Positions 1 through 64,000 of a stretch of 64,000 bases of DNA are shown here, in pieces; within the stretch, counting starts at the first letter, position 1, and every line of letters begins with the position of its first letter. The notes beneath the pieces were generated by a model. That model did no database searches. It was given only the letters and a program-made list of their open reading frames with translations, and had not been told where the DNA came from. Source of the stretch: Burkholderiales bacterium (GTDB lineage: Bacteria > Pseudomonadota > Gammaproteobacteria > Burkholderiales > Thiobacteraceae); contig JAIMAL010000006.1 in the NCBI GenBank assembly GCA_023511995.1, forward strand, positions 1 to 64,000, in the 5' to 3' direction. The translations under genes were made by a program, and so were the position numbers.

Positions 1-87
1 GCCTGAACTGGAAAACACCTCATCAGGTATTTATGCAATCATACAGCCGCGTTGCACTTCGAGATTGAATCCACCGATTTTTAAAGA
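1..87 (-). other. Possible CRISPR leader-side segment downstream of cas2
   Basis: This stretch lies just beyond the cas2 stop on the minus strand and is more AT-rich than the coding DNA around it. In type I-E loci the leader and repeat array commonly follow cas2. No complete or partial palindromic repeat is visible here, so the array itself, if present, is outside the window. Calling it a leader is inference from position only. Confidence 0.3.
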
Positions 88-399
88 TCAGCTCGTCTCG
101 CCCTGAACCGGCCGCCGGGCGAGGATGAGTCCATCCACTTCCGCGAATTCAATCGGTGGCGAACCCAGCGTGCGCACGGCCTGGCCGCCTGGCACGTCCC
201 GCTCCTGCCAGATCAGGACGATACTGGCCTCCCGCTCATTGGGAAACCAGTCGGCCAGGACATTCCAGATGCGCTCCCGCACTGCCGGCGAGATGCGCGG
301 CGCGCTATAGACGCCGGGTGCGACCTCCAGCATCGCAGAGGCCAAGAGCCCTCGCACGCGCGACGAGACGTTACGCGTCACCACCACGGTCATGGACAT
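88..399 (-). CDS. cas2: CRISPR-associated endonuclease Cas2, type I-E
   Basis: Cas2 pairs with Cas1 in the adaptation complex that inserts new spacers. The protein has 103 residues (E. coli Cas2e has 94) and opens with MSMTVVVTRNV, the hallmark start of I-E Cas2, followed by a ferredoxin-like core (VRGLLASAMLEVAPGVYSAP) and a DGLILARRP end. The start overlaps the end of cas1 by 29 bases, which implies translational coupling. It is the last cas gene of the minus-strand operon. The alternative start two codons in would give almost the same product. Identification is secure from sequence and position. Confidence 0.95.
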   Translation of the reverse strand: MSMTVVVTRNVSSRVRGLLASAMLEVAPGVYSAPRISPAVRERIWNVLADWFPNEREASIVLIWQERDVPGGQAVRTLGSPPIEFAEVDGLILARRPVQGETS

Positions 400-1270
400 C
401 GAAGAGCTCCTTGATGCGGTCGATCATCTTGGGGATGAGCTTTTCCTGCCGGAACAGCCGGGCGGCGCGCTTACGTACCTCGCGCTCTATCGAAACATCA
501 CCTTTGCCCTTTTGCATCGCCTGCACACTGGCAAAAGCAAGTGGCAGCGTCACCTCCACGCGCCACAGGTCGGCGATGTCGAGGGTGAAGGCGTTGCTGG
601 AATCCTCATGGATGAAACCCAGGGGTGGTAACGCACCCACTGCTGCAACGGCGATGTCGGCTGCCGCCTCGACGAAAGTGGCGGCATGGTTGATGGCCTG
701 GTTGGGCAGGTCGGCGGCCTCGGGGTTTTCGCGATCATAGCGCCTGCCCTGCCAGTCGATGCCGAAGCGTTGCGCAGTAAGCTTGTAGCTTTCCTTCATG
801 CGCGCGCCTTCGATGCCACGCAGGGTTTCGAGGTCGCGATGGGGCAGCACGCGGCCGAAACGCCACGCGTAAAGACGGCGCGCGGTATCCAACCGAAGTT
901 TTGGGTCGGCCCAGCGTTCGGCGTGCGCCCGAGCCACATCGGATCGGCCTTGGCCCATCGGCGGCGCGGTGTAACTTTTGACGCCGCCTTCCCCCACGGC
1001 AGCGATCAGTACCCCGTGGCGGGCGCACAGCCGCAGCACGTCCTGGGTGAGACTCGTTCCCGGACCGAGGAGGATCATGGACACGGCCTGATAGGGAATT
1101 GCATAGTCGCCGGCATCCAGCGTCTCGCTTTGCGCCGCCACGAACCGCAGCGTGCCATCTTCCACCGACAGTCGGCCGTATTCCAGATACAGCAACCCGT
1201 GCCGGTCTGCGTGCGGAATGCGCGAGGCGGCCAAACCGAGCCGCCCAGGGATGAGGCCAGGCGGATTCAT
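371..1270 (-). CDS. cas1: CRISPR integrase Cas1, type I-E
   Basis: Cas1 is the catalytic integrase of spacer acquisition. At 299 residues it is close to E. coli Cas1 (305). The metal-binding residues are present: E154 in RGIEGARMKESY, H221 in LGFIHEDSS and D231/D234 in FTLDIADLW, matching E. coli E141, H208, D218 and D221. The start overlaps the cas6e stop by four bases (ATGA), and cas2 starts inside the 3' end. All catalytic residues are intact, so adaptation should be possible if an array exists nearby. Confidence 0.96.
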   Translation of the reverse strand: MNPPGLIPGRLGLAASRIPHADRHGLLYLEYGRLSVEDGTLRFVAAQSETLDAGDYAIPYQAVSMILLGPGTSLTQDVLRLCARHGVLIAAVGEGGVKSYTAPPMGQGRSDVARAHAERWADPKLRLDTARRLYAWRFGRVLPHRDLETLRGIEGARMKESYKLTAQRFGIDWQGRRYDRENPEAADLPNQAINHAATFVEAAADIAVAAVGALPPLGFIHEDSSNAFTLDIADLWRVEVTLPLAFASVQAMQKGKGDVSIEREVRKRAARLFRQEKLIPKMIDRIKELFDVHDRGGDA

Positions 1271-1965
1271 CGCGGCGGCGCCAGCAAAACCATGCCAAAG
1301 CCAAAGGCGCGGTGCCGCCCGATCCCGCGCTTAAGGTAGTCGGCAAAGCGCGTAGGTTCCCGGATGACCGCCTCGGCGGCAAAGAGCGCCTGGGGTCGCT
1401 CGATGGAAAGCAACCGGTTGCCACCATCACGGGCGCGGCGCAAGAGGCGGGCTCGGGCGCTCATCCCCAAAAGCTCGACTTGCTCCAAGGCCACCGCCTC
1501 CTGCCACTGCCGGGCAAACCATTGGCGATAGACTTCGGCACGCGAGGGCGTCGCGTCATTCTGCCGATCTAGGGCGCGCAGATAGACGTCTTTTTCCTCC
1601 TCACCCTTTCGTGAAACGGGGCAGGCCAGCACTTCCAGATGCAGCCGCTGGCCTGCTCGCCACTGGGTTGGCATCGGTTTGCTCGCCGCATTTTCCGTAT
1701 CGAGGGCGGCAAGGGCGGCCAGCGAGCCGCGCTCTTCGGCGATCATGAGCAGACTTTGCGCATCGACAGGCGCGTAGGCAAGCACTTCCTGCCTTCTCTC
1801 AAAATACCGGAAGGGTTTCGGCGCCGCTTCGCCAAAGAGGGCTGTGAGCCAAGCATGCAGCGTGTAACCCAGCGTCTCGTCCTCCTGACGGATGCCATGT
1901 TCGAAGGCAAAGCGGATGAGACGCGGAGGGTAAAGCGGCAAGCGAATCAAGTGGAGCGTGCTCAT
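1267..1965 (-). CDS. cas6e: CRISPR RNA endoribonuclease Cas6e (Cse3/CasE)
   Basis: Cas6e cuts the pre-crRNA at each repeat hairpin and stays in the Cascade complex. The 232-residue protein starts MSTLHLIRLPLYPP and ends with the glycine-rich loop GIGRHRAFGFGMVLL that is typical of the RAMP fold. A histidine at position 23 (FAFEHGIRQ) is placed like the catalytic histidine of other Cas6e proteins, although that assignment is by position. It is about 30 residues longer than E. coli CasE (199). It overlaps cas5e and cas1 by four bases at either end. Confidence 0.93.
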   Translation of the reverse strand: MSTLHLIRLPLYPPRLIRFAFEHGIRQEDETLGYTLHAWLTALFGEAAPKPFRYFERRQEVLAYAPVDAQSLLMIAEERGSLAALAALDTENAASKPMPTQWRAGQRLHLEVLACPVSRKGEEEKDVYLRALDRQNDATPSRAEVYRQWFARQWQEAVALEQVELLGMSARARLLRRARDGGNRLLSIERPQALFAAEAVIREPTRFADYLKRGIGRHRAFGFGMVLLAPPR

Positions 1966-2672
1966 GAACTGACCTCCAGGAGCCCCACCGCATAGCGTTC
2001 GGAGCCTCGGTGGATGTTGTTGCGCCAGTCGCGCCGGTCGTAGCGCTCTTGCGTTCCTTGTCCCGACCCTTCATCGAGCGGCCAGAGGGCATCGATCACC
2101 CGAGGGCGCTGCCGCGGGCCAATCTCGGCGAGTGGCTCGGCCTCAAGCGCCGCTTTGAGGGTCTCTGCCTGCCGCCGCCCGATCAGGATAGGAACGGAAG
2201 GCAGGCAGGGTTTGCGGCCAAAAAAAAGCGGCCGGGCGGGATAGCGCAGCGCGGTTTCGATCTCATCGAGCGTGGGCGATTCCTCTCCGGTTAGGGTCAG
2301 GGCCACCGTCATCACGCCGTTGGCCCAGTAGTCGCGGTAGCGGATGTGGGTGCTGGTACCCGATGCACCGCGTCGACTTTCGTCTTTGCCACGCGTTGTC
2401 CAGCCGGTTCCGACCATGAACTCCTGCCCAAGGTCTACGGTCTGGAAGTCTTGCAGTGGCACTGGCTCGGCATCCCAGCGCGCGGCAAAACGTAGCCGGT
2501 CCTGAACCCCCTGAAGCCTGTCCGTGTCGCGGTGATCCCAGCCTAGGGCATTTCCAAGCAGACCGGTGAGCATCGACTTGCCGGGATAGCGCCAGATGGG
2601 GTGGTTTTGATCGACCACCACCGCGCCAAAACTCATGAGCGGCGCATCAAAACGCAGCATCAGGCAGTCCAT
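1962..2672 (-). CDS. cas5e: Cascade subunit Cas5e (CasD)
   Basis: Cas5e caps the 5' handle of the crRNA in Cascade. The 236-residue protein has the expected N-terminus (MDCLMLRFDAPLMSFG), an early RYPGKSMLTGLLGNALGW segment and a central TTRGKDESRRGASGTSTHIRYRDYW stretch typical of the I-E family. Its start abuts the cas7e stop, and its stop overlaps the cas6e start in an ATGA. The gene order cas7-cas5-cas6 is the standard I-E arrangement. Confidence 0.94.
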   Translation of the reverse strand: MDCLMLRFDAPLMSFGAVVVDQNHPIWRYPGKSMLTGLLGNALGWDHRDTDRLQGVQDRLRFAARWDAEPVPLQDFQTVDLGQEFMVGTGWTTRGKDESRRGASGTSTHIRYRDYWANGVMTVALTLTGEESPTLDEIETALRYPARPLFFGRKPCLPSVPILIGRRQAETLKAALEAEPLAEIGPRQRPRVIDALWPLDEGSGQGTQERYDRRDWRNNIHRGSERYAVGLLEVSS

Positions 2673-3809
2673 TTACGCGCTCCAGACAGCGGCAAGGGCC
2701 GCCTCGATATTCTGTGCCACGGGCGTTCTCGGGGGTAATCCCTCGGGAACCGGCTCCAGCACGGTGGAAAGCCCACGGTAGCTCCCTGGCGGGCCATACA
2801 TGGTATCCAGGTCAGTGAGGTATTTCGCCAGCCGCGCAAGAGCAATGCGCCGCACGTCTTCTCTGGTCCCCTTTGTGGGGACGGCTTCCAGAAAGGCATT
2901 GGCCAGCGTCCTCGGCTGTTCGCGCCCGGCTTCGAGCAAAAGGAAGTCAGCCCAGGCATAGGGGGCGGTGCTACCCTTCTTCGCTCCTGGGCTTTGCCGC
3001 AGGAGGGTGTCGATGAGTGTGGTCAATACGCGCTTGGCCAAGGCGGGGTCTTGCTCGCGCCACACTTTGGCCTCACAGCCGGCGAGGTTGGAGATGAGCA
3101 GCGGTACATCGACCGCGACATAGGCGTAGTAGAGCCCGGCGCCGAGTTCGGTCTGGTTGGCGTGGGCCGCACCGGTTTCGTCGTCGCGATTGAGATCATC
3201 GACGACGGTGAAGTAATCCATCTCGGTGTTGGCCGCGTGCACGGTAAACGCATGCGCCACGTGCACCGGAGCGTCCACCCGCGCAAGCAGGTCAGAGGTG
3301 ACCATGCGGCCAAAAAGCGCGGCAGTCAGCCCGGCGGCGGACTTGCTCATCGCCTTGAGGTTCTCTTGTTCGTCCTTCGATTTGAGGCGTTCTTCGAGCG
3401 CCTTGGCGGGGTTTTCCTGCCGGGCGGCATCGACCAGCATCTGGGCGAAATAGTCGGCCTCCCGTGCCCCAAAGAGGATAGGCTGGTTGAGGTCGCCGCC
3501 CTCTTTGACGCCGCCGTCGATGACCGCTTTGGCCAATGGCTCGATGAGCGCTGCGGCAAGCGTCTCGTCCACCCCCTGGGCGACGACTTTAGGGAGCACC
3601 GTGCGGGTAAAAAACGAACGCGTGCGGTAGCCGTCGGGAATGTCGGGGAGGCGCGCCGTCAAGTCTTCGCGCCAGTGGCGTTTGAGGCACTGCGAGGAGA
3701 CGCGCAGCCGGATCGCGTTGCCAAAGGGAATGCGTTTGGCGAGCCCTGCATCGTCGCGGTTGAGGAGGCTCGCGGGGTAGGCGGTGAGGGTGTGGATTTG
3801 CAGGAACAT
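2673..3809 (-). CDS. cas7e: Cascade backbone subunit Cas7e (Cse4/CasC)
   Basis: Cas7e forms the six-subunit backbone that holds the crRNA spacer. The 378-residue protein (E. coli CasC 363) carries the family signature RVSSQCLKRHWRE near residues 37-48 and the HAFTVHAANTEMDYFTVVDDL segment near the centre. It begins 19 bases after the cse2 stop and abuts cas5e. No frameshift or truncation is visible. Confidence 0.95.
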   Translation of the reverse strand: MFLQIHTLTAYPASLLNRDDAGLAKRIPFGNAIRLRVSSQCLKRHWREDLTARLPDIPDGYRTRSFFTRTVLPKVVAQGVDETLAAALIEPLAKAVIDGGVKEGGDLNQPILFGAREADYFAQMLVDAARQENPAKALEERLKSKDEQENLKAMSKSAAGLTAALFGRMVTSDLLARVDAPVHVAHAFTVHAANTEMDYFTVVDDLNRDDETGAAHANQTELGAGLYYAYVAVDVPLLISNLAGCEAKVWREQDPALAKRVLTTLIDTLLRQSPGAKKGSTAPYAWADFLLLEAGREQPRTLANAFLEAVPTKGTREDVRRIALARLAKYLTDLDTMYGPPGSYRGLSTVLEPVPEGLPPRTPVAQNIEAALAAVWSA

Positions 3810-3828
3810 GGCTGGACTCCTTGGTCGA

Positions 3829-4353
3829 TCAGTTTTGGGTCTGGTGACGGTAAAACGCGGCTGCGATGCGATGGTTCAGACGCTGACGCTGTTCGTTGTC
3901 TTGAGTGAGAAGAAACGCGGCGCCATCACGCCAGTCGAAGCGCTCGCCTTTGGCGGCCAGAAAACGCACCGCGCTCATGAAAAGATCAGGTCGTACATCT
4001 TCTGGCGCAGAAAGAAGCTGCTCGAGCCTTCCTTCGGAAAACTGGCTTTCGGCAAGGGCCTGGCCCAAGGGGCGGCGGGGATCGTGTCCCTCCTTGCCCA
4101 GTGTGGCCAAGCCCCAGGCGATCGTCATCCAGGCTGGGGTTTGAAACTCGGGCGGCAGGTCGTCTCCCAAATGGCGCAGCCAGAGGCGATAGAAAGCGAG
4201 CGGGATCGGTTGCTCCAGGCTCCAGCGGCGCAGGGCGGCACGCTCGCCGTTGGGGTAATGTTCGGCGCCGATGATGGCCGCCATTTGAGCGACACGTGCG
4301 CCGAGGGAAGATCCGGTCGCAGTATCGGTGACTTCAGAAAGCGCTTCGGTCAT
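3829..4353 (-). CDS. cse2: Cascade small subunit Cse2 (CasB)
   Basis: Cse2 is the small subunit, present twice in Cascade, that stabilises the displaced DNA strand. The protein has 174 residues, is largely helical and contains basic patches such as NGERAALRRWSLEQPIPLAFYRLWLRHLG. The ATG overlaps the cse1 stop in ATGA. Small subunits are poorly conserved, so the call leans on its place between cse1 and cas7e as well as on similarity to the family pattern. Confidence 0.9.
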   Translation of the reverse strand: MTEALSEVTDTATGSSLGARVAQMAAIIGAEHYPNGERAALRRWSLEQPIPLAFYRLWLRHLGDDLPPEFQTPAWMTIAWGLATLGKEGHDPRRPLGQALAESQFSEGRLEQLLSAPEDVRPDLFMSAVRFLAAKGERFDWRDGAAFLLTQDNEQRQRLNHRIAAAFYRHQTQN

Positions 4354-5948
4354 CAGGCAATCTCCTCAGCAGGTTGGGTGGAATTCCGGGTTGTCCGTGG
4401 CATGGGAAGGCGTTGTTTGTGAAGCAGCGCACGAAAGACGCTTTGCCCTTGCGTGATCGCGCGCCAGGTGCGGTTGGCGGGCAGCGGCATCTGTTCGTGG
4501 GCTTCGTCGAGCAGCGCCTGGGCGGCATCGACGAGGGCTTGCTGCCAGTCGGCGCGTACCGTTTCGTGCGCTTCTTCCGCACCGCGCCAAAGGGTAGGAA
4601 AGAAAAGCGCTTCCCAACGGCGGGCGAAATCGTTACCTGCTTGCTTGAGCCACTTATCGATGCGCTCGAAATCGGGTTTTCCCGGCCCGCCTTCGGTGAG
4701 CATAGTCAGGGCGGCGGTAAAGGCGCTTTTGACATTTCCCGCATCGGTCAGCAACGCTTCTGCTAGATGGCCGAGGGTGTCACGCTTGGGTTTGTGGGAC
4801 AACGTCATCTGTACCTTGGGGGGAACAGGTATTTCGACGCGGTGGAAGCCTTCCGTCTTACCTTGGCTGCGGGCAAGGCAACTGGCGACAAACCACGCCA
4901 CGCCCTCACCAAGTCTGGGCTCTTGCAGAGGCGTGAGCCGATAGCCCTTTTGAAAGAGCAGATTGGTGAGGAGTTGCGGTGTCCAGCCCTCTTTTGACAA
5001 GGTGAGAGCAGAAATACCTTTTTTCTTATTCTGGGTGTTGAGCGGCATCCAAGGATCGCCGACATCGCCGTTTTCTAGGCTTTTAGGGCCGATCTGCCGG
5101 GCTTTACTGGTCGCGCCCAAGGCAATGAGACCTCGCTCAAATGGCTGCAGGCGTAGCGCTCGCGCCGTCTCGATGAACCACGGCTCCAGGTCTTTAATCA
5201 GGTACTGATGGCCGTCACGGTCCCAATGGTTTAACCAGGTCAGGACGACAGCACGGTTCTTGAATCCATATATTTCCAATACCTGCTGACGCATCTTTGC
5301 CAGAATAGCAACCTCCTCGGTAAAGCGACGAGAGGGATTTAAACTGGATGCCCAAGCAACGATTGTTCGGCTACCCGCGCCGCTATTCATGCGGATGACC
5401 CCATAATTGTCACGCCCCAAAACTCCGCTAGTCGTTTGAAACACAACGATGGCATATAACCACGCCTCTAACCAATTCGGATGAATCCGGGCTATTTTCA
5501 GATCATGGTTCTTTGCGGTGATAAGCACATCCAGCTCGTCAGGGGCTGTGGCTTTGGGTTCGTAGGAGACTTTGCCACGCTTGACCTCCACGCCGTAATC
5601 CTTGGCCTCCTCCTCCCAGCTTTTCCACGGATGTTGCATGAAAGCTGGTTTTGTCACGTCTTCGACCAGGAGATGCCAGGCGCTCTCCTCTCCATCGGCA
5701 AGATCGAGGAGCCCATTGCGCCAATGGGTGGGGTCTGTGGGCAGCGTGTCCGTGGGAAAACGCGCCTGGATGCTGGCCGCGAGCTGCACCAGGAAAACAT
5801 GCCAGGGGTCGGCCTGATGCGCCCGCAGTCCGGTGTAGCCCTCGACGTTTCCGGCGCTCAACAGGGCAAGGAGCTCCGGAAGCGCCACGCGCTCGGTACC
5901 GCTCACGGTGCGGATGCCGATCAACGGCTCCGAAAGAAGGTTATACAT
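4353..5948 (-). CDS. cse1: Cascade large subunit Cse1 (Cas8e/CasA)
   Basis: Cse1 recognises the PAM and recruits Cas3. I take the start at MYNLLSEPLIGIRT, matching the usual N-terminus, which gives 531 residues; an upstream in-frame ATG at 6017 would sit well inside cas3. The chosen ATG overlaps the cas3 stop by eight bases. The family-typical segment NWLEAWLYAIVVFQTTSGVLGRDNYGVIRMN is split here for readability: it begins NWLEAWLYAIVVFQ and continues GRDNYGVIRMNSGAGSR. The stretch 5401-5520 has about 47% G+C, far below the surrounding DNA, which suggests mosaic origin or recent transfer. Confidence 0.93.
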   Translation of the reverse strand: MYNLLSEPLIGIRTVSGTERVALPELLALLSAGNVEGYTGLRAHQADPWHVFLVQLAASIQARFPTDTLPTDPTHWRNGLLDLADGEESAWHLLVEDVTKPAFMQHPWKSWEEEAKDYGVEVKRGKVSYEPKATAPDELDVLITAKNHDLKIARIHPNWLEAWLYAIVVFQTTSGVLGRDNYGVIRMNSGAGSRTIVAWASSLNPSRRFTEEVAILAKMRQQVLEIYGFKNRAVVLTWLNHWDRDGHQYLIKDLEPWFIETARALRLQPFERGLIALGATSKARQIGPKSLENGDVGDPWMPLNTQNKKKGISALTLSKEGWTPQLLTNLLFQKGYRLTPLQEPRLGEGVAWFVASCLARSQGKTEGFHRVEIPVPPKVQMTLSHKPKRDTLGHLAEALLTDAGNVKSAFTAALTMLTEGGPGKPDFERIDKWLKQAGNDFARRWEALFFPTLWRGAEEAHETVRADWQQALVDAAQALLDEAHEQMPLPANRTWRAITQGQSVFRALLHKQRLPMPRTTRNSTQPAEEIA

Positions 5949-8484
5949 CGTCTTTCTCCAGTCCAAAGCGGGTGTAGCGGAACGATTGGTTGCCAATGGA
6001 AAAGCGAAATCCTCCATCTATGCCCACAGCATGAAGGGTATCGGGAATCGCGCCGTCTTCCAACCAGCGGGCGGGGATGGTCAAGCGGCGGATCGTCGCG
6101 CCAAAAGGCGAAACCAACGGCTCAGCCAAGGGAATCTCGTACGTCGGGTCGCCCAAGCGGGTGAGGACGTGTTCGCCATTGTCGGGATAGTGGAGCTCGC
6201 CAAAAGGCTGCGGCTCGAGCAGGGAACGCATCGCTTGCACGATGTCGGCGAGCTGTCTGCCATAGAGCCAATCGCGATGCTGCCTCCAGACCTCGGGCAG
6301 CGCCTCGAGTGCTTCCATGTGGGTGGTGCGCTCGATCAGTTCGCGCGCCTGCTGCGGGAGGCGGATTTCTGGATTGGCGGAAAGCAATTCCCAGGTGGCG
6401 GCCAGCACTCGTCCATCCGGATAGACCGTGCCCAGGCCAGCAGGACCGTGCAGTTCGCCGTCTTTGCCGAGATATTCCGCAAGCGCTTTCGCTGGCACAC
6501 GCACAAGCGCACGCGGGCGTTCATGGCCACCGGGGCGGCTATCGCGACGATGCCGGTGCAGTCGTCCCAGCCTCTGGATCAGGACATCCATGGGCGCCAG
6601 ATCGGTGATCAGCCAGTCGGCATCGATGTCGAGGCTCTGCTCCAGTGTCTGGGTGCCGATCAAAAGTTTCGCCCCTTCGGGAGAGGCTTTGCCCAGTTGC
6701 GCGGTGACCGCCGCATCCAGCAGTTCGCGATCCTCGCGGGCAAAGCGGCCATGATGGGGGCAGGTGACCCCATTGACATCAAAGAGGGCGGGCAGCAGCT
6801 GCGGGCGCTCCTTGGCAATCGCGGATTCGACCGTGCGGAACAGGCTATTTGCCAGGCGTACGGTGTTGCAGACGACGAGCGCCCTCGCACCCGCCTCGAG
6901 CGCGGCAATGAGCCGGGGGATCAGCGCCTCATCCTCGTCCATGATGGGGGCAAGCTCCACCGCAACGGTGCGCTCGCGCGCGGGCGGCATCGGCCAGGTT
7001 TTGTCGCGTGCCGAGATGAGCGGATAGGGTCTGGCCATGGCGGCAGCGAGCGGCACCGGTTCGCGCCCGAAAAAGGCGGCAGCAGCGGTCTCGCCGAGGG
7101 TGGCCGAGAGAAGTAACGCCCAGCCGCCACGAGCGAGGTGGCCGCGCAGCAACCCTTTGAGAAGCTCGCGCATGTATGGGTCAGAGGCGTGCACTTCATC
7201 GACCACCAAGAGGTGCCGATCGAGACACACCGAGCGCATTAGGCTGTGCTTGACCTGTAGCACGGAGAGCAGCGCCTGGTCGATCGTGCCCACGGCAACG
7301 GGCGCGGCCAGAAAGCGCTTGGGGCGCTCTGCCGACCAGAGGCGTTCGCGACGTTTCGCTTCAGTATCGTCATCCCAGAGGGCGCCGCTCGGGTCGGGCA
7401 GGACCGGTTCGCCGTCAACACGTACATACCCCGGTGCAGCAAGCAGCACCGGCCCAGGCCGTCGCTCTGTTTCGAATGCGCGCTCCACGGCCTGCAAGAC
7501 GCGGGTATAGAGCTCGCGGGCTGCCACGCGGGTGGGCAGCGCAAAGTAGAGGCCATCGACCTTGCCTTCGGCATACAGGCGCATCCACCAGCCGAGCGCG
7601 GCCTCCGTCTTGCCGGAGCCGGTATCGGATTCGATAAGCAATAGACGGGTGGCCTCGCCCACTTCGAGTTGGTTGGCCAGCGCTTCCTGAAGCGGCGTGG
7701 GGGCAAAGGGGAAGACGTCGGAGAATGCTTTCGGTTGCCGCGGCTCGGGCACCGTTAAGCCAATGACAGCGAGCGCCCGTTGCGCGGCTTGTCGGGCCAA
7801 CGTCAGGCGATCTTCCTCAGGGCTTTGCCGGAAGGGGAAGAACTGGGTGTCGGAGCCGATCCAGTCGGCGAGCATCACCAGCCCGGCAAAACGATGCTGG
7901 AGGGAAGCCGAGGCGTCGATGGGTGGAATACCATCCTCGAACGCTGCGGGGAAAGCGGCACGGGCCCCTTGCGCGAGGTGATCGAGCGCAGCCAAAGGAT
8001 CGTACCCCGCGCTGGGCTGCCAGAGCTGAAGGTGGGAAGTGTAGGCCGAATCGGCCAGCCAACGCTCGATGTCGCCTTGCGAAATTGGGCGGCCATGGTG
8101 GGAGATGCTGGCAATCAGCATTTGCATGGCCTGTTCTGTATCAGTGAACCAATCCGCCACGTGTTCCATCAGATTCCACCACGCAGGTGGCCAGGCGTCA
8201 GGAACGCTGAGAAACCCCAGCGCTTCCATCACGTGGCCGGCCGTATCCCTCGGTTTGGCGCTGGGGTCGGCCTTAGCCTGAAAGCCGCGGTTGCACTTGC
8301 CGAAATCGTGCAGAAATGCAATAACGGCCAAGCGATCCTTGCATGCCGACGACAGCGAAGAGAGCGACCGCGCCAGGTTGGACATGTCAAGAAGCGCGCG
8401 ACAGACCTGGGCAACATCCAGACAGTGGTCGGCGAGCGGATGGAATCCATTGCGGGGGTCAAATTTCCCCCACGGACGGTACAT
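5941..8484 (-). CDS. cas3: CRISPR effector nuclease/helicase Cas3
   Basis: Cas3 is recruited by Cascade to nick, unwind and degrade target DNA. The 847-residue protein has an N-terminal HD nuclease domain (H15, H20, H59-D60 in FLHDFGK, SISHHGRP at about 126-133) fused to an SF2 helicase: Walker A SDTGSGKT at 286-293, DEVH at 429-432, LLSATLGE, and motif VI QRLGRLHRH. All key residues are present, so it should be active. It is the first gene of the cas operon, and its stop overlaps the cse1 start. No convincing sigma-70 promoter was found upstream. Confidence 0.95.
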   Translation of the reverse strand: MYRPWGKFDPRNGFHPLADHCLDVAQVCRALLDMSNLARSLSSLSSACKDRLAVIAFLHDFGKCNRGFQAKADPSAKPRDTAGHVMEALGFLSVPDAWPPAWWNLMEHVADWFTDTEQAMQMLIASISHHGRPISQGDIERWLADSAYTSHLQLWQPSAGYDPLAALDHLAQGARAAFPAAFEDGIPPIDASASLQHRFAGLVMLADWIGSDTQFFPFRQSPEEDRLTLARQAAQRALAVIGLTVPEPRQPKAFSDVFPFAPTPLQEALANQLEVGEATRLLLIESDTGSGKTEAALGWWMRLYAEGKVDGLYFALPTRVAARELYTRVLQAVERAFETERRPGPVLLAAPGYVRVDGEPVLPDPSGALWDDDTEAKRRERLWSAERPKRFLAAPVAVGTIDQALLSVLQVKHSLMRSVCLDRHLLVVDEVHASDPYMRELLKGLLRGHLARGGWALLLSATLGETAAAAFFGREPVPLAAAMARPYPLISARDKTWPMPPARERTVAVELAPIMDEDEALIPRLIAALEAGARALVVCNTVRLANSLFRTVESAIAKERPQLLPALFDVNGVTCPHHGRFAREDRELLDAAVTAQLGKASPEGAKLLIGTQTLEQSLDIDADWLITDLAPMDVLIQRLGRLHRHRRDSRPGGHERPRALVRVPAKALAEYLGKDGELHGPAGLGTVYPDGRVLAATWELLSANPEIRLPQQARELIERTTHMEALEALPEVWRQHRDWLYGRQLADIVQAMRSLLEPQPFGELHYPDNGEHVLTRLGDPTYEIPLAEPLVSPFGATIRRLTIPARWLEDGAIPDTLHAVGIDGGFRFSIGNQSFRYTRFGLEKDDV

Positions 8485-8535
8485 GCGTTGATCCCCCTCT
8501 GATGGCGAAGACCTGTACCACAGTATGAGTCAATC

Positions 8536-8556
8536 CAGGCTCAAAAGGTGAGCCTG
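8536..8556. repeat. 8-bp inverted repeat upstream of cas3
   Basis: CAGGCTCA and TGAGCCTG are perfect inverted repeats separated by five bases (AAAGG). The site lies about 52 bases upstream of the cas3 ATG and outside the fcc terminator, so it could be an operator for the cas operon or a hairpin in its leader. There is no T-run next to it. The function is inference. Confidence 0.4.
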
Positions 8557-8613
8557 CCTCAGGCGATACATGCGCTTTGCAGCCCCGCCTGCGACGTGCG
8601 GGGCGGCCGGACG

Positions 8614-8637
8614 AAAAAAAGGCCGCTTGCGCGGCCT
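8614..8637 (-). terminator. Rho-independent terminator of the sqr-cytochrome-fccB operon
   Basis: Read on the minus strand, AGGCCGC and GCGGCCT form a perfect 7-bp stem around a GCAA tetraloop, followed directly by a run of T. It starts about 26 bases beyond the fccB stop and separates this operon from the cas operon, which reads the same way. Confidence 0.9.
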
Positions 8638-8662
8638 GAAGGCTCTCGGCAGAGAAAAGGGA

Positions 8663-9943
8663 TTATTTGAGGACGTCCGCCCAGATGTTCTGGGCCCAGT
8701 ATTTGGCGTAGGTGCCCTCGGTCTCCGAGTGTTTGTCGGACACACCGCCACCGGGCGCGGCGACGAATTGTTTTTTCTCCTTGTCGTACTTGAAGACGTT
8801 GGCCACGTGCATGGCTTCCTTGTCGGAGACCATGCTGTAGCAGGTGTTGCCCAGCACCGGCTCCGGGTCGGGCTGATTGCCCGCCAGAAGTTCGATGATG
8901 GCGGCGGCGGCCACCTTGGCCTGGGTGTTGGCCATGTGGCCGGACTTGGGCAGGCCGGAAGAGACGGCATCGCCGATGATATGGATGCCGGGCTGTGCGG
9001 TGGATTCGAAGGACAGGAAGTCCACGCCGCACCAGCGGTTGTCCGCCGTAACTACACCCGCCAGATCGGCCACCTTGCCGGCGCGCATGGGCGGCACGAT
9101 GTTGAGCACATCGCCCTTCACGGTATCGAATTCGGTGTGGACGACGCGGTTGGCTGCCTCCACGCGCACCGCGCGGGCATTGGGACGGTAGTCGATCATC
9201 CCCGGATAGAGCTCGTTCCAGGCCTTCATGAACAGGCCTTTTTTCGAGGTGATGTCCGGGTTGGCATCGAGCACGATGATCTTCGATTTGGGTTTGTGGT
9301 TCTTGAGGTAGAAGGCCACCTGACAGACACGCTCATAGGGTCCCGGCGGGCAGCGGTAGGGTGCCTTGGGGATGGCCAGCACATAGACGCCTCCATCGGG
9401 CATGGATTCCAGTTGTTTGCGCAGCAGGGCCGTCTGCGGGCCGGCCTTCCACGCATGGGGAATCGTCGTCTCGGCAAGCTCGTGGGAGGTGCCTTCGATT
9501 TCGTTGTAGAGGAAATCGATGCCGGGGGCGAGTACGAGGCGGTCGTAGGACAGCTCACCGCGGGCGGTGCGGATGGTCTTCTTCGCCGGGTCGATGGCGG
9601 TGACCTCAGCCTCGACGCGATTGACGCCCCACTTGTGCGACAGGGCATCGTAGCCGTGGGTGATGTCGGCCATGGTGCGGGAGCCGCCCAGCACGGTGTT
9701 GCTCATGGGGCAGGAGATGAACTGCTTCTGCCGCTCCACCATCACCACTTCCACTGCGTTGTTGCTCCACATGCGCAGGTATTTGGAGCAGGTGGCGCCG
9801 CCGTAGCCCCCGCCGATGACCACCACACGGGGTTTGTGCTTACCTTTGCCCAGCGCTTCGGCGGCATGCACGGCAGCGGGGGAGAGGGCGAACAGGCCGG
9901 TGCCTGCGGCAAGTTTCAGGAACGAACGACGATCGAGACTCAT
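8663..9943 (-). CDS. fccB: Flavocytochrome c sulfide dehydrogenase, flavoprotein subunit
   Basis: FccB oxidises sulfide in the periplasm and passes electrons to a c-type cytochrome. The 426-residue precursor starts with a twin-arginine signal (DRRSFLKLAAG, cleavage probably after AVHAA), followed by the FAD-binding VVIGGGYGGA at 41-50. C78 in FISCPMSN fits the covalent flavin cysteine. C198 (YRCPPGP) and C368 (GNTCYS) are spaced like the redox-active disulfide of the Allochromatium enzyme. The upstream cytochrome gene supplies the partner subunit. It is the last gene of the sigma-54-controlled operon. Confidence 0.93.
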   Translation of the reverse strand: MSLDRRSFLKLAAGTGLFALSPAAVHAAEALGKGKHKPRVVVIGGGYGGATCSKYLRMWSNNAVEVVMVERQKQFISCPMSNTVLGGSRTMADITHGYDALSHKWGVNRVEAEVTAIDPAKKTIRTARGELSYDRLVLAPGIDFLYNEIEGTSHELAETTIPHAWKAGPQTALLRKQLESMPDGGVYVLAIPKAPYRCPPGPYERVCQVAFYLKNHKPKSKIIVLDANPDITSKKGLFMKAWNELYPGMIDYRPNARAVRVEAANRVVHTEFDTVKGDVLNIVPPMRAGKVADLAGVVTADNRWCGVDFLSFESTAQPGIHIIGDAVSSGLPKSGHMANTQAKVAAAAIIELLAGNQPDPEPVLGNTCYSMVSDKEAMHVANVFKYDKEKKQFVAAPGGGVSDKHSETEGTYAKYWAQNIWADVLK

Positions 9944-9962
9944 GTTGGCTTCCTCCTCTGTG

Positions 9963-10292
9963 TCATTGGCCGCGCTTCTGGGCCGCGAAAAAGTCGGCCA
10001 TCAGTTCGATTTCCTCGTCGGTGTAGCCGCGGGCGTGCTGGTGCATGACCGTGGCCGGACGGGCGCCGGACTTGAATTCCTTCATCTGCAGGATGAAGTG
10101 GGCCCGGTCCGAGCCGGCGAGCACAGGGGTGCCGCCGACGCTGTTGCCGTTGGTGCCGTGGCAGGCCGCACAGGGCGCGGCCAAGATGCGGGCGTGTTTT
10201 TGCTTCTGCGGGTCCTGAGCGGCCTGCTGGGCATGGGCGGCCAGACTTGCGCAGGCCAACCCCAGGGCCATCCAGATGAGGGGATGCTTCAT
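9963..10292 (-). CDS. Small periplasmic monoheme cytochrome c, probable FccA-type partner of FccB
   Basis: The protein has 109 residues: a signal peptide (MKHPLIWMALGLACASLAAHA) and one class I heme site, CAACH at 41-45, with M83 as a plausible axial ligand. It accepts electrons from FccB, by inference from its place immediately upstream. Allochromatium FccA is a larger diheme protein, whereas this resembles the monoheme form seen in green sulfur bacteria. The start was chosen because AAAGGAGG lies about ten bases upstream and the signal peptide begins there; longer in-frame extensions are not protein-like. Confidence 0.88.
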   Translation of the reverse strand: MKHPLIWMALGLACASLAAHAQQAAQDPQKQKHARILAAPCAACHGTNGNSVGGTPVLAGSDRAHFILQMKEFKSGARPATVMHQHARGYTDEEIELMADFFAAQKRGQ

Positions 10293-10321
10293 GGTCGTTA
10301 CCTCCTTTCGGGTGGGAAAAA

Positions 10322-11602
10322 TCATTGCACGGGCTCCTTGAGCTTTTTGATGCCGAGGGCGGACAACACGTATTTCTCGTAGAGGGGTTCCGTGGTGCCC
10401 TTCTTCATCTTGCGGATGAAATACTTTTCGAAGGCGACTTTGGCGAGATGCACCCAAGCGCCTTCCTTGAACCAGTTCACATTGCGCGGTGGAATCTGCG
10501 GCAGGGCAACGAAGGCGGCGCCGGTGTCGCCGAAATCGGCAAGACAGATGGCGTTCCACGTGGCCTTGGCGTCGGCCGGGCGTCCATCCAGTTCGGCGCG
10601 GATGTTATGCGCCGTGGCGCTCACCATGGTTTCGATCATGTAGCCGGTCTTGGGCGCGCCGGTGGGCACCGGTGTCTGCTCCACGGGCGGGATGGCCACG
10701 CAAACCCCCACTGCGAAGATGTTGCGGTACTTGGGATTGCGCTGGTGCTCATCGACGATGATGAAGCCGCGCGGATTGGTCAGCCCCTCGATGCCAAACA
10801 CCGCATCGACGCCCTTGAAGGCGGGCAGCATCATGCCATATTTGAAGGGGATCTCGTGCTGCTTTTTCTCCCGACCATCATCATCGTACTCGGTGACGTA
10901 AATTTTGCCCGCCTCGATGCGGGTGGTCTTGGCATTGGTGATCCATTTGATGTGGCGGTCGCGCATCGCGGATTCGAGCAGACCCTTGGAATCCCCCACA
11001 CCGCCCAGCCCGAGATGGCCGATGTAGGGCTCCGAGGTGATGAAGGTCATGGGCACCCTGTCGCGGATTTTGCGCCGGCGCAGGTCGGTATCCATGATCA
11101 TGGCGAACTCATAGGCCGGCCCGAAGCAGGAGGCCATCTGTACCGCACCGACGACGATGGGCCCGGGGTCGCGCACGAACTGTTCCCAGGCGCGGCCGGC
11201 CATCACGGCGTGGTCCACGTGGCAGATGGAATGGGTGAACCCCTGCGGCCCCAGTCCCTCCACCTCCTCGAAGGCGAGCTTGGGGCCAGTGGCGATGATG
11301 AGGTAGTCGTAGGAGAGGGAGCGGCCATCGGTAAGCTCCAGCCGGTTTTCCTGCGGATGCACGCGCTTGACCCCGGTGGGGATGAAGTCGATGCCCTTTT
11401 TGTTGAGATAAGGCGCGATGGGAAACTCGATATCCTCCCGCGTCCGCCAGTTCACCGCCACCCACGGGTTGGAGGGCACGAAGTGAAAGTTGGGGGTGTT
11501 GGAAACGACGGTCACGCGGTCTTCCCGGCGGGCGTGTTCCGCCATTTCATAGGCCATGGGCATGCCGCCGATACCGGCACCCATGATGACGATGTGGGCC
11601 AT
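10322..11602 (-). CDS. sqr: Sulfide:quinone oxidoreductase
   Basis: SQR oxidises sulfide to polysulfide at the membrane and reduces the quinone pool. The 426-residue protein closely follows the Acidithiobacillus ferrooxidans enzyme: FAD motif HIVIMGAGIGGMPMAYEM at 3-20, NPWVAVNWR, and the three catalytic cysteines C127 (HSICHVDHA), C159 (MASCFGPAYE) and C353 (NAICLADFGD). The C-terminal amphipathic end VAFEKYFIRKMKKG fits membrane anchoring. The start at MAHIVIMG has AGGAG about nine bases upstream; 18 upstream codons in frame look non-coding. It is the first gene of the operon, directly behind a sigma-54 promoter. Confidence 0.95.
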   Translation of the reverse strand: MAHIVIMGAGIGGMPMAYEMAEHARREDRVTVVSNTPNFHFVPSNPWVAVNWRTREDIEFPIAPYLNKKGIDFIPTGVKRVHPQENRLELTDGRSLSYDYLIIATGPKLAFEEVEGLGPQGFTHSICHVDHAVMAGRAWEQFVRDPGPIVVGAVQMASCFGPAYEFAMIMDTDLRRRKIRDRVPMTFITSEPYIGHLGLGGVGDSKGLLESAMRDRHIKWITNAKTTRIEAGKIYVTEYDDDGREKKQHEIPFKYGMMLPAFKGVDAVFGIEGLTNPRGFIIVDEHQRNPKYRNIFAVGVCVAIPPVEQTPVPTGAPKTGYMIETMVSATAHNIRAELDGRPADAKATWNAICLADFGDTGAAFVALPQIPPRNVNWFKEGAWVHLAKVAFEKYFIRKMKKGTTEPLYEKYVLSALGIKKLKEPVQ

Positions 11603-11651
11603 GTGTCTGATCTCCTGGTTGCGCCGCCGCAAGGGGTGGCGCATAATGCCA

Positions 11652-11667
11652 AGCAAACGCGATGCCA
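11652..11667 (-). promoter_or_regulatory. Sigma-54 (RpoN) promoter of the sulfide operon
   Basis: On the minus strand the site reads TGGCAT, five bases, TTGCT. This differs from the -24/-12 consensus TGGCAC-N5-TTGCW at one position, and the GG and GC pairs are exactly ten bases apart. It sits about 50 bases upstream of the sqr ATG, and the divergent gene encodes a sigma-54 activator, which makes chance unlikely. Confidence 0.85.
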
Positions 11668-11729
11668 GATCTCTAACCTGTTGTTTTTACGAGGCTGGCG
11701 TCATCCCGCGGTGGCCCGGACGGCAGAGA

Positions 11730-11751
11730 TGTCATGTCAGCCTGTCAGGCT
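11730..11751. promoter_or_regulatory. Candidate activator-binding site between sqr and the regulator
   Basis: AGCCTG and CAGGCT form a perfect inverted repeat around one base (11739-11751), and the pentamer TGTCA occurs three times between 11730 and 11747. The site lies 75-100 bases upstream of the -12 element, a normal distance for a sigma-54 enhancer. That it binds the divergent regulator is inference. Confidence 0.5.
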
Positions 11752-11866
11752 CTGGCAGCTCTGGCCCTGGTGGTCATTCAAGACTAGATGCAGCTGCCGC
11801 GCTTGTGAAGGGGCCAGGCCGCGATACCGCAGATCCAGCCCCGCGGAGGAGGGATTGCGAAGCAAA

Positions 11867-13183
11867 ATGCATGTTCCGGATTTCGACTGGCACGATGTGA
11901 TCGACCTGCAGGAAAGTCCCTTCGTCGTCATCGACGGGGACTACCGCATCGTCGCGGCCAACCAGGCTTATTGTGAGACCTATGGGGTGAGGCGGGAGGC
12001 GGTGGTGGGGCGATGCTGCCATGAGGTCTCCCATCATTCGCCGGTGCCCTGCCATGAGAACGGCGAAGACTGCCCCCACCGCCGGGTTTTCTCGGGGGAA
12101 GCGCGGGTGGAGCTCATCCACACCCATTTCGACGCCATGGGGCGTCCCGAACACGTGAAACTGGTGGGCCGCCGGATGGTGGCACGGGATGGCCAGCAGT
12201 TCCTCGCCGAATCCATTACCCGGCTGGGCGCGGCGGAGCTCGATTGTGACGAGCTGCGCATGATCGGACGCTCGCCCGCTTTCCTCAATTGCGTGGAACA
12301 CCTCACCGCCGCGGCGCAATCGGAGGCGCCCGTTCTGCTCCTCGGCGAATCGGGCGTGGGCAAGGAGCTTGCCGCCCGCTTCGTGCATCGCAGCTCTTCC
12401 CGCGCGAGCAAACCCTTCGTCGCCCTGGACTGCACCGCCATCCCCGAATCGCTTTTCGAAGCGGAGCTCTTCGGCCATGAGCGGGGCGCCTTCACCGGTT
12501 GCGTGGGGCGGCGGGAGGGGCTTTTCGAACAGGCCGACGGCGGCACGCTCTTTCTCGACGAAATCGGTGAAATCCCCCTTGGCCTTCAGGCCAAGCTGCT
12601 GCGGGTGCTGGAAACGGGGGAGTTTCGCCGGGTCGGGGGACGCGACGTCCTGCGCGCCGACGTGCGCCTGGTCTCCGCGACCAACCGGGACCTGCTCGCC
12701 ATGGTGGATGCCGGGCGCTTCCGGCAGGATCTCTATTACCGCATCGCCGGCATCGACGTGCGCCTGCCCCCCTTGCGCGAGCGGCGGGAGGACATTCCGG
12801 CACTGGCGGAAGTGCTGCTTGCGCGCATCAGTGAGCGGGCCGGCCGACGTTACCGGATCAGTGAGGCGGCGTTGTCCCTCCTCGTGCGTTACGACTATCC
12901 GGGCAACGTGCGGGAGTTGCGCAACGTGCTGCAAAAGGCGGCGGCCTTGAGCAGCAACGGTCTCATCGAGGCGGAACACATCCTTTTCCCGCGGGAGAGC
13001 AGCGCTCTGCCCGTGCCGCAACCCTGGCCCGAAGCAAACCCCGGGCGCGCGCCGGAACTGGAAGCGCGGCGCATCGCGGAACTCCTCACCCGCCATCAGG
13101 GCAACCGGCGGCGTGTGGCCCAGGCCCTGGGGGTGAGTGAACGGACCCTCTACCGGAAACTGGCCCGTTACCAGCTCCGTTGA
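11867..13183 (+). CDS. fisR: FisR-like sigma-54-dependent activator with Cys-rich PAS sensor
   Basis: This is an enhancer-binding protein that probably switches on sqr and fcc when sulfide or persulfide is present. The 438-residue protein has an N-terminal PAS-like domain (about 1-120), an AAA+ domain with Walker A GESGVGKE at 160-167, the sigma-54 contact loop GAFTG at 207-211 and Walker B at 228-232, and a Fis-type helix-turn-helix at the end (NRRRVAQALGVSERTLYRKL). C51, C62 and C69 have the same spacing (11 and 7) as the persulfide-sensing cysteines of FisR (53, 64, 71). C36 and C50 are additional. It is divergent from sqr. GGAGGAGG precedes the start by about 13 bases. Confidence 0.9.
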   Translation: MHVPDFDWHDVIDLQESPFVVIDGDYRIVAANQAYCETYGVRREAVVGRCCHEVSHHSPVPCHENGEDCPHRRVFSGEARVELIHTHFDAMGRPEHVKLVGRRMVARDGQQFLAESITRLGAAELDCDELRMIGRSPAFLNCVEHLTAAAQSEAPVLLLGESGVGKELAARFVHRSSSRASKPFVALDCTAIPESLFEAELFGHERGAFTGCVGRREGLFEQADGGTLFLDEIGEIPLGLQAKLLRVLETGEFRRVGGRDVLRADVRLVSATNRDLLAMVDAGRFRQDLYYRIAGIDVRLPPLRERREDIPALAEVLLARISERAGRRYRISEAALSLLVRYDYPGNVRELRNVLQKAAALSSNGLIEAEHILFPRESSALPVPQPWPEANPGRAPELEARRIAELLTRHQGNRRRVAQALGVSERTLYRKLARYQLR

Positions 13184-13191
13184 ACCTGACC

Positions 13192-13590
13192 ATGGAACGG
13201 CGAGCAACCACCAAGACCCATTACGAACGCCTTGGCGGCGAGGAGAAGCTGCGTCAGCTGGTGGACCGCTTCTACGACCTCATGGACGAGGATCCGGATT
13301 TCCACGACATCCGCAAACTCCATCCGCGGGACCTCACTGCCTCGCGGGATAAGCTCTTTATGTTCCTTTCCGGCTGGATGGGCGGTCCGCCCCTCTATGT
13401 GGAGGCCTTCGGGCATCCCCGTTTGCGGGCGCGGCATCTGCCTTTTCCCATTGGCAGGCTGGAGCGGGACCAGTGGCTTGCCTGCATGCAGCGGGCCATG
13501 GAGGAGGTGGGGGTGGAGGCCGATTTGCGCCGGGAACTCACTCAAGCTTTCGCCCGCACTGCCGATCATATGCGCAACCGGCCGGAGTGA
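13192..13590 (+). CDS. Group II truncated haemoglobin
   Basis: This is a small 2/2 globin that binds O2, NO or similar ligands. From the chosen ATG it has 132 residues. The family pattern is clear: HYERLGGEEKLRQLVDRFY at the start, where the final Y is the distal B10 tyrosine, the proximal histidine in RARHLPFPIG, and DQWLACMQRAM with the G8 tryptophan. A TTG at 13180 that overlaps the regulator stop (TTGA) would add four residues and cannot be excluded. It is likely cotranscribed with the regulator, perhaps protecting against O2, NO or sulfide stress; that link is inference. Confidence 0.88.
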   Translation: MERRATTKTHYERLGGEEKLRQLVDRFYDLMDEDPDFHDIRKLHPRDLTASRDKLFMFLSGWMGGPPLYVEAFGHPRLRARHLPFPIGRLERDQWLACMQRAMEEVGVEADLRRELTQAFARTADHMRNRPE

Positions 13591-13649
13591 GTTTCTGACA
13601 GAAAATTCATTCCCCGCCGGCGCGGAAAATGTTATATCAAGCGCGATTG

Positions 13650-13661
13650 TCCCCTAGGGGA
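13650..13661. repeat. 12-bp perfect palindrome upstream of the glycine-zipper gene
   Basis: TCCCCTAGGGGA is a perfect palindrome located about 75 bases upstream of the downstream ATG. It could be an operator. No regulator is identified and no clear -10/-35 pair is seen beside it. Confidence 0.35.
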
Positions 13662-13736
13662 TGGCGGGAGCTGCAATAAAGCCCATTTCCGCCACCTGTC
13701 GGGAGACCGTGTTTCCATGACATGAAAGGATGGACC

Positions 13737-14057
13737 ATGAAACAGACTTTGCTGATCGCGTTGGCTTCCCTGGGGCTTGTTTCCACCGCCCATGCCCTCG
13801 ATACCGATGCCGTGGTGGGCGGCGCCCTGGGAGGCGCTGCCGGTGCCGCGGTGGGCTCGGCGGTGGGCGGCCGTGAAGGGGCGGTGATCGGGGCGGGCCT
13901 CGGTGGCGCGGCGGGTGCCGCCATTGCCACCCAGGATCGGCCCAAGCGGGTGAAGAAGGAAGTCATCTACGTGGAGGAACACCACGATCACGGCCTGCAC
14001 CTGGGGCACCACAAACACAAGCACAAGCACAAGCACCGCCATCCCTGGGACGATTGA
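13737..14057 (+). CDS. Exported glycine-zipper protein with His/Lys-rich tail
   Basis: The 106-residue protein has a signal peptide (MKQTLLIALASLGLVSTAHA), a long glycine-zipper segment (GGALGGAAGAAVGSAVGG, then GAGLGGAAGAA) and a C-terminal tail with about ten histidines alternating with lysines (HHDHGLHLGHH, HKHKHKHRH). Glycine-zipper proteins often insert into or sit at the outer membrane; the tail could bind metal ions. Start ATG 13737 is chosen because it gives a proper signal peptide and AAAGGA lies just upstream. Function unknown; metal binding is inference. Confidence 0.75.
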   Translation: MKQTLLIALASLGLVSTAHALDTDAVVGGALGGAAGAAVGSAVGGREGAVIGAGLGGAAGAAIATQDRPKRVKKEVIYVEEHHDHGLHLGHHKHKHKHKHRHPWDD

Positions 14058-14125
14058 CCCCCGGGCGGGATGACCGCCCGGCAGCCCAGGGCATTTTGCC
14101 CCCCTTGTGGTTCCTGACTCATCAC

Positions 14126-14156
14126 GGCGCGGCCTAGCCGCGCCCGTCGCCTTTTT
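14126..14156 (+). terminator. Probable terminator after the glycine-zipper gene
   Basis: GGCGCGGC and GCCGCGCC form a perfect 8-bp stem around a 3-base loop, followed seven bases later by five T. A second GC-rich hairpin (CGGGCGG/CCGCCCG at 14062-14080) directly follows the stop but has no T-run. Confidence 0.55.
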
Positions 14157-14189
14157 GCGCGATCCGCGCGGTATACTGGTGCCCGTCAT

Positions 14190-15644
14190 GTGGCGGGGAA
14201 ACATTCCGTGCTGGAAATCCTGATCGGCGTTCTGCTTCTTTTCTTCGTCCTGGGTGCGTTCTGGATCGGCCTGCGGTTGTCGCATATGGCCCAGGTGGAG
14301 GAACAATTCCCGGACGAAGTCGCCCGCATGCTCGAGGAAAAGCACCGCCTGATGCTGGCGGACCTGCATGACGGGCTGAGCAAACAAGGGGATCGCCTCC
14401 ACCAGGCGATTGCCGACCACTCGGAGCGGCAGCGGGGAGTGCTTGCCCAAGAGCTGAAACTCAGCCGGGAGGCCATGCATCAGCTGCAGCTTGCCCAGAC
14501 GGAAAGCCTCGGCACATTGCGGGAAATGATGGCGCGACAGCTTGCCGAAATCGCCACCACCACCCAGGACCGCCTCAATGCCATGCGTGAAGAGGTGCTC
14601 GTCCGCCTCACACAGACCATGACCGAGCAGGGGCGGGCGGAGCAGGAGCTCATCGGCAAGACCATGGCTGCCGTGACCCAGCAGCTCATGAGCGCCATGG
14701 AGGTGCTCACCAAGACCACCGACACAAGGCTGGAGCAGATTTCCGGCAAGGTGAGCGAACGCCTGGAGGAAGGGTTCAAAAAGACCAACGACACCTTCGC
14801 CCAGGTCATGGCGCGGCTTGCCACCATCGACGAAGCCCAGAAGAAAATCGACGGGCTCACCACCAACGTGGTGAGCCTGCAGGAACTGTTGGGGGACAAA
14901 CGGGCGCGCGGTGCCTTCGGCGAGGTGCAGCTGGAAACACTGGTGCGCAACATCCTCCCCAACAATCCGACGCAGCCCATCTATGCCATGCAATACAGGC
15001 TGTCCAACGGCAGCCGCGTCGATTGTGCCTTGTTCCTGCCGGAACCCACCGGCACCATCGCCGTCGATTCCAAGTTTCCTCTGGAAAATTATCACCGCAT
15101 GTTCGACCGGGCGCTTCCCGAGGCCGAGCGGCAGGCGGCGGCGCGGCAGTTCAAGCTGGACGTGAAAAAACACATCGATGACATCGCCGCCAAATACATC
15201 ATCCCCAACGAAACGGCGGATGGGGCCGTCATGTTCGTGCCGGCGGAAGCGGTGTTCGCCGAAATCCACGGCTATCACCCGGACGTGGTGGAATACGCCA
15301 TGCAGAAGCGGGTGTGGATCGTCTCGCCGACGACCATGATGGCCATCCTCAACACTGCCCGTGCGGTGATCAAGGACGTGGAGACGCGCAAGCAGGTGCA
15401 CATCATCAAGGATGCCCTGGCCAAGCTATCCAAGGATTTCCATACCTTCGACAGCCGCATGCAGAAGCTTGCCGATCACATCCGGCAGGCCCATGAGGAT
15501 GCGGAGAAGGTCCAGATCACCAGCCGCAAAATCAGTCGCCGGTTCGCCCAGATCGAGGCGGTGGAACTTGCCCACGAAGAAGCCGCCCGCCTTGAGCTCC
15601 TCGACGTGGAGGAAGAGGGCGAGGCCGCGGAGTCGGCAAAATAG
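14190..15644 (+). CDS. rmuC: DNA recombination protein RmuC
   Basis: RmuC limits DNA inversions at repeats and carries a PD-(D/E)XK-like nuclease fold. The 484-residue protein has one N-terminal membrane helix (VLEILIGVLLLFFVLGAFWIG is split as VLEILIGVLLLFF plus VLGAFWIG), a long coiled coil to about residue 220 (many Q, E, L and R heptads) and the conserved domain with LLGDKRARGAFGEVQLE, VDCALFLPE, VDSKFPLENY and FVPAEAVFAEI. The listed start is GTG; a second GTG at 14208 is also plausible. A TATACT box at 14172 lies just upstream, so the 5' leader may be very short. Confidence 0.92.
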   Translation: MAGKHSVLEILIGVLLLFFVLGAFWIGLRLSHMAQVEEQFPDEVARMLEEKHRLMLADLHDGLSKQGDRLHQAIADHSERQRGVLAQELKLSREAMHQLQLAQTESLGTLREMMARQLAEIATTTQDRLNAMREEVLVRLTQTMTEQGRAEQELIGKTMAAVTQQLMSAMEVLTKTTDTRLEQISGKVSERLEEGFKKTNDTFAQVMARLATIDEAQKKIDGLTTNVVSLQELLGDKRARGAFGEVQLETLVRNILPNNPTQPIYAMQYRLSNGSRVDCALFLPEPTGTIAVDSKFPLENYHRMFDRALPEAERQAAARQFKLDVKKHIDDIAAKYIIPNETADGAVMFVPAEAVFAEIHGYHPDVVEYAMQKRVWIVSPTTMMAILNTARAVIKDVETRKQVHIIKDALAKLSKDFHTFDSRMQKLADHIRQAHEDAEKVQITSRKISRRFAQIEAVELAHEEAARLELLDVEEEGEAAESAK

Positions 15645-15651
15645 GGGGCTC

Positions 15652-16125
15652 ATGCGCATCCTCCCTGGTTTGCTGCTTTTCTCCCTGACCCTCGCAGCCT
15701 GGGCCCAGGAGACCTCCTGGCCCCTCAAACAGGTGTTCGGCGCCAAAAACGTGGGCATGGTGCAGACCAGCCGCCAGGCGGTGGTGGAGCACTGCCCGAA
15801 CGACACCTGCCTGCGTTTCATCCTCCAGGGCAGGGAGGCCCTGCCGGTATTGCACGACTTCGTCTTCCTCTACCTGGCCCTGGTGGAAAACTACGACGTG
15901 GAGAACATCAAAAGCCCAAGGGGGGAGCGCTTCTTCGCCACCATCCTGGCCCGGCGTCGGGGCAACTGCACCGGCGTGGACGAGGCGGCGGTGGCGCGCT
16001 GCACCCTGGCACAGCTTGCGGCGCGCTATCCCATCCAAGGCTATGTGAGTAGCCTGGAGGAGGGATGGCGGCGCAGCACCCCCTTCGACGTGAAGGAAGC
16101 CCTAGCCCGCGCCGGGATCCGCTGA
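15652..16125 (+). CDS. Secreted protein of unknown function with four cysteines
   Basis: The 157-residue protein begins with a clear signal peptide (MRILPGLLLFSLTLAAWA). The mature part contains cysteines in EHCPNDTCLRF and RGNCTGVDEAAVARCTL, spaced as if for two disulfides in the periplasm. I do not recognise the family. It starts eight bases after the rmuC stop and may be cotranscribed. The in-frame region upstream overlaps rmuC and is not used. Confidence 0.7.
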   Translation: MRILPGLLLFSLTLAAWAQETSWPLKQVFGAKNVGMVQTSRQAVVEHCPNDTCLRFILQGREALPVLHDFVFLYLALVENYDVENIKSPRGERFFATILARRRGNCTGVDEAAVARCTLAQLAARYPIQGYVSSLEEGWRRSTPFDVKEALARAGIR

Positions 16126-16261
16126 AAAAACACTTGCAAGATGGGCTGCGGCCCGCGGCCTCAAGTTTTTCCTTGCCCTGCCGCTAAGTCTGGCCAACCC
16201 CGCCGCAGGCGCGGCGAGCAGAACCGCCCCGGCGTGGGAATAACTCCGGAGTCGACCCCAG

Positions 16262-17953
16262 ATGGCCCAGGCCAGCCAGACCCTCACCCGCAATGCCAGC
16301 CTGCTCAAGGCCAAAGCCAGCCGCCACGCCATCTATGGCGTCCTCATCGCCGTTGTCGCCATCGTCATCGCCACCTTGGGGGTGGCCTTCACCCAGACGG
16401 GCAGGATCACCGTGGATGGCATCATCGAGGCGCAACGCAGCAATGTGACGCTCTGGATCCTGGATGTGATGCCTTTCGTGTTCGCCTTCTGGGAGCAATA
16501 CGTGAGCAGCATGATCGCCTACGAGGCGGGTGCCATGCTGGTGGACCAGACCTCGGAGCTCAGGGCGCAGGCCATCGCCCTGGAGGCGCAGGCCACCCGC
16601 AATGCCACGCACGATCCCCTGACCGGGCTGCCGAACCGTTTTCTCTTCAAGGACCGGCTGGCTCAGGCCCTGCTGGCCGCAGCAAGGCAACAGAGGCGGG
16701 TGGCGGTGCTGGTCGTGGACATCGATCGCTTCAAGGAAATCAACGAGGCCATGGGCCCCTACAATGGCGATCGCCTGCTCAAACAGGTGGCTACCCGCCT
16801 GCAGGCGGCGCTGCAGGAGCCGGAGAGTGTGGCGCGGCTGGGCGGCGACGAATACGCCGTGCTGGCGCCCGATCTTGCCGAGCTCAAGGCAGTGGGGGCA
16901 GTGGTGAAGAAGGTCGAGAAGGCCATGGAAATGCCCTTCATGCTGGAACAACTCAAGCTGGACGTGCGGGGCAGCATCGGGATTGCCATCTATCCCGAAC
17001 ATGGCACCGATCCGGACACCCTGCTGCAGCGCGCCGACGTGGCCATGTATGCCGCCAAACGGAACCATGCCGGTTTCCTCGTCTATTCTCCGAAATACGA
17101 CGAATACAGCCCGCAGCGGCTCACCCTCATGGGTGAGTTGCGCGCCGCGCTGGAAAACGAGGGTCTCGTGCTCCATTACCAGCCCAAGGTGGACCTGCGT
17201 AACGGCAAGGTGGAGGAGGTGGAGGTGCTGGTGCGCTGGAACCATCCCCGGCACGGCCTCATGTATCCCGACGAGTTCATTCCTCTGGCGGAACGCACCG
17301 GTCTCATCAAGGCGCTCACCCTTTGGGTGCTGCACAAGGCGCTGGACCAGTCCAGCGCCTGGAGAAAGCAGGGGCTCGATCTGGGGGTGGCGGTGAACCT
17401 CTCCGCCCAGGTCCTCTTCGATCTCGACCTGCCGGACATCATCGCCGGCGCCCTGGCGGCGCGCGACGTGCCCCCCCAGCGACTCATTCTGGAGATCACG
17501 GAAAGCGCCATCATGGTGGACAGGGATCGCGCCATGCTGATCGTCTCCCGCATTTCCGACATGGGGGTGCGCATCGCCATCGACGATTTCGGCACCGGCT
17601 ATTCGTCGCTCTCCTATCTGTCGAAGATGCCCGTCAATGAAATCAAGATCGACAAATCCTTCGTCCTCGACATGGCGGAAAACAGCACCCATGCCGTGAT
17701 CGTGCATGCCACCATCGAGCTGGGACACAACCTGGGGCTCGCCGTCATCGGCGAAGGTGTGGAAAATGCGGCCATGTTCCAGCGCCTGCGGGAACTGGGC
17801 TGCGACGCGGCCCAGGGCTACTACATGACGCGCCCCCTCGACGAATCCGAGTTTTCCGCGTGGCTGAGGGAGGGGCGGCAAAACGGCACCCTGGTGGTGG
17901 AAAACGGCCGTATCCGCCTGACGGCGGCCGGAAGCGGAGTCGCTTCCGTATAA
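16262..17953 (+). CDS. Membrane-bound GGDEF-EAL c-di-GMP protein
   Basis: The 563-residue protein has two N-terminal membrane helices (about 23-43 and 62-80), a GGDEF domain and an EAL domain. The cyclase signature is GGDEY at 194-198 instead of GGDEF, and no RxxD inhibitory site is seen before it. The phosphodiesterase motif is EVL at 321-323 instead of EAL, but the other metal and catalytic residues are present: NLSAQ, ILEITES, IDDFGTGYSS, IKIDKSF, GEGVEN and AQGYYMTRP. I infer phosphodiesterase activity and cannot tell whether the cyclase half works. CGGAG lies upstream of the ATG. Confidence 0.9.
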   Translation: MAQASQTLTRNASLLKAKASRHAIYGVLIAVVAIVIATLGVAFTQTGRITVDGIIEAQRSNVTLWILDVMPFVFAFWEQYVSSMIAYEAGAMLVDQTSELRAQAIALEAQATRNATHDPLTGLPNRFLFKDRLAQALLAAARQQRRVAVLVVDIDRFKEINEAMGPYNGDRLLKQVATRLQAALQEPESVARLGGDEYAVLAPDLAELKAVGAVVKKVEKAMEMPFMLEQLKLDVRGSIGIAIYPEHGTDPDTLLQRADVAMYAAKRNHAGFLVYSPKYDEYSPQRLTLMGELRAALENEGLVLHYQPKVDLRNGKVEEVEVLVRWNHPRHGLMYPDEFIPLAERTGLIKALTLWVLHKALDQSSAWRKQGLDLGVAVNLSAQVLFDLDLPDIIAGALAARDVPPQRLILEITESAIMVDRDRAMLIVSRISDMGVRIAIDDFGTGYSSLSYLSKMPVNEIKIDKSFVLDMAENSTHAVIVHATIELGHNLGLAVIGEGVENAAMFQRLRELGCDAAQGYYMTRPLDESEFSAWLREGRQNGTLVVENGRIRLTAAGSGVASV

Positions 17954-18045
17954 TCGTGGCGGAAGGCTTTCCCGCGCCGGGAATCGGCTTTCCGGCTTGA
18001 GGCCGTGACCGGCTTCCCCTTTTTTCTCTGCTGCGCCCTGTTTCC

Positions 18046-19209
18046 ATGCCGCTGCCCTCTGCCAGCCGTCGCACCGAAGACATCGCGCCTTTCCATGTGA
18101 TGGACATCCTGGCCCGCGCCCGGGCCCTGGAGGCGGCGGGGCGTTCCATTGTGCACATGGAAATCGGCGAGCCGGATTTCCCCACCGTATCCCCCATCAT
18201 CGAGGCAGGCCGCGCCGCCCTTGCCGCGGGTCACACCCACTACACTCCGGCGCTGGGCCTGCCCGTGCTGCGGGCGGCGATTGCCGCCTTCTACCGCCAG
18301 CGCTACGGGGTGGAGGTGGCGCCCGACCGGGTGGTGGTCACCCCCGGTGCCTCGGGGGCCCTGCTGCTCGCCCTGGGGGCGCTGCTCGACCGGGACGACG
18401 AGCTTCTGCTCGCCGATCCCGGTTATCCCTGTAACCGGCATCTCGCCCGCTTCGCCGAGGCGCGGGCGGTGGCGGTGCCCGTGGGTCCGGAAAGCGGCTA
18501 CCAACTGACTGCGGATGCGGTGCAACGCCATTGGTCGCCGCGCACGCGGGCGGTGCTGGTGGCTTCCCCCGCCAATCCCACCGGCACCCTGCTTGATCTC
18601 GACACGCTGCGTGCCATCCACGAAGTGGCTTCCGCCGCCGGTGGCGCCCTCATCGTGGACGAGATCTACCACGGCCTCACCTATGGCTGTGAGGCGCCCA
18701 CGGCGCTCGCGGTGAGCGAGGAGGTGTTCGTGGTCAACAGTTTCTCCAAGTATTTCGGCATGACCGGCTGGCGTCTGGGTTGGCTGGTGGCGCCGCAGGT
18801 CTTCATTCCCGTTCTCGACCGCCTGGCGCAGAACCTCTTCCTTGCCGCCCCCACCGTTGCCCAGCATGCGGCGCTGGCGGCTTTCCAGCCGGAGACACTT
18901 GCCCTGCTGGAGGCGCGACGGGAGGAATTCCGCCGCCGCCGGGATTTTCTCGTGCCGGCGCTGCGCAGGCTCGGTTTCGAGATACCCGTGATGCCCCAGG
19001 GCGCCTTCTACGTCTATGCCGGCTGCCGGCGGTTCACCCACGACAGTCTCGCGTTTGCCCGGGAGCTTCTGGAGAAGGCGGGGGTGGCGGTGACCCCGGG
19101 CGTCGATTTCGGCAGCCATGAAGCCCACGTGCACCTGCGCTTTGCCTACACGACGGGGCTGGATCGTTTGGAGGAGGGCGTGGCGCGGCTCGCCCGATTT
19201 GTGGAGTAG
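18046..19209 (+). CDS. PLP-dependent aminotransferase, class I/II
   Basis: The 387-residue aminotransferase has the expected fold-type I signatures: GEPDFPT at the N-terminus, YTPALGLPVLR, SPANPTGT, IVDEIYHGLTYG and the PLP lysine in NSFSKYFGMTGWRLGW. The substrate cannot be read from the sequence; aspartate, alanine or an aromatic amino acid are all possible. The stop is followed three bases later by the beta-CASP nuclease gene, so the two are probably cotranscribed. Confidence 0.88.
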   Translation: MPLPSASRRTEDIAPFHVMDILARARALEAAGRSIVHMEIGEPDFPTVSPIIEAGRAALAAGHTHYTPALGLPVLRAAIAAFYRQRYGVEVAPDRVVVTPGASGALLLALGALLDRDDELLLADPGYPCNRHLARFAEARAVAVPVGPESGYQLTADAVQRHWSPRTRAVLVASPANPTGTLLDLDTLRAIHEVASAAGGALIVDEIYHGLTYGCEAPTALAVSEEVFVVNSFSKYFGMTGWRLGWLVAPQVFIPVLDRLAQNLFLAAPTVAQHAALAAFQPETLALLEARREEFRRRRDFLVPALRRLGFEIPVMPQGAFYVYAGCRRFTHDSLAFARELLEKAGVAVTPGVDFGSHEAHVHLRFAYTTGLDRLEEGVARLARFVE

Positions 19210-19212
19210 AAC

Positions 19213-20610
19213 ATGCACATCGAATTCCACGGCGCAGCGCGGGAGGTGACAGGGTCCTGCTTCCTTTTCCAGGTGGGGCGGTACCGCTTCCTGGTGGACT
19301 GCGGTCTCATCCAGGGCTCCCCGGAACATGAACGGAAAAACCGCGAGCCGCTGCCTTTCTCCCCCCGCAGCATCGATGCGGTGGTGCTCACCCATGCCCA
19401 TCTGGACCACGCGGGCCGGCTGCCCGTGCTCATCAAAGAAGGGTTCCGCGGCTTCATCTACACCCACCGCGCCACCGCCGCCCTTTGCCGGGTGATGCTG
19501 GAGGATGCGGCCTACCTCAACGAAAAGGAGGCGGAGCGCCACAACCGCTTTCTTGCCGGGCGTGGCAAGCCGCGTCTCGAACCCCTCTTCGACCGGGACG
19601 ACGTCTATACCACCGAACGCCATTTCCACCCCCTCGAATATGGTCAACCCCTGGAAATCCTGCCCGGCGTCACCCTCGCCCTGCATGATGCGGGGCATAT
19701 CCTCGGCTCCGCCATCGTGGAGCTTACGCTTCGGGAAAATGGGCTCACTCGTCGCGTGGTGGTGAGTGGGGATCTGGGACATCGCGGTGCGCCCATCCTG
19801 CCCGATCCCACCTTGCTGCCGGAGGCGGATTTCGTGGTGATGGAAACCACCTACGGGGACCGCTGCCACCGGCCGTGGGAAGCCACCTGGGCCGAAATGG
19901 GGGAGATCATCGGCAGCGCGCACGCGGACAAGGGCAACATCCTGGTGCCGGCCTTTGCCGTCGGCCGCACCCAGGAACTCCTCTATGTGTTGGCACGCCA
20001 CTACGAGGCGTGGAACCTCCGCCACTGGCATGTGTTCCTGGACAGCCCCATGGCCATCGAAGCGACCGCCCTCTACCGCCAATACCGGGGGATGTACGAC
20101 AAGGCCGCCCGCGAAGTGGCAAGCCGCGAAGGCGATCCCTTCAACCTGCCCAATCTGCGCCTGACACGCACTGCCGAGGAATCCATGCGCATCAACGACA
20201 TCCGCGCCGGCGCCCTCATCATCGCCGGCAGCGGGATGTGCACCGGCGGCCGCATCGTCCACCATCTCAAGCGCAATCTGCCTTTTCCCCAGGCCCATGT
20301 GCTGATCGTGGGTTTCCAGGCGCAGGGCACACCGGGCCGGGCGTTGGTGGACGGGGCCAAACAGCTCCATCTTTTCGGCGAGGACGTGCCGGTGCGGGCG
20401 CGGGTGCACACCGTGGGCGGCTTGTCCGCCCACGCCGATCAGGCGGGACTGGCTGCCTGGTATGGCCATTTCCGCAGCCGCCCGCCGGTGGCCCTGGTGC
20501 ACGGCGAGCCCACCGCCATGGACGCCTTCGCCCGGCATCTGGAAACGCAGTTCGGCGCACGTGTTCACCGACCCCTGCCAGGCCAGCGTCTTTCCCTGGA
20601 TTCCCTCTGA
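19213..20610 (+). CDS. MBL-fold beta-CASP RNA nuclease (YSH1/CPSF-like)
   Basis: The 465-residue protein is a metallo-beta-lactamase-fold nuclease with a beta-CASP insert. The zinc ligands are in THAHLDHAGR (H61, H63, D65, H66). Later motifs are HDAGHILGSAIVEL, SGDLGH, METTYGDR, AFAVGRTQELL, the SGMCTGG segment and GGLSAHADQ near the end. Such proteins process or degrade RNA. GGAG in the preceding stop region serves as ribosome binding site. It overlaps the next gene by one base (TGATG). Confidence 0.88.
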   Translation: MHIEFHGAAREVTGSCFLFQVGRYRFLVDCGLIQGSPEHERKNREPLPFSPRSIDAVVLTHAHLDHAGRLPVLIKEGFRGFIYTHRATAALCRVMLEDAAYLNEKEAERHNRFLAGRGKPRLEPLFDRDDVYTTERHFHPLEYGQPLEILPGVTLALHDAGHILGSAIVELTLRENGLTRRVVVSGDLGHRGAPILPDPTLLPEADFVVMETTYGDRCHRPWEATWAEMGEIIGSAHADKGNILVPAFAVGRTQELLYVLARHYEAWNLRHWHVFLDSPMAIEATALYRQYRGMYDKAAREVASREGDPFNLPNLRLTRTAEESMRINDIRAGALIIAGSGMCTGGRIVHHLKRNLPFPQAHVLIVGFQAQGTPGRALVDGAKQLHLFGEDVPVRARVHTVGGLSAHADQAGLAAWYGHFRSRPPVALVHGEPTAMDAFARHLETQFGARVHRPLPGQRLSLDSL

Positions 20611-21272
20611 TGTGTGGCCGCTATACGCTCACCACGCCCGATCTTTCGCCCATCGGGGAAGTGCTGGGGGTGACCCTGCCGCCGGTTGGCGTTTCCTACA
20701 ACATCGCACCGGGGAGGCTCGTGCCCATCATCCGCGCCGGTGGTCCCGCGGGTTATGAACTTACGCAGGTGAAATGGGGGCTCGTGCCCCACTGGGCGAA
20801 GGAACCCAGAAGCGACTACAGCACCATCAACGCCCGCGCGGAAACGGTGGCCGTCAAGCCTGCGTTTCGCGATGCCTTCCGCCACCGGCGCTGCCTCGTT
20901 CCGGCGGATGGCTTCTACGAGTGGCAGAAACGGGGCACAGCCAAACAACCCTGGTACATTCACCGGCGCGATGGGCGCCCCTTCGCCTTCGCCGGGCTAT
21001 GGGAGTGCTGGGGGGAGGGTGAAAAACGGCTCCAGACCTGCACCATCATCGTCACCGAGGCCAACCCGTTGTTGCGGGAAATTCACGAGCGCATGCCGGT
21101 CATCCTCAACCCGGCGGACTACCGCCGCTGGCTCGATCCCGCGGCGCAGCCGAGCCAGCTTGGCGCGCTGCTCGTCCCCTATGCCGGTGGCGACCTGGTG
21201 GCGCAGCCGGTGAGCACCCGGGTGAACGATCCCCATCATGATGGTCCGGAACTGATCGAACCCCTCCGCTGA
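20610..21272 (+). CDS. SRAP-family abasic-site protein (YedK/HMCES)
   Basis: SRAP proteins form a covalent thiazolidine link to abasic sites in single-stranded DNA and shield replication forks. The 220-residue protein begins MCGRYTL, with the catalytic Cys2, and has the conserved NIAPG (asparagine), ADGFYEW (glutamate) and HERMPVIL (histidine) motifs. All catalytic residues are present. The start codon overlaps the stop of the nuclease gene, so translation is coupled. Confidence 0.93.
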   Translation: MCGRYTLTTPDLSPIGEVLGVTLPPVGVSYNIAPGRLVPIIRAGGPAGYELTQVKWGLVPHWAKEPRSDYSTINARAETVAVKPAFRDAFRHRRCLVPADGFYEWQKRGTAKQPWYIHRRDGRPFAFAGLWECWGEGEKRLQTCTIIVTEANPLLREIHERMPVILNPADYRRWLDPAAQPSQLGALLVPYAGGDLVAQPVSTRVNDPHHDGPELIEPLR

Positions 21273-21299
21273 CGGATTCGCGCTACACTGCGCATTGCC

Positions 21300-22007
21300 A
21301 TGGGAGCCTTGTGTCGCGCCTGCTTCTGCGCTGCGTTTCTCCTGGCGGGCTGTGCCGCGCCGGTGCCCCCCACGCCTGGTGCCGCACCCGCCGGTTTCAG
21401 CGTCGGACAGCTTGCCAAGACCGACATCGACACCGTGGCCGAGCTGCACGTGGGGGAGGCACTCCACCACCTGCGGGTGCTGGCGGAGAAACTCTACCGC
21501 CGCAATCCGCGGGAATGGCGCAAGGGCAATCATGCCAGTGTGGAGGAGGCGGTGGCGCGCCTGTTCGAAGGGGACTTCCAGCGGCAGATGCCGGAGCTTG
21601 AGGGCAGACGGGGGACGGAGGCGGTGCATCTCGCCTTTCGTGACGACTTCGGCGGCGACCGGGTGGCCGCCTTCATCTGGGGGCTTGCCACCATGACCCT
21701 TGCCGCCTACAACGACCGCACCGAATTCTATGCCCTGGACGAGCTTGATCCGCAGAAGCTCTACAATGCCGCCCGCAATTACGAAATCGCCGCCTGGAAG
21801 CTCGCCCATGCCCGCAACAGCCGCGGCGAACCCTACCTGCTTTCCAATGAAATCACCGCCACCGAGCGCAATCTCTCCTTCGAGCGGGAGTTCGGCAAAC
21901 TCATCGGCCAGACCGACATGATGGCGAAAATCGTTGCCGGCCGTACCCAGCGGACGATCGTGCGGGTGATCCAGAATCTGGCCACGGCGGTCTTCCTCCC
22001 CATCTGA
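21300..22007 (+). CDS. Lipoprotein of unknown function
   Basis: The 235-residue protein has a lipoprotein signal peptide with lipobox LLAGC near residue 18, a proline-rich linker and a helical domain (VGEALHHLRVLAEKLYRRNPREW, read as VGEALHHLRVLAEKL then YRRNPREW). It probably sits at the outer membrane. I do not recognise a family with a known function. A TACACT box lies about 11 bases upstream, and five bases separate the stop from the next gene. Confidence 0.78.
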   Translation: MGALCRACFCAAFLLAGCAAPVPPTPGAAPAGFSVGQLAKTDIDTVAELHVGEALHHLRVLAEKLYRRNPREWRKGNHASVEEAVARLFEGDFQRQMPELEGRRGTEAVHLAFRDDFGGDRVAAFIWGLATMTLAAYNDRTEFYALDELDPQKLYNAARNYEIAAWKLAHARNSRGEPYLLSNEITATERNLSFEREFGKLIGQTDMMAKIVAGRTQRTIVRVIQNLATAVFLPI

Positions 22008-22011
22008 TGCC

Positions 22012-22854
22012 ATGGACAGAAGCATCCTCATCACCGGCTGTTCCAGCGGGATCGGCCTGTGCCTGGCGCGGGGCCTTGCGCGCCGGGGCTGGCGGGTATT
22101 CGCCACCGCGCGCAAGTCAGAAGACGTGGCCCGGCTGGCGCAAGAGGGGCTGGAGGCGTTCCAGCTCGATTTGGCGGATTCCGCCTCCATCACAAAGGCG
22201 GTGGAGGCGGTGCTTGCGCGCACAAACGGCAGTCTCACCGCCCTGTGCAACAATGGCGCCTACGGGCAGCCGGGCGCGGTAGAGGATTTGCGCCGTGAGG
22301 TGCTGCGGGAGCAGTTCGAAACCAATTTCTTCGGTACCGTGGAACTCACCAACCGCATCATCCCCGTCATGCGCCGCCAGGGCCATGGCCGTATCCTCCA
22401 GGTGAGCTCCCTGCTGGGCTATGTGGCGCTACCTTACCGGGGCGCCTACACCGCCTCCAAATATGCTTTGGAAGGCATCAGCGACACCCTGCGCCTGGAG
22501 CTTGCCGGCAGCGGCATCGATGTCGTGCTCATCGAACCCGGTCCCATCGAAAGCCGTTTCCGCGCCAACGCCTTCGCCGCCTATCAGCGCCACATCGACA
22601 AGGCGAAAAGTGTCCACCGGGAACGCTACGAGGCCATGGAACGCCGGCTCACCCGACCGGGCCCCGCCGCCCCCTTCACGCTGCCGCCGGAGGCGGTGCT
22701 TGCCGCCGTGCTGCGGGCATTGCAGGCGCGGCGGCCGAAAACGCGCTACCGCGTCACCTTTCCCGCGGCTTTGTTCTGGTATGCGCGCCGCCTGCTGCCG
22801 GATCGCTGGCTGGACGCGTTGCTTGAGGGCGTGGGCAGACGGGAGAGCCAATGA
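22012..22854 (+). CDS. Short-chain dehydrogenase/reductase
   Basis: This is a classical SDR of 280 residues with the NAD(P) motif TGCSSGIG, NNGAYGQ after strand 4, the catalytic serine in QVSSLLGY, and YxxxK in YTASKYALEG. The SFR-like C-terminal extension is basic. The arginine after the first strand (TARKS) favours NADPH, though this is inference. It overlaps mltB by four bases. Confidence 0.9.
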   Translation: MDRSILITGCSSGIGLCLARGLARRGWRVFATARKSEDVARLAQEGLEAFQLDLADSASITKAVEAVLARTNGSLTALCNNGAYGQPGAVEDLRREVLREQFETNFFGTVELTNRIIPVMRRQGHGRILQVSSLLGYVALPYRGAYTASKYALEGISDTLRLELAGSGIDVVLIEPGPIESRFRANAFAAYQRHIDKAKSVHRERYEAMERRLTRPGPAAPFTLPPEAVLAAVLRALQARRPKTRYRVTFPAALFWYARRLLPDRWLDALLEGVGRRESQ

Positions 22855-23881
22855 GGCGGGTGCTCGGGCTGCTCCTCTTGTCCTTTAGCCTCGTGGCCGA
22901 TGGGCGAGGCGGGGTGGAGGCGGGCGAGCCCTTCGCGGCACGTCCCCAGTACGCGCCCTTCATCCAGTCCCTGGCCGCGGAAACGTCCCTTGCCCCGGAA
23001 GACCTGGACCGCCTCTTCCGCCAGGTGATCCTCCGGCCCCAGATCGTGCGCGCCATTTCGCTGCCTGCCGAGGCCAAACCCTGGGACCAGTACCGTCCCC
23101 TTTTCGTCAACGAACGCCGCATCAGTGGCGGGCTGGCGTTCTGGGATGCCCATGCCGAAGCGCTCACGCGGGCCCGGCAGACCTATGGCGTGCCGGAAGC
23201 GGTGATCGTTGCCATCATCGGCGTCGAAACCCATTATGGCCGTCATACCGGCGGCTACCGGGTGTTGGATGCCCTCACCACCCTGGCGGTGGACTATCCC
23301 CCCCGCGCGGATTATTTCCGGCGCGAGCTGGTGGAGTTCCTGCTGCTTGCCCGGGAGCAGGGTCTCGACACCCTGGCGGTGAAGGGTTCCTATGCGGGGG
23401 CGATGGGCATCGGCCAGTTCATGCCCAGCAGTTGCCGCAAATACGGGGTGGATTTCGATGGTGACGGCCATGCCGATCTTTGGCGCAATCCCATCGATGC
23501 CATCGGCGCCGTCGCCCACTACCTGCACGCCTTCGGCTGGCAGCCGGGCGCACCCGTCGCCTACCCGGTGGAAGTGGCGGGGGAGGCGACCCGCGAGCTC
23601 GCCAACACGGGGTGGAGCGCGCGCCGCCCGTTAAGCGAATGGCGGGCGCGGGGCGTGAGCCTTAAGGAGAGCCTACCGGAGACGCTGGAAGCCATGCTCA
23701 TCCGGCTGGATACGACGCAGGGGCCGGAATTCTGGCTTGCCTTCCAGAACTATTACGTCATCACCCGTTACAATCGCAGTTTCCAGTATGCGCTTGCCGT
23801 GCACCAACTGGCGCAGGCGCTCGCCACCGCCCGCGCCACCGCGTGCAGTGTCTGCCGCCTGGATGCCACCGTTTCACCGCA

Positions 23882-23885
<4 letters not shown>
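22851..23885 (+). CDS. mltB: Lytic murein transglycosylase B
   Basis: MltB cleaves the glycan strands of peptidoglycan. The 344-residue protein has a signal peptide without a clear lipobox, the catalytic glutamate E126 in AIIGVETHYGRHTG, and the family motifs GSYAGAMGIGQFMPSS and YGVDFDGDGHADLW. The start overlaps the SDR stop by four bases (ATGA), and the stop overlaps the HPP gene start, giving a tightly coupled run of genes. Confidence 0.93.
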
Positions 23886-25773
<1,888 letters not shown>

Positions 25774-25841
25774 AAGGGCGCCCTCAAGCCGCGGGCGCCG
25801 CCGCCGATAAAGGGGGGAAAACGCGAGCGACCACCACTCCC

Positions 25842-28265
25842 ATGGGCCTGTCATCCTCCGCTGTCTTCACCCCACCCCAAGCCATCGGGCGGTTCAAGCC
25901 CATCCGCCTTCTGGGGCGCGGCAGCCAAAGCGAGGTGTGGCTTGCCCACGATCCCCATCTCGACCGCCAGGTGGCCATCAAGACCGTCTCCTTTGCCGGG
26001 GCTGACCGCATCACTCGCACCGAAAGCCTGCTCAAGGAGGCGCGCCTCGCGAGTCGCTTAAGCCACCCCCACATCATCCCCCTCTATGATGCAGGAGAGC
26101 ACGCCGGCCAGCCCTATCTCGTCTTCGAATACGTGGAGGGCCGCACCCTGGCGCAGGTGCTCCGTGAGGAGGGTCCGCTGCCCGCGGCACGCGCTGCGGA
26201 AATCACCCTTCAGGTGCTAGATGCCATCGCCTCCGCCCATGCCCAGGGAATCGTCCACCGGGACCTCAAACCCTCCAACATTCTGCTGGATGCCCAGGGC
26301 CTGGCGCGGGTGATGGATTTTGGCATCGCCAGCCCCATTGCCGGTGCGGGCGCGCCGGAGGGCGGCCTCCTGGGCACGCCCGCCTACATGGCGCCCGAAT
26401 ACTTGGCGGGCGGCGTATGGGATGTCCGTTCCGATCTCTATGCGGTGGGCCTGATCCTCTACGAAATGCTCACCGGAGAGCCGGCCATCCGGGGTGTTGA
26501 CCTCAACGAAATTCTCAAGCAGGCCGCCGCCGGGATCAGCCGTGTGCCGTCGGCGGTGAAACCCGGCATCGATGAGCGCCTCGATGACATCGTGGGCAAG
26601 GCCCTTGCCCGGGAACCGGCGGCGCGTTTTGCCGATGCGCTGCAGATGCGCCAGGCGCTGGAAGCCTATCTGCAGCCGGCCCCGACAGCGGCACTGGCCG
26701 GCGGGGCGCGGCAAAGCACTCTGGAATTCCTCCTGCGCCGCATGCGCTTGAAGAGCGATTTCCCCGCGCTTTCGGAGGCGATCTCCACCATCAACCGCAT
26801 CGCCGCCTCCGACACCGACAGCGTCTCCCAGCTTTCCAATGCCATCCTGAAAGACTTCGGCCTCACCAACAAACTGCTCAAGCTGGTCAACTCGGTGTCC
26901 TTCTACAACTACGGCGGCGGCAACATCAGCACCGTTTCCCGGGTCGTGGTCATTCTGGGTTTCAGCGCGGTGCGCAATCTCGCCATGAGTCTGGTGCTCT
27001 TCGAGAACCTGCAGAACAAGACCCAGGCGGCGCAGCTCAAGGAGGAATTCGTGCGCGTGCTGTTTTCCGGCATGGTGGCGCGGGAAATGGCGGGCAAGGC
27101 CGGGGTGCGCGATGGCGAGGAAGCCTTCATCTGTGCCATGTTCCATCATCTGGGACGCATGCTCTGCCTTTTTTATTTTCCGGAGGAGGCCGAGGCCATC
27201 CGCAGCCGCATGACGAGCCAGAAGCTCGACGAGGACAGCGCCGCCATTGAGGTGCTGGGTCTTTCCTTCGAAGAACTGGGCATGGGCATTGCCAGAACTT
27301 GGGGCCTGCCGGAAACCATCATCCGCGCCATGCACAAACTGCCGGCGGGCCGCGTACACAAGGCGGCCAACCCGACGGAGCGGCTGCGGGTGCTGGCGGC
27401 TTTCGCCAACGAGCTTGCGGCCGTCATCGCCGAGGGCAGGCCGGAGACGCGGGGGGCGGAGATCGAACGACTCTCCCAACGTTTCGGCGACAGCATCAGC
27501 CTCAATGCCCGCCACCTGGCGGAAGTGGTGACGCGTTCCCTCAAGGAGGTGACGCAGTTTTCCGGAGCCGTCAATGGCAACTTCGGCAACAGTGCCTTCG
27601 CCCGGGATGCCCGCCAATGGCTGGGGCAACCCAATCCGACGACGCCGCAGGAGGAGGCCACCGCTGAACTCGCCGACACCGTGCTCAATGTTCAGGCCGG
27701 CGATGTGGTGCATCCTGCGCATCCGGAGGGCAGGGGACCGACACCGGAAGAATCCCAGCGAGCATTGCTGGCGGGCCTGCAGGAGATCAGCAATTCCCTC
27801 GTCAATGAGGCGCTCAGCCTCAACGACATCCTGCGCATGATCCTGGAGACCATGTATAGCGGCATGGGCTTTCACCGCGTGCTGTTCTGTGTGCGGGAAG
27901 GGCGGGAGAACGTGATGCAGGGCAAGTTCGGTTTCGGTGAGGGCGTACAGGCGCTCGCCCGCAGCTTCCGCTTCCCCATCGCCTCAATGCCGGACGTCTT
28001 CCACGTCGCCCTGGAGAAAAACGTGGACATCCTGATCACCGACATCGACGATCCGAAAATTGCGGCGCGCATTCCCACCTGGTACCGGCAGGCGGTAAGC
28101 GCCAAGACCTTCGTCATCTTCCCGGTGGTGGTGAAGGGGAAACCGGTGGGCCTGATCTACGCTGACAAACCCCGCGCCGGCGACATCGTGATCCCCGAAC
28201 AACTGCTGGGCACCCTCAAGGCGCTGCGCAACCAAGCCGTGCTGGCCATCCGGCAGACCCTGTGA
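25842..28265 (+). CDS. Ser/Thr protein kinase fused to HDOD and GAF domains
   Basis: The 807-residue protein has an N-terminal Hanks-type kinase (glycine loop LLGRGSQSEV, K47 in AIKTV, IVHRDLKPSN at 137-145, DFG at 159-161, APEY), an HDOD domain at about 290-490 (SQLSNAILKDFGLTNKLLK, VVILGFSAVRNLAM) and a C-terminal GAF-like domain at about 640-805. No membrane helix is seen, so it should be cytoplasmic. All kinase residues are present. HDOD domains often work in signalling to motility or c-di-GMP; the target here is unknown. Confidence 0.9.
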   Translation: MGLSSSAVFTPPQAIGRFKPIRLLGRGSQSEVWLAHDPHLDRQVAIKTVSFAGADRITRTESLLKEARLASRLSHPHIIPLYDAGEHAGQPYLVFEYVEGRTLAQVLREEGPLPAARAAEITLQVLDAIASAHAQGIVHRDLKPSNILLDAQGLARVMDFGIASPIAGAGAPEGGLLGTPAYMAPEYLAGGVWDVRSDLYAVGLILYEMLTGEPAIRGVDLNEILKQAAAGISRVPSAVKPGIDERLDDIVGKALAREPAARFADALQMRQALEAYLQPAPTAALAGGARQSTLEFLLRRMRLKSDFPALSEAISTINRIAASDTDSVSQLSNAILKDFGLTNKLLKLVNSVSFYNYGGGNISTVSRVVVILGFSAVRNLAMSLVLFENLQNKTQAAQLKEEFVRVLFSGMVAREMAGKAGVRDGEEAFICAMFHHLGRMLCLFYFPEEAEAIRSRMTSQKLDEDSAAIEVLGLSFEELGMGIARTWGLPETIIRAMHKLPAGRVHKAANPTERLRVLAAFANELAAVIAEGRPETRGAEIERLSQRFGDSISLNARHLAEVVTRSLKEVTQFSGAVNGNFGNSAFARDARQWLGQPNPTTPQEEATAELADTVLNVQAGDVVHPAHPEGRGPTPEESQRALLAGLQEISNSLVNEALSLNDILRMILETMYSGMGFHRVLFCVREGRENVMQGKFGFGEGVQALARSFRFPIASMPDVFHVALEKNVDILITDIDDPKIAARIPTWYRQAVSAKTFVIFPVVVKGKPVGLIYADKPRAGDIVIPEQLLGTLKALRNQAVLAIRQTL

Positions 28266-28379
28266 AAGGCATATCATCCGAGACCTTGCCCGAGGTTTCC
28301 CAGGCGCCCCCTTTTTACGGATTTCCTGGGCATCGTGGGCGGGATTCTCTCCAAGGGCAACGGCACGGCGGAGGTGTGC

Positions 28380-28424
28380 AAAAACATGAAAGCCCCGCAA
28401 CCAGGCGCGGTCTGGGCGAGGCTT
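28380..28424 (-). terminator. Terminator of tRNA-Asn
   Basis: On the minus strand, AAGCCTCGC and GCGGGGCTT pair (one G:T), enclosing a smaller CCAG/CTGG hairpin, followed by a T-rich tail (TCATGTTTTT). It starts seven bases beyond the CCA end of tRNA-Asn. Confidence 0.65.
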
Positions 28425-28430
28425 CGAATC

Positions 28431-28505
28431 TGGCTCCGGCGGTTGGGATCGAACCAACGACCAACGGATTAACAGTCCGCTGCTCTACCGCTGAGCTACG
28501 CCGGA
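28431..28505 (-). tRNA. tRNA-Asn (GTT)
   Basis: The 75-base gene folds as a cloverleaf with acceptor TCCGGCG/CGCCGGA, anticodon loop CTGTTAA (anticodon GTT), T-loop GGTTCGATCC and an encoded CCA end. It has its own sigma-70 promoter and its own terminator, so it is a single-gene unit antisense to the two flanking genes. Confidence 0.97.
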
Positions 28506-28534
28506 AGGGAAAAGGCCCGCGCAAGAAGCCGCGT

Positions 28535-28563
28535 ATAATAGCCAGTTCACCCGTTGCGGTCAA
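28535..28563 (-). promoter_or_regulatory. Sigma-70 promoter of tRNA-Asn
   Basis: On the minus strand TTGACC and TATTAT are separated by exactly 17 bases. A GC-rich discriminator follows, as in stringently controlled stable-RNA promoters. The expected start site is about 23 bases upstream of the mature tRNA. Confidence 0.85.
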
Positions 28564-28587
28564 CACGCGAAGCGTTTCCCTGCCGCC

Positions 28588-29895
28588 ATGAGAGCCATCA
28601 AAGTCCTTGCCGTCGTCCTCCTGGCATTGCTCCTGATTGCCTTCGCGTTGCCCCTTGTCCTTCCGCTGAAGAGCTATATCCCCACCCTGGAAAAACTCGC
28701 CGGCGAAGGACTGGGCGAGCCGGTGACGATCGGCGCGCTGAAGGTGCGGCTGCTGCCGGTGCCGGTGGCGGCGGTGGAGGATATCCGCATCGGCACTGCC
28801 CAGGAGGTTCATATTGGCAGCGTGCGCGTCTATCCCGATCCGTGGACGCTTACGGCACCGGTGAAGGTGTTGCGGCGGGTGGAAGTGGACGGGGTGGTGG
28901 TGGACCGCGCGCTCCTAAGCCGGTTAAGCCGCTTTGCCCGGCAAAAGGCAACGCCACCGCAGGTTGCCTTGCGCCGGCTGGAGATCAGCAATGCCAGACT
29001 CGTGATGGGTGACTGGCAATGGGGCCCTTTGCGCCTTGCTGCGGACTTCGATGCGAGAGGTCCCAACCGTGTGGAGGCGGGGCAGGCCGACCAAAGCCTG
29101 ACCATCGTGCTCACCCCACAAGGGGAGCACTACGACCTGACGCTTGCCGGACACAACTGGACTCTGCCGGCAAAACCCGCCCTGCGTTTCGACGATCTGC
29201 GCGGCACAGGGCGACTTGAGGGTGACAGGCTCGAACTTGCGCTAGATGGCAGACTCTACGGCGGGGATCTCCGTTTGAACGGCAATGTGGCCTGGCAGGA
29301 GGGCGTGCGGATAAAGGGGGAGGCGAAGGTGGCGGAGGTGGAAATCGGCCCCCTTGTGCGCCTGGTGAGTCCCTCGACGGGGCTAAGCGGGCTAATCTAT
29401 GGCAGCGGCCGCTTCGCGCTGGCTTCAGCCGATGCCGGGCACCTTGCCGACAGCCTGCGCGCCAGCTTCCGCTTCGAGGTGAAGCGCGGCGTGCTCTCCG
29501 GCTTCGATCTAGCCGGCGCCGTGCGCGCCCTCGCTGGCCAGGGTACCCGCGGCGGTCAGACGAGCTTCAACGAGTTCACGGGCCTTCTCAACATCACCGG
29601 TCGCCACATTGCCCTGCGCGAGCTGCGCATCGCCTCTGGCCTTCTGCAGGCGAACGGGGAACTCGACATCCTGCCCAGCCGCAAGCTTTCCGGTCGCGCC
29701 AAAGTGGAGATGAAGGGAACGGCCAGTCTGGTGAGCGTACCCCTGGAAGTGGGCGGGACCCTTGATGATCCCGTGCTCTTCCCCAACCGCGCGGCCCTGG
29801 CTGGTGCGGCCGTGGGCACCGGTTTGCTGGGCCCGGGTCTTGGCACGACGGTGGGCGCCAAGGCCGGCGAGGCACTGGACAAACTCCTGCGCTAG
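28588..29895 (+). CDS. AsmA-family protein
   Basis: AsmA-like proteins bridge the envelope and are thought to help move phospholipids. The 435-residue protein has one N-terminal membrane anchor (VLAVVLLALLLIAFALP), the repeated beta-rich groove segments typical of the family (VEDIRIG, LRRLEISNARLV, FNEFTGLLNITG) and a C-terminal stretch rich in Gly and Ala (LAGAAVGTGLLGPGLG). It is shorter than E. coli AsmA (617). It converges with the aminotransferase gene. Confidence 0.82.
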   Translation: MRAIKVLAVVLLALLLIAFALPLVLPLKSYIPTLEKLAGEGLGEPVTIGALKVRLLPVPVAAVEDIRIGTAQEVHIGSVRVYPDPWTLTAPVKVLRRVEVDGVVVDRALLSRLSRFARQKATPPQVALRRLEISNARLVMGDWQWGPLRLAADFDARGPNRVEAGQADQSLTIVLTPQGEHYDLTLAGHNWTLPAKPALRFDDLRGTGRLEGDRLELALDGRLYGGDLRLNGNVAWQEGVRIKGEAKVAEVEIGPLVRLVSPSTGLSGLIYGSGRFALASADAGHLADSLRASFRFEVKRGVLSGFDLAGAVRALAGQGTRGGQTSFNEFTGLLNITGRHIALRELRIASGLLQANGELDILPSRKLSGRAKVEMKGTASLVSVPLEVGGTLDDPVLFPNRAALAGAAVGTGLLGPGLGTTVGAKAGEALDKLLR

Positions 29896-29925
29896 GGGCC
29901 TGCCCGCTGCCCCCCGCGCAGGCGC

Positions 29926-31152
29926 TCAGTGGGCGAGCGCCCTGCCGATGCGTGTCAACGCCTGCTCGAGGTTTTGTAGCGAGGTGGCGAAGGAAAGACG
30001 GAGGTAGCCCTCGAGACCGAAGGCCGAACCCGGCACCACCGCCACCCCGGCCTTTTCCAACAGATAGCTGCTGAGGGCGATGTCGGTGGGTTCGGCAATG
30101 ACCCCCCTGTCGTGCAGGTTGCGGATCGCCTGGCGAAAATCGGGGAAGGCATAGAAGGCGCCGCCGGAAGGCAGGCATTTCACACCGGGCATCCGATTGA
30201 GGGCCTCCACCACGAAGCGGTGGCGCTCGCGGAAGGCCTCGACCATGGGTCGGATGCAGGCCTGGTCGCCATTTAGCGCCGCTTCCGCCGCCACCTGGGA
30301 GATGGAGGTGGGGTTGGAAGTGCTCTGGGACTGGACGTTGGTCATCGCGGTGATGACGGGTTCCGGTCCTGCCGCATAACCGATGCGCCAGCCGGTCATG
30401 GCATAGGCCTTGGACACGCCGTTGAGCACCAGGGTGCGGTCGTAAAGCTCGGGGCAGGCGTTGAGGATGTTGACGAAGGGCGCATCGGTGAGGCGGATGT
30501 GCTCGTACATGTCATCGGTGGCGATGATCACGCGCGGGTGCGCCTTCAGCACTTCCCCCAAAGCCTTCAGTTCATCGAGCCCGTACACAGCGCCGCTGGG
30601 GTTGCTGGGACTGTTGATCACCACGAGTCTCGTGCGGGGGGTGAGTGCCGCCTCCAGTTGGGCGGGGGTGATCTTGAACCCCTGTTCGATGCCCGCCTCG
30701 ACGAACACGGGCTTGCCGTCGGCGAGGAGCACGATGTCCGGATAGGACACCCAATAGGGCGCAGGAATCACCACCTCGTCGCCCGGATTGATGAGCGCCT
30801 GCACCAGGTTGTAAAAGCTCTGCTTGCCACCACATGAAACGAGAATCTGCCGGGGGCCGTATTCCAGGCCGTTATCCCGGCGGAATTTATTGATGATGGC
30901 TTGTTTGAGCGAGGGCGTGCCGTCCACCGCGGTGTATTTGGTGAAACCCCTGTGGATGGCCTCGATGGCGGCGGCCTTGATGTGTTCCGGCGTGTCGAAG
31001 TCGGGTTCACCGGCACCCAGACCGATGATGTCGCGGCCGCTGGCTTTGAGGCTCGCCGCGAGCGCCGTCACGGCGAGGGTGGGGGAGGGCTTGATCGCCT
31101 GTACACGTCTTGCGAGTTCCACCTTCTGCTTTCCTGTGCTCTGCAGGGGCAT
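29926..31152 (-). CDS. Aspartate aminotransferase, subgroup Ib type
   Basis: The 408-residue enzyme is a close match to bacterial subgroup Ib aspartate aminotransferases: [59 protein letters not shown] and the PLP lysine in [18 protein letters not shown]. It probably interconverts aspartate and oxaloacetate with glutamate/2-oxoglutarate. It is transcribed divergently from uvrB. Confidence 0.9.
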
Positions 31153-31230
31153 CTACCGAACCCTTGCCCGCGGGGCGGAGGGGCGCCCGTGCTAGAATTC
31201 TCACGCGTTGCAAAATCAGCGATTCTACCC

Positions 31231-33300
<2,070 letters not shown>

Positions 33301-33304
33301 AACC

Positions 33305-33820
33305 ATGAACGGGAAAAAGAAGGTCTCCGTGCTCTTCGTCTGCATGGGCAACATCTGTCGCTCCCCAACCGCGGAGGCGGTATTCCGTGCCCATCTCGAG
33401 GAAGCCGGTTTGCATCACCATGTGGAGGTGGATTCCGCCGGCACCCATGATTACCACATTGGCCAACCCCCGGATGCCCGGGCGCGCGCTGCCGGCCTGC
33501 GGCGCGGGTATCGCATGGACCATCTGCGCGGACGCCAGGTGAGCGAGCGGGATTTCGAGCGCTTCGACTATGTGCTGGCGATGGACATGGACAACCTCGA
33601 GCATCTTGTGCGCCTGTGTCCGCAGACGCATGCCCATAAGCTTTCGCTGTTCATGGAATACGCGCGCAATTTCCGCGAGCGCGAGGTGCCCGATCCCTAC
33701 TACGGCGGTCCGGCCGGCTTCGAGCAGGTGCTGGACATGGTGGAGGACGCCAGCCGCGGACTCCTCGAACACATCCGCCGGCGCCATTTCGGCCCCGGCA
33801 GACGGGGCGAAGAACAGTAA
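33305..33820 (+). CDS. Low-molecular-weight protein tyrosine phosphatase
   Basis: The 171-residue phosphatase has the P-loop FVCMGNICRSPTAE with nucleophile C13 and R19, and the general acid in VPDPYYGG. It could act on tyrosine phosphate or, less likely, as an arsenate reductase relative. It follows uvrB by four bases and ends at a strong bidirectional terminator. The C-terminal tail is basic (RRRHFGPGRRG). Confidence 0.93.
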   Translation: MNGKKKVSVLFVCMGNICRSPTAEAVFRAHLEEAGLHHHVEVDSAGTHDYHIGQPPDARARAAGLRRGYRMDHLRGRQVSERDFERFDYVLAMDMDNLEHLVRLCPQTHAHKLSLFMEYARNFREREVPDPYYGGPAGFEQVLDMVEDASRGLLEHIRRRHFGPGRRGEEQ

Positions 33821-33822
33821 AG

Positions 33823-33856
33823 AAAAACGCCGTGCCATAGAGGGCACGGCGTTTTT
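33823..33856. terminator. Bidirectional terminator between phosphatase and rne
   Basis: AAAAACGCCGTGCC and GGCACGGCGTTTTT form a perfect 14-bp inverted repeat around six bases, with A-run and T-run flanks that serve both strands. It ends uvrB-phosphatase transcription from the left and rne from the right. Confidence 0.93.
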
Positions 33857-33862
33857 CGGCGC

Positions 33863-36379
33863 CTACGCGTCGCGCCGGGTTTCCACCTGGGTGAGGGGCT
33901 CATTGCTCACCGGCGCGGGCGGTTGCGCCCAGGCCGGTTTGGGACGGGGGCCGCGTGGTTTGGGGGGTTCCTCGACGAGTTGGGCCTTCACCGCGGCCAC
34001 GGCCTCGGGACGGGTTTCGATCATCACCAGACCCGCCGCCTCGAGATCCACGGGCTCAAGGCGGGGCGCTGGCGGCGTTTCCGTCACCTTCACCGGTGCC
34101 GGCGCCGCCTCTGGGAGCGCGAAGGGCAGTTCGCTTTGCGCGCTCACCGGCACCGGCGCCGGGGCTTCCCCGGGGGTGGCGGCAGCGCCCTTCGCGGCGC
34201 GGCTTTCGGCGGCATCCTCGATGATGCACTCGATCACGGGCGCGCGCGGCGCCTCCCGTTGCCGTTCGCGGCCGCGCTCCCGCCGGCCATTGCCCCGCTC
34301 CCCTTCTGCAGGAGCAGGGGGGCTTCCCGTCGCGGTTTCAACGGCTGTCGCCTCTGGCGCTTTTGTCTCGGCAGGGGCCGCCGCGGCCCCTTCGCGGCGC
34401 TCACCGCGGCCCCGGCCCCGACGCCCACGCCGGCCGCCACGCTCCCCCACGCGTTCCGTCATGCGCTCCTGGGCTTCGGTCGGCGGGGAGGAGCGGGGGG
34501 GCGCCTGCTCCGGGCGTGCCTGGGGTGGCGCTTCGCTGCGGCCCTCGGCCGAAACCACCGCACGAGCCTCTCCCCGATCGCTGCGGTGACGGTCACGACC
34601 CCGACCCCGTCCCCGACGCTCGCCCCGTTCCCCACGGGCAGGGGTGCGGCGCGGTACCGCCGGGGCTTCCGCCTCTTTTTTCTCGCCACCGAAGAGGCCG
34701 GCAAACCAGCCCGCCACCTTGGACAGCCAGGCTTCCTTCTTCTCTTCCTTTTCCGGGGCCTTCTCCGCCACCACCGGCGCCGGCTGGGCCGGGGTGATGT
34801 CGCGCACTGCGGCCACCTGCCGCGGCTTGGGCGGCTCCGGCACTTCCGGCTCGGTGACTTCCGCCGGCGCCTCCACCAGCTCGTAACTGCGACGGTCGAT
34901 GGCGGCCACCTCGTCGGCCTTCAGCCGCTGCACGGTGAAATGGGGCGTCTGCAGGTGCACGTTGGGGATGAGCACCACGCTCACCTTGAAGCGGGCCTCG
35001 ATCTTCCAGATGTCGGCGCGCTTTTCGTTGAGGAGATAGGTGGCCACGTCCACCGGAATCTGGGCATGCACCGCTGCCGTGTGTTCCTTCATGGCCTCTT
35101 CCTGGATCAGGCGCAGGATGTGCAGGGCGGTGGATTCGGCGCCGCGGATATGCCCGGTGCCGTTGCAGCGGGGACAGACCACATGGCTGGTTTCACCGAG
35201 GGAGGGCTGCAGGCGCTGGCGCGACAGTTCCAGGAGGCCAAAGCGGGAAATCTTGCCCATCTGCACCCGCGCCCGGTCGAGATGGAGGGCATCGGCCAGG
35301 CGTTTTTCCACTTCCCGCTGGTTGCGCTGGCTCTCCATGTCGATGAAGTCGATGACGATGAGGCCCCCCAGGTCACGCAGCCGCAACTGACGGGCGATCT
35401 CGTCGGCGGCCTCCAGATTGGTGCGGAAGGCCGTCTCCTCGATGTCCGCGCCCTTGGTGGCGCGGGCGGAGTTCACATCGATGGCGGTGAGGGCCTCGGT
35501 GTGATCGATGACGATGGAACCGCCGGAGGGCAGGGTGACCGAACGCGCATAGGCGGATTCGATCTGGTGCTCGATCTGGAAGCGGGAGAAAAGGGGAACG
35601 TCATCCCGATAGAGCTTGATCTTGTTGACATTCTGCGGCATGACGTGACTCATGAACTGTCGCGCCTGCTCGTAGATGTCCTCGGTATCGATGAGGATTT
35701 CGCCGATGTCCGGTTGGAAAAGGTCGCGGATGGCGCGAATGACCAGGCTGCCTTCCTGGTAGATGAGGAAGGGGCCGGACTGGCTGGCCGCTGCCGCCTC
35801 GATGGCGCGCCAAAGTTGCAGGAGATAGTTGAGGTCCCACTGCAGTTCCTCGACCGTGCGGCCGATGCCCGCCGTGCGGGCGATGATGCTCATGCCCGGC
35901 GGCACGTCCAGCTTGGACATGGTCTCGCGCAGCTCGTCCCTTTCCTCCCCCTCGATGCGGCGGGAGACCCCGCCACCGCGCGGGTTGTTGGGCATGAGCA
36001 CGAGATAGCGGCCGGCCAGACTGATGAAGGTGGTGAGGGCCGCCCCCTTGCTGCCGCGCTCGTCCTTTTCCACCTGGACGATGAGTTCCTGGCCTTCCTT
36101 GACCGCGTCCTGGATGCTGGCCCGGCCCACCGTTGCCCCTTCGCGGAAATAGCTGCGGGCGATTTCCTTGAAGGGCAGGAAGCCATGCCGCTCCGCCCCA
36201 TAATCCACGAAGCAGGCTTCGAGACTGGGTTCGATGCGGGTGATGACCCCTTTGTAGATGTTGGACTTGCGCTGTTCCTTGGCTGAGGATTCGATGTCGA
36301 GATCAATGAGCTTCTGACCGTCGACGATGGCCACACGCAGTTCCTCGGCCTGCGTGGCGTTGAACAACATGCGTTTCAT
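33863..36379 (-). CDS. rne: Ribonuclease E
   Basis: RNase E starts mRNA decay and matures stable RNA. The 838-residue protein has the S1 domain (about 35-120), the catalytic domain with D301 (TAIDVNSARAT) and D344 (VIDFIDMES), and the zinc-link CPRCNGTGH (C402, C405). The C-terminal third is disordered, rich in Pro, Glu and Arg (RGERRGRGRGRDRHR, RGGRRGRRGRGRGERR), and is a likely RNA-binding and degradosome scaffold. The start MKRMLFNATQ matches E. coli. A long untranslated leader precedes it. Confidence 0.95.
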   Translation of the reverse strand: MKRMLFNATQAEELRVAIVDGQKLIDLDIESSAKEQRKSNIYKGVITRIEPSLEACFVDYGAERHGFLPFKEIARSYFREGATVGRASIQDAVKEGQELIVQVEKDERGSKGAALTTFISLAGRYLVLMPNNPRGGGVSRRIEGEERDELRETMSKLDVPPGMSIIARTAGIGRTVEELQWDLNYLLQLWRAIEAAAASQSGPFLIYQEGSLVIRAIRDLFQPDIGEILIDTEDIYEQARQFMSHVMPQNVNKIKLYRDDVPLFSRFQIEHQIESAYARSVTLPSGGSIVIDHTEALTAIDVNSARATKGADIEETAFRTNLEAADEIARQLRLRDLGGLIVIDFIDMESQRNQREVEKRLADALHLDRARVQMGKISRFGLLELSRQRLQPSLGETSHVVCPRCNGTGHIRGAESTALHILRLIQEEAMKEHTAAVHAQIPVDVATYLLNEKRADIWKIEARFKVSVVLIPNVHLQTPHFTVQRLKADEVAAIDRRSYELVEAPAEVTEPEVPEPPKPRQVAAVRDITPAQPAPVVAEKAPEKEEKKEAWLSKVAGWFAGLFGGEKKEAEAPAVPRRTPARGERGERRGRGRGRDRHRSDRGEARAVVSAEGRSEAPPQARPEQAPPRSSPPTEAQERMTERVGERGGRRGRRGRGRGERREGAAAAPAETKAPEATAVETATGSPPAPAEGERGNGRRERGRERQREAPRAPVIECIIEDAAESRAAKGAAATPGEAPAPVPVSAQSELPFALPEAAPAPVKVTETPPAPRLEPVDLEAAGLVMIETRPEAVAAVKAQLVEEPPKPRGPRPKPAWAQPPAPVSNEPLTQVETRRDA

Positions 36380-36859
36380 CTGTGTGGTCTCCCGCGCTCA
36401 GGACACGGGAAGGCCAGACCGCGCCCATCCCGGGGATGGGCGATGGCTGCTCAAACGGCGGAGGTGGGTGGAAATCCGGTCTCGTCGAGGGGCATCGAAT
36501 GGGTCTGGTTGAAACTTTGGCGATGGGATGCATCTTCAACGCACCGGCAGCGGGTCAGCCGTGGACCCGGGCCGCTGACGTCATGCCTTTCATCACCGTA
36601 AATTGGGGCCGGCGCGCCATGCGCGTCGGCGGAATCCCATGTGCTCTGAGCGCGCAATTTCAAGTACTATCGCTGCTTTTGTCGCGGCGGTGAGCGAGTT
36701 AACCGCCTGCTGGGCGACGCCGGTCAGGGGTGCCGGGCGCTTTCACTCAAAGCACACCGCCATCGCCGCTTGTCGGGGACCGGATGACCCGTCCGGCCGC
36801 TCGCCCGGAGCCGCTCTGGCGGCGGAGGAGCCAAGGCCGGAAGCAACAGTATATTGAAA
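36380..36859 (-). promoter_or_regulatory. Non-coding interval: probable long 5' leader of rne
   Basis: About 480 bases without a convincing gene separate rne and rluC. A perfect 9-bp hairpin, CGCCCATCC/GGATGGGCG at 36422-36442, lies about 43 bases upstream of the rne ATG, and GTCAGC/GCTGAC pair at 36554-36579. In E. coli the 361-base rne leader folds into hairpins through which RNase E controls its own mRNA; a similar role here is inference. No clear sigma-70 promoter pair was found. Confidence 0.5.
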
Positions 36860-37807
36860 ATGAAAGAGTTAAGCAAAGAATCCGTCATCTGGCTGGAAAT
36901 CGGCGAGGAGGCCGCCGGCCAGCGCATCGACAATTTCCTGCTGCGGGAGCTCAAAGGTGTCCCCAAAAGCCACATCTACCGCATCCTGCGCACCGGCGAG
37001 GTGCGGGTGGACAGCCGACGGGTGACGGCCGCCCATCGCCTCACCCCTGGCGAGCGGCTGCGCCTTCCGCCCCTCACTCGCGCCGTCCGGGAGGCCGGCC
37101 GCGCCAGCCCCTTCAGAGGGCGGGTGCTCTACGAGGATGAGGCGCTCCTCGTGGTGGACAAACCGGCGGGATTCGCCGTCCATGGGGGCAGTGGGGTTTC
37201 CCATGGCCTCATCGAACAGTTGCGGCAGGCGCGCCCCGAGCTGCGCTTCCTGGAACTCGTCCACCGTCTGGACAAAGACACTTCGGGCGTCTTGCTGCTG
37301 GCGAAGAAACGCTCCGCCTTGGTGCGCCTGCACGCCCTGTTGCGGGAAGGAAAGGTGGAGAAACACTACCTGGCCCTGGTCAAGGGGCGTTTCCCCCATG
37401 CCCGCCAGCATGTGCGACTGCCCCTCGCCAAATACGTGACGGAAAGCGGGGAGCGGCGCGTCAGCGTGACCGAAACGGGCCAGGCTGCCCATACCGTGCT
37501 CACCCTGGTGGAACGCTTCGATGACTACAGCCTGCTGGAGGCGGAACTCAAGACCGGGCGCACCCATCAGATCCGGGTTCACCTCGCCCATCTCGGTCAC
37601 CCCATCGTGGGCGACGAGAAATACGGGGACTTCCCCTTGAACAAGCGGCTCGCCAAAGAGGGGGTGAAGGGCATGTTCCTCCATGCCCGGCGGGTGGCCT
37701 TCGCCCATCCGGTGACGGGTGACAGGGTGAGCTGGGAAGCGCCCCTCCCCGCCGCCTGGGAGGCGTTTCTCGCCCGCCTGAAAAACGAGAGGGCGCGCAC
37801 GCAATAG
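36860..37807 (+). CDS. rluC: 23S rRNA pseudouridine synthase, RluC type
   Basis: RluC makes pseudouridine at 955, 2504 and 2580 of 23S rRNA. The 315-residue protein has an N-terminal S4 domain (RIDNFLLRELKGVPKSHIYR) and the catalytic motif HRLDKDTSGVLL with D138, followed by KTGRTHQIRVH. The ATG at 36860 is preferred; a TTG two codons earlier is possible. No Shine-Dalgarno sequence is seen. Its neighbour rne is divergent, as in many proteobacteria. Confidence 0.93.
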   Translation: MKELSKESVIWLEIGEEAAGQRIDNFLLRELKGVPKSHIYRILRTGEVRVDSRRVTAAHRLTPGERLRLPPLTRAVREAGRASPFRGRVLYEDEALLVVDKPAGFAVHGGSGVSHGLIEQLRQARPELRFLELVHRLDKDTSGVLLLAKKRSALVRLHALLREGKVEKHYLALVKGRFPHARQHVRLPLAKYVTESGERRVSVTETGQAAHTVLTLVERFDDYSLLEAELKTGRTHQIRVHLAHLGHPIVGDEKYGDFPLNKRLAKEGVKGMFLHARRVAFAHPVTGDRVSWEAPLPAAWEAFLARLKNERARTQ

Positions 37808-37823
37808 GTAGGTCTTATTACCC

Positions 37824-38480
37824 ATGGCAAGACGATTCGACCTCATCGTGTTCGACTGGGACGGGACGCTCATGGATTCGGCGGGCGTCATCGTCTCCTG
37901 CATCAGGCAGGCGGCGGTGGATTGTGGGCTTGCGCCCCCGCCCGAAGCCGCCTGCCGGCAGATCATCGGCCTGGGGCTCACCGAGGCCTTAAGCCAGCTT
38001 TTTCCGACGCTGAATCCCGATGCGCATCCGCACCTCGTGGCCCGTTACCGTTACCACTACCTGGGACGGGATGGGGACATTCCCCTCTTCCCCGGCGCGG
38101 CGGCCCTGGTGCGCCGGCTGCACGCCAACGGCTATCTCCTCGGTGTGGCCACCGGCAAAAGCCGCCAGGGGCTGGAGCGGGTGCTGCGCCATACGGCGCT
38201 TTCCCCCTGCTTTCACGCCACCCGCTGCGCCGATGAGTGTTTTTCCAAGCCCCATCCCCAGATGCTGGAGGAATTGATGGACGAACTAGGCGTGACCCCT
38301 TCCCGCACCCTCATGGTCGGCGATACGAGCCACGACCTGCTGATGGCCCGCAATGCCGGTGTGGCGGCCCTGGCAGTGAGCTACGGCGCCCATAAAAAGG
38401 AAGACCTCGTGGCCCAGGCGCCGCTGGCCTGTGTGGACAGTGTGGAGGAATTGCAGGCATGGTTGGAACGTTACGCCTGA
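37824..38480 (+). CDS. HAD-family phosphatase (phosphoglycolate-phosphatase-like)
   Basis: The 218-residue protein has the HAD motifs DWDGTLMDS (D11, D13), VATGKS, SKPHPQM and VGDTSHDL, with a helical cap after motif I. It resembles Gph-like phosphatases found beside rluC in beta-proteobacteria; the substrate is not fixed by sequence. The end overlaps the Rieske gene by 22 bases. Confidence 0.9.
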   Translation: MARRFDLIVFDWDGTLMDSAGVIVSCIRQAAVDCGLAPPPEAACRQIIGLGLTEALSQLFPTLNPDAHPHLVARYRYHYLGRDGDIPLFPGAAALVRRLHANGYLLGVATGKSRQGLERVLRHTALSPCFHATRCADECFSKPHPQMLEELMDELGVTPSRTLMVGDTSHDLLMARNAGVAALAVSYGAHKKEDLVAQAPLACVDSVEELQAWLERYA

Positions 38481-38809
38481 TCTGTTCCAGTTGGGATCTG
38501 GAGGAGGGGGGCCGTGGGGTGCGTTTCCGCATCCGCCACCAGGGCGAGGAAAAGCCCGCCTTCGTGGTACGCTTCGAGGGCGTGTGCCGGGCCTATCTCA
38601 ACCAATGCGCCCATGTGCCCGTGGAACTGGATTTCCGCGAGGGGGAGTTCTTCGATGAATCCGGTCTCTATTTCGTCTGTTCCACCCACGGCGCCCTCTA
38701 TGCCCCGGAATCCGGCGCCTGCATGGGGGGACCCTGCAAGGGCCGGGGCCTCATTCCTCTGGAGGTGGTGGAAATCGACGGCGAGGTTTTCGTAAGGGAG
38801 GAAGCGTGA
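38459..38809 (+). CDS. Rieske [2Fe-2S] protein
   Basis: The 116-residue soluble protein has both Rieske cluster motifs: C50-A-H52 and C74-S-T-H77. C88 and C93 (GACMGGPCKG) are near the second motif but are not the disulfide pair of respiratory Rieske proteins. It has no membrane anchor. It is probably a small electron carrier or redox sensor, and it is coupled to the HAD gene by a 22-base overlap. Confidence 0.87.
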   Translation: MVGTLRLICSSWDLEEGGRGVRFRIRHQGEEKPAFVVRFEGVCRAYLNQCAHVPVELDFREGEFFDESGLYFVCSTHGALYAPESGACMGGPCKGRGLIPLEVVEIDGEVFVREEA

Positions 38810-38810
38810 C

Positions 38811-39755
38811 ATGGCGGAAGGTGAAAGCTGGGAAAGACAGACACTGGAAAAAATCGCCCTGGCAGCGGTGACGGAACAGCGCCGCGCCCGGCGCTGGGGG
38901 ATTTTTTTCAAAAGCCTGGGGTTTCTCTACCTGTTCCTCCTTCTGGCCGCCTACCTGGGTTGGCTCACGCCTTCGGAGCTGCCGGCGGCGGGTCGCAAAC
39001 ACACGGCCCTGGTGGACCTGCAGGGCATCATCGCCCCTGGCGCGCCCGCCAGTGCCGAGCGCATCATCGAGGGACTCAACAAAGCCTTCAAGGACAAGCA
39101 CACCCAGGGGGTCATCCTGCGCATCAACAGTCCGGGCGGCAGCCCGGTGCAGGCGGGCCAGATCAATGACGAAATCCGCCGCCTGCGCGCCCAGTATCCC
39201 CACATCCCCCTCTACGCGGTGGTGGACGACCTGTGCGCCTCCGGCGGCTATTACGTGGCCGTGGCGGCCGACCGCATCTATGTGGACAAAGCTTCCCTGA
39301 TCGGCTCCATCGGCGTGCTCATCAACGGCTTCGGCTTCACCGGCACCATGGACAAGCTGGGTGTGGAAAGACGGCTGCTCACGGCGGGGGAGAACAAGGC
39401 CTTCCTCGATCCCTTCTCCCCGGAAAACCCGCGGCACCGTGCCTACGCCCAGCGCATGATCGAGGAAATCCACCAGCAATTCATCGACGTCGTGCGCAAG
39501 GGCCGGGGCGCCCGCCTGAAGGAGACGCCGGAAATGTTCACGGGGCTTGTCTGGCACGGCGCCAAGGCCATCGAACTGGGGCTGGCCGATGCCTACGGCA
39601 GCGTCAACTCGGTGGCGCGGGAAGTCATCAAGGCGGAAAACATCGTCGATTTCACGCCGCAGCAGAGTCTCGCCGACCGGCTGGCCAAGCGTTTCGGCAG
39701 TGCCGCGGGGGAGGCCCTGCTCGGGCTTCTCAACGGGGAGCTGAGCCTGCGATGA
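38811..39755 (+). CDS. sppA: Signal peptide peptidase SppA, short form
   Basis: SppA is a membrane-bound serine protease (S49) that clears cleaved signal peptides. The 314-residue protein has one membrane helix at about 33-51, the catalytic serine S144 in DDLCASGGYYVAVAADR and the lysine K195 in GENKAFLDP, as in the Bacillus half-length enzyme. It starts one base after the Rieske stop and overlaps rof by four bases (ATGA). Confidence 0.92.
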   Translation: MAEGESWERQTLEKIALAAVTEQRRARRWGIFFKSLGFLYLFLLLAAYLGWLTPSELPAAGRKHTALVDLQGIIAPGAPASAERIIEGLNKAFKDKHTQGVILRINSPGGSPVQAGQINDEIRRLRAQYPHIPLYAVVDDLCASGGYYVAVAADRIYVDKASLIGSIGVLINGFGFTGTMDKLGVERRLLTAGENKAFLDPFSPENPRHRAYAQRMIEEIHQQFIDVVRKGRGARLKETPEMFTGLVWHGAKAIELGLADAYGSVNSVAREVIKAENIVDFTPQQSLADRLAKRFGSAAGEALLGLLNGELSLR

Positions 39756-39991
39756 ACAAGGATTACCGTCCCATTTCCTGCGCTGAGCACGAGCGCCTGG
39801 AATTCGCCGTGCTGCGCCGCTTCCCCATCACCCTCTGGCTTACGGAGGGTGGCAGTCTCACCGGCCAGGCGGTGGACGTCTTCACCCGCGACGGCGCGGA
39901 GTGGCTGCGCCTGCGCGAGCCCACCGGCACGGAACACGTGCTGCGTCTGGACAAAATCCGCAAAGTGCAGATGCCAGAAGGCGAGACGTGA
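39752..39991 (+). CDS. rof: Rho-binding antiterminator (Rof/YaeO family)
   Basis: Rof binds transcription terminator Rho and blocks RNA loading. The 79-residue protein matches E. coli Rof in outline: YRPISCAEHERLEFAVLRRF (compare YQPINC.., LELA) and TEHVLRLDKIRKVQMP (compare RELRLDKITSF). It is coupled to sppA by an ATGA overlap. Sequence similarity is moderate but follows the family closely. Confidence 0.8.
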   Translation: MNKDYRPISCAEHERLEFAVLRRFPITLWLTEGGSLTGQAVDVFTRDGAEWLRLREPTGTEHVLRLDKIRKVQMPEGET

Positions 39992-40036
39992 AGGCCATTA
40001 CGCGGCCGATCAAGGCGTTTGCCCTGATCGCCTGCC

Positions 40037-40849
40037 TCACCCCCGCCTTTTCCCAGGGGGCAAAGGAAACCGGGAGCCGCTTTGTGTTGTTGGGGAGCCT
40101 TGGCGCTCGCCTTCCCGTCGGCGCCGCAGAGGGGAAGTGCCGGGGGCGGCGTAGAGGAGAAACACCGCCGGCCACTCAGGCAGCGGGTCTGCCGCCCGCC
40201 AGGCGGCGATCGGGCGGGTGAGGATGCGCTCGTTGGGGGTGGTGAGCGCCAGGGCCACACACAGTTCCGTCTCCGGCGCACAGCTTTCCACGATGGCCTG
40301 CAGCAGGGCCCGGTTGCGGTAGGGTGTTTCGATGAAGATCTGGGTCTCGTCGCGCCGGCGCGAGTCGGCCTCCAGCTCCCGCAGGCATTTCCGACGTGCA
40401 TCCCGCGCCACCGGCAGATAACCGTGGAAGCGGAAGCGTTGGCCATTGAGTCCCGAGGCCATGAGGGCCAAAAGCAGCGCCGAAGGCCCCACCAGAGGCA
40501 CGACGGGGATGCCTTCCCGATGGGCAAGACGCACCAGCTGCGCCCCGGGGTCCGCCACTGCCGGACAGCCCGCTTCCGACACGAGCCCCACATCGATGCC
40601 CGCGCGTAAAGGGGCAAGCAGGTCGGCGAGGGTGTCTTGCGGCGTGTGCTCGTCGAGGGTGAAGAGGCTTAAGGAGGCGAGCGGCTGCGGCATGCCCACG
40701 CGCTTGAGGAAGGCCCGGGCCGATTTCGGCGCTTCCACGACGAAGTGGGTGAGCCGCGCCACCGTGGCCTGCACCTCTCGCGGCAGCACCTCGTCGAGCT
40801 TCCCCTCCCCCAAGGGCGTGGGAATGAGATAGAGCCTGCCGGGATTCAT
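40037..40849 (-). CDS. SAM-dependent methyltransferase of the RsmI/tetrapyrrole-methylase family
   Basis: The 270-residue protein starts MNPGRLYLIPTPLGEGKLDEVLP and has the family loop GLVSEAGCPAVADPG, the VPLVGPSALLLALMASG segment and FIETPYRNRALL. It differs from true RsmI (GMVSDAGTP) and matches the shorter paralogue often seen near maf in beta-proteobacteria, so the target rRNA or other substrate is uncertain. The last 25 residues are Arg- and Pro-rich and may be loosely conserved. It overlaps the EamA stop. Confidence 0.85.
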   Translation of the reverse strand: MNPGRLYLIPTPLGEGKLDEVLPREVQATVARLTHFVVEAPKSARAFLKRVGMPQPLASLSLFTLDEHTPQDTLADLLAPLRAGIDVGLVSEAGCPAVADPGAQLVRLAHREGIPVVPLVGPSALLLALMASGLNGQRFRFHGYLPVARDARRKCLRELEADSRRRDETQIFIETPYRNRALLQAIVESCAPETELCVALALTTPNERILTRPIAAWRAADPLPEWPAVFLLYAAPGTSPLRRRREGERQGSPTTQSGSRFPLPPGKRRG

Positions 40850-41733
40850 GTCCCTTTCCCGCTCAAAGCAATGAGGGCGACCCCCGCCACCATGACGCTG
40901 CCGGCGAGGAGATGACGCAGAAGCCGCCGGTCGCCGAAGAGTAAGGCGCCGAAAAGAATGCCGAAGAGGATGCTCAAGCGCTTCACCGCGATCATGTATG
41001 CGGTCTGGATGCGTTCCAGCGCCAGGAAATGGGTGAGCACCATGACGGCCATGAGACCACCCACGATGAGCGCGCCGCGGTCGGGAAAGACGAACACCCG
41101 CAGCGTGGAGGGCTCGCGTAGGCCCATCACCAGCACCGTGAGCAGGCCCAGCAGCACGAAATAGAAAGCGCCGAAACTCGCGCCGCCCATGTACTGCATG
41201 GCGCCCTTGCCCAATACCGAAGTCACGCTGTAGATCATTGCCACGGCCAGCATGAGGCGCGAAGCACGCTGTCGCAGCATGGCGGCGAAGGGGGAGAGCC
41301 ACGAACGGGGCGCGAAGATGCGGGCGTGCTCCAGATTGAGGACATAGGCGCCCAGGGTGACGAGAAGCACACCCGCCAATCCCTCGGGCGAAAGGGTCTC
41401 GCCCAACAACCACCAGCCCATGAGGCTCGCGAACACCGGCGTGAAGGCCATGTAGGGCAGGGTGAGGGCAAGGGGGCTGTCACGGATGGCCAGCACGTAG
41501 AGGACCATGGCCAACACCTCCAGGGGCAGGGCGGCGCCCACCCAGAGCCAGAAGGGGACGGCAGGCAGCGTCGGGGGATGGAGCAGAAGCCAGGGCACAA
41601 GCCACACCGCGGCCAGGCCGAAACGGATCATCACCAGTTCCGGCGCCGTCCGCCGCGCGAGCCATTTCTGCGTCAGGGCATCGGCGGCGGCCAACGTCAC
41701 GGCGCAGGTGAGGGCCAGGAAAAACCAGCTCAC
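40846..41733 (-). CDS. EamA/DMT-family transporter
   Basis: The 295-residue protein is almost entirely hydrophobic with about ten predicted membrane helices arranged as two repeats, the pattern of drug/metabolite transporters. Recognisable parts are FAVYLVP-like WLVPWLLLHPP, PYMAFTPVFASLMGWWLLGE and the second-repeat KRLSILFGILFGALLFGDR. Substrate unknown. It overlaps the DUF1992 gene and the methyltransferase gene by four bases each. Confidence 0.88.
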   Translation of the reverse strand: MSWFFLALTCAVTLAAADALTQKWLARRTAPELVMIRFGLAAVWLVPWLLLHPPTLPAVPFWLWVGAALPLEVLAMVLYVLAIRDSPLALTLPYMAFTPVFASLMGWWLLGETLSPEGLAGVLLVTLGAYVLNLEHARIFAPRSWLSPFAAMLRQRASRLMLAVAMIYSVTSVLGKGAMQYMGGASFGAFYFVLLGLLTVLVMGLREPSTLRVFVFPDRGALIVGGLMAVMVLTHFLALERIQTAYMIAVKRLSILFGILFGALLFGDRRLLRHLLAGSVMVAGVALIALSGKGT

Positions 41734-42095
41734 CCCCTGCCTCCGAAGCGCACGGCGAGTTTTTCCCCATATTCCGGCAGAAGCCGCAGCTCAATCCCCT
41801 GACGGGCAAGCCGCGCCTGAAGCAGACTCAGGCGAAGGGCGAGGCGGCGTTTGTCCGCCTCTTCCTCTGCCTGTCCCAGGGCACGGGTGAGTTCTCTGAG
41901 ATCCCGCAGGGCTTCCACCTCCGGCGGGACGAAACCGGCGTTTTTGAGGATGCGCCAGGCCATGCGCAGTTCGGCGGGAACCAAGGCATCGTCATCGAGC
42001 CGCAAAGGCTGCCCCGCACCCGGCAGGTCGTCGAATTCCCCCGCCGCGATGGCAGCGGTGATGCGTTCTTCGGCGAGACGATCGAAGAGGTCCAT
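41730..42095 (-). CDS. DUF1992 (DnaJ-C28-like) protein
   Basis: From MDLFDRLAEERI the protein has 121 residues and the conserved start AAIAAGEFDDLPGAGQPL, LVPAELRMAWRILKNAG and FVPPEVEALRDLREL, which mark the DUF1992 family related to the J-domain-protein DNAJC28. Its function is not known. The ATG at 42095 is chosen by family alignment; the upstream in-frame codons overlap the divergent promoter region. Confidence 0.85.
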   Translation of the reverse strand: MDLFDRLAEERITAAIAAGEFDDLPGAGQPLRLDDDALVPAELRMAWRILKNAGFVPPEVEALRDLRELTRALGQAEEEADKRRLALRLSLLQARLARQGIELRLLPEYGEKLAVRFGGRG

Positions 42096-42157
42096 GAAAC
42101 GGCGCAGCTTACGCAAAGCATGCCCCTGCCGCAAGCCGCCCACGGTATACTGGCGGC

Positions 42158-42559
42158 ATGAACGAAGCCGCGCTGGAACCCGCCGATCGCCTGGTGGTCC
42201 TCACCCATGTGATGTACGCACTGCACGCCCTGAGTGCATTGGGTGGCCTGCTCACGCCCGCCCTGGTGGTGACAGCTTTTCTCACCGGTTGGCCCTCCCT
42301 CATCGCCATCATCATCAACTACGTGAAGCGCGACGAGGCACGCGGCACATGGATCATGGCCCATCTGCGCTGGCAGGCACGCACCTTCTGGTTTGCCCTG
42401 CTGTGGCTGATGGTGGCCTGGCTGCTTGCCCTCACCGTGATCCTGCTGCCCCTGGCCTGGATCTTCCTCGCCCTCACGGGCCTGTGGGTGGTCTATCGCA
42501 TCGTGCGCGGCTGGCTGGCCCTGCTGGACCGCCGGCCGGTGGGTTCATATACCCAGTAG
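42158..42559 (+). CDS. Small membrane protein (DUF4870-like)
   Basis: The 133-residue protein has about three to four membrane helices and the motif ADRLVVLTHVMYALHAL with a basic loop (NYVKRDEARGTW). It resembles DUF4870-type proteins of unknown function. A TATACT box lies 13 bases upstream of the ATG, so transcripts are probably nearly leaderless. It converges with and overlaps the enzyme I-like gene by 15 bases. Confidence 0.8.
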   Translation: MNEAALEPADRLVVLTHVMYALHALSALGGLLTPALVVTAFLTGWPSLIAIIINYVKRDEARGTWIMAHLRWQARTFWFALLWLMVAWLLALTVILLPLAWIFLALTGLWVVYRIVRGWLALLDRRPVGSYTQ

Positions 42560-43777
42560 CGCGCGCACTTCGGATGAACGGGAAAGATTCATCGCCCTCT
42601 CCGTCAGGCGCCGGGCTTCGCCTGCGTCCGTTGCCGCGATCTCCTGCGCAAGCCAGGGAATGAGGGCCGCATCCACCGAGAAGCGGGTGAAGCCCAGGCC
42701 CAGCAGCAGGGTCATCGCGCCCGGCCATTGGCTGATGAGGCCATTGACCTGCAGCCGCTCGCTGCCGCCGGCACGGGCGATGACCTGGGCGAGGAAGCGG
42801 TAGAGGGCGGGAGCGTGGAAATCGAATTGCGCCGCCACCGCCGGCTCGCTGCGATTGGCGCCGAAAAGACACTGCATCAGGTCGTTGCAGCCCAGGGCGG
42901 CGAAATCCGCCACTTCCAGGAGCGCATCCACACTCAGTGCCGCCGCCGGTGTCTCCAGCATGGTCCCCACCGGAAGGGCAGCCCGCTGTCGCATCTGCCC
43001 GGCCCAGTCCTCCACTTCCTCCCGCCGCGTGACGTAGGGCAAAAGCACCTGCAGCGGATGATGGGCTGCCAGCTCGGCGATGGCGTCCAGCTCGTCCCGC
43101 ACCACCCGCGCCACCGCCTCCCAGTCGTAGAGCCGCACGCCCTGCACACCCAGGGTGGCATGCACACCGGGCATGCGGCCAAGCCAAGGGGGCAGCTTGT
43201 CCGGCGCCACATCCAACAGTCTCACCGTGACCGGCCGCCCGGCCATCGCCTCGCAGATGGCTTCAAGCTCCCGGCGGAAAAACGCCCGCCCGGGTGGGCT
43301 GGCATCCTCCGGCAACAGGAACTCGGAACGGAAAAGGCCGATGGCCGCCGCACCATTGCGCGCGGCAAGACGGGCTGCCGCCAACGAGCCCACGCTGGCA
43401 GCCAACGTCACCGGCCTGCCATCCGCGGTGCACAGAGTGCGGGGCGCGGGCGGGGCCGGTGCAACCGGCGGCAGGGGCGTGGTGGAAAGCCGGCCGAAGA
43501 CGCCATCGAGCCACACCGTCTCGCCCAAGGGCAGCGCCTGGCCGAAGGCCAGCACCATGGGCAGCCCCCAGCCACGCAGGCGCAATACCCGGTGGGAAAG
43601 GAAAGGCGCATCGACGATCACCAGCCCGCGCAGGGCGCCATCGGGTTCAGGGGGCAGGGCCGTGAGGGCTCCTGCATCGAGGACCGCAATATAGGGCTCG
43701 CGCCCGGGGGCCGTCCCCCACAGTAGGCGGCCGTGTGCCTGGCCGGGCACGAAGGGGATGAGAAGCGTCTGCTCCAT
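42545..43777 (-). CDS. Degenerate PTS enzyme I-like PEP-utilising protein
   Basis: The 410-residue protein matches the swivel and TIM-barrel parts of PEP:sugar phosphotransferase enzyme I but lacks the N-terminal HPr-binding region. H62 in FLSHRVLRLRGWGLPMV fits the phosphohistidine position. PEP and magnesium-site residues are kept: GLFRSEF (R150), TVRLLDVAPDK (R186), MLETPAA (E275), CNDLMQ (D299) and ANRSE (R309). The catalytic cysteine of the CGE motif is replaced by N345 (LQVNGLIS). Normal phosphotransfer is therefore doubtful. Confidence 0.8.
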   Translation of the reverse strand: MEQTLLIPFVPGQAHGRLLWGTAPGREPYIAVLDAGALTALPPEPDGALRGLVIVDAPFLSHRVLRLRGWGLPMVLAFGQALPLGETVWLDGVFGRLSTTPLPPVAPAPPAPRTLCTADGRPVTLAASVGSLAAARLAARNGAAAIGLFRSEFLLPEDASPPGRAFFRRELEAICEAMAGRPVTVRLLDVAPDKLPPWLGRMPGVHATLGVQGVRLYDWEAVARVVRDELDAIAELAAHHPLQVLLPYVTRREEVEDWAGQMRQRAALPVGTMLETPAAALSVDALLEVADFAALGCNDLMQCLFGANRSEPAVAAQFDFHAPALYRFLAQVIARAGGSERLQVNGLISQWPGAMTLLLGLGFTRFSVDAALIPWLAQEIAATDAGEARRLTERAMNLSRSSEVRALLGI

Positions 43778-43793
43778 CGCAGCGTCCCCGCCT

Positions 43794-44369
43794 TCAGGGC
43801 AGAGACACGCCTTCCTCGGCTAGCATATCGACCAGCGCGATCAGGGGAAGTCCCACCAGGGCATTCGGGTCCTCGCCCTCGAAACGTTCGATGAGGACGA
43901 TCCCCAGCCCTTCGGATTTGGCGCTGCCCGCGCAATCGTAGGGCTGTTCCTTTGCCAGATAGCGCTCGATCTGGCTTTCGCTCAATGGCCTGAACTTGAC
44001 GCCAAAGGGCACGACCCGCCGCTTAAGGTGCCCCGTCGCGGCATTGAGGAGAACGAGGGCGGTGTGGAAGACGACCCGCCGGTTGGCGGCCGCCATGAGC
44101 TGCTTCTTCGCGTTTTCGAAGTTGCCCGGTTTGCCCAGCACGTTGCCATCCAGCACCGCCACCTGATCGGAGCCGATGATGAGCGCGCCGGGATAGTGGC
44201 GGGCCACGGCTTCCGCCTTCTGCTGCGCCAGGCGCAGGGCGGTGTCCCATGGTGCTTCGCCCGCCAGTGGCGTCTCGTCCACCTGTGGGGCCATGACTTC
44301 GAAGGGAAGGCCAAGACGGGCAAGGAGCGCCCGGCGGTAGGGCGAGGAGGAGGCGAGGACGAGCTGCAT
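43794..44369 (-). CDS. maf: Maf-family nucleotide pyrophosphatase (YceF type)
   Basis: Maf proteins hydrolyse modified or non-canonical nucleoside triphosphates. The 191-residue protein has [12 protein letters not shown] at the N-terminus, [21 protein letters not shown] and [13 protein letters not shown], matching the YceF (m7GTP) subgroup. In E. coli yceF lies next to yceD-rpmF-plsX; here a carboxylase pair lies between. Confidence 0.92.
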
Positions 44370-44375
44370 CGCCGG

Positions 44376-46223
44376 TCACTCCGGCTGGATTTCGATCAGC
44401 GCCTCGTTGGGCCGCACCGCATCCCCCTTGGAAACGAAGATGTTGGTCACCGTTCCCGAAACGGGGGCCTGGATTTCGTTTTCCATCTTCATCGCCTCGA
44501 TGACGAGGACGGGATCGCCCGCTTTCACTTTCTTTCCCGTATCCACCAGTACCTCGACGATGGTGCCAGGCATGGCGGTGGTGACATGCCCCTTGTGACT
44601 GGGCTGCGGCCGGGCGCTGGCGGGCGCCGCCTTCACTTTCGCCTTGGTTGTCTCCGTGGCGGGCACACCACCCGTCACCTCCACCTCGGCGAGGGTTTCG
44701 ATCACCACCTCTTCGCTCACGCCATCCACGAGCACGTAGTAGGGGCGCGGCTCATCCCCGGGCGCACCGCTGCCGGTGATCCGGATATGGTAGGTCTCGC
44801 CGTGCAGGGTGATGTTGAATTCGTTGGGGGCGAAACGCCGGCCGGCAGCCAGGGCGGCTTCCCGCGGAAGCAAAGGTTCCGGTTTGAGGGTGCCCGCCGC
44901 CCGTTCCTGGAAGAAGGTGCGCGCAAGTTCCGGGAACATGGCATAGGTGAGAACGTCCTCCTCGGAACGGGCGAGTCCCTCGACTTCGCCCCGCAGTCTC
45001 TCGAGCTCGTCCTCCAGCAAGTCCGCCGGGCGGCAGGTGATGACCTCGGCGTTGCCGATGGCGAGGCTGCGCACCTGTTCGTTCACCGGCCCCGGTGCCT
45101 TGCCGTAGAGTCCCTGCAGATAATGCTTCACTTCCGTGGTGACGCTCTTGTAGCGTTCGCCGGTGAGGACGTTGAGCACCGCCTGGGTGCCCACGATCTG
45201 CGAGGTGGGGGTGACGAGGGGTGGGAAACCCAGGTCCTCCCGCACCCGGGGAATCTCCGCCAGGACTTCGTCCATGCGATTGAGGGCGCCCTGTTCCTTC
45301 AACTGGTTGGAGAGGTTGGAGATCATGCCACCGGGCACCTGATTGACCAGAACCCGGGTGTCCACGCCAGTGAACTCGCTCTCGAACTGCCAGTATTTCT
45401 TCCGCACCTCGCGGAAATAGGCGGCGATTTCCTGCAGGAGCGGCAGACTCAGGCCGGTGTCCCATTCGGTGCCCGCCAGGGCGGCGACGATGCTTTCCGT
45501 GGTGGGGTGGCTCGCCCCTTCGGAGAAGGCGGACAGGCAGGTGTCCACCAGCAGGGCGCCGTTTTCCACGGCTTTCAGGTGGCACATGCTGGCGAGCCCC
45601 GAGGTGGCATGACTGTGCAGATGGATGGGCACGCGCACCGCCCGCGCAAGCTCGCGGACGAGCTCCGCCGTCGTGTAGGGGGTCAGAAGACCCGCCATGT
45701 CCTTGATGGCGATGGTGTCGCAGCCCATCGCCTCCAGCTCCCGGCCGAGGGCGACGAAATGGGGAATGTCATGCACGGGACTGGTGGTGTAGCAGATGGT
45801 GCCTTCCGCGTGTTTGCCCGCTTTCTTCACCGCCTCGATGGACACGCGCAGGTTGCGCAGGTCATTCATGGCATCGAAGATGCGAAAGACGTCCACCCCA
45901 TTGTCGGCCGCCTTCTGCACGAAGGCCCGCACCACGTCATCCGAGTAATGGCGGTAACCAAGCAGATTCTGGCCGCGCAGCAGCATCTGGATGCGGGTGT
46001 TGGGCAGCGCCCGGCGCAGGGCTTTCAGGCGTTCCCAGGGGTCTTCCTTGAGGAAACGCACGCAGGCATCGAAGGTGGCGCCGCCCCAGGCCTCCAGCGA
46101 CCAGAAACCCACGCTGTCCAGCTTGGGGCAAATGGGCAGCATGTCCTCGGTGCGCATGCGGGTGGCGATCAGGGACTGGTGACCATCGCGCAGGACGAGT
46201 TCGGTGATCTGGACTTTCGCCAT
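44376..46223 (-). CDS. oadA: Biotin-dependent carboxyltransferase subunit (pyruvate carboxylase B / oxaloacetate decarboxylase alpha)
   Basis: The 615-residue protein has the carboxyltransferase domain (ELVLRDGHQSLIATRMRTEDM, IKDMAGLLTPY, HLHSHATSG) and a C-terminal biotinyl domain with EAMKMEN. With the biotin carboxylase upstream it forms a two-subunit enzyme. No beta or gamma sodium-pump subunits are in the window, so a pyruvate carboxylase making oxaloacetate is more likely than a decarboxylase. The linker is rich in Ala, Pro and Lys. Confidence 0.9.
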   Translation of the reverse strand: MAKVQITELVLRDGHQSLIATRMRTEDMLPICPKLDSVGFWSLEAWGGATFDACVRFLKEDPWERLKALRRALPNTRIQMLLRGQNLLGYRHYSDDVVRAFVQKAADNGVDVFRIFDAMNDLRNLRVSIEAVKKAGKHAEGTICYTTSPVHDIPHFVALGRELEAMGCDTIAIKDMAGLLTPYTTAELVRELARAVRVPIHLHSHATSGLASMCHLKAVENGALLVDTCLSAFSEGASHPTTESIVAALAGTEWDTGLSLPLLQEIAAYFREVRKKYWQFESEFTGVDTRVLVNQVPGGMISNLSNQLKEQGALNRMDEVLAEIPRVREDLGFPPLVTPTSQIVGTQAVLNVLTGERYKSVTTEVKHYLQGLYGKAPGPVNEQVRSLAIGNAEVITCRPADLLEDELERLRGEVEGLARSEEDVLTYAMFPELARTFFQERAAGTLKPEPLLPREAALAAGRRFAPNEFNITLHGETYHIRITGSGAPGDEPRPYYVLVDGVSEEVVIETLAEVEVTGGVPATETTKAKVKAAPASARPQPSHKGHVTTAMPGTIVEVLVDTGKKVKAGDPVLVIEAMKMENEIQAPVSGTVTNIFVSKGDAVRPNEALIEIQPE

Positions 46224-46244
46224 GCCACTACCTCTGCGAGTGCG

Positions 46245-47672
46245 TTACAGGCCTTCGTAGGCGGCGATCGCGGCGCCGATGGCGGCGGCGAGCAATTCCT
46301 TCGGCCGCGGGACCTGGTAATCCGAAAGCTCCGGATGCTTTTCCACGAAGCTCGTATCGAAACGGCCGCTACGAAAATCCGGGTGCTGGAGAATCTGCTG
46401 GTAATAGGGGATGGTGGTCTTCACCCCATAGACCACCATATCGCTCAACGCCCGCCGCCCGCGCTCGATGACCCCCGGCCAGGTGAGATTCCACACCGTA
46501 AGCTTGGCGCACATGGAGTCATAGTAGGGGGGAATCACATAGCCGGTGTAGATGGCGGCGTCGGTGCGCACACCCGGCCCGCCCGGCGCATAGTAGCGGG
46601 TGATGCGGCCGAAACTGGGCAGGAAATCGTTTTTTGGGTCTTCCGCATTGATACGGAATTCCATGGCATAGCCGCGGTAGTTCACGTCGGACTGTTTGTA
46701 TTGCAGCGGCAGGCCAGAGGCGATGCGGATTTGCTCCTGGACGATGTCCACGCCGGTGATGCTCTCCGTCACCGTGTGTTCCACCTGCAGGCGGGTGTTC
46801 ATCTCCATGAAATAAAACTGGTTGTCGGCATCGAGCAGGAACTCGATGGTGCCGGCATTGACGTAGCCCACGGCGCGCGCAGCCTGTACGGCGAGCTTGC
46901 CGATGTAATTGCGCTGCAGTTCGGTGAGCTGCGGCGAGGGCGCGATTTCGATCAGTTTCTGATTGCGCCGCTGGATGGAACAATCCCGTTCGAAAAGATG
47001 AATGACATTGCCGAACTCGTCGGCAAGAATCTGCACCTCGATGTGGCGCGGGTGAATGATGGCCTTTTCCAGGAAAACCTCCGGCTTGCCGAAGGCCTTC
47101 GCCGCTTCCGAGACCACGCGGTCATAGTTTTTGCGCAGCTCGTCCTCGTTGTTGCAGCGGCGGATGCCACGGCCGCCGCCACCGTTGGTGGCCTTGAGCA
47201 TCACCGGATAGCCGATTTTGCGCGCCAGTGCCACCGCCTCGTCCACCGATTCCAGGTTGTGCTCGGAGCCGGGGATGACGGGAATGCCGGCCTTGATCAT
47301 GGCCTGACGCGCGGCGATCTTGTCCCCCATTTGGCGAATGACCCGCGCCGGCGGGCCGATGAACTTGATGCCCCGCCGGGCACAGATTTCCGCAAGCTGA
47401 GGGTTTTCCGAGAGGAAACCGTAGCCGGGATGCAGCGCATCACAGCCGGAGGCCACCGCCAGGTTGACGATGTTGTGGGCATTGAGATAACCCAGCACCG
47501 GGTCGGCGCCGATGTTGTAGGCTTCGTCCGCCTTTTTGACGTGCAGCGCGTGACGGTCGGCATCGCTGTAGATGGCCACCGACTTGATACCCATTTCGGA
47601 GCAGGCGCGCACGATGCGCACCGCGATCTCGCCCCGGTTGGCAATGAGTATTTTCCTGATCACGCGCGTCAA
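46245..47672 (-). CDS. Biotin carboxylase subunit (pyruvate carboxylase A / AccC-like)
   Basis: The 475-residue ATP-grasp enzyme carboxylates biotin. It shows KILIANRGEIAVRIVRAC, the glycine loop TNGGGGRGIRR, EKAIIHPRHIEVQIL, ERDCSIQRRNQKLIE and NTRLQVEHTVTE. It lies 21 bases upstream of the carboxyltransferase gene, so it most likely serves that partner rather than acetyl-CoA carboxylase. It is divergent from the yceD-rpmF-plsX-fab operon. Confidence 0.92.
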   Translation of the reverse strand: MTRVIRKILIANRGEIAVRIVRACSEMGIKSVAIYSDADRHALHVKKADEAYNIGADPVLGYLNAHNIVNLAVASGCDALHPGYGFLSENPQLAEICARRGIKFIGPPARVIRQMGDKIAARQAMIKAGIPVIPGSEHNLESVDEAVALARKIGYPVMLKATNGGGGRGIRRCNNEDELRKNYDRVVSEAAKAFGKPEVFLEKAIIHPRHIEVQILADEFGNVIHLFERDCSIQRRNQKLIEIAPSPQLTELQRNYIGKLAVQAARAVGYVNAGTIEFLLDADNQFYFMEMNTRLQVEHTVTESITGVDIVQEQIRIASGLPLQYKQSDVNYRGYAMEFRINAEDPKNDFLPSFGRITRYYAPGGPGVRTDAAIYTGYVIPPYYDSMCAKLTVWNLTWPGVIERGRRALSDMVVYGVKTTIPYYQQILQHPDFRSGRFDTSFVEKHPELSDYQVPRPKELLAAAIGAAIAAYEGL

Positions 47673-47716
47673 TCCGCTTTGACAGCCAAAGCCGGCGATT
47701 GTATCATGCGCCCCTT

Positions 47717-48214
47717 ATGTCTGAACAGGTTACGGTGGACAACCTCGAGCTTGCGCGCAGCGGAAAATCGCTGGCCGGCAGTTTTCCGCTGGCCGCCCTT
47801 TCCCGTCTGCACGACCAGGTCGCCTCCCTCGATGCCACTCTGAGTTACGAGTTGAGCGGCCGGCTCGACAGCGAAGGCAAGCCCGGTCTCCACTGCCGGG
47901 TGCAGGGCACCCTGCAGCTTGTCTGCCAGCGCTGTCTGCAACCCCTGACCTGGGAACTCGACCTGGCTTCCGATCTGGTTCTGGTCGGCAGCGAGGCGGA
48001 GCTGGCCGAAGGCAAGGACGATCCGGAGGCACCCGACCGCCTGCTCATGGAGAAGGAAATGGATGTTAAGGCCCTGATCGAAGACGAGGTCCTCCTCGGC
48101 ATGCCCCTCGTTCCGCGCCATCCGGAGGGGCAGTGTCAGGCAGCACAGAGCGGCGCCCGCCGTGAGGGGGAGCACCCCTTCGCCGTGCTCGCGCGGCTGC
48201 GACCGCAGACGTGA
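47717..48214 (+). CDS. yceD: DUF177 protein YceD, 23S rRNA accumulation protein
   Basis: The 165-residue protein has the conserved [14 protein letters not shown] core with a CxxC pair and the closing [18 protein letters not shown] with a third cysteine. YceD-family proteins are linked to 23S rRNA accumulation and precede rpmF nearly everywhere. The ATG at 47717 is preferred over a TTG six codons upstream. Confidence 0.9.
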
Positions 48215-48245
48215 AGCAACACAGTACAGTAAAAGGAGTCAGTCC

Positions 48246-48422
48246 ATGGCCGTTCAACAGAACAAAAAGTCACCCTCCAAGCGCGGCATGCACCGTGCGC
48301 ACGATTTTCTGACCAATCCGCCGCTGGCAGTGGAACCCACCACCGGCGAAGTGCATCTGCGCCATCACATCAGCCCGAGCGGCTACTACCGCGGCAAGAA
48401 GGTCCTGCGTAAAGGCGATTGA
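48246..48422 (+). CDS. rpmF: 50S ribosomal protein L32
   Basis: The 58-residue protein matches L32: [20 protein letters not shown], then [20 protein letters not shown]. The four zinc cysteines of some L32 proteins are absent, as in other proteobacteria. AAGGAG lies about ten bases upstream of the ATG. The gene lies between yceD and plsX, the standard order. Confidence 0.97.
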
Positions 48423-48460
48423 AACAGCGGGCGCGGCTCGCCCGGTGTTCTCCCTGGCCG

Positions 48461-49495
48461 ATGGACATCACGGTCGCAGTGGATGCCATGGGGGGCGATC
48501 ACGGCCCCCATGTCACGGTTCCCGCAGCGCTCTCGGTGCTGGACCGTGATCCCCACGTCAACATCGTCCTCGTGGGTTTGAGCGACGTGCTGGAGGCGGA
48601 GCTGCGCCAGCGGCGCCGCCACACCGATGCCCGCCTGCGCATCCACCATGCGCCGGAAGTGGTGGCCATGGACGAGCCCCCGGCGCAGGCGCTGCGCAAC
48701 AAGAAACATTCCTCCATGCGCCTGGCGGTGGAGCTGGTGAGGACGGGCGAGGCCCACGCTGCAGTCAGTGCCGGCAACACCGGCGCGCTGATGGCGATTT
48801 CCCGGTTCGTGCTCAAGATGCTGCCCGGCATCGAACGTCCGGCCATCTGCACCGTGCTTCCCTCTTTGCGCGGGCCCGTGTACATGCTGGACCTGGGCGC
48901 TAACGTGGACTGCACCGCCGAGCATCTGCGCCAGTTCGCCGTCATGGGCGCTATGCTGGCCTCAGCGGTGGAGGAGAAAGCCAACCCCAGCGTGGGGCTG
49001 CTCAACATCGGCGCCGAGGCGATCAAGGGCAATGACGTGGTCAAGGAAGCAGCGGAGCTTTTGCGCCACAGCCATCTCAATTTCTACGGCAACGTGGAGG
49101 GCGACGACATCTACAAGGGCACCACCGATGTCGTGGTCTGTGACGGCTTTGTTGGCAATGTGGCGCTCAAGACCACCGAGGGGCTCGCCCGCATGCTGGG
49201 CGCCTTCCTGCGCGAGGAATTCAAACGCAGCCTGCTCACCCGGCTCATGGCCCTGGCCGCCTGGCCGGTGATCCAACGCTTCAAGAAGCGCGTCGATCCG
49301 CGCCGCTACAATGGCGCCACCCTCGTCGGCCTGCGCGGCATCGTCATCAAAAGCCATGGCGGGGCCGACAGCTTTGCCTTCCGTTTCGCCATCGAACGGG
49401 CGGTCTCCGAAGCGCGGCACGGCGTACTGCGCCGCATCAGTGAACAGATGGCCCTCATCCACCCCCACGCCCCGGAAGAGGCGACGGTGCAATGA
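48461..49495 (+). CDS. plsX: Phosphate acyltransferase PlsX
   Basis: PlsX converts acyl-ACP to acyl-phosphate for phospholipid synthesis. The 344-residue protein begins [16 protein letters not shown] and has [30 protein letters not shown] and [14 protein letters not shown]. The start at 48461 matches the family; an upstream in-frame ATG at 48419 overlaps rpmF. It overlaps fabH by four bases (ATGA). Confidence 0.95.
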
Positions 49496-50457
49496 TCTAC
49501 GCCCGCATCGTCGGCACCGGCGGCTACCTGCCGGAAAAAATCCTCACCAACGCCGACCTGGAAAGGATGGTGGACACCTCCGACCAGTGGATCGTGGAGC
49601 GTACCGGCATCCGCGAGCGGCACATCGCCGCCGAAGGGGAATACACCAGCGACCTGGCGGTGGCTGCCGCCCGTCGTGCCCTGGAAATGGCGGAAGTCCA
49701 TCCGGCAAGCGTCGACCTCCTCATCGTCGCCACCACCACGCCCGACCGTGTCTTTCCCAGCACTGCCTGCATCGTGCAGGCGAAACTGGGCATTGCCAAC
49801 GCTTCCCCCGCCTTCGACGTGCAGGCCGTCTGCAGCGGTTTCGTCTATGCGCTGGCCACCGCCAACAATTTCATCCGCGCCGGCCAGGCCCGGACGGCAC
49901 TGGTGATCGGCGCCGAGACCCTTTCCCGCATCACCGATTACACCGACCGCACCAACTGCATCCTCTGGGGGGATGGGGCGGGGGCGGTCGTGCTCGCCGC
50001 TGACGACGAGCCCGGCATCATCTCCACCCACCTGCATGCCGACGGCCGCCACCAAGAGCTGCTTTACGTGGATGGCGGCCCCTCCATGGGCAACTGCAGC
50101 GGCGCCGGACCCCACATGCGCATGCAGGGGAACGCGGTGTTCAAGATGGCGGTGAACACCCTGGATGCCATCGTCGATGAGACCCTGGCCGCCAATGGCC
50201 TCCTCAAGAGCGACATCCACTGGCTGGTGCCCCATCAGGCCAATATCCGCATCATCCAGGCCACGGCGAAGAAACTGGGCATGAGTATGGAAAACGTGGT
50301 GCTCACCGTGGACAAACACGGCAACACCTCCGCGGCATCCATTCCCCTGGCCCTCGATACCGCAGTGCGGGACGGCCGCATCCGCCGGGGCGAAACCCTC
50401 CTCATGGAGGCCTTTGGCGGTGGCTTCACCTGGGGTTCCGCGCTGGTGCGCTTTTGA
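49492..50457 (+). CDS. fabH: 3-oxoacyl-ACP synthase III
   Basis: FabH starts fatty-acid synthesis by condensing acetyl-CoA with malonyl-ACP. The 321-residue enzyme has the catalytic C114 ([10 protein letters not shown]), the histidine in VPHQANIRI and the asparagine in [10 protein letters not shown]. It is coupled to plsX by an ATGA overlap. Confidence 0.96.
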
Positions 50458-50495
50458 CTGATGGGTGGCTTACGCGCCCTTGACCAAGGATGACC

Positions 50496-51428
50496 ATGAA
50501 ATTCGCTTTTCTCTTTCCCGGACAGGGCTCCCAGTCGGTGGGCATGATGGCCGCTTTCGCCGCTGAAGCCCTTGTGCGCGACACCTTCGCCGAAGCCTCC
50601 GAAGTGCTCGGCCAGGACCTGTGGGCCCTGGTGAGCGAGGGCCCGGCGGAGGAACTCAACAAAACCGTCAACACCCAGCCGGTGATGCTTGCCGCCGGGA
50701 TGGCGGTCTACCGGGCCTGGCAGGCCGCAGGCGGCCCGGAGCCCGCCGTGATGGCCGGCCACAGTCTGGGGGAATACACGGCGCTTGTCGCCGCCGGGGC
50801 CTTATCCTTCGCCGATGCCGTGCGGCTCACCCGGCTGCGCGCCCAGGCCATGCAGGAGGCGGTGGCCGAGGGTGTGGGGGCGATGGCCGCCATCCTGGGG
50901 CTTCCCGACGAAGCGGTGCGCGCCCTCTGCAGCGAGGCCGCCGAAGGGGAGGTGCTGGAGGCGGTCAACTTCAACAGCCCCGGCCAGGTGGTGATCGCCG
51001 GCCACAAAGCCGCCGTGGAGCGGGGTGTGGCGCTCGCCCGGAGCAAAGGCGCGAAACGGGCGGTGATGCTGCCCGTCTCGGTGCCCTCCCACTGCACCCT
51101 CATGCGGGGCGCCGCCGAGGTGCTGGCCCGCCATCTGGAGGAGGTGGCGTTCCAGCGTCCCCGCATCCCCGTTTTGCAGAATGCCGACGTGGCCGCCTTC
51201 GACAGCCCGGAGGCCATCCGGGCGGCGTTGGTGCGCCAGCTCTTCAGTCCGGTGCGGTGGGTGGAGACCATCCAGCGCATGGCGGCGGAAGGGGTGACCC
51301 TTGCGGCGGAGTGCGGGCCGGGCAAGGTCCTGGCGGGCCTCAACAAGCGCATCGCCCCCGAAATGGCGTGCCTGGCGCTCGTCGATCCGGCTTCGCTCGC
51401 TGACGCAATATCTAAAGTGAAACAGTAA
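50496..51428 (+). CDS. fabD: Malonyl CoA-acyl carrier protein transacylase
   Basis: FabD loads malonate onto ACP. The 310-residue protein begins MKFAFLFPGQGSQSVGM with S90 in AGHSLGEY and the catalytic histidine in VPSHCTLM. The ATG at 50496 is chosen because AAGGA ends five bases upstream; an ATG at 50490 overlaps that site. Confidence 0.95.
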   Translation: MKFAFLFPGQGSQSVGMMAAFAAEALVRDTFAEASEVLGQDLWALVSEGPAEELNKTVNTQPVMLAAGMAVYRAWQAAGGPEPAVMAGHSLGEYTALVAAGALSFADAVRLTRLRAQAMQEAVAEGVGAMAAILGLPDEAVRALCSEAAEGEVLEAVNFNSPGQVVIAGHKAAVERGVALARSKGAKRAVMLPVSVPSHCTLMRGAAEVLARHLEEVAFQRPRIPVLQNADVAAFDSPEAIRAALVRQLFSPVRWVETIQRMAAEGVTLAAECGPGKVLAGLNKRIAPEMACLALVDPASLADAISKVKQ

Positions 51429-51473
51429 GTTGCAAAGCATTTATCAACCAAACTCTCAAGAATAGGAGGCCTC

Positions 51474-52214
51474 ATGCTGGACGGACAAATCGCCCTCGTC
51501 ACCGGGGCCAGCCGGGGCATCGGCCGGGCCTGCGCCCTGGAACTGGGCCGCATGGGCGCCACGGTGATCGGCACCGCCACCAGCGAAGCCGGTGCCGAGG
51601 CCATCGGGCGGGCACTCGCCGAAGCGGGGGTGAAGGGCAGGGGATTCGTCCTCGACGTCACCGACGGACAAGCCATTGAGCAGGTCCTGGGAAAGATCCG
51701 GGGGGAATTCGGGGAGGTCAGCATCCTCGTCAACAATGCCGGCATCACCCGGGATAACCTCCTCATGCGCATGCGGGAGGAGGAGTGGGACCAGATCATG
51801 GACACCAACCTCAAATCCGTTTTCCGCCTCTCCCAGGCCGTGCTGCGTCCCATGACCAAGGCCCGCTACGGGCGCATCATCAGCATCGCCTCGGTGGTGG
51901 GCGCCATGGGCAATGCGGGGCAGACCAACTACGCCGCGGCCAAGGCCGGCATCATGGGCTTCACCAAGGCGCTTGCGAGGGAGGTCGGCTCCCGCAACAT
52001 CACGGTCAACTGCGTCGCCCCAGGCTTCATCGACACCGACATGACCCGGGCGCTGCCGGAAGCCCAGCGCCAAGCGCTTTTGGCCCATATTCCCCTGGGC
52101 CGGCTGGGCACCCCCGAGGACGTGGCCGCCGCCGTGGGCTTTCTGGCCTCGCCGAAGGCGGCCTACATCACCGGCGTCACGCTCCACGTGAACGGCGGCA
52201 TGTACATGATTTGA
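51474..52214 (+). CDS. fabG: 3-oxoacyl-ACP reductase
   Basis: FabG reduces beta-ketoacyl-ACP with NADPH. The 246-residue SDR has TGASRGIGRACAL, NNAGITRDNLLMRM, the catalytic Ser/Tyr/Lys in IASVVGAMGNAGQTNYAAAK and ends with VTLHVNGGMYM. AGGAGG precedes the ATG by about six bases. It ends the first part of the fab cluster; acpP has its own promoter. Confidence 0.96.
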   Translation: MLDGQIALVTGASRGIGRACALELGRMGATVIGTATSEAGAEAIGRALAEAGVKGRGFVLDVTDGQAIEQVLGKIRGEFGEVSILVNNAGITRDNLLMRMREEEWDQIMDTNLKSVFRLSQAVLRPMTKARYGRIISIASVVGAMGNAGQTNYAAAKAGIMGFTKALAREVGSRNITVNCVAPGFIDTDMTRALPEAQRQALLAHIPLGRLGTPEDVAAAVGFLASPKAAYITGVTLHVNGGMYMI

Positions 52215-52241
52215 AATAGAAAAATGAAACGGCCGAGGCTT

Positions 52242-52270
52242 TTGGCCGGGGCCGGCGATTCTGCTACAAT
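52242..52270 (+). promoter_or_regulatory. Sigma-70 promoter of acpP
   Basis: TTGGCC and TACAAT are separated by 17 bases in the 103-base gap between fabG and acpP. The start site would give a leader of about 40 bases. A separate promoter fits the very high demand for acyl carrier protein. Confidence 0.75.
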
Positions 52271-52317
52271 GCGCAGGTTTTTGCGATCCCATCCCAAGTC
52301 AAGGTAAGGAGCCCCAG

Positions 52318-52557
52318 ATGGAAAACATCGAACAACGCGTCAAGAAGATCGTCGCCGAGCAGTTGGGTGTCAACGAGGCGGAAGTGAAGAACGAGTCTTC
52401 CTTCGTGGACGATCTGGGCGCGGATTCCCTGGACACCGTGGAGCTGGTGATGGCCCTGGAGGAGGAGTTCGATTGCGAGATTCCGGATGAAGAGGCGGAG
52501 AAGATCACCACCGTCCAGCAGGCCATCGACTATATCAACACCCACCTCAAGAAATAA
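52318..52557 (+). CDS. acpP: Acyl carrier protein
   Basis: The 79-residue acidic protein carries the phosphopantetheine serine S37 in [19 protein letters not shown]. It is near-identical in outline to E. coli AcpP. TAAGGAG lies upstream of the ATG. Placement between fabG and fabF is standard. Confidence 0.98.
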
Positions 52558-52586
52558 CCCCGCCCTTATCTTTCCGGAGTCATCGT

Positions 52587-53825
52587 TTGGTCAGACGCAG
52601 AGTCGCCGTTACCGGCCTGGGGATCGTCAGCCCGGTGGGCAACACCGTGGATGAAGCCTGGGCCAACATCCTCGCCGGCCGTTCCGGCATCACCCGCATC
52701 ACGCGCTTCGACGCTTCCGCCTTCGCTTCCCAGATCGCCGGAGAGGTGAAGGGTTTCGACGTCGGCGCCTACCTGTCCGCCAAGGAAGCCCGGCGCATGG
52801 ATACCTTCATCCATTACGGGATGGCGGCCAGCATCCAGGCGCTGCGCGATGCCGGCATCGACCCCAAACCGGAAGACCCCGAGCGGTATGGCGTCATCGT
52901 CGGCTCCGGCATCGGCGGCCTGCCCATGATCGAATCCACCCACAGCGAGTATCTCGCCAACGGTCCGCGCCGAATTTCCCCCTTTTTCATCCCCGCCACC
53001 ATCATCAACATGATTTCGGGCAACCTCTCCATCATGTATGGTTTTGAGGGCCCGAATCTTGCCATCGTTACCGCCTGCACGACCGCCACCCATTGCATCG
53101 GTGAGGCGGCGCGCCTCATCCAGTATGGGGATGCCGACGTGATGGTGGCGGGCGGGGCGGAAGCCACCGTGACCCCCCTGGCCATCGGCGGTTTCGCCGC
53201 GGCGAAGGCGCTGTCCACCCGCAACGACGATCCCGCTGCCGCCAGCCGCCCCTGGGATAGCGGCCGCGACGGCTTCGTCCTGGGGGAGGGCGCCGGCGTG
53301 CTGGTGTTGGAAGAATACGAGCGGGCGGTGGCCCGGGGCGCCAAAATCTATTGCGAGCTCATCGGCTTCGGCATGGGGGCGGATGCCTACCACATGACCG
53401 CCCCCTGCGAGGACGGGGCGGGGGCGGCGCGCTGCATGCGCAACGCCCTGCGGGATGCGGGGGTGGCCCCGGAGGAAGTGGATTACATCAACGCCCACGG
53501 CACCTCCACCCCCTTGGGCGACAAGGCGGAAACCGTGGCCGTCAAGGCTGCCTTCGGCGACCATGCCCGCAAGCTGGTGATGAGTTCCACCAAGTCCATG
53601 ACCGGCCACCTCCTGGGGGCGGCGGGCGGAGTGGAAGCGGTGTTCACCGCTCTGGCGATCCGCGACCAGGTGGCGCCGCCCACCATCAACCTGTTTTCCC
53701 CGGACCCGGAATGCGATCTCGACTACGCCGCCAATGCGGCGCGGAAAATGAGCATTCGCGTGGCCCTCTCCAACTCCTTCGGTTTTGGCGGCACCAACGG
53801 CACGTTGGTCTTCCGCAGGGTCTGA
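52587..53825 (+). CDS. fabF: 3-oxoacyl-ACP synthase II
   Basis: FabF elongates acyl-ACP. The 412-residue enzyme has C164 ([12 protein letters not shown]), one histidine in [11 protein letters not shown] and the second in GHLLGAAGG. The start is TTG ([19 protein letters not shown] in translation), supported by GGAG eight bases upstream and by family alignment; no ATG lies near. Confidence 0.96.
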
Positions 53826-53849
53826 CGCCTGCCGCGGCGCCGCCGCACC

Positions 53850-55166
53850 ATGAGCGCGCCGATCGAAATCGAGCTGCCGGCCCTGCCCGATCTCCTCGCC
53901 CTCCATGCGACCTGGCCGGAGCGCTACCCCTACCTCCTGCAGACCCTGGCGGGGGCGGGCTGGGACATCCTCTTCGCCTGTCCCTCGCACACCCGACGCT
54001 TCCGCCTGGGGGAAACGGGCGTGCTTGCCGCCCTGGAGGCGGCCTGGCGGGAAGAGGCGCAGCCCCCATCCCCCAGCCGGCTTCCCTTCCGCGGCGGCTG
54101 GTTCGTTTACCTCGGCTATGAGGTGCTGCAGGAAATCGAGCCCCGGGTCCCGCCCCGACAGCCGCTGGCGGATTTTCCGCTGGCGGTGTTGAGCCGCATC
54201 CCCGCCGCCCTCCTCGTGGACCGGGAGCGGCAGCGGGCCTACGCCGTTGCCGAAGCCGGCCACCGGGATTGCCTCGACACCCTCCTTGCCGACGCGCAGG
54301 CCAAATCCGCCTGGCAGCCGGCCCCGGCGGTCGCCCAATGGGTCGAGGAAGCCCCCGCGGAAACCTTTCTGGAAGGGGTGGGCCGCGTTCTCGCCTACAT
54401 TCGCGAAGGGGACGTGTTCCAGGTGAATCTCGCCCGCCGCTGGCAGGCGGCGCTTGCCGCCGGGGTGAGCGCCGCCGATCTTTATGCGGCCCTGTCCCGC
54501 CACAATCCGGCGCCTTTTGCCGGGCTTGCCCACTTTGGCCGGGAAGCGATCGTGAGCTCTTCCCCGGAACGCCTGGTGCGCATTGAAGGCACGGCCATCG
54601 AAACACGCCCCATCGCCGGCACCCGCCCGCGGGCGGCGGACCCGGCCGCCGATGCCGCCCTGCGCGCGGAACTCCTTGCCACCGCCAAGGAACGCGCCGA
54701 ACACATCATGCTGGTGGATCTGGAACGCAATGACCTGGGCCGGGTCTGTGTGCCGGGGAGCGTCGAGGTTCCCCGCCTGCTGGAACTCACCTCCTACGCC
54801 CACGTGCATCACCTGGAATCCACCGTGCGCGGTCGGCTGCGACCCGGCGTCTCTCCGGCGCAAGTGGTGCGCGCCCTGTTTCCGGGGGGCACCATCACCG
54901 GCTGCCCCAAGGTCCGCTGCCTGGAAATCATCCGGGAACTGGAGGCGGTGCCCCGCCTCGCCTATACGGGCAGCATGGGCTATGTGAACCGGGACGGCAG
55001 CCTCGACCTCAACATCCTCATCCGTAGCTTCATGGTGGAGGAGGGGCGGCTCGAATTCTGGGCGGGGGCGGGCATCGTCGCCGACTCCCGGCCGGAGCGG
55101 GAATTGGCAGAAACGCGCGCCAAGGCCAGGGGCCTGTTGCGCGCCTTGGGGGTCTTCCATGACTGA
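53850..55166 (+). CDS. pabB: Aminodeoxychorismate synthase component I
   Basis: PabB converts chorismate to 4-amino-4-deoxychorismate for folate. The 438-residue protein has the chorismate-binding domain: IREGDVFQVNLARRW, SSSPERLVRIEG, RPIAGTRPR, HIMLVDLERNDLGRV, GTITGCPKVRCLEII and GAGIVADSRPERE. It overlaps pabC by eight bases, which puts two successive folate enzymes side by side. The glutaminase subunit PabA is not in the window. Confidence 0.92.
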   Translation: MSAPIEIELPALPDLLALHATWPERYPYLLQTLAGAGWDILFACPSHTRRFRLGETGVLAALEAAWREEAQPPSPSRLPFRGGWFVYLGYEVLQEIEPRVPPRQPLADFPLAVLSRIPAALLVDRERQRAYAVAEAGHRDCLDTLLADAQAKSAWQPAPAVAQWVEEAPAETFLEGVGRVLAYIREGDVFQVNLARRWQAALAAGVSAADLYAALSRHNPAPFAGLAHFGREAIVSSSPERLVRIEGTAIETRPIAGTRPRAADPAADAALRAELLATAKERAEHIMLVDLERNDLGRVCVPGSVEVPRLLELTSYAHVHHLESTVRGRLRPGVSPAQVVRALFPGGTITGCPKVRCLEIIRELEAVPRLAYTGSMGYVNRDGSLDLNILIRSFMVEEGRLEFWAGAGIVADSRPERELAETRAKARGLLRALGVFHD

Positions 55167-55992
55167 AGCCAAGCCAGGCCTCGTCCGGACCCTCGTCAAT
55201 GGGGTGGCGACCTCCCACGTGGGGGTCCTGGACCGCGGCCTCATGTACGGCGATGGCGTGTTCCGCACCCTGCGCGTGGCCGGCGGCCGGCCCCTGTGCT
55301 GGTCCCGCCACTACCGGCGCCTTTGCAGCGATTGCAGCCGGCTGGGCATCGCGCCCCCGGAGGCCTCCCGGCTAGAAGGGGAGATCGCGGCACTGGTGGA
55401 GGAGGCGGACTGTGTGCTGAAAATCGTCGTCACCCGGGGGGAAGGGGGCCGCGGCTACGGCGCCCGGGCCCTGACGCCCACCCGTATCCTGCTGCGCGCG
55501 CCGCTGCCGGATCATCCCCCAAGCTATCGCCGGGAAGGGGTGCGGCTTCACCTTTGCAAGCTGCGCCTCGCCCACCAGCCGCGGCTTGCTGGGGTGAAGC
55601 ACTTAAACCGCCTGGAAAACGTCCTCGCGCGGGCGGAATGGAGCGATCCCGAGGTGCCGGAAGGCCTGCTCCTCGATGAGGAGGGCATGGTCATCGAGGG
55701 CACCATGAGCAATCTTTTCCTGCGGCGGGGCGACCGCCTCCTCACCCCGGACCTCAGCCTTTGCGGCGTGGCGGGTGTGCAAAGGGAACGCATCCTGGAA
55801 AAAGCCCCCCGTCTCGGACTGAAGCCCGAAGTGGCCCGCTTTGGTCTCCCGGAGCTGCTGGCCGCGGAAGAGGTCTTCGTCTGCAACAGTATCATCGGCC
55901 TGTGGCCGGTGCGGGCCCTGGGACAACATCCCTTCACGGTGGGCGGCCTTGCCGGGGCGCTGGATGCCCTCCTGGCCGAAGACGATGCTTAA
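55159..55992 (+). CDS. pabC: Aminodeoxychorismate lyase
   Basis: PabC releases 4-aminobenzoate from aminodeoxychorismate. The 277-residue fold-type IV PLP enzyme has DRGLMYGDGVFRTLRV, the PLP lysine K147 in LAGVKHLNRLENVLAR, and EGTMSNLFLRRG. It starts inside the end of pabB and overlaps mltG by eight bases. Confidence 0.93.
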   Translation: MTEAKPGLVRTLVNGVATSHVGVLDRGLMYGDGVFRTLRVAGGRPLCWSRHYRRLCSDCSRLGIAPPEASRLEGEIAALVEEADCVLKIVVTRGEGGRGYGARALTPTRILLRAPLPDHPPSYRREGVRLHLCKLRLAHQPRLAGVKHLNRLENVLARAEWSDPEVPEGLLLDEEGMVIEGTMSNLFLRRGDRLLTPDLSLCGVAGVQRERILEKAPRLGLKPEVARFGLPELLAAEEVFVCNSIIGLWPVRALGQHPFTVGGLAGALDALLAEDDA

Positions 55993-56968
55993 ACGCTTGA
56001 TCCTTCTTTTGGTTTCCGGGGTGCTCTTGGTTACCGGCTGGCTGGCCTGGTTTGCGGTCTCCCGCCTGCCCCTGCCGCAGACGCCCTTCGCCTTCGAGCT
56101 TACCCCGGGCAGCAGCCTCAGAAGCGTGGCGCGACAGCTCACGGCAGCGGGGCTTTTGCGGGAGCCGTGGAGCTTCATCACCCTGGTGCGGCTAACGGGT
56201 CGGGCCACCGACCTCAAGGCGGGAAACTATCTCCTGGAGCAGCCGCCCACGGGTCTTGAGCTCTACCGCATGCTCACCCGTGGTGAGGTGCAGGTGGCCG
56301 AAATCCGCTTCATCGAGGGCTGGACCTTCCGTCAGGTGCGCGAGGCGCTGGATGCCCATCCGGCACTGCGCCATGAAACCAAAGGGCTTTCCGAGCAGGA
56401 AATCCTGCGCCGCCTGGGCATCGACTCCCCCCATCCGGAGGGTCTGTTTTTTCCCGACACCTACTACTTCGGCGCCGGGGTGAGTGACCTTTCCATCCTG
56501 CGCCGTGCCCACGCCCTGCTGGAACACCACCTCGCCCGGGAATGGGAGGGGCGGCAGTCGGGGCTACCCTACCGCAGCCCCTACGAAGCCCTCATCATGG
56601 CCTCCATCGTGGAAAAGGAAACCGGCGTGGCGGAGGAGCGGCCCCTCATTGCCGGCGTCTTCGTCAACCGGCTGCGCCTCAACATGCGCCTGCAGACCGA
56701 CCCCACCGTCATCTATGGCCTGGGCGAGGCCTTCGATGGCAACCTGCGGCGGCGACACCTGGAAACCGACGGGCCTTACAATACCTACCTGCGACCGGGT
56801 CTGCCGCCCACTCCCATTGCCATGCCGGGGCTGGCGGCCATCCGCGCCGCACTCCATCCCGCCCCCACACGCGCCCTCTATTTCGTGAGCCGGGGCGATG
56901 GCACCCACGCCTTTTCGGAGACCCTGACGGAACACAACCGGGCGGTGGCCCGTTACCAACTGAGGTGA
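55985..56968 (+). CDS. mltG: Endolytic transglycosylase MltG
   Basis: MltG cuts nascent peptidoglycan and may set glycan length. The 327-residue protein has one N-terminal membrane helix ([19 protein letters not shown]) and the YceG domain with E210 in [28 protein letters not shown] and [13 protein letters not shown]. It lies between pabC and tmk as in E. coli (yceG). The start overlaps the pabC stop. Confidence 0.94.
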
Positions 56969-56970
56969 GG

Positions 56971-57579
56971 ATGCGGGGAAAATTCATCACGCTGGAAGGC
57001 ATCGATGGGGCCGGCAAGAGCACCCATCTGCCTTGGATTGCCGAATGGCTGCAGGCACGGGGTCACACCGTGGTGGTGACCCGGGAGCCCGGCGGCACCC
57101 CGCTGGGGGAGATGCTGCGGGATCTCCTGCTGGGGCAGCCCATGCACTCTGACACGGAAACCCTGCTCATGTTCGCCGCCCGCCGGGAACACATCGACAA
57201 AGTCATCCTGCCCGCCATGGGCAAGGGGCATTGGGTCGTCTCCGACCGCTTCACCGATGCCACCTTTGCCTATCAGGGCGGCGGGCGGGGTATCCCCGCA
57301 GCCAAACTGGAAGCCTTGGAAGACTGGGTGCAGCAGGGGCTCCAGCCGGACCTCACCCTCCTCTTCGACGTACCCTGGGAGGTAAGCCAAGCGCGCCTTG
57401 CCTTAAGTGCCGTGCGCGACCGCTTCGAAGCGGAAAAGCAGGATTTCTTCCAGCGGGTGAGAAACGCCTACCTGGAACGAGCGCGCGCCTTCCCGGAACG
57501 CATCCGGGTGGTGGACGCAAGCCGACCCATCGCCGCCATCCGCGAGACGCTGGCGACCATCCTCGGCGAGCTCGGCTGA
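56971..57579 (+). CDS. tmk: Thymidylate kinase
   Basis: Tmk phosphorylates dTMP. The 202-residue protein has the P-loop GIDGAGKST at 10-18, [11 protein letters not shown] and [23 protein letters not shown] at the mltG stop serves as ribosome binding site. The order mltG-tmk-holB is conserved in proteobacteria. Confidence 0.96.
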
Positions 57580-57612
57580 GCGCCGGATGGCCCTTGGCAG
57601 GTGACTTTCACC

Positions 57613-58602
57613 ATGAGCCTTTACCCCTGGCAGATCCCCGTCTGGCAGCGGCTCGTCGCAAAGCGACCGCGGCTGCCCCACGCCCTGCTGCTCCATGGAC
57701 GGCGGGGCATCGGCAAACGGGCCTTTGCCTTCGAATTCGCCCGCTTTCTCCTCTGCGAGGCGCCCCAGGAGGGGCACGCCTGCGGCCACTGCCGCGCCTG
57801 TCATCTCTTCCGCGTGGGTACCCACCCCGACTTCCGCCTCCTCGAGCCGGAGGAGCGGGAAGGGGAGGGCGAAGTTGGCCGCGGAACCCAGCAGATCGGC
57901 ATCGGCCAGGTGCGGGAGCTTTCGGATTTCGTCACCCTTTCCACCCATCAGCACGGGCCGCGGGTGATCCTCATCCATCCCGCCGAGGCCATGAACGTCG
58001 CGGCCGCCAATGCGCTCCTCAAGACTTTGGAGGAACCCGCCGAAAATACGGTATTCCTGCTGGTGAGCCACCAGCCGCGGCAGCTTCCGCCCACCGTGCT
58101 GAGCCGCTGCCGGGCGGTGGCCCTCCCGTTGCCTGGCCGCGAAGCGGCCCGGGCGTGGCTGGAAGGGCAGGGGGTAGCCGAGGCCGAGCTGTGTCTTGCC
58201 ATCAGCGGCGGGGCGCCCCTCTTGGCCCAAAGCTATGCCGCGGCCGAACGCCTAGAAAGCCGCCGGGCCTTCCTTTCGGCGCTGGCGGAACCTGCCCGCC
58301 TCGACTGGTTGCGGCTGGCGGAAGAGGGGAGCCGGCAGGAGCTGGCGGAGCTCATCGACTGGCTGCAGAAGTGGCTCTATGATCTGCTTGCCGTGCGGCT
58401 GGCCGGCCGGGTCCGTTACAATCCGGATTTCGCCGGCCGCTTGCAGGAACTGGGCGCAGGGGTTAATGTGACTGCTCTGTTGCGCTTTTTGCGGGAGGTG
58501 GCAGGGGTGCGCCGGCACCTTAAGCATCCCCTGAACACCCAGTTGCTCCTGGAAAGTGTTTTTTCCGCCTACCAACGGCTGTTGACGAGGGAAAATGGCT
58601 GA
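57613..58602 (+). CDS. holB: DNA polymerase III subunit delta'
   Basis: HolB is part of the clamp loader. The 329-residue protein has a partial P-loop GRRGIGKRA, the zinc site CGHCRACHLFRVGTHPD, LLKTLEEP and LSRCRAV. ATG 57613 has AGGTGA eight bases upstream; a GTG at 57601 is possible. It overlaps pilZ by eight bases. Confidence 0.92.
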   Translation: MSLYPWQIPVWQRLVAKRPRLPHALLLHGRRGIGKRAFAFEFARFLLCEAPQEGHACGHCRACHLFRVGTHPDFRLLEPEEREGEGEVGRGTQQIGIGQVRELSDFVTLSTHQHGPRVILIHPAEAMNVAAANALLKTLEEPAENTVFLLVSHQPRQLPPTVLSRCRAVALPLPGREAARAWLEGQGVAEAELCLAISGGAPLLAQSYAAAERLESRRAFLSALAEPARLDWLRLAEEGSRQELAELIDWLQKWLYDLLAVRLAGRVRYNPDFAGRLQELGAGVNVTALLRFLREVAGVRRHLKHPLNTQLLLESVFSAYQRLLTRENG

Positions 58603-58960
58603 AACGCAGAACAAACCCGCCACCCGACCCGGGGTGCTGTCCCTCAGCATCAAGGAGAAGTCCGCGCTCTACGCGGCTTATATGCCCTATCTGAAAAACG
58701 GCGGCATCTTCATTCCCACCAACAAGTCCTACAAGCTGGGGGATGAGGTCTTCATGCTGCTCACCCTCATGAACGACCCTAACAAGATTCCCGTTGCCGG
58801 CCGCGTGGTGTGGATTACCCCCGCCGGCGCCCAAGGGGGCAAGACCCAGGGCATCGGCGTCGAATTCGCCGCCAACGAAAGCGGCACCGCCGCCCGCAAC
58901 AAGATCGAGGGCCTGCTTGGCGGCTCGCTGAAATCGACGCGCCCCACCCACACCATGTGA
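58595..58960 (+). CDS. pilZ: PilZ-domain protein, type IV pilus type
   Basis: The 121-residue protein is a compact PilZ domain: LSLSIKEKSALYAAYMPYL, NGGIFIPTNKSYKLGDEV and KTQGIGVEFA. Like the PilZ needed for type IV pilus assembly, it lacks the RxxxR motif that binds c-di-GMP. The place between holB and tatD is the same as in Pseudomonas. It overlaps holB by eight bases. Confidence 0.9.
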   Translation: MAETQNKPATRPGVLSLSIKEKSALYAAYMPYLKNGGIFIPTNKSYKLGDEVFMLLTLMNDPNKIPVAGRVVWITPAGAQGGKTQGIGVEFAANESGTAARNKIEGLLGGSLKSTRPTHTM

Positions 58961-58975
58961 GGGGCGCCCCGCGCC

Positions 58976-59752
58976 ATGTTTGTCGATTCCCATTGCCATC
59001 TGGATTTCCCGGAGCTTGCTCCGCACACCGGGGAAATCCTTGCCCGCATGGCGGATAACCAGGTCACCCATGCCCTCTGCGTGGGCGTCAATCTGCCTGA
59101 CTTCTCCAAGGTACGGGCGCTGGCCCAACAGCATGGGAATCTCTTCGCCTCCGTCGGTGTGCATCCGGACTACACCGACACACCGGAACCCACCGTCGCC
59201 GAGCTGGTCAGCCTCGCCTCCGATCCCAAGGTGGTGGCCATTGGCGAAACCGGCCTCGACTATTTTCGCCTCAAGGGCGATCTAGAATGGCAGCGGGCGC
59301 GCTTCCGCACCCACATCCGCGCGGCGCGGGAGGTGGGCAAGCCCCTCATCATCCACAGCCGGGAGGCGGCGGCAGACACCCTGCGCCTGCTGCGGGAAGA
59401 GCGGGCCCAAGAAGTGGGGGGGGTGATGCACTGCTTCACCGAGAGTTGGGAGGTGGCCCAGGCGGCGATGGACCTGGGGTTTTACATCTCCTTTTCCGGC
59501 ATCGTCACCTTCAAGAACGCCACCGCCCTCAGAGAGGTAGCACGCGAGGTCCCCCTGGAGCGCATGCTCATCGAAACCGACTCGCCCTATCTCGCGCCCG
59601 TGCCCTTCCGCGGCAAGACCAACGAACCCGCCTATGTGAAACACGTGGCGGAGGAGATCGCCCGCGTCAAGGGCATCGGGGTGGACGAGGTGGGCGCCGC
59701 CACATGGAGAAATTTCTTTAACTTGTTCCGTCAAGCCTCTGTTGCACAATAG
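58976..59752 (+). CDS. tatD: TatD-family deoxyribonuclease
   Basis: The 258-residue metal-dependent hydrolase has MFVDSHCHLDFPE (HxH), AIGETGLDYF, PLIIHSREA, GGVMHCFTE and LIETDSPYLAPVPFRGK. TatD proteins process DNA ends or abnormal tRNA. It follows pilZ and its last nine bases overlap the start of the ankyrin gene. Confidence 0.94.
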   Translation: MFVDSHCHLDFPELAPHTGEILARMADNQVTHALCVGVNLPDFSKVRALAQQHGNLFASVGVHPDYTDTPEPTVAELVSLASDPKVVAIGETGLDYFRLKGDLEWQRARFRTHIRAAREVGKPLIIHSREAAADTLRLLREERAQEVGGVMHCFTESWEVAQAAMDLGFYISFSGIVTFKNATALREVAREVPLERMLIETDSPYLAPVPFRGKTNEPAYVKHVAEEIARVKGIGVDEVGAATWRNFFNLFRQASVAQ

Positions 59753-60404
59753 ACTTTTTCAGGCGTTCCTCATTGCCGGCCTGGCCCTTTCCCCCTCCGC
59801 CCGCGCCGGTGACATCCGCGACGACATCGTCCAGGCCATCCAGATCGACGACGCGGGGGAAGTCCGGACGCAACTGGCCCGGGGCGCGGACGTCAACCTG
59901 AGCGATGAGGCGGGCAACACGTTGCTCATGCGGGCAGCACGGGAAGGAAGCCTCGCCTCGGTGCGGGTGCTCCTTGCAGCCGGCGCCCGCGTCCACCAGA
60001 CCAACGCCTTTGGCGACACCGCGCTGCACCTCGCCGCCTGGGGCGGTGATGCCCGCATCGTGCGGCTCCTATTGGACCGGGGGGCTTCGGTCGCGCCCAA
60101 TCACCGCGGCTGGACACCGCTCATGTACGCAGCACTGGCCGGGCACGAGGAAGTCGTGGCCATGCTCCTCGAGGCCGCCTCACCGGTCAATACCGCCAAC
60201 CGGTCCGGCCTCACCGCGCTCATGCTGGCGGCGATGAAGGGGCATGAAACCATCGTCCGGCGTCTGCTTGCCGCCGGTGCCGATCCCCGGGCGCAGGACG
60301 TGACGGGCAAGACGGCGCGGGAACTGGCCTTGGAAAATGGCAACACCGATGTGGCCGCGATCGTTGCCGCTGCCCAGCAAGCGGCAGCCAGGGCGAGCCC
60401 CTGA
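59742..60404 (+). CDS. Exported ankyrin-repeat protein
   Basis: The 220-residue protein has a signal peptide (FQAFLIAGLALSPSARA) and about five ankyrin repeats, each with a TPL/TAL box (GNTLLMRAAREG, GDTALHLAAWGG, GWTPLMYAALAG, GLTALMLAAMKG, GKTARELALENG). Such periplasmic proteins bind other proteins, for example catalases or lytic enzymes; the partner here is unknown. The start is TTG, overlapping tatD; no ATG gives the signal peptide. Confidence 0.85.
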   Translation: MHNRLFQAFLIAGLALSPSARAGDIRDDIVQAIQIDDAGEVRTQLARGADVNLSDEAGNTLLMRAAREGSLASVRVLLAAGARVHQTNAFGDTALHLAAWGGDARIVRLLLDRGASVAPNHRGWTPLMYAALAGHEEVVAMLLEAASPVNTANRSGLTALMLAAMKGHETIVRRLLAAGADPRAQDVTGKTARELALENGNTDVAAIVAAAQQAAARASP

Positions 60405-60448
60405 GGACGTCACGCAAGGGCCAGCCAGCTCAACCCCGGGAAAGCATT

Positions 60449-60476
60449 CCTTCGCATAATGTGTATTATGTCAAAT
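60449..60476. other. dif site for XerCD chromosome-dimer resolution
   Basis: The 28-bp sequence reads CCTTCGCATAA, TGTGTA, TTATGTCAAAT (left arm, centre, right arm). The E. coli dif arms are GGTGCGCATAA, TGTATA, TTATGTTAAAT, so 23 of 28 positions agree, including 10 of 11 in the XerD arm. It lies in a gene-free gap where plus-strand genes from the left and minus-strand genes from the right converge. FtsK-loading octamers GGGNAGGG were seen on the plus strand to the left (51635, 55439, 57862, 58165) and on the minus strand to the right (61675, 62489); this scan was not exhaustive. Confidence 0.85.
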
Positions 60477-60734
60477 TAGTTGGGATTGTGGTTCAGGGCG
60501 CCGCGGGCGTCTTTCGGCCCCCCACGCTCCCGCTCTGTTTCCCCCACCAGCCCGCGGCCCGGGCGAAACGATTTGGGGGCACGGGGATCCGGCCAAGACC
60601 CCAGGCTTGCCGCACTGTCCGGAAACGTCGCGCGTGTGGTTGGTTCCCGCACGGAAGACGAACGCGGGCGTGGTAGTCCCCTCGCCGAGGGCGGGCTGTC
60701 GTGGGGACGAGGAAACGCTGAGTTGGGAAAACCC
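60477..60734. other. Gap right of dif with no clear gene
   Basis: About 260 bases with no convincing coding region. Several reading frames are open but Arg/Gly/Pro-biased, as expected for random GC-rich DNA. I looked for RNase P RNA, tmRNA and 6S RNA hallmarks and saw none. Confidence 0.4.
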
Positions 60735-60944
60735 TCACCCCACCGGCGTGGGATCGGAACGGGTGAGCGCGGAAAAGAGGCGCTCCAGCAGCGCATCGAC
60801 GGCTGCCGCATCCTCGGCAAAACCCCGCGCCCCCGCACCGGCCCGCGCCCCTTCACAGGCCGCGTTGAGGGCGGCCAGGCGCGCCAGGAACAGGCGCTCT
60901 TCGGCGGTAAGCGGCCCTTGGGGAGAAACGTTCAAAGCAGGCAT
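60735..60944 (-). CDS. Small hypothetical protein
   Basis: The frame encodes about 69 residues from an ATG at 60944 (a GTG two codons earlier is possible). The composition is helical and protein-like (PLTAEERLFLARLAALNAACEGA, split as PLTAEERLFLARL and AALNAACEGA), unlike the other frames. I do not recognise it, and no good ribosome binding site is seen. Confidence 0.35.
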   Translation of the reverse strand: MPALNVSPQGPLTAEERLFLARLAALNAACEGARAGAGARGFAEDAAAVDALLERLFSALTRSDPTPVG

Positions 60945-61019
60945 GGTCACAGGATCCCGGTTTGCCTGCAGTAATCGGCAACGACGGCGGAAACTTTAGC
61001 GGCGACGCCGCTGGACAAG

Positions 61020-61057
61020 AAAAAGGGAGAATCCGGGGAAAAAGGGAGAATCCGGGG
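61020..61057. repeat. Perfect tandem duplication of a 19-bp unit downstream of tRNA-Leu
   Basis: The unit AAAAAGGGAGAATCCGGGG occurs twice in direct succession (61020-61038 and 61039-61057). On the minus strand each copy ends in five T after a short GGA/TCC hairpin, so the pair may act as the transcription end of the tRNA-Cys/tRNA-Leu unit. Confidence 0.8.
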
Positions 61058-61074
61058 GGCTCAAGCCGGCGAAG

Positions 61075-61162
61075 TGGTGCCCGGAGCCGGACTCGAACCG
61101 GCACGGGCTTTTGGCCCGAGGGATTTTAAGTCCCTTGTGTCTACCTGTTCCACCACCCGGGC
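61075..61162 (-). tRNA. tRNA-Leu (TAA)
   Basis: The 88-base gene has acceptor GCCCGGG/TCCGGGC, anticodon loop CTTAAAA (anticodon TAA), a long variable arm (CTCGGGC..GCCCGTG) as in leucine tRNAs, T-loop GGTTCGAGTCC and an encoded CCA. It is the last of three tRNAs downstream of pgsA, in the order of E. coli glyW-cysT-leuZ. Confidence 0.97.
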
Positions 61163-61167
61163 GGATG

Positions 61168-61241
61168 TGGAGGCGGGGGTCGGAATCGAACCGGCGTCCA
61201 CGGCTTTGCAGGCCGCTGCATAACCACTCTGCCACCCCGCC
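61168..61241 (-). tRNA. tRNA-Cys (GCA)
   Basis: The 74-base gene has acceptor GGCGGGG/CCCCGCC, anticodon loop CTGCAAA (anticodon GCA), discriminator T as expected for cysteine, and an encoded CCA. Five bases separate it from tRNA-Leu, so the two are surely cotranscribed. Confidence 0.97.
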
Positions 61242-61275
61242 CTGTGGAACCCACGGATTGCGAAACTGTGCAGAT

Positions 61276-61294
61276 GGGCGCCAGACAGGCGCCC
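61276..61294. repeat. 7-bp inverted repeat upstream of tRNA-Cys
   Basis: GGGCGCC and GGCGCCC pair perfectly around five bases (AGACA). It lies between the tRNA-Gly terminator and tRNA-Cys, so it could be a processing hairpin or an operator. No T-run follows. Confidence 0.5.
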
Positions 61295-61303
61295 GGCAAA
61301 ACT

Positions 61304-61339
61304 AAAAAGGGAAAACGAAGTACTCGCCTTCGCTTTCCC
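61304..61339 (-). terminator. Rho-independent terminator after tRNA-Gly
   Basis: On the minus strand GGGAAAGCGAAG and CTTCGTTTTCCC form a 12-bp stem (one G:T) around seven bases, followed by five T. It starts seven bases beyond the tRNA-Gly CCA end. Confidence 0.9.
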
Positions 61340-61345
61340 CGGATT

Positions 61346-61421
61346 TGGAGCGGGAAACGAGTCTCGAACTCGCGACCTCAACCTTGGCAAGGTTGCGCTC
61401 TACCAGCTGAGCTATTCCCGC
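61346..61421 (-). tRNA. tRNA-Gly (GCC)
   Basis: The 76-base gene has acceptor GCGGGAA/TTCCCGC, anticodon loop TTGCCAA (anticodon GCC), T-loop AGTTCGAGACT and an encoded CCA. It has its own promoter (in the 3' end of pgsA) and its own terminator. Confidence 0.97.
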
Positions 61422-61436
61422 CTGACGAGAGCCGCC

Positions 61437-61464
61437 ATTTTACCCAAGCGCGGCGCGATGTCAA
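61437..61464 (-). promoter_or_regulatory. Sigma-70 promoter of tRNA-Gly
   Basis: On the minus strand TTGACA and TAAAAT are separated by 16 bases. The -35 box lies over the pgsA stop codon. A GC-rich discriminator (GGCGGC) follows, typical of stable-RNA promoters. Confidence 0.88.
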
Positions 61465-62036
61465 CCAACCCCCCCGCCACGCGCCGAGCGCACCGCCTGC
61501 ATCATGTAGTAGATCATGGACAGGATGGTGAGAAGGGCCGCGAGATAAATGAGCCAGGTGCCCATCTCGCGGATGGGCAGTCCTGCCACCGGCTCCCCAT
61601 AGAGGAGCAGCAGGATGGCCACCATCTGGGAGGCGGTCTTGATCTTGCCAATGAAGGCCACCGCCACGCTCCTGCCCTGCCCCACCCCCGCCATCCACTC
61701 GCGCAGCGCCGAAATGGCGATCTCCCGCCCGATGATGATGAGGGCGATGACGCCTTCGACCCGTCCCAGCTCCAGCAGCATGATGAGCGCCGCGGCGACC
61801 ATCAGCTTGTCCGCCACCGGATCAAGGAAGGCGCCGAAGGGGGAAGTCTGGTTGAGCGCCCGGGCGAGGTAGCCATCCAGCCAGTCGGTGACGGCTGCGG
61901 CAGCGAAGAGGGCGGCGGCGGTCATGTTGAGGAGGTGGGCGTCAAGCCACCCTTCCGGTAGGTGGAAAAGCAGCACGAAAACCGGAATGAGGACGATGCG
62001 AAGCCAGGTGAGGAGGTTGGGCAGATTGAGCGGCAT
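61461..62036 (-). CDS. pgsA: CDP-diacylglycerol-glycerol-3-phosphate 3-phosphatidyltransferase
   Basis: PgsA makes phosphatidylglycerol phosphate. The 191-residue membrane protein has the CDP-alcohol motif DWLDGYLARALNQTSPFG followed by AFLDPVADK and several membrane helices. The start MPLNLPNLLTWLRI matches the family; codons upstream overlap uvrC. It follows uvrC closely, as in E. coli. Confidence 0.95.
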   Translation of the reverse strand: MPLNLPNLLTWLRIVLIPVFVLLFHLPEGWLDAHLLNMTAAALFAAAAVTDWLDGYLARALNQTSPFGAFLDPVADKLMVAAALIMLLELGRVEGVIALIIIGREIAISALREWMAGVGQGRSVAVAFIGKIKTASQMVAILLLLYGEPVAGLPIREMGTWLIYLAALLTILSMIYYMMQAVRSARGGGVG

Positions 62037-62040
62037 GGGA

Positions 62041-63837
62041 TCAGTGAAAAGAGGCGTAGATTTTTTCCGCCAGGGTGCGGCTGATGCCCTCCACCTTGGC
62101 CAGCTCGTCAATGCTGGCATCCCGCAGGCCCTTCAGCCCGCCGAAACGGCGCAAAAGCATCTGTCGCCGCTTGGGGCCCACGCCCGGGATTTCGTCCAGC
62201 AGGGAATGGGTGCGCGCCTTGCCCCGGCGCGCGCGGTGGCCGGTGATGGCGAAACGGTGGGCTTCGTCGCGGATTTGCTGGATGAGATGCAGGCCCGGAT
62301 GGTCAGTGGGTAGACGCAGCGGTTCCCTTCTGTCACCAAAGACCAGTTGCTCGAGCCCGGGCTTGCGTCCCGGGCCCTTGGCCACGCCCACCACTTCCAC
62401 CTCGCCCACCCCTAGCTCGGCGAGCACGCTGCGCGCCACGGCCACCTGGCCACGGCCGCCATCGATGAGGAGCAGGTCGGGCAGCTTCCCCTCCCCTGCC
62501 GCCAGCCGGCGGTAGCGGCGGGTGAGGGCTTGCCGCATCGCGCCGTAATCGTCGCCCGCCACCCCCGGCTCGATGTTGAAACGGCGGTATTCCGCGGGTC
62601 TCAGGGCGAAGTCGTCATAGACCACACAGGCGGCGACGGTGGCCTCGCCGAGGGTGTGGGAGATGTCGAAGCACTCGATGCGGCGCAGGCTTTCGGGCAG
62701 TCCCAGCGCCTCCAGCAAGGCGGCGAGGCGGGCCTCTTGGGTGCTTTGCTGGGCAAGCCGCTGCCGGATGGCAAGCAGCGCATTCTTCGCCGCCATCTCC
62801 AGCCACACCCGGCGCTCACCGGTCACACGGTTGACGATCTGCACCCGATGTCCGCTGGTGGCACTCAAGAGTTCGCCGAGCTCCGCCCGGTCGATGTCGG
62901 TGTTGACCAGGATGAGGGGGGGAGCCGGCTGTTCCCCGTAATGCTGGGCGAGGAAAGCTTCCAGGATGCGGGCCGGGTCGTGCCCTTCCGCATGCTGGGG
63001 GAAGATGGCCTTGTCCCCCAGGTGCCGGCCGGCGCGGATCATGGTCAGATTGACACAGGCAAGCCCCGCCTCCACCGCCACGGCCACCACATCCGCGTTT
63101 ACCTGCCGCCCGCTTTCCACGAACTGGCGCTCCTGCACCGCCCGCAGGGCCTTGATCCGGTCCCGGTAGAAGGCCGCCTCCTCATAGGCCTGGGCTTCCG
63201 AGGCGGCCAGCATGGCCTGGGTCAGTTCGTCGAGGACGTGCTGCTCCCGCCCCAGGAGAAAGGCGCTGGCCCGTTCCACCTCTCGGGCGTAGTCGGCCTC
63301 GCTCACCGCCCCCACGCAGGGTGCGGTGCAGCGTTGGATCTGGTGCAAAAGGCAGGGACGGGAACGGTGGCTGAACACCCCATCCTCGCAGGTGCGCAGG
63401 CGGAAGACTTTCTGCAAAAGCTGGATGCTTTCCCGCACCGCATGGGCGTTGGGATAGGGGCCGAAATAGCGGTCGCCCTTTTTCTGCGGTCCCCGATGCA
63501 AGGCCAGGCGGGGGAAGGCATGACCGGTGAGGACAATGTAGGGATAGGACTTGTCGTCGCGGAAGAGAATGTTGTAGCGGGGGGCCAGGCCCTTGATCAG
63601 ATTGTTTTCCAGGAGCAGGGCCTCGTGCTCGGAGCGGGTGACGGTGATCTCGACGCGCGCCACCTGGGACAGCATGAGCTGGATGCGGGGGGAAAGAACG
63701 GTCTTCTGGAAATAGGACGAGACCCGCTTTTTGAGGTCCCGCGCCTTGCCCACGTAAAGCACGTTCCCGTCCGCCCCCAACATGCGATAGACCCCCGGCA
63801 GATGGGGCAGACCGGCCAGGAAGGTCGTGTCCAACAT
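62041..63837 (-). CDS. uvrC: Excinuclease ABC subunit C
   Basis: UvrC makes both incisions in nucleotide excision repair. The 598-residue protein has the GIY-YIG nuclease (LPGVYRMLGADGNVLYVGKA split: LPGVYRML, VLYVGKARDLKKRV), a UVR domain near residue 200, the UvrC RNase H-like domain (IECFDISHTLGEATVAACVV) and a C-terminal HhH pair (IPGVGPKRRQMLLRRFG, VEGISRTLAEKIY). It is followed four bases later by pgsA. Confidence 0.95.
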   Translation of the reverse strand: MLDTTFLAGLPHLPGVYRMLGADGNVLYVGKARDLKKRVSSYFQKTVLSPRIQLMLSQVARVEITVTRSEHEALLLENNLIKGLAPRYNILFRDDKSYPYIVLTGHAFPRLALHRGPQKKGDRYFGPYPNAHAVRESIQLLQKVFRLRTCEDGVFSHRSRPCLLHQIQRCTAPCVGAVSEADYAREVERASAFLLGREQHVLDELTQAMLAASEAQAYEEAAFYRDRIKALRAVQERQFVESGRQVNADVVAVAVEAGLACVNLTMIRAGRHLGDKAIFPQHAEGHDPARILEAFLAQHYGEQPAPPLILVNTDIDRAELGELLSATSGHRVQIVNRVTGERRVWLEMAAKNALLAIRQRLAQQSTQEARLAALLEALGLPESLRRIECFDISHTLGEATVAACVVYDDFALRPAEYRRFNIEPGVAGDDYGAMRQALTRRYRRLAAGEGKLPDLLLIDGGRGQVAVARSVLAELGVGEVEVVGVAKGPGRKPGLEQLVFGDRREPLRLPTDHPGLHLIQQIRDEAHRFAITGHRARRGKARTHSLLDEIPGVGPKRRQMLLRRFGGLKGLRDASIDELAKVEGISRTLAEKIYASFH

Positions 63838-63878
63838 CTCAGATTCCGCTTGAGGTTGTCTATGTAAGAGTTTGATAT

Positions 63879-64000
63879 TCAGTCACTTTCATCGAGCAGC
63901 TTGCCGCCGATGGCCCATTGCTCGTCCGGCAGCTCATCGAAGGCGATGTAGGTGTAGGACTTGGGTTTGTGGGCGATGCGTTCAAGGGTGTCCGTGATTT
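63879..64000 (-). CDS. C-terminal end of a tautomerase-family protein (partial)
   Basis: Only the last 39 codons are inside the window. The translation ITDTLERIAHKPKSYTYIAF followed by DELPDEQWAIGGKLLDES matches the end of 4-oxalocrotonate-tautomerase-like proteins (ITDxL...TYVxIDEVxxxNWGIGG). The catalytic Pro1 is beyond the right edge, so activity cannot be judged. Confidence 0.65.
   Translation of the reverse strand, partial: ITDTLERIAHKPKSYTYIAFDELPDEQWAIGGKLLDESD

Follow-up and report, generated by a model that had tools for sequence, protein, structure and literature searches.

A probable chromosomal dif site between convergent mltG-tatD and tRNA-pgsA-uvrC clusters in a Burkholderiales bacterium

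Gene organization of the locus

The window, the whole stretch of DNA analyzed here, comprises the first 64000 bases of contig C6 (124416 bases) from the draft genome of a Burkholderiales bacterium. Near its right end, two gene clusters face each other across a candidate dif site at 60449–60476, in the arrangement mltG-holB-pilZ-tatD > dif < tRNA-Leu-Cys-Gly-pgsA-uvrC. The left cluster is on the plus strand. It consists of mltG (matched part 56000–56956; TIGR00247 above cut-off), holB (57601–58602; Pfam DNA_pol3_delta2 and DNApol3-delta_C), a gene for a PilZ-domain protein (58595–58960; family match), tatD (58976–59752; Pfam TatD_DNase) and an open reading frame (ORF) for an ankyrin-repeat protein, ank (59742–60404; Pfam Ank families), whose stop codon ends 44 bases before dif. 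A fab cluster, pabB and pabC lie to the left of mltG on the same strand.

The right cluster is on the minus strand. It contains three tRNA genes identified with ARAGORN, tRNA-Leu(taa) at 61075–61162, tRNA-Cys(gca) at 61168–61241 and tRNA-Gly(gcc) at 61346–61421, followed by pgsA (61461–62120, with a predicted start codon; Pfam CDP-OH_P_transf) and uvrC (62041–63837; Pfam UvrC domains, TIGR00194 above cut-off). The names pabB, mltG, holB, pilZ, tatD, ank, pgsA and uvrC rest on family matches, and the fab genes, pabC, accC and oadA were named by reading the ORFs.

The dif site is non-coding and lies between ank and a short minus-strand ORF of about 68 residues (60738–60944), which has no Pfam family. 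ORFs similar to the latter, with 41–60% identity, are found beside dif in three sampled genomes (G001, G003 and G007). Two mechanically predicted ORFs, of 126 residues (60476–60856, minus) and 164 residues (60480–60974, plus), touch or adjoin the right edge of dif. Between ank and the tRNA genes, a search for promoter-like sites found none, and a search for terminators gave one minus-strand match (60780–60794), no more than shuffled sequences give.

Genes on the plus strand run from a DUF177-like ORF (47699/47717) to the end of ank at 60404. The sequence-only reading had described a flip of gene direction at dif. Opposite strands on either side of the site are confirmed, but this holds only locally: immediately to the left of 47.7 kb, accC and oadA lie on the minus strand, and a crude ORF call over the contig gives mixed strands. 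Given the direction of accC and oadA, the strand change is better described as two convergent clusters than as a chromosome-wide rule. Both clusters run toward dif, as leading-strand genes usually do where a replication arm ends.

The dif site and its recombinases

The 28-mer at 60449–60476 on the plus strand, CCTTCGCATAATGTGTATTATGTCAAAT, shares 23 of its 28 bases with Escherichia coli dif. The E. coli reference was checked letter for letter against the minus strand of NC_000913.3. The second-best place in the window scores 17/28, and the best scores in 100 Markov-1 random windows modelled on it range from 15 to 18 of 28. By alignment to E. coli dif and 86 related sites from the loci at hand, the 28-mer divides into an XerC arm, CCTTCGCATAA (60449–60459), a central TGTGTA (60460–60465) and an XerD arm, TTATGTCAAAT (60466–60476), all given on the plus strand; the arms are assigned as is established for dif. 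At 7 of 11 positions, the XerC arm agrees with the XerD arm read as its reverse complement. The only difference from E. coli in the XerD arm is the C at position 24, which is common to 20 of the 86 related sites; the G at position 15 is common to 16 of them. Both of these departures from the E. coli sequence are thus frequent in relatives.

The G+C content of dif is 32%, compared to 62–67% in 5-kb windows of the contig. A chance resemblance within AT-rich spacer DNA might be considered, and the 40 bases from 60460, with 40% G+C, are the lowest among those listed. However, the random windows do not exceed 18/28, and controls with the reversed pattern gave zero hits in every genome searched, which refutes this explanation; we give it practically no weight.

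The draft genome (2507758 bases, 44 contigs) contains a single copy of dif at up to 3 mismatches. Its XerD scores 381.0 bits against a cut-off of 329.6 and its XerC 360.6 bits against 335.15, and it also encodes one FtsK with a gamma domain, for which FtsK_gamma scores above its cut-off. XerC, XerD and FtsK are the established partners of dif. The original proposal of a dif at 60449–60476, with an XerD arm nearly identical to that of E. coli, is borne out, and several equal copies, which would have spoken against it, are excluded for the 2.51 Mb draft. Carnoy and Roten 2009 (PMC2731167) describe proteobacterial dif sites that are likewise intergenic, low in G+C, conserved in the XerD arm and located near the terminus.

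Octamer polarity and the replication terminus

The octamer GGGNAGGG, a motif known from E. coli and presumably the KOPS signal read by FtsK, changes its orientation at dif. To the left of the site on contig C6, it occurs 17 times on the plus strand and 4 times on the minus strand. To the right, the counts are 0 plus and 2 minus inside the window, and 6 plus and 16 minus to the end of the contig. In all, 33 of the 43 octamers on the contig point toward dif (permutation p 0.00045 at the site), and an equally good convergent split anywhere on the contig has a permutation p of 0.0017. The cumulative curve reaches its maximum in the interval from 58165 to 61675, the positions of the two octamers that bracket dif. 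The polarity on the right comes from the first 20 kb; beyond 80 kb, the counts are 5 plus and 8 minus. Ranked by z-score among 7860 octamers of the same form with at least 10 places, GGGNAGGG is 28th, so that its polarity on contig C6 is strong but not unique. The looser motif GNGNAGGG shows a similar tendency, with only 102 of 170 copies facing dif. On contig C1, a seeming run of 48 same-strand octamers was discarded after direct counts gave 48 plus and 15 minus in 110–283 kb.

GC skew is near zero on the 124 kb contig (left +0.002, right −0.013), too weak to locate a terminus, with no extremum at dif; the genome is in 44 contigs, and its dnaA gene is on a different one, C13. Among the single-contig relatives with a dif hit in the sample of the order, the distance from dif to dnaA is 0.38–0.50 of the chromosome in 15 of 16. 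The exception, G096 (a single contig of 1.6 Mb), has a dif-like site at C1:311867, and its dnaA match is only some 37 kb away.

The switch in octamer polarity, the position of dif in 15 of these 16 relatives and the flanking genes that face dif in relatives together place the terminus here. This agrees with the sequence-only reading, in which the octamers flank and point to dif and the window lies at the terminus.

We conclude, with a probability of roughly 0.93, that 60449–60476 is the chromosomal dif of the source bacterium, where XerCD and FtsK would resolve chromosome dimers at the terminus, between two convergent gene clusters. The alternative that the site is an attachment-site copy carried by a dif-using phage or mobile element, rather than the chromosome's own dif, has a precedent in that about a quarter of dif sites lie beside mobility genes, according to Carnoy and Roten (PMC2731167). 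Such an origin is very improbable for this site, which is present in a single copy in the draft, has core genes on both flanks and is the point on which the octamers converge. In addition, it has the same position in the one other sampled genome of the genus (G001), where the searched genes keep their order on both sides of dif.

By analogy with the known system, a chromosomal dif would act as follows. Sister chromosomes that cross over an odd number of times would end up as a dimer that needs to be split. Septal FtsK would follow DNA oriented by GGGNAGGG to dif and activate XerD. We infer that XerD, bound at 60466–60476, and XerC, bound at 60449–60459, would then swap strands across the 6-base center and split the dimer. 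In this scheme, dif would sit where both replication arms end, and each of the two flanking clusters would run in the direction of its fork toward dif. The site itself is ordinary, and dif is textbook biology. Its gene neighborhood is an interesting by-product of the analysis that deserves to be followed up.

Distance of mltG and uvrC from dif across genomes

To measure how often the neighborhood recurs, hits for dif and mltG were taken from separate searches of the same samples, so that loci were not chosen by their neighbors; pairs on different contigs were counted as misses. In the order of the source bacterium, dif was hit in 118 of 200 genomes. mltG was listed for 98 of these, and the 20 for which it was not listed or was absent were dropped, although four of them (G001, G014, G018 and G020) have tatD near dif. 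Outside the order, dif was hit in 125 genomes, with mltG listed for 107 and 18 dropped.

Of the 98 genomes in the order, 26 have mltG no more than 15 kb from dif, where 1.0 would be expected for random places in 3 Mb, as do 29 of the 107 outside it, where 1.1 would be expected; the genomes counted are neither independent nor equally long. For the other 72 genomes in the order, mltG is 15–100 kb away in 13, farther on the same contig in 17 and on another contig in 42. The corresponding numbers for the other 78 outside the order are 17, 6 and 55. The 55 near genomes represent 38 families, 13 in the order and 25 outside, as counted from the genome labels.

In all 55 near genomes, mltG points at dif, and in 50 of them it shares the strand of dif in the direction given here. 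Where mltG is more than 100 kb away in the order, it points at dif in 14 of 17 genomes and away in 3, and no strand preference is left, with the strand the same in 8 and opposite in 9.

Of the 101 genomes of the order with a listed uvrC, 13 have it no more than 15 kb from dif. Among the uvrC loci of named genomes (the best 80 of 577), the sequence extends at least 9 kb downstream of the gene in 35, and a dif-like site is present in 3 of the 35: Dechloromonas sp. UBA6271, a Rhodocyclales MAG and Betaproteobacteria UBA5582. Two of the three also have the tatD operon. Thus, uvrC is near dif in only a minority of genomes. An ankyrin match is present at uvrC locus L104, where dif is absent.

We also read the surroundings of mltG in genomes that lack a strict dif match, 14 from the order and 6 from outside it; these 20 were hand-picked from the mltG listings and are not a random sample. 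A dif-like site was seen in one of them, G073 (L272), 18 bases after the tatD match; four of the stretches (L259, L274, L275 and L276) span only 3.7–5.1 kb before a contig end, beyond which a dif would be invisible.

Individual loci in relatives

In a first sample of relatives, tatD lies within 1.5 kb of dif in 14 of 29 dif loci, the source's own included. We then read the loci of 40 of the 55 near genomes, 26 of the 29 outside the order and 14 of the 26 inside. holB was matched in all 40 and tatD in 34. The tatD match ends just 28–55 bases before dif at L224, L236, L238, L243 and L257.

In 10 of the 14 loci in the order, the neighbor of tatD toward dif is an ank gene, compared to none of the 26 outside it. 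The suggestion that the tRNA cluster and the ankyrin gene are close to the terminus holds for this locus, and for ank it extends to these relatives.

pgsA and uvrC, together with tRNA genes, are found across dif in 6 of the 40 loci, in stretches that reach at most about 14 kb beyond dif. Four of the six are outside the order (L228, L231, L236 and L237) and two inside (L253 and L258). No tRNA-Leu was seen at L253. At L258 (G098 C1:428000–447900), both flanks are in place and dif is reversed relative to them. In G004 and G005, two genomes of the same family, uvrC-pgsA-tRNA has pabB as its neighbor and is separated from dif by the operon, and the tatD-ank-dif segment is intact. At L248 and L249 (G148 and G029), ank and tatD are about 7–8 kb from dif and on the opposite strand, and roughly 7 kb of other DNA separates them from it.

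Comparison with E. coli K-12

The dif system of the source bacterium resembles that of E. coli in the 28-base layout of 11+6+11, in encoding both recombinases and the FtsK gamma domain, and in the octamers that run toward the site. The two dif sequences differ at 5 of 28 bases.

The same two clusters converge across dif in K-12 MG1655, where fabD-fabG-acpP-fabF-pabC-mltG-tmk-holB-ycfH is on the plus strand, with ycfH (the tatD homologue) ending at 1157574, and leuZ-cysT-glyW-pgsA-uvrC is on the minus strand, with leuZ starting at 1991815. dif starts at 1590750 on the minus strand. The end of ycfH is 433 kb away and leuZ 401 kb, which puts dif near the middle of a gap of 834 kb, but flipped relative to these two flanks. 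In the source genome, by contrast, no more than 0.8 kb separates dif from tatD on one side and from tRNA-Leu on the other.

Origin of the neighborhood

A specific gene neighborhood is kept by dif in about a quarter of the sampled genomes across a class; the class meant is probably the Gammaproteobacteria as defined in GTDB, which include the Betaproteobacteria. The neighborhood is likely to be ancestral: the arrangement of tatD operon, dif, tRNA-Leu-Cys-Gly, pgsA and uvrC would probably be old and inherited along with dif.

How it has been maintained may be explained in two ways. One is the slow decay of an old gene order at the terminus, with no selection binding dif to the operons, to which we would give even odds. 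The mltG-dif distances outside the order thin out steadily, with 29 genomes within 15 kb, 9 at 15–30 kb, 4 at 30–50 kb and 4 at 50–100 kb, as decay would produce, although broken contigs favor short distances. An inversion that spans both dif and the operon would leave them together. Furthermore, the direction of dif can vary, as it is flipped relative to its flanks in both G098 and E. coli. On the other hand, the persistence of two separately transcribed neighbors in 38 families seems long for drift, as far as one can expect. The rival to slow decay is that selection, for example through octamer polarity, maintains the neighborhood, which is a guess.

On a broader and more tentative reconstruction, to which we lean somewhat less than halfway, the ancestor of the class had one fixed terminus, tatD operon > dif < tRNA-Leu-Cys-Gly-pgsA-uvrC, which would be nearly intact here. 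The large terminus of E. coli, the 834 kb between ycfH and leuZ, would be DNA gained between two clusters that were once adjacent. Both would mark the ends of the replichores, where octamer polarity would hold them. If the neighborhood is ancestral, dif and the terminus could be traced by gene order in addition to the 28-base motif, and the growth of the terminus, as in E. coli, could be measured against two landmarks.

A statement in Carnoy and Roten 2009 (PMC2731167) is that dif has 'no apparent specific genetic environment', unlike the specific environment found here and in many relatives; an ancestral neighborhood would require this statement to be revised. The main text of Kono and others 2011 (PMC3025954) contains none of the terms 'synten', 'neighbor', 'adjacent' and 'flank'. 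In a paper on Legionella dif (PMC9765430), the flanking genes vary. The neighborhood of dif with tatD or uvrC is absent from the titles and abstract openings of the papers listed for dif with these genes or with gene order, a body that leaves most subscription literature outside, and it may already be in print.

dif-like sites at contig ends and in pairs

In several drafts, contigs start close to dif. Starts within about 170 bases of the site occur in G027 (C5:166 and C11:3), G110 (C19:1), G378 (C35:1), G237 (C26:1), G282 (C2:35), G327 (C9:86), G151 (C158:116) and G133 (C151:139), as would be expected if assemblies broke at dif. The cause could be elements integrated at the site in a fraction of the population. 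Two genomes carry pairs of dif-like sites in opposite directions, 29 kb apart in G249 (C1:158083 and 187405) and 2.4 kb apart in G354 (C120:1238 and 3627), each pair possibly marking a mobile element that uses dif.
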